A program made the translations under genes and the position numbers. Positions 1-12,708 of a DNA stretch of 12,708 bases are shown piece by piece. The DNA is taken from positions 1 through 12,708 of the forward strand of contig JAPLIF010000152.1 in assembly GCA_026389255.1 (NCBI GenBank), read 5' to 3'. This DNA is from Cyanobacteriota bacterium (GTDB lineage: Bacteria > Cyanobacteriota > Cyanobacteriia > PCC-6307 > Cyanobiaceae). Numbering within the stretch: the first letter of the stretch is position 1; every line of letters begins with the position of its first letter. Below the pieces are notes generated by a model. That model had not been told where the DNA came from. It did not search any database and was given only the letters and a program-made list of their open reading frames with translations.

Positions 1-119
1 TGATCCCGTTCACGATCCGCAGGAACCGGTTGTTCTGGCTCATGTCCAGAACGCCCTGGTAGGTCACGCCTTGCAGCATGGCGGTCCCACTGACGAATTC
101 CAGTCCGCCGCCACTGTCC
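1..119. repeat. 119-base perfect direct repeat, copy 1
   Basis: Positions 1-119 are identical to 781-899 with no mismatch. Identity ends at 120 (t) versus 900 (a). The period is exactly 780 bases, or 260 codons, so both copies are read in the same frame of the adhesin-like protein (DSGGGLEFVSGTAML and onward). Because copy 1 starts at the window edge, the true repeat may extend further left. Confidence 0.95.
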
Positions 120-899
120 TGGATCGTCCCGCCTGAGATGATGCCGTTGGTGGTCAGGAAGATCGTGCCCAGCGCCGCGCCGGCACCCACCTTAATCGTG
201 GCGCCCGTGTTGTCCTCGGACCCACCGATCGACACGCCGCCGCCCGAGCGCGTGATACTGTTCAGGGCCGCTGTGTTGAAACTGCCGTTCAGACCTAACC
301 CGCCATCGGTCATGCTGATCTTGCCGGCGTTCGACCAAGCTCCCGACAGGGTCAGGCTCGATTTGGCGGCGATGTTGATCGTACCGGTGTTGGTGATTGT
401 GGTCGCGCCGATCACCAGGCTGTCGCTATTGCTCACCAGGACCGTGCCGGTGTTGGTGAAGCGGTTGCCGTTGATATTGAGAATGCCGCCGGAGAATGCG
501 GCGGTGAGCAACCCCTGGTTCACGATGGCGTTGGCCGGGTTGCCCGACGATGATAACGACGCGCTGCGCCCGGCATGCACGACATTGAACTTGCTGCCCA
601 GGGTCAGCACCGCTCCGGGACCGACATCGTTGGCAAAGAGCAGCGATTGACCACCGCCGCCGCTGTTGCCGATGTTCAGGGTCGCGTTATCTAGTGTCGT
701 TTTGCCGTCGATGGAGAGGTTGACGTTCTCGCCCGTCAGATTGACCGTGCCGGCACCCGCGCCGTTCAGCCCGGTGAACGTGATCCCGTTCACGATCCGC
801 AGGAACCGGTTGTTCTGGCTCATGTCCAGAACGCCCTGGTAGGTCACGCCTTGCAGCATGGCGGTCCCACTGACGAATTCCAGTCCGCCGCCACTGTCC
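1..899 (-). CDS. Adhesin/autotransporter-type beta-strand repeat protein, internal fragment
   Basis: On the minus strand one frame stays open from 899 down to the window edge and has no stop, so the protein continues outside. It reads as a low-complexity beta-helix of Gly, Asn, Thr, Ser and Ala. Rungs such as NQGLLTAAFSGGILNING, FTNTGTVLVSN and ITNTGTINIAA recur every 20-30 residues. This is the style of autotransporter-associated beta-strand repeats and filamentous-haemagglutinin-like surface proteins, which are normally exported and lie on the cell surface. No signal peptide, start, or C-terminal barrel is present, so the secretion route cannot be told. Local GC is about 58 percent in the blocks I counted, against about 75 percent in a crtL block. 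The frame joins crtL directly at 899/900. The family style is clear, but whether the fragment belongs to this genome is doubtful. Confidence 0.7.
781..899. repeat. 119-base perfect direct repeat, copy 2, ending at the crtL junction
   Basis: This is the second copy of 1-119. Its right end coincides exactly with the point where the sequence turns into crtL. In copy 1 the adhesin continues past the same point (minus strand GTIQ then DSGGG). In copy 2 the preceding residues are lycopene cyclase (FVFM then DSGGG). The repeat is therefore either one unit of a tandem array or a join made by the assembler. Confidence 0.95.
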
Positions 900-1448
900 A
901 TGAACACGAATTGCCCCGGCTCGATCGGCGGGGCACTGAAGCGGCCGACGATGCCGTAGGCGGCCTGGCCGGCCACGGGCCCATCCTGACGCCTGCGCAC
1001 AAAGACGCTCTGGTGGCCGCTGGCATCCAGCAGCAACCGGGCCCGATGCTGGTGGCCCGCGGCGGTGGTGACCACGAAAGCCTGATCCTCCAGCTGCCAG
1101 GAGGCGGCCTGGCCCTGCAGCCAACGGACATCGGCGGCGGCGCAGCGGCCCAGCCCATGGGCCTGCAGGGCCGCTTTGTCGAAGAGGCCGTAGGCGCGGC
1201 CGTGGTGTAGTAGCCCATCCCCCCCTGGGGAGCTGCCCCCGGGGCCGAAGTAGCTGACCGTGTTGCTCCAGCGATGGGAGAGCAGGGAGCCGAGGCCAAG
1301 GGAATCCACCTCCTGGCACCAGATGCCGTAGGTGTTGACCCAGGGGGTGTGGGGATCGCCGGCCGCCAGGGCGGTGATCGCCAAGCCCCTCTCGGCCAGG
1401 TCAGCGGCGATGGCCAGGGCCGCCGGACCTGCGCCGATCACCAGAACA

Positions 1449-4147
<2,699 letters not shown>

Positions 4148-4210
4148 GCACAACCGCCTTGAATGAAGTCCACTTTATCGGCAGCCCGTACCCCCTCCCC
4201 CTGAGGCCCC
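4148..4210. promoter_or_regulatory. Short divergent region between gyrA and the HcyBio gene
   Basis: About 60 bases separate the two divergent starts, so both promoters, or at least one, should lie here. On the minus strand GATAAAGT, about 25-35 bases before the gyrA ATG, could be a -10 element, but there is no convincing -35. The C-rich stretch just before the plus-strand ATG carries no clear ribosome binding site. This rests on position more than on motifs. Confidence 0.25.
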
Positions 4211-5347
4211 ATGGCCCCCCTGAAACTGCCGCCCCGCAATGAATCCGAACTGCAGCGCCGCCAGAGTGAGGGCGAGCTGCGGGTGCGGACGGCGGCGGAA
4301 TTCCGGGCCCTCGTGGCCCATTCCGACCTGGCGGAGGCCTACCAGAGCACCGACGTGGTGGTGGCAGCCAACGCCGAATTCACCGACCAGGCCAGCCTGC
4401 ACCTAAGCCTGGGGCCCGCGGACCCGCCGATCCGCCTGCGGGACCCGGTGCTGGGGGGGGTTGGGGGACTGGCCAGTGGCTCCGGCGGCGACCTGCTGCT
4501 GCCGATCGCCGGGGCGGCCCAGGTTCTGGCCGATCTGCTGGCGGGGCAGGCGGTGGACTTCGGTGCCTCTGGGGAAGCCACCCTGCTGCAACCCCGCCGG
4601 GAGCTGCACACCCGCCTTGATCTCGAAGCCATCGGCGGCGGCCAACTGCTACTGCACCGCGGCATCGTCGAAAACGGCCTGGTGGCGGTTAGCAGCGCCC
4701 AGGGCCTGATCCGAACCCCCTGGGGCCCCCTGCTGGGCCCCTACGGCAACGCCCTCTACAGCTGCTCCGGGGCCGACAGCATCGGCCTGGCCATGCCGGG
4801 TCTGTCCCTGCTTGGCCCCGGCTCACCGGTCTTGGTGGGGGGCGCCATTGGCTGGGTGGTCGGCAGCGGCAGTGGCCACCAACCGGCGCCCCGGCGCCTG
4901 CCCAGCGGCCATGCCCGCAGCCCCGGTGCCGTGGCCGCCCTCAGCGTTGATCTGCATGGCCTCAGCCCCCGCTGGGTTCGGGCCTGCCATTTCGAAGGCC
5001 ATGGCAGCGCCCTGCTGGTGGCGATCGCCGCCCCGATTCCCCTGATCAGCCCCGCCGTGGCCCGCCAAATCGCCACAGACGACGGGGCCCTGGAGGCGCC
5101 GGTGCTGGATGTGTCGATCCCACGGCGCATCAAACCAAGTTTCGGCGGGGTGCCTTACAGCAGCCTGCGCCGGGGGGAAATCCGGGTGGATGGCCGCCCC
5201 ATTCCGGCAGCTCCCGCCCACAGCCCCCGGCTGGCCCAAGCCATGGCTTTGGAGTTGATCAGCCAACTCCAAAGCGGCGCCTTTCCCCTGAGGCTGCCGC
5301 TGCTGCCCCTGGGCTCCCGCCCCGGCCTGGTGCCGCTGCCCCCCTGA
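4211..5347 (+). CDS. HcyBio (DUF39) family protein, homocysteine-biosynthesis-like
   Basis: This 378-residue protein resembles the HcyBio/DUF39 family. In methanogens (MA1821 of Methanosarcina) a family member takes part in building sulfur into homocysteine from aspartate semialdehyde, working with a CBS/ferredoxin partner. Family-like stretches are [20 protein letters not shown] (26-45), [17 protein letters not shown] (70-86), [11 protein letters not shown] (179-189) and [18 protein letters not shown] (207-224). Only two cysteines are present, C185 in YSCSGAD and C259 in RACHFEG. C185 sits in a conserved glycine-rich context and is the better candidate for a persulfide-carrying residue. No CBS domain follows and no ferredoxin-like partner is nearby, so whether the cyanobacterial protein makes homocysteine is inference. 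The ATG at 4211 is the first plausible start. The family call rests on remembered motifs. Confidence 0.72.
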
Positions 5348-5475
5348 GCCAGCGCCAGGCCCGACTCCGGGGGAGGCATGGTCACGAAAAACACAAGCGC
5401 CATGAAAAAGGCAGAAAGCCACAAAGAAGTAGCCGAAAAGGGTCGGTAAGCTCCGGCAAGAGCCCTCCCCTCGCC

Positions 5476-6162
5476 ATGGCAGAAACGCCCCACGCTCCGG
5501 AGCCCCAGGACGACCAGGCCCCGCCTCCGATGGCGATCGGCTCCTATGGCGCCCCGGCCAGCAGCGCAGACCAGGCAGCGGCCCCAACGGAAACCGTGGC
5601 CGTGGCACCAGAAGAAAGCCCGGCTGAAACGCCTCCCCTTGCGATGGGTTATGCACCCGTCAGCAGCACCCCCGATCCCACCGACGGCGAGACCGCCACC
5701 GCCTTGCCCCCCCCGGCCGGCTCCTATGGCCTCGCCGGTTCCTATGGCCTCTCCAGCTCCTATGGAGCCTCAGCGACCCCAGCCACGGCCATCCCCACCA
5801 TCGGCTCCAGCGTCGAGGTTCCCCCCCTGGGGGGCGAGAACGGCGAAGGCGGCGAATGGGATCTGCTCAGCGGCAAGCTGCGCGACTGGTTGGACCGCAA
5901 GGACCTGGGCGGCTATTGGGAGCGCCTCGGCGGCCCTTTGCGGGCATCGGGGCTGCTCTTGGGCGGATTGATCCTGATCAAGCTCTATGAAGCCCTGCTC
6001 GAAACCCTCGACGACATCCCCCTGCTGCCCCGGCTGCTGCAGCTTGCCGGCCTGCTGTACCTGGTCAATTTCGGGTTTACCCACCTGATCAAGAGCCAGG
6101 ACCGGGAAAACCTCTATCAGATCTGGAAAAAACGCTGGCACGACTTCACCGGTCGCCCCTGA
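5476..6162 (+). CDS. CAAD-domain (CurT/CURT1-like) thylakoid membrane protein
   Basis: This 228-residue protein has a C-terminal CAAD domain (about 128-228), the domain found in cyanobacterial CurT, plant CURT1 and as an insertion in some cyanobacterial aminoacyl-tRNA synthetases. CURT1-type proteins bend thylakoid membranes. The order is a charged amphipathic helix (WDLLSGKLRDWLDRKDLGGYW), a first membrane segment around LLLGGLILIKLYEALL (160-175), a short loop DDIPLLPR, a second membrane segment LLQLAGLLYLVNFGFTHL, and a basic C-terminal helix. The first ~120 residues are Pro/Ala/Thr/Glu-rich and disordered in appearance, with GSYG or SSYG motifs at about 22, 82, 88 and 94. Synechocystis CurT, as I recall, is about 150 residues, so the long N-terminal extension is unusual. 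It stands alone between an HcyBio gene and guaB3, with about 128 bases of upstream space. Confidence 0.85.
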   Translation: MAETPHAPEPQDDQAPPPMAIGSYGAPASSADQAAAPTETVAVAPEESPAETPPLAMGYAPVSSTPDPTDGETATALPPPAGSYGLAGSYGLSSSYGASATPATAIPTIGSSVEVPPLGGENGEGGEWDLLSGKLRDWLDRKDLGGYWERLGGPLRASGLLLGGLILIKLYEALLETLDDIPLLPRLLQLAGLLYLVNFGFTHLIKSQDRENLYQIWKKRWHDFTGRP

Positions 6163-6188
6163 CCAGGGCCCGGAGTCCAGCGGACCTG

Positions 6189-6216
6189 TTGATAGTTTGG
6201 CCCCAACCGTTGTAAT
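6189..6216 (+). promoter_or_regulatory. Candidate sigma-70-type promoter for guaB3
   Basis: TTGATA at 6189-6194 and TGTAAT at 6211-6216 are separated by 16 bases, a good spacing for a housekeeping promoter. Transcription would begin near 6222-6224, that is, at or next to the TTG start codon at 6223. This suggests a leaderless or near-leaderless message. Confidence 0.45.
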
Positions 6217-6222
6217 CGCCCG

Positions 6223-7386
6223 TTGACCATCCAGCTCGGCCGTTCCCGAACCGTTCGGCGCGCCTACGGCATTGATGAGATCGCCCTTGTCCCTGGGGGC
6301 CGCACCGTCGATCCCGATGTGGTCGACAGCCGCTGGACCCTGGGGGGCATTGAGCGCGAGATCCCCATCATCGCCAGCGCCATGGATGGGGTCGTGGATC
6401 CCGCCATGGCCATCCAGCTCTCCCGTCTGGGTGCCATGGGCGTGCTGAACCTGGAGGGGGTGCAATGCCGCTACGACGATCCCAACCCGGTGCTCGATCG
6501 CATCACCGCCGTTGGTAAAGACGAGTTCGTGCCCCTGATGCAGGAGCTCTATGGCCAGCCGGTGCGGGAAGACCTGATCCGCCGCCGGATTGGCGAAATC
6601 CGCGAGGGGGGCGGCATCGCCGCCGTCAGTGCCACCCCGGTGGCGGCCATGCGCTTCGGCTCGATGCTGGCTGAGGCTGGAGCCCAGCTGCTGTTCGTGC
6701 AGGCCACGGTGGTCTCCACCGAGCACATCAGCGCCGAAGGCCGGACCAGCCTCGACCTGGCGGCCCTCTGCCGTGACCTGGGGCTGCCCGTCATCATCGG
6801 CAACTGCGTCACCTATGAGGTGACCCTCGACCTGATGCGCGCCGGTGCCGCCGGCGTGATGGTGGGCATCGGCCCCGGCGCCGCCTGCACCTCCCGCGGG
6901 GTGCTCGGCATCGGCATCCCCCAGGCCACCGCCGTGGCCGATTGTGCCGCCGCCCGCGACGACTTCGAAAAGGAAAGCGGCCGCCGGGTGCCCGTGATCG
7001 CCGACGGCGGCATCGTCACCGGCGGCGACATCTGCAAATGCCTGGCCTGCGGAGCCGATGCCGTGATGATCGGCTCCCCCATCGCCCGGGCCTCCGAAGC
7101 CCCCGGCCGGGGCTTCCACTGGGGCATGGCCACCCCCAGCCCGGTGCTGCCCCGCGGCACCCGCATCCGGGTCGGCACCACCGGCAGCCTGGAGCGCATC
7201 CTGCGGGGCCCGGCCGCCCTGGATGACGGCACCCAGAACCTGCTGGGGGCGATCCGCACCTCGATGGGCACCCTGGGAGCCCGCAGCCTGCGCGAAATGC
7301 AGCAGGTTGAAGTCGTGGTGGCGCCGTCGTTGTTGACCGAAGGCAAGGTTTATCAGAAAGCCCAGCAACTGGGCATGGGTAAATAG
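6223..7386 (+). CDS. guaB3: GuaB3-family IMP dehydrogenase
   Basis: This 387-residue TIM-barrel enzyme belongs to the IMPDH/GMP reductase superfamily, in the GuaB3 branch typical of cyanobacteria and actinobacteria. The expected reaction is NAD-dependent oxidation of IMP to XMP, the first committed step to GMP. The N-terminus MTIQLGRSRTVRRAYGIDEI is typical of the branch. IASAMDGVVDP (50-60) is a substrate-site strand. The catalytic loop is GIGPGAACTSRGVLGIG with the active-site Cys at 222. DGGI (261-264) binds the IMP phosphate region, and GTTGSLERILRGP is in the flap region. No CBS pair is inserted, which distinguishes it from classical GuaB. The start is TTG at 6223, chosen because the family N-terminus begins there and no ATG is available. 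There is no Shine-Dalgarno sequence before it. Yfr1 and its terminator follow. Confidence 0.93.
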   Translation: MTIQLGRSRTVRRAYGIDEIALVPGGRTVDPDVVDSRWTLGGIEREIPIIASAMDGVVDPAMAIQLSRLGAMGVLNLEGVQCRYDDPNPVLDRITAVGKDEFVPLMQELYGQPVREDLIRRRIGEIREGGGIAAVSATPVAAMRFGSMLAEAGAQLLFVQATVVSTEHISAEGRTSLDLAALCRDLGLPVIIGNCVTYEVTLDLMRAGAAGVMVGIGPGAACTSRGVLGIGIPQATAVADCAAARDDFEKESGRRVPVIADGGIVTGGDICKCLACGADAVMIGSPIARASEAPGRGFHWGMATPSPVLPRGTRIRVGTTGSLERILRGPAALDDGTQNLLGAIRTSMGTLGARSLREMQQVEVVVAPSLLTEGKVYQKAQQLGMGK

Positions 7387-7440
7387 TTCGTCCCAGCGCA
7401 AGACCCCTCTAGGGGCGCCGAGATTGGCGCTACGCTCAAG

Positions 7441-7508
7441 GTGTGGGGGCTACGGCTCGCACACTCCTCACACCCTCCGGCCCGGCGTTGCCGGGCTTTC
7501 TGTCTTTT
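7441..7508 (+). ncRNA. yfr1: Yfr1 small regulatory RNA
   Basis: The 12-base ACTCCTCACACC at 7463-7474 is the ultraconserved unpaired core of Yfr1, a cyanobacterial sRNA. It is flanked as expected. A 5' hairpin at 7443-7462 has GTG/CAC at its base, a G-G mismatch, then GGGC/GCTC closing on a UACG tetraloop (7451-7454). A 3' terminator hairpin is at 7480-7496 with a T-rich tail. The place between guaB and trxA is the known Yfr1 locus in Prochlorococcus and marine Synechococcus. Yfr1 acts by pairing its core with mRNAs, reportedly of outer-membrane porins, and is tied to stress tolerance. TACGCT at 7431-7436 could be the -10 box, giving a start near 7441-7443; no good -35 was found. The exact 5' end is inferred. 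Confidence 0.9.
7480..7508 (+). terminator. Rho-independent terminator (3' end of Yfr1)
   Basis: Seven base pairs, GCCCGGC (7480-7486) with GCCGGGC (7490-7496), close a GTT loop and are followed by TTTCTGTCTTTT. It ends Yfr1 and probably also any read-through from guaB3, since no better terminator lies between guaB3 and Yfr1. Confidence 0.85.
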
Positions 7509-7539
7509 CGCACCGCTTTCTTCGCCACCCCCCTGACAG

Positions 7540-7572
7540 CGCCACGCAACGGCCTGCAACGCTGCGTTGGCG
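7540..7572 (+). promoter_or_regulatory. Long imperfect hairpin upstream of trxA
   Basis: CGCCACGCAACG (7540-7551) pairs with CGCTGCGTTGGCG (7560-7572). It gives about eleven base pairs with one bulged T and one A-C mismatch around an 8-base loop. It ends 57 bases before the trxA ATG and has no T-tract, so it is not an intrinsic terminator. It may be a leader structure or protein-binding site if trxA transcription starts upstream of it. Candidate promoter elements between it and trxA (around TTGCTA near 7594) are poorly spaced. Confidence 0.4.
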
Positions 7573-7629
7573 ACACCAAGAATGGCAGGACTTCGTTGCT
7601 AGGTTCAATCGACTTAAAGACTTCCACGG

Positions 7630-7953
7630 ATGTCCAGCGCCACCCCCACCACTGACGCCACCTTCACCGCCGACGTGCTGAACAGCGACCAGCCCGTCCT
7701 CGTGGATTTCTGGGCTCCCTGGTGTGGCCCCTGCCGCATGGTGGCCCCGATTGTCGATGAAATGGCCAAGACCTACGAAGGCAAGATCAAGGTGTTCAAG
7801 CTGAACACCGACGAAAATCCCAACATCGCCAGCCAGTACGGCATTCGCAGCATTCCCACCCTGATGATCTTCAAGGGGGGCGAAAAGGTCGACACCGTTG
7901 TCGGAGCCGTGCCGGCCAACACCCTTTCCCAGGCGATCGGCAAGCACATCTGA
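7630..7953 (+). CDS. trxA: Thioredoxin (m-type)
   Basis: This is a complete 107-residue thioredoxin that reduces disulfides on target proteins in the cytoplasm. In cyanobacteria it is fed by ferredoxin- or NADPH-thioredoxin reductase. The active site is WCGPC (31-35) after the strand VLVDFWAP. The cis-proline is in SIPTLMIF (P76), and [13 protein letters not shown] is the following hairpin. The length is exactly typical and all key residues are present. The ATG at 7630 is preceded by about 120 bases containing a hairpin and an A/T-richer segment likely to hold its promoter. hisH follows after 31 bases, so the two may be co-transcribed. Placement next to Yfr1 is conserved in related cyanobacteria. 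Confidence 0.97.
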
Positions 7954-7984
7954 ACGCCGCCACTCTCGAAGCGCCCTTCGTGCC

Positions 7985-8614
7985 ATGACCGGACCCATTG
8001 GCCTGGTGGACTACGGCATGGGCAACCTGCACTCCGTGCAGCGGGCCTTCGAGCGGCTTGGAGCCGACGTGCGGCCCGTGCGGGGCCCCGAGGCCATCGA
8101 CGCTTGCCAGGCCCTGGTGCTGCCGGGCGTGGGTGCCTTTGATCCGGCCATGGAGCGGCTGCGGGCCGCCAAGCTGGTGGAGCCCCTACGGCGCTCCTGC
8201 GCGGCGGGCCGGCCGCTGCTTGGCATCTGCCTGGGCCTGCAATTGCTCTTTGAAGGCAGTGACGAGGGAACCTCCAGCGGCCTGGGCCTGGTGGGCGGCC
8301 GGGTTCAGGCCCTGCCCGCCTGGCCCGGCCAGCCCATTCCCCACATGGGCTGGGCCCCATTGCTGGCGGCCCGCCCCAGCCCCCTGCTGCCCCAGGGCAG
8401 CCCCCCCAACTGGGTCTATTTCGTCCACTCCTATGCGGCGGTCCCGACCGATGCCGATGGGGCCACGGCCCTAGTGGAGTGGGGCGACACCCCGGTGACA
8501 GCGGCCCTGTGGCAGGACAACATCGCCGCCTGCCAGTTCCACCCCGAAAAATCGGGTCGCACCGGCGAAGCCATGCTGCGCCGCTGGCTGGCCTGGGTGG
8601 CCGCCCAAGGTTGA
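7985..8614 (+). CDS. hisH: Imidazole glycerol phosphate synthase, glutaminase subunit HisH
   Basis: HisH releases ammonia from glutamine and passes it to HisF, which makes imidazole glycerol phosphate and AICAR, linking histidine and purine synthesis. The protein has 209 residues, the normal length. VDYGMGNLHSV (8-18) is the family's N-terminal signature. The nucleophile Cys82 lies in GICLGLQLLF, the oxyanion-side PGVGAF motif is at 47-52, and the His186/Glu188 pair is in QFHPEKSG. HMGWAPL and VYFVHSYAA are also typical. The ATG at 7985 gives the right N-terminus. The stop TGA at 8612-8614 overlaps the TTG start of rsmD (TTGA), indicating translational coupling. Confidence 0.97.
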   Translation: MTGPIGLVDYGMGNLHSVQRAFERLGADVRPVRGPEAIDACQALVLPGVGAFDPAMERLRAAKLVEPLRRSCAAGRPLLGICLGLQLLFEGSDEGTSSGLGLVGGRVQALPAWPGQPIPHMGWAPLLAARPSPLLPQGSPPNWVYFVHSYAAVPTDADGATALVEWGDTPVTAALWQDNIAACQFHPEKSGRTGEAMLRRWLAWVAAQG

Positions 8615-9192
8615 AGCGGAACCAGGGCGGCAATGGCCTGCGCCTCAGTGGCGGCCGCCGGCTGCGGAGCCCGCCCGGTCTGGTGGCCCGACCGACGGCC
8701 TCCCGGGTGCGGTTGGCGGTCATGAATCTGGTGGCGGACCAATTGCCGGGCTGCCGCTGGCTCGACCTCTGCTGCGGCAGCGGCGTAATGGCCTGCGAAG
8801 CCCTGATCCGGGGCGCGGCGTTGGCGGTGGCCGTCGAACAGGATCGACGCATCGCGGCGGTCGCCCGCGCCAACCTGGAGGCGGTGGCCCCGGAGCGGGC
8901 CCGGGTGATCTGCCAGGAAGCCCGCCTTTGGCTGGCGCCGGGCCCCACCAGCGATGAGCACCGCTTTGACTTGATCTACCTCGATCCGCCCTGGCCGGCC
9001 GGCCTCCATGGCCCCCTGACAGAGGCGGTGGCCTCCGGCGGCTGGCTGGCGCCGGGCGGCACCCTGCTCTGGGAATGCGACAGCAAGGCCCCCCCCGCCC
9101 TGCCGGCGGGCTGGCACGAACGCCGCCGCCGCACCTATGGCGGCAGCACCGTGGTGCTGCTGGAGTTGAACAAGCCAGGGGAATCTGACTGA
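8611..9192 (+). CDS. rsmD: RsmD-family 16S rRNA (guanine-N2) methyltransferase
   Basis: This 193-residue SAM-dependent methyltransferase belongs to the RsmD family; the E. coli member methylates G966 of 16S rRNA. The N-terminus LRLSGGRRLRSPPG, then VARPTASRVRLAVMNL, binds RNA in the family. Motif I is WLDLCCGSGVMACEAL (50-65) and motif IV is IYLDPPWPAG with DPPW at 125-128. AVEQDRRIAAVARANLE is the SAM-binding acidic strand. The start is TTG at 8611, overlapping the hisH stop. It gives a length close to E. coli RsmD, while an upstream extension to 8479 would only read through hisH in another frame. It lacks the usual LF/F at the motif I start, having LC, which is common in cyanobacteria. It is coupled to hisH. 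Confidence 0.9.
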   Translation: MKRNQGGNGLRLSGGRRLRSPPGLVARPTASRVRLAVMNLVADQLPGCRWLDLCCGSGVMACEALIRGAALAVAVEQDRRIAAVARANLEAVAPERARVICQEARLWLAPGPTSDEHRFDLIYLDPPWPAGLHGPLTEAVASGGWLAPGGTLLWECDSKAPPALPAGWHERRRRTYGGSTVVLLELNKPGESD

Positions 9193-9267
9193 CACCACCC
9201 AAATCTTCACCACGATCCTTAACCCCCCCAGTACGGAAGGCATCAAGGTCTGAAGTTTAAATGCCTT

Positions 9268-9283
9268 GCCGGAAGCGGCTTTT
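9268..9283 (+). terminator. Small terminator-like hairpin after rsmD
   Basis: GCCG (9268-9271) and CGGC (9276-9279) close a GAAG loop followed by TTTT. The stem is short, so strength is doubtful. Just upstream a second inverted repeat, AAGGCAT (9237-9243) and ATGCCTT (9261-9267), spans the convergent gap and could help end the opposing AraC transcript. Confidence 0.4.
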
Positions 9284-10365
9284 CATGGTGCCGAAGCAGC
9301 GCCAAGGGGCTCAACGGCGGGCTGGTTCAGGAAACGGCCCCGACGCAGCACCTCAGAGGGTTTGCGTTGATAGGCCCTTTGGAAATCCACACTGAATTGG
9401 CTCAAGGAGCGATAGCCGCAGGCCGTGGCCACGCCCAGGACACTCTCACCCTGCATGGGATTTTGCAGGCGATCCAAGGCCGTGGCCAGGCGCTGCTGGC
9501 GCACCCACTGCATCGGACTGCAATCAAAACGGGCCCGGAAGGCGTAGTGCAGGGCCCGGCGGGAATACATGCTCCGGCACTCGAGGTCACTGAGGCAAAG
9601 CCGGCGATGCAGGTTGAGGCGGATGAAATCCACCAGGTCATCGATACAGGCATCTGTGCGTTTGCGATCCGCCAACGCTGCTAAAGGCTGCTCCCCATCG
9701 CGCAGGTCGGCGAAGACCAAGGCCGCCAACAGCCGATAAATCTGCTCTTCGAGATTCAGGCTCTGGACCAGCCCCTCCCCCTGATGGGCGATGGCACTGA
9801 TAAAGGGCAGCAAGCGACTGAGGGCCTCCAGGAGGCCGCGGCCAGCCAGATCCCGCTGGTCAGGCAGGGGCAGTGGCTGGTGCAAAACGCTTTCGGCGGG
9901 GCCGGCCGGCTGCCAATGGGCTCCCCCCATGGCCCGGGCCGTACGCAGCAGGCGATGGGGATCGGCCAGAAAGCAGGAGCTGCTGCTGCTGAGGCTGGTG
10001 GTGATCAAGCTCCAGGGATGACCCGGTCCGATCAGGCCTTCACCGGGGTTGAGGGCCAGGCAGGCACTGCCCTGGCGCCACTCGGCCCGGCCCCCATGTT
10101 GCAGCAACACGCAATGGCCTTCGTGCCCGTGGGTCTCCAGTAGCAGGGGTGATCCGAGCCAGGCGGCCAGGTGCAGGGCCCCGAAATTTAGACAGCCATT
10201 TTGATGCCACCAATCCCCATTGCCTTCGAGGGCCCGGATCTGGCGGATCGGCAGCGCCTTAGAGAGAGCCTGGCCGCTCTGGACAGGGTCGGCACAGGGG
10301 GATAGGCGCTCGCTCAGGGGGTGGTTCAGGGCAACAACGGGTAGGTCAACGAAGGGCGACCCCAC
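9283..10365 (-). CDS. AraC-family transcriptional regulator
   Basis: This 360-residue protein ends in an AraC/XylS DNA-binding domain (about 238-345). A first helix-turn-helix is in LCLSDLECRSMYSRRALHYA. A second carries the family signature GYRSLSQFSVDFQRAYQRKP (317-336), with SEVLR following. PMQWVRQQRLATALDRL is the linker helix. The N-terminal ~220 residues probably form a cupin-like effector-binding/dimer domain (LLLETHGHEGHCVLLQHGG region), with a serine run at 125-131; the ligand is unknown. The start is GTG at 10365 (MGSPFVDLP). The gene is convergent with rsmD. GC is visibly lower than in neighbouring genes, so acquisition is possible. Its promoter may lie just upstream or in the AT-rich island about 460 bases away. 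The family call is secure; the target genes are not known. Confidence 0.88.
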   Translation of the reverse strand: MGSPFVDLPVVALNHPLSERLSPCADPVQSGQALSKALPIRQIRALEGNGDWWHQNGCLNFGALHLAAWLGSPLLLETHGHEGHCVLLQHGGRAEWRQGSACLALNPGEGLIGPGHPWSLITTSLSSSSSCFLADPHRLLRTARAMGGAHWQPAGPAESVLHQPLPLPDQRDLAGRGLLEALSRLLPFISAIAHQGEGLVQSLNLEEQIYRLLAALVFADLRDGEQPLAALADRKRTDACIDDLVDFIRLNLHRRLCLSDLECRSMYSRRALHYAFRARFDCSPMQWVRQQRLATALDRLQNPMQGESVLGVATACGYRSLSQFSVDFQRAYQRKPSEVLRRGRFLNQPAVEPLGAASAP

Positions 10366-10395
10366 ACGCAGAAATTAAATCTGCCTTGCCCCCTT

Positions 10396-10791
10396 TTGAT
10401 CCCTACATGGGGGCAATCAAGGGCCAAAAAGGGGCACCAGGCCTATCCCTTTGCGCTTCAGTGGAAGGATTGCGCGATTCAGTCAATGGAGGGCCCCATG
10501 GTGCCGGACGCACCCAAGGCACAAGACGAGATTGTTTTACGAATTGATTCGAGTAGCCCGCTGGCTAGGGCGGCGCCATGGGCCGATCCTTGCCGGAGTG
10601 CCTTGGCATCCGCAGACCATTCGCCACCGCCGTTGATCCGTTTGGACCGCGAAGTCAGGCAAAAACCTAAATGTAAGAAAGCCTCTCAGCAACCCAAGGT
10701 TTTAGAACCTTCCACTTGGACTTTCGGCAAGAAGTCGAAAATCTCAAGGATCGATGGGATCACCAGAGTCATCCAAAAAAATAACTCCTAA
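10396..10791 (+). CDS. Doubtful hypothetical small protein
   Basis: An open frame of 131 codons runs from TTG (10396), or 100 codons from an ATG at 10489. The product has no recognisable family, has a basic C-terminal third (KPKCKKASQQPK, FGKKSKISR), and shows no membrane segment. Codon third positions are mixed rather than strongly G/C as in the neighbouring genes, which argues against a long-resident gene. No ribosome binding site is evident. It is listed because nothing else explains this stretch. Confidence 0.22.
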   Translation: MIPTWGQSRAKKGHQAYPFALQWKDCAIQSMEGPMVPDAPKAQDEIVLRIDSSSPLARAAPWADPCRSALASADHSPPPLIRLDREVRQKPKCKKASQQPKVLEPSTWTFGKKSKISRIDGITRVIQKNNS

Positions 10792-10846
10792 CCATAACGC
10801 CGACTAGCCAGCACTTAAAGTCAAATATCTTTTTTGTTCAAAAACA

Positions 10847-10874
10847 ATAAAATTATGTTTGAATTATAAAATTA
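10847..10874. repeat. Two direct copies of ATAAAATTA, 19-base period
   Basis: The 9-base ATAAAATTA occurs at 10847-10855 and 10866-10874, in the same orientation and 19 bases apart, about two helical turns. Tandem half-sites at this spacing suit dimeric regulators, including AraC-type proteins. In so AT-rich a stretch chance is a real alternative. Confidence 0.4.
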
Positions 10875-10883
10875 CCAACATCC

Positions 10884-10922
10884 TAAAAATCGGCTACAGG
10901 TTTGACCCGTGCACACAGCCCG
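10884..10922 (-). terminator. Weak terminator-like structure after petG
   Basis: Read on the minus strand downstream of the petG stop, CGGGCT pairs with AGCCG (one bulged G) around a loop of about 21 bases and is followed by ATTTTTA. The stem is short and the loop long, so this is only a candidate. Confidence 0.3.
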
Positions 10923-10936
10923 TCAGGCATAGCTGA

Positions 10937-11050
10937 TCAGGCCCCCAGGCTGCCGCCACGGCGGTACTGGATCCAGGCTGCCATGAAAAGGCCGGCGAGG
11001 GTGACCGGGATCAGACCGAGGACGATGCCACAGAGCAGGGGTTCGATCAT
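10937..11050 (-). CDS. petG: Cytochrome b6f complex subunit PetG
   Basis: This 37-residue single-span membrane protein, [20 protein letters not shown] followed by [17 protein letters not shown], matches PetG in length and sequence. PetG is one of the small subunits needed to assemble or stabilise the cytochrome b6f complex, which carries electrons between plastoquinone and plastocyanin or cytochrome c6 in the thylakoid. One membrane helix covers about residues 4-28, ending in the conserved QYRRG basic turn. The ATG at 11050 and TGA at 10937-10939 are unambiguous. It diverges from the cytM-like gene with 35 bases between the starts, so the promoters must overlap. Confidence 0.95.
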
Positions 11051-11085
11051 TGAGAATCAGGGGATGGTCGTGGCGTCATTGTTCC

Positions 11086-11577
11086 ATGATCAGCGCCCCC
11101 AGTCATGCCGCTTCAAGCTTTGTGACCCGTCTGCCGCCCATCGCTCCCGCTGAGTTCTCCGGAACCTCCGGGTCTGGCGCCCTTCTGCCCGCGGCGCCCG
11201 GGCCCCCTCAAGAGGTCAGTGATGGTTGGCCTGGACGGCGCCTACTCGGCCTGATGCTGGCCCTGGCCCTGACGGCTGGATTGGTGTTGGCGGCGTTCCT
11301 GCAAGCGGGCCACCGGGACCCCTATAGCCGCGCCACCTTGGCCCTGAAAGGGGATGACGTCAGCGGCGGCAAGCTCTTCCGCCTCAATTGCGCCGGCTGC
11401 CACGGCCTGGCCGCCCAGGGGCTGGTGGGTCCCAACCTCCATGGTGTCGATCACCGCAAGAACGATCGTCAGTTGATCCAGCAGGTCATCAGCGGCCGCA
11501 CGCCGCCCATGCCCCGCTTCCAGCCGGATCCCCAGGCCATGGCTGACCTGCTGGCGTTCCTGCATCACCTGGCCTGA
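11086..11577 (+). CDS. cytM: Membrane-anchored c-type cytochrome, cytochrome cM-like
   Basis: This 163-residue protein has one membrane segment (RLLGLMLALALTAGLVLAAF, about 52-71) acting as an uncleaved anchor or signal. A small class I cytochrome c domain follows, with the haem-binding CAGCH at 102-106 and the axial methionine in PPMPRF (M142). Cytochrome cM is conserved in cyanobacteria and is linked to stress and to balancing photosynthetic and respiratory electron flow. The anchor, the domain size and placement beside petG favour CytM over cytochrome c6. The ATG at 11086 gives about 50 Pro/Ser/Ala-rich residues before the anchor, longer than usual; GTG at 11125 would be shorter. It is followed after 13 bases by the methyltransferase gene, so probably an operon. 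Confidence 0.85.
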   Translation: MISAPSHAASSFVTRLPPIAPAEFSGTSGSGALLPAAPGPPQEVSDGWPGRRLLGLMLALALTAGLVLAAFLQAGHRDPYSRATLALKGDDVSGGKLFRLNCAGCHGLAAQGLVGPNLHGVDHRKNDRQLIQQVISGRTPPMPRFQPDPQAMADLLAFLHHLA

Positions 11578-11590
11578 ATCACCCCCAGCC

Positions 11591-12421
11591 ATGACCCTGA
11601 ATCTGGTGCTGGTGGAGCCTGCCGGCGCCCGCAATCTGGGCAGCGTCGCGCGCCTGTGTGCCAATTTCGGGGTGGCCGAACTCCGCCTGGTGGCGCCCCG
11701 CTGTGATCCGCTGGGGGCGGAGGCCCGCCAGATGGCCGTCCATGCCCAGGCCGTGCTGGAGACGGCCCCCCAGTTCGCCGACCTGGCGGCCGCCTTGGCC
11801 GATTGCGGCCGGGTGGTGGCCGCCACCGGCCGCCTGGAGGGGGCGCCGCTGCCCCTGCACGGCCCGGCCGCGGCCCTGGATTGGCTGGGGGCGGGCGAAG
11901 CGCCGGCGGCCGAAGCCCCTGGGGACGAAGCCGCTGGGGGTGGGGAGGGGGCCCCAGGCCCCCTGCCGTTGGCCCTGGTGTTTGGCCGCGAGGACCGGGG
12001 CCTGAGCAACGACGAACTGCTCATGGCCGGCCGGTTGCTGCGCCTCGATGCCGGCTCCGCCTACGACTCCCTCAACCTCTCCCATGCGGTGGCGGTGGTC
12101 CTGCACGAGTGGCACCAACGGCGCGGCCAGACGGTGGCCCCCCTGGGGTCCGCCGCCGCTGGGGCCGGAGCGATGGTTGCCGGGGCCTTTCCCGATCCGG
12201 CCGCCCGCGCCGCCCTGGAGGCCGCCCTGGGGGATGCGGAAGCCCTGCTGCTGGAGGTGGGGTTCCTGCTACCCCACACCGCCCGGGCCCGCATGGCCAA
12301 GCTGCGGGCCCTGCTGCAGCGCGCCCAGCCCGACAGCGGCGAGGTGGCCCTGCTGCGGGGCATGGTGGCCCAGTTGCGCTGGGCGGCGCGGCACCCTTGC
12401 CCGCCCGGGGCTCCCCTTTAG
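11591..12421 (+). CDS. SpoU/TrmJ-like RNA 2'-O-methyltransferase
   Basis: This 276-residue protein is in the SPOUT (TrmH group 1, TrmJ-like) class, which methylates ribose 2'-OH in tRNA or rRNA through a trefoil-knot SAM site. Motif 1 is AGARNLGSVARLCANFG (11-27) with the key Asn15 and Arg21. Motif 2 is ALVFGREDRGLSNDEL (128-143), and motif 3 is YDSLNLSHAVAVVLHEW (158-174). A Gly/Ala/Glu/Pro-rich insertion of about 25 residues (100-124) sits between motif 1 and motif 2 and looks lineage-specific. The C-terminal extension, LLPHTARARMAKLRALLQRA, is the usual TrmJ-type helical tail. The ATG at 11591 fits the family start. The target nucleotide cannot be read from sequence. Confidence 0.92.
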   Translation: MTLNLVLVEPAGARNLGSVARLCANFGVAELRLVAPRCDPLGAEARQMAVHAQAVLETAPQFADLAAALADCGRVVAATGRLEGAPLPLHGPAAALDWLGAGEAPAAEAPGDEAAGGGEGAPGPLPLALVFGREDRGLSNDELLMAGRLLRLDAGSAYDSLNLSHAVAVVLHEWHQRRGQTVAPLGSAAAGAGAMVAGAFPDPAARAALEAALGDAEALLLEVGFLLPHTARARMAKLRALLQRAQPDSGEVALLRGMVAQLRWAARHPCPPGAPL

Positions 12422-12422
12422 C

Positions 12423-12445
12423 GTCAGGGGCAGTTCGCCCCTGAC
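12423..12445 (+). promoter_or_regulatory. Perfect 9-bp hairpin between the methyltransferase and the next gene
   Basis: GTCAGGGGC (12423-12431) and GCCCCTGAC (12437-12445) form a perfect stem with a five-base AGTTC loop. It begins two bases after the TAG stop and ends five bases before the GTG start of the next gene. There is no T-tract, so a true intrinsic terminator is unlikely. It occupies the ribosome-binding region and includes the only G-rich stretch, so it could lower translation of the downstream gene. Confidence 0.5.
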
Positions 12446-12450
12446 CGCCC

Positions 12451-12708
12451 GTGACCGCCGGCCGCTCCCCCAGGAAACCCCAGAAACCCTGGCTGGCTCC
12501 CCTGCTGCTGATGGGCCGGCTGGTGGTGTTGGGGGCCGGGCTGGGGGTGCTGGTGGGCACGGGCCTGAAGCTGCTGGCGCCACGCCTGGCCCAGGGCAGC
12601 ATCGGCGTTCCCCGGGCCGACCCCGCCCCCAGCGCCCGGGTCATGCCCGGGGGCGGCATGGCCCTGGGCCGCTTCGAGCCGCGCCGGGAGCTCACCTACC
12701 TCAGCCAG
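12451..12708 (+). CDS. Membrane-anchored protein, 5' end only; possible class A beta-lactamase-like serine hydrolase
   Basis: An open frame from GTG at 12451 runs 86 codons off the window. It has a basic N-terminus (RSPRKPQKPW), one membrane segment (LLLMGRLVVLGAGLGVLVGT), and a Pro/Gly/Ala-rich linker ending GRFEPRRELTYLSQ. As I recall, cyanobacterial serine hydrolases related to class A beta-lactamases start with a similar anchor and a GRF-P-x-EL segment before the catalytic domain, but the SxxK motif lies beyond the window, so the function is a guess. A perfect hairpin sits directly before the start. It probably belongs to the cytM-methyltransferase transcript. Confidence 0.5.
   Translation, partial: MTAGRSPRKPQKPWLAPLLLMGRLVVLGAGLGVLVGTGLKLLAPRLAQGSIGVPRADPAPSARVMPGGGMALGRFEPRRELTYLSQ

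Follow-up and report, generated by a model that had tools for sequence, protein, structure and literature searches.

An in-frame fusion of lycopene cyclase to a repeat module in a cyanobacterial MAG is very probably an assembly product

Introduction

Metagenome assemblers can leave direct terminal repeats whose length matches a k-mer size, as described in the CheckV paper (PMC8116208). A length of 119 is on the list of k-mer sizes given for MEGAHIT in PMC11510465. It does not appear in the settings stated in three other papers: those in PMC9878933 run from k = 49 to k = 149 without 119, and 119 is also missing from those in PMC7469290 and PMC11780533. Another kind of artifact arises in amplified metagenomes, where reads that join gene fragments, occasionally from different species, have been described (PMC3642703).

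Here we analyze a contig that ends in an exact repeat of 119 bases and that appears to fuse two unrelated proteins. The window (the whole stretch of DNA that we analyzed, 12,708 nt) is the entire contig C264 of a cyanobacterial MAG, which has 376 contigs and 2.10 Mb of sequence and is 78.8% complete. On the minus strand, a single open frame (1561..2) runs from the lycopene cyclase CrtL into a repeat module of 260 residues. A sequence-only reading of this DNA had reported that one frame passes from CrtL into the repeat at 899/900 without a stop, and this is correct. Judging from the sequences, we think that the join at 899/900 is very probably a product of assembly and that the apparent fusion is very probably artifactual.

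Results

The crtL gene is split between two contigs

The N-terminal part of crtL (lycopene beta-cyclase) is at 893..1480 on the minus strand. The crtL side of the open frame matches Lycopene_cycl from Pfam as well as the NF045687 model for CrtL (positions 2-180 of 410, with the match at 893-1453; E = 3.5e-70, 237-238 bits). The curated cut-off for this model is 500 bits, and no full-length match above 500 bits was found, as the gene is divided over two contigs. The C-terminal half is in the same MAG, at C41:2774-3214 (model positions 262-408, 206 bits). C41 has only 3214 bases, so it stops inside crtL. In other words, a search of the genome for the missing half, which had been proposed as a check in the sequence-only reading, found it at the end of another contig.

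We compared both contigs to three relatives (L005, L006, and L007, taken from genome_contigs), each of which has an intact crtL. On the intact gyrA-crtL loci of these relatives, C264 and C41 are collinear, with a gap between them of 244 bases (L005) or 243 bases (L006 and L007). From 896 to 4076, the window aligns to L006 without gaps, at 93.5%. In the near relatives, as in the window, crtL adjoins gyrA, which is a trait of the locus and does not define the CrtL family. The order of the two genes anchors 896-4151 in the cyanobacterium.

The sequence is cyanobacterial as far as GGAC (896..899, minus strand). Around the join, the window has ATGGACAGT, while L006 and L007 have ATGGACTAC and L005 has ATGGATTAC. 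The alignment to relatives confirms an earlier remark that GGAC is common to both sides of the join, that is, to crtL and to the module; these four bases belong to the 119-base repeat. A drop in GC content at the join had also been claimed. The direction of this change is right, but it is smaller than the drop from 75% to 58% that had been given: GC content is 71.7% at 900-1199 and 62.3% at 600-899.

Imperfect inverted arms of 13-14 bases lie about 230 bases to either side of the join (654-668 and 1128-1142). The pairs I3 and I4, which have such arms and overlap each other, are the only listed inverted pairs that span the join. These arms probably reflect chance in a GC-rich sequence.

The missing middle of crtL might be absent from the assembly. 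We searched with a 341-base stretch of L006 that covers the hole, and among the 40 of 81 candidates that were scored, only positions 1-46 and 290-339 were found in the MAG. Similarly, positions 181-261 of the NF045687 model were not found in the searchable assembly. Of the 61 contigs that we fetched, 17 were masked, all of them under 3000 bases, so short contigs of the MAG may have escaped these searches. There is a third match to the CrtL model in this MAG, on C82, but it is weak (24.5 bits) and is confined to the N-terminal part of the model (positions 2-144). We took it to be another flavoprotein and not crtL.

In most of the other genomes of the genus that we searched (22 of 24), a crtL gene scores above the family's cut-off. 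The remaining two genomes (G390 and G394) have pieces of crtL only, which begin at most 60 bases from the start of a contig. Overall, crtL is split by assembly and is not evidently broken in the organism.

A different explanation is that a real rearrangement took place, in which a segment of a surface-protein gene entered crtL by insertion or recombination and broke it, whether or not the cell makes a fused protein. The open frame across the join fits with this, but a third of random joins on the correct strand would keep the frame as well, so it is weak evidence. The C-terminal half of crtL on C41 is still an open frame and is similar to its relatives, as expected if the gene is intact. Also, the sole listed inverted pairs over the join are the imperfect arms of 13-14 bases, which look like chance. 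We consider a real rearrangement to be very unlikely. The sequence-only reading had offered, as its alternative, that a rearrangement broke crtL in the organism; given the C-terminal half on C41 and the intact genes of the relatives, there is little to be said for it.

The 119-base repeat is bounded by the join and by the contig end

The first 119 bases of the window are identical to 781-899, at a spacing of 780 bases. On the minus strand, the first copy (781..899) begins at the join, and the second copy (1..119) reaches the very end of the contig. We read the second copy as the assembler's overlap of length k. The bases immediately upstream of the two copies are different (GTTCAT vs. GATCCA). 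It had been noted previously that crtL meets the repeat exactly where the 119-base identity ends. This holds, and the other copy ends at base 1 of the contig. If a real rearrangement were responsible, then its breakpoint must have hit the border of the repeat exactly, with the other copy exactly at the contig's end. A walk through an assembly graph would explain why the repeat ends at both the join and base 1, and a rearrangement does not, which is why we favor an assembly origin.

The contig could have been assembled as follows. Within crtL, the cyanobacterium's coverage would have given out, leaving as the sole extension a chimeric molecule or read with the four shared bases GGAC. That extension would lead into a surface-protein gene from another organism. 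If the gene contains head-to-tail modules of 780 bases, a de Bruijn graph with nodes of 119 bases would represent them as a loop. The walk would circle the loop once and would halt when it met its entry node again. The result would be a direct repeat of 119 bases, with one copy that begins at the join and another that finishes where the contig does. Because a walk that starts from a flank stops at the entry to the loop, the coincidence of the repeat's border with the join and with the contig's end would be a necessity instead of an accident. From the sequence, this exact route, with a chimeric read into another organism's array, seems fairly probable to us.

As an illustration, we simulated a toy walk that enters a tandem array from the crtL flank. 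The terminal repeat had a length of k-1 for all 7 values of k that we tried, and the toy walk was identical to 1-1600 of the window only if the node length was 119. The window itself supplied both the flank and the repeating unit, so the simulation tests just the length of the repeat and the end point.

When a graph assembler makes a join, at least one read should span it. The assembler should therefore have had a read over 899/900, so a chimeric molecule or read would be the likeliest link. The hole in crtL suggests that coverage was lost over the following 243 bases, in which case the assembler would have had no way to extend the contig other than through the chimera. Alternatively, the misjoin might have been purely computational: a local-assembly or gap-closing step might have joined the two sequences at a chance overlap of four bases, with no chimeric molecule. 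This would fit with the sharing of just GGAC and with the crtL side ending at a hole in the assembly, but a standard k-mer join needs a longer overlap than four bases. We view a purely computational misjoin as somewhat unlikely. It is also a variant of the artifact, so its probability overlaps with that of our preferred explanation, in which a chimeric read led into the array.

We did not find any other overlaps between contig ends, from 18 to 400 bases, in the 45 readable contigs, so the node length of 119 comes from the repeat itself and has no independent confirmation. At the far end of C264, the last 300 bases were found nowhere else in the genome (40 of 139 candidates were scored).

Two other features of this MAG (G000) concern contig structure. 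An exact repeat of 69 bases is shared by C30 (L060, 51-119), near the start of that contig, and C34 (L064, 3916-3984). C255 (L071) has 16 consecutive N at 5238-5253, within the contig, perhaps owing to masking or to a gap in a scaffold.

The module is probably foreign to this genome

One turn of the module, with 780 bases or 260 codons, is at 120..899 on the minus strand. It resembles the tandem modules of surface proteins and is foreign to crtL. In frame, it is a repeat of 260 residues that is rich in glycine and asparagine. By itself, the sequence after the join (2-898) did not match any model from Pfam or NCBIfam at E = 0.001, and the 8 homologues of the module that we scanned had no matches to Pfam above the cut-off. 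The sequence-only reading had called it an adhesin repeat. The tandem modules are borne out and a known adhesin or autotransporter domain is not, so the label goes by the look of the sequence only.

In a large protein collection, 12 proteins match the module (E cut-off of 0.001); Lycopene_cycl is present in the window's own protein and in none of the others. When a doubled module was used as the target, all 11 of the other homologues aligned over the border between modules. The clearest case is P0003, in which a complete copy (84-372) is followed by the start of another (374-485). Its period is about 290 residues (vs. 260 in the window), so the length of the module varies. Because the homologues align over the border, the 780 bases can be read as a tandem array that has collapsed to one turn. 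For the same reason, the junction at 119/120 is natural for this family of modules, and the one at 899/900 is not.

In this MAG, searches by DNA and by protein both place the module at a single locus. It was not found in any of the 41 other genomes of the genus, which also argues against a real rearrangement. Among 385 other genomes from the phylum, there was a single match, which is weak (E = 8e-5, 36%). Neither the module nor P0003 had a match in a plasmid collection. In our view, the module is probably foreign both to the crtL locus and to this genome. It is extremely unlikely that this is a cyanobacterium whose crtL was truly interrupted by a laterally acquired gene for a tandem-repeat surface protein, with the N-terminal half fused in frame.

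The module's GC content (62.6%) is inside the range of the sampled contigs. We compared the module turn to 304 pieces of 780 bases from 44 contigs of this genome: 5 pieces exceeded its dinucleotide distance, and none had higher CpG. One piece of gyrA was also above all 304 pieces in CpG, and the module's codon usage is ordinary for the genome, so composition gives mild support only for a foreign origin. Since 71 of the 113 long ORFs have scores no higher than the module's, we set aside codon usage as an uninformative test of foreign origin. The ordinary codon usage is compatible with a real rearrangement as well.

Another variant of the artifact is that the module, although falsely joined to crtL, is from the same cyanobacterium, either from the missing 21% or so of its genome or from the masked short contigs. 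(The probability of this variant overlaps with that of our preferred explanation.) The incompleteness of the MAG, the codon usage, and the GC content would all allow this. The lack of the module in the other 41 genomes of the genus, the one weak match among 385 genomes from the phylum, and a dinucleotide distance that few pieces of this genome exceed all speak against it. We think that it is unlikely, and we prefer another organism as the source of the module.

A second break in the contig, within gyrA

The open frame for gyrA (1449..4151, minus strand) has an altered N-terminus. Alignment to relatives shows a deletion of 70 bases and a change of frame at 4076..4077 (minus strand). The 70 bases are present in all five of the aligned relatives (L005, L006, L007, L009, and L026). 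As a result of the deletion, the frame changes and an N-terminal stretch that the five have in common is lost, and the listed open frame begins at a GTG in another frame. The four nearest genomes of the genus (G403, G430, G386, and G390) also have the spacer at this site. Elsewhere in this genome, we did not find the missing piece as a whole. The sole other match to the missing stretch, on C142 (81%), is probably a related topoisomerase gene. As gyrA is an essential gene, the deletion is easier to explain as an error in a read or in the assembly than as biology. It is likely to be a second error of this kind, which would fit with a thinly covered contig, and it adds to the case for an assembly origin of the join.

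Elsewhere in the window, at 4211-12421, Pfam identifies ordinary genes: the homocysteine biosynthesis enzyme HcyBio, a CAAD domain protein, a protein with an IMP dehydrogenase domain, a thioredoxin, a glutamine amidotransferase, Cons_hypoth95, an AraC-type regulator, a cytochrome c, and a SpoU methylase. No tRNA was found in the window.

Discussion

The origin that the sequence-only reading had preferred, in assembly or in a chimeric molecule, is supported by the C-terminal half of crtL on C41, by the intact crtL of the relatives, and by where the repeat ends. The case matters only as a caution. The fused protein of 499 residues, with Lycopene_cycl, appears in the protein collection (as P0001). 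A reader could wrongly take it for a new domain architecture, or could conclude that carotenoid cyclization has been lost. A direct repeat of length k, with one copy at the end of a contig and the other starting from a foreign join, is a signature that would be easy to screen for in MAGs.

How does C264 compare to known systems? Relative to the CrtL family (NF045687), C264 has positions 2-180 and C41 has positions 262-408, and the module that follows the join is outside of the family. The chimeras described in PMC3642703 are similar in that two unrelated fragments are joined. The account given there concerns amplified metagenomes, with a stem-loop model, and it is by the joined fragments alone that we liken C264 to it. 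The terminal repeats in the CheckV paper (PMC8116208) are similar in that they are exact, have a k-like length, and place one copy at the end of the contig. The examples given in that paper have lengths of 55, 77, or 99 and arise from circular templates. In contrast, just one end of C264 is on the loop, and the other copy of its repeat is internal, where the foreign flank enters.
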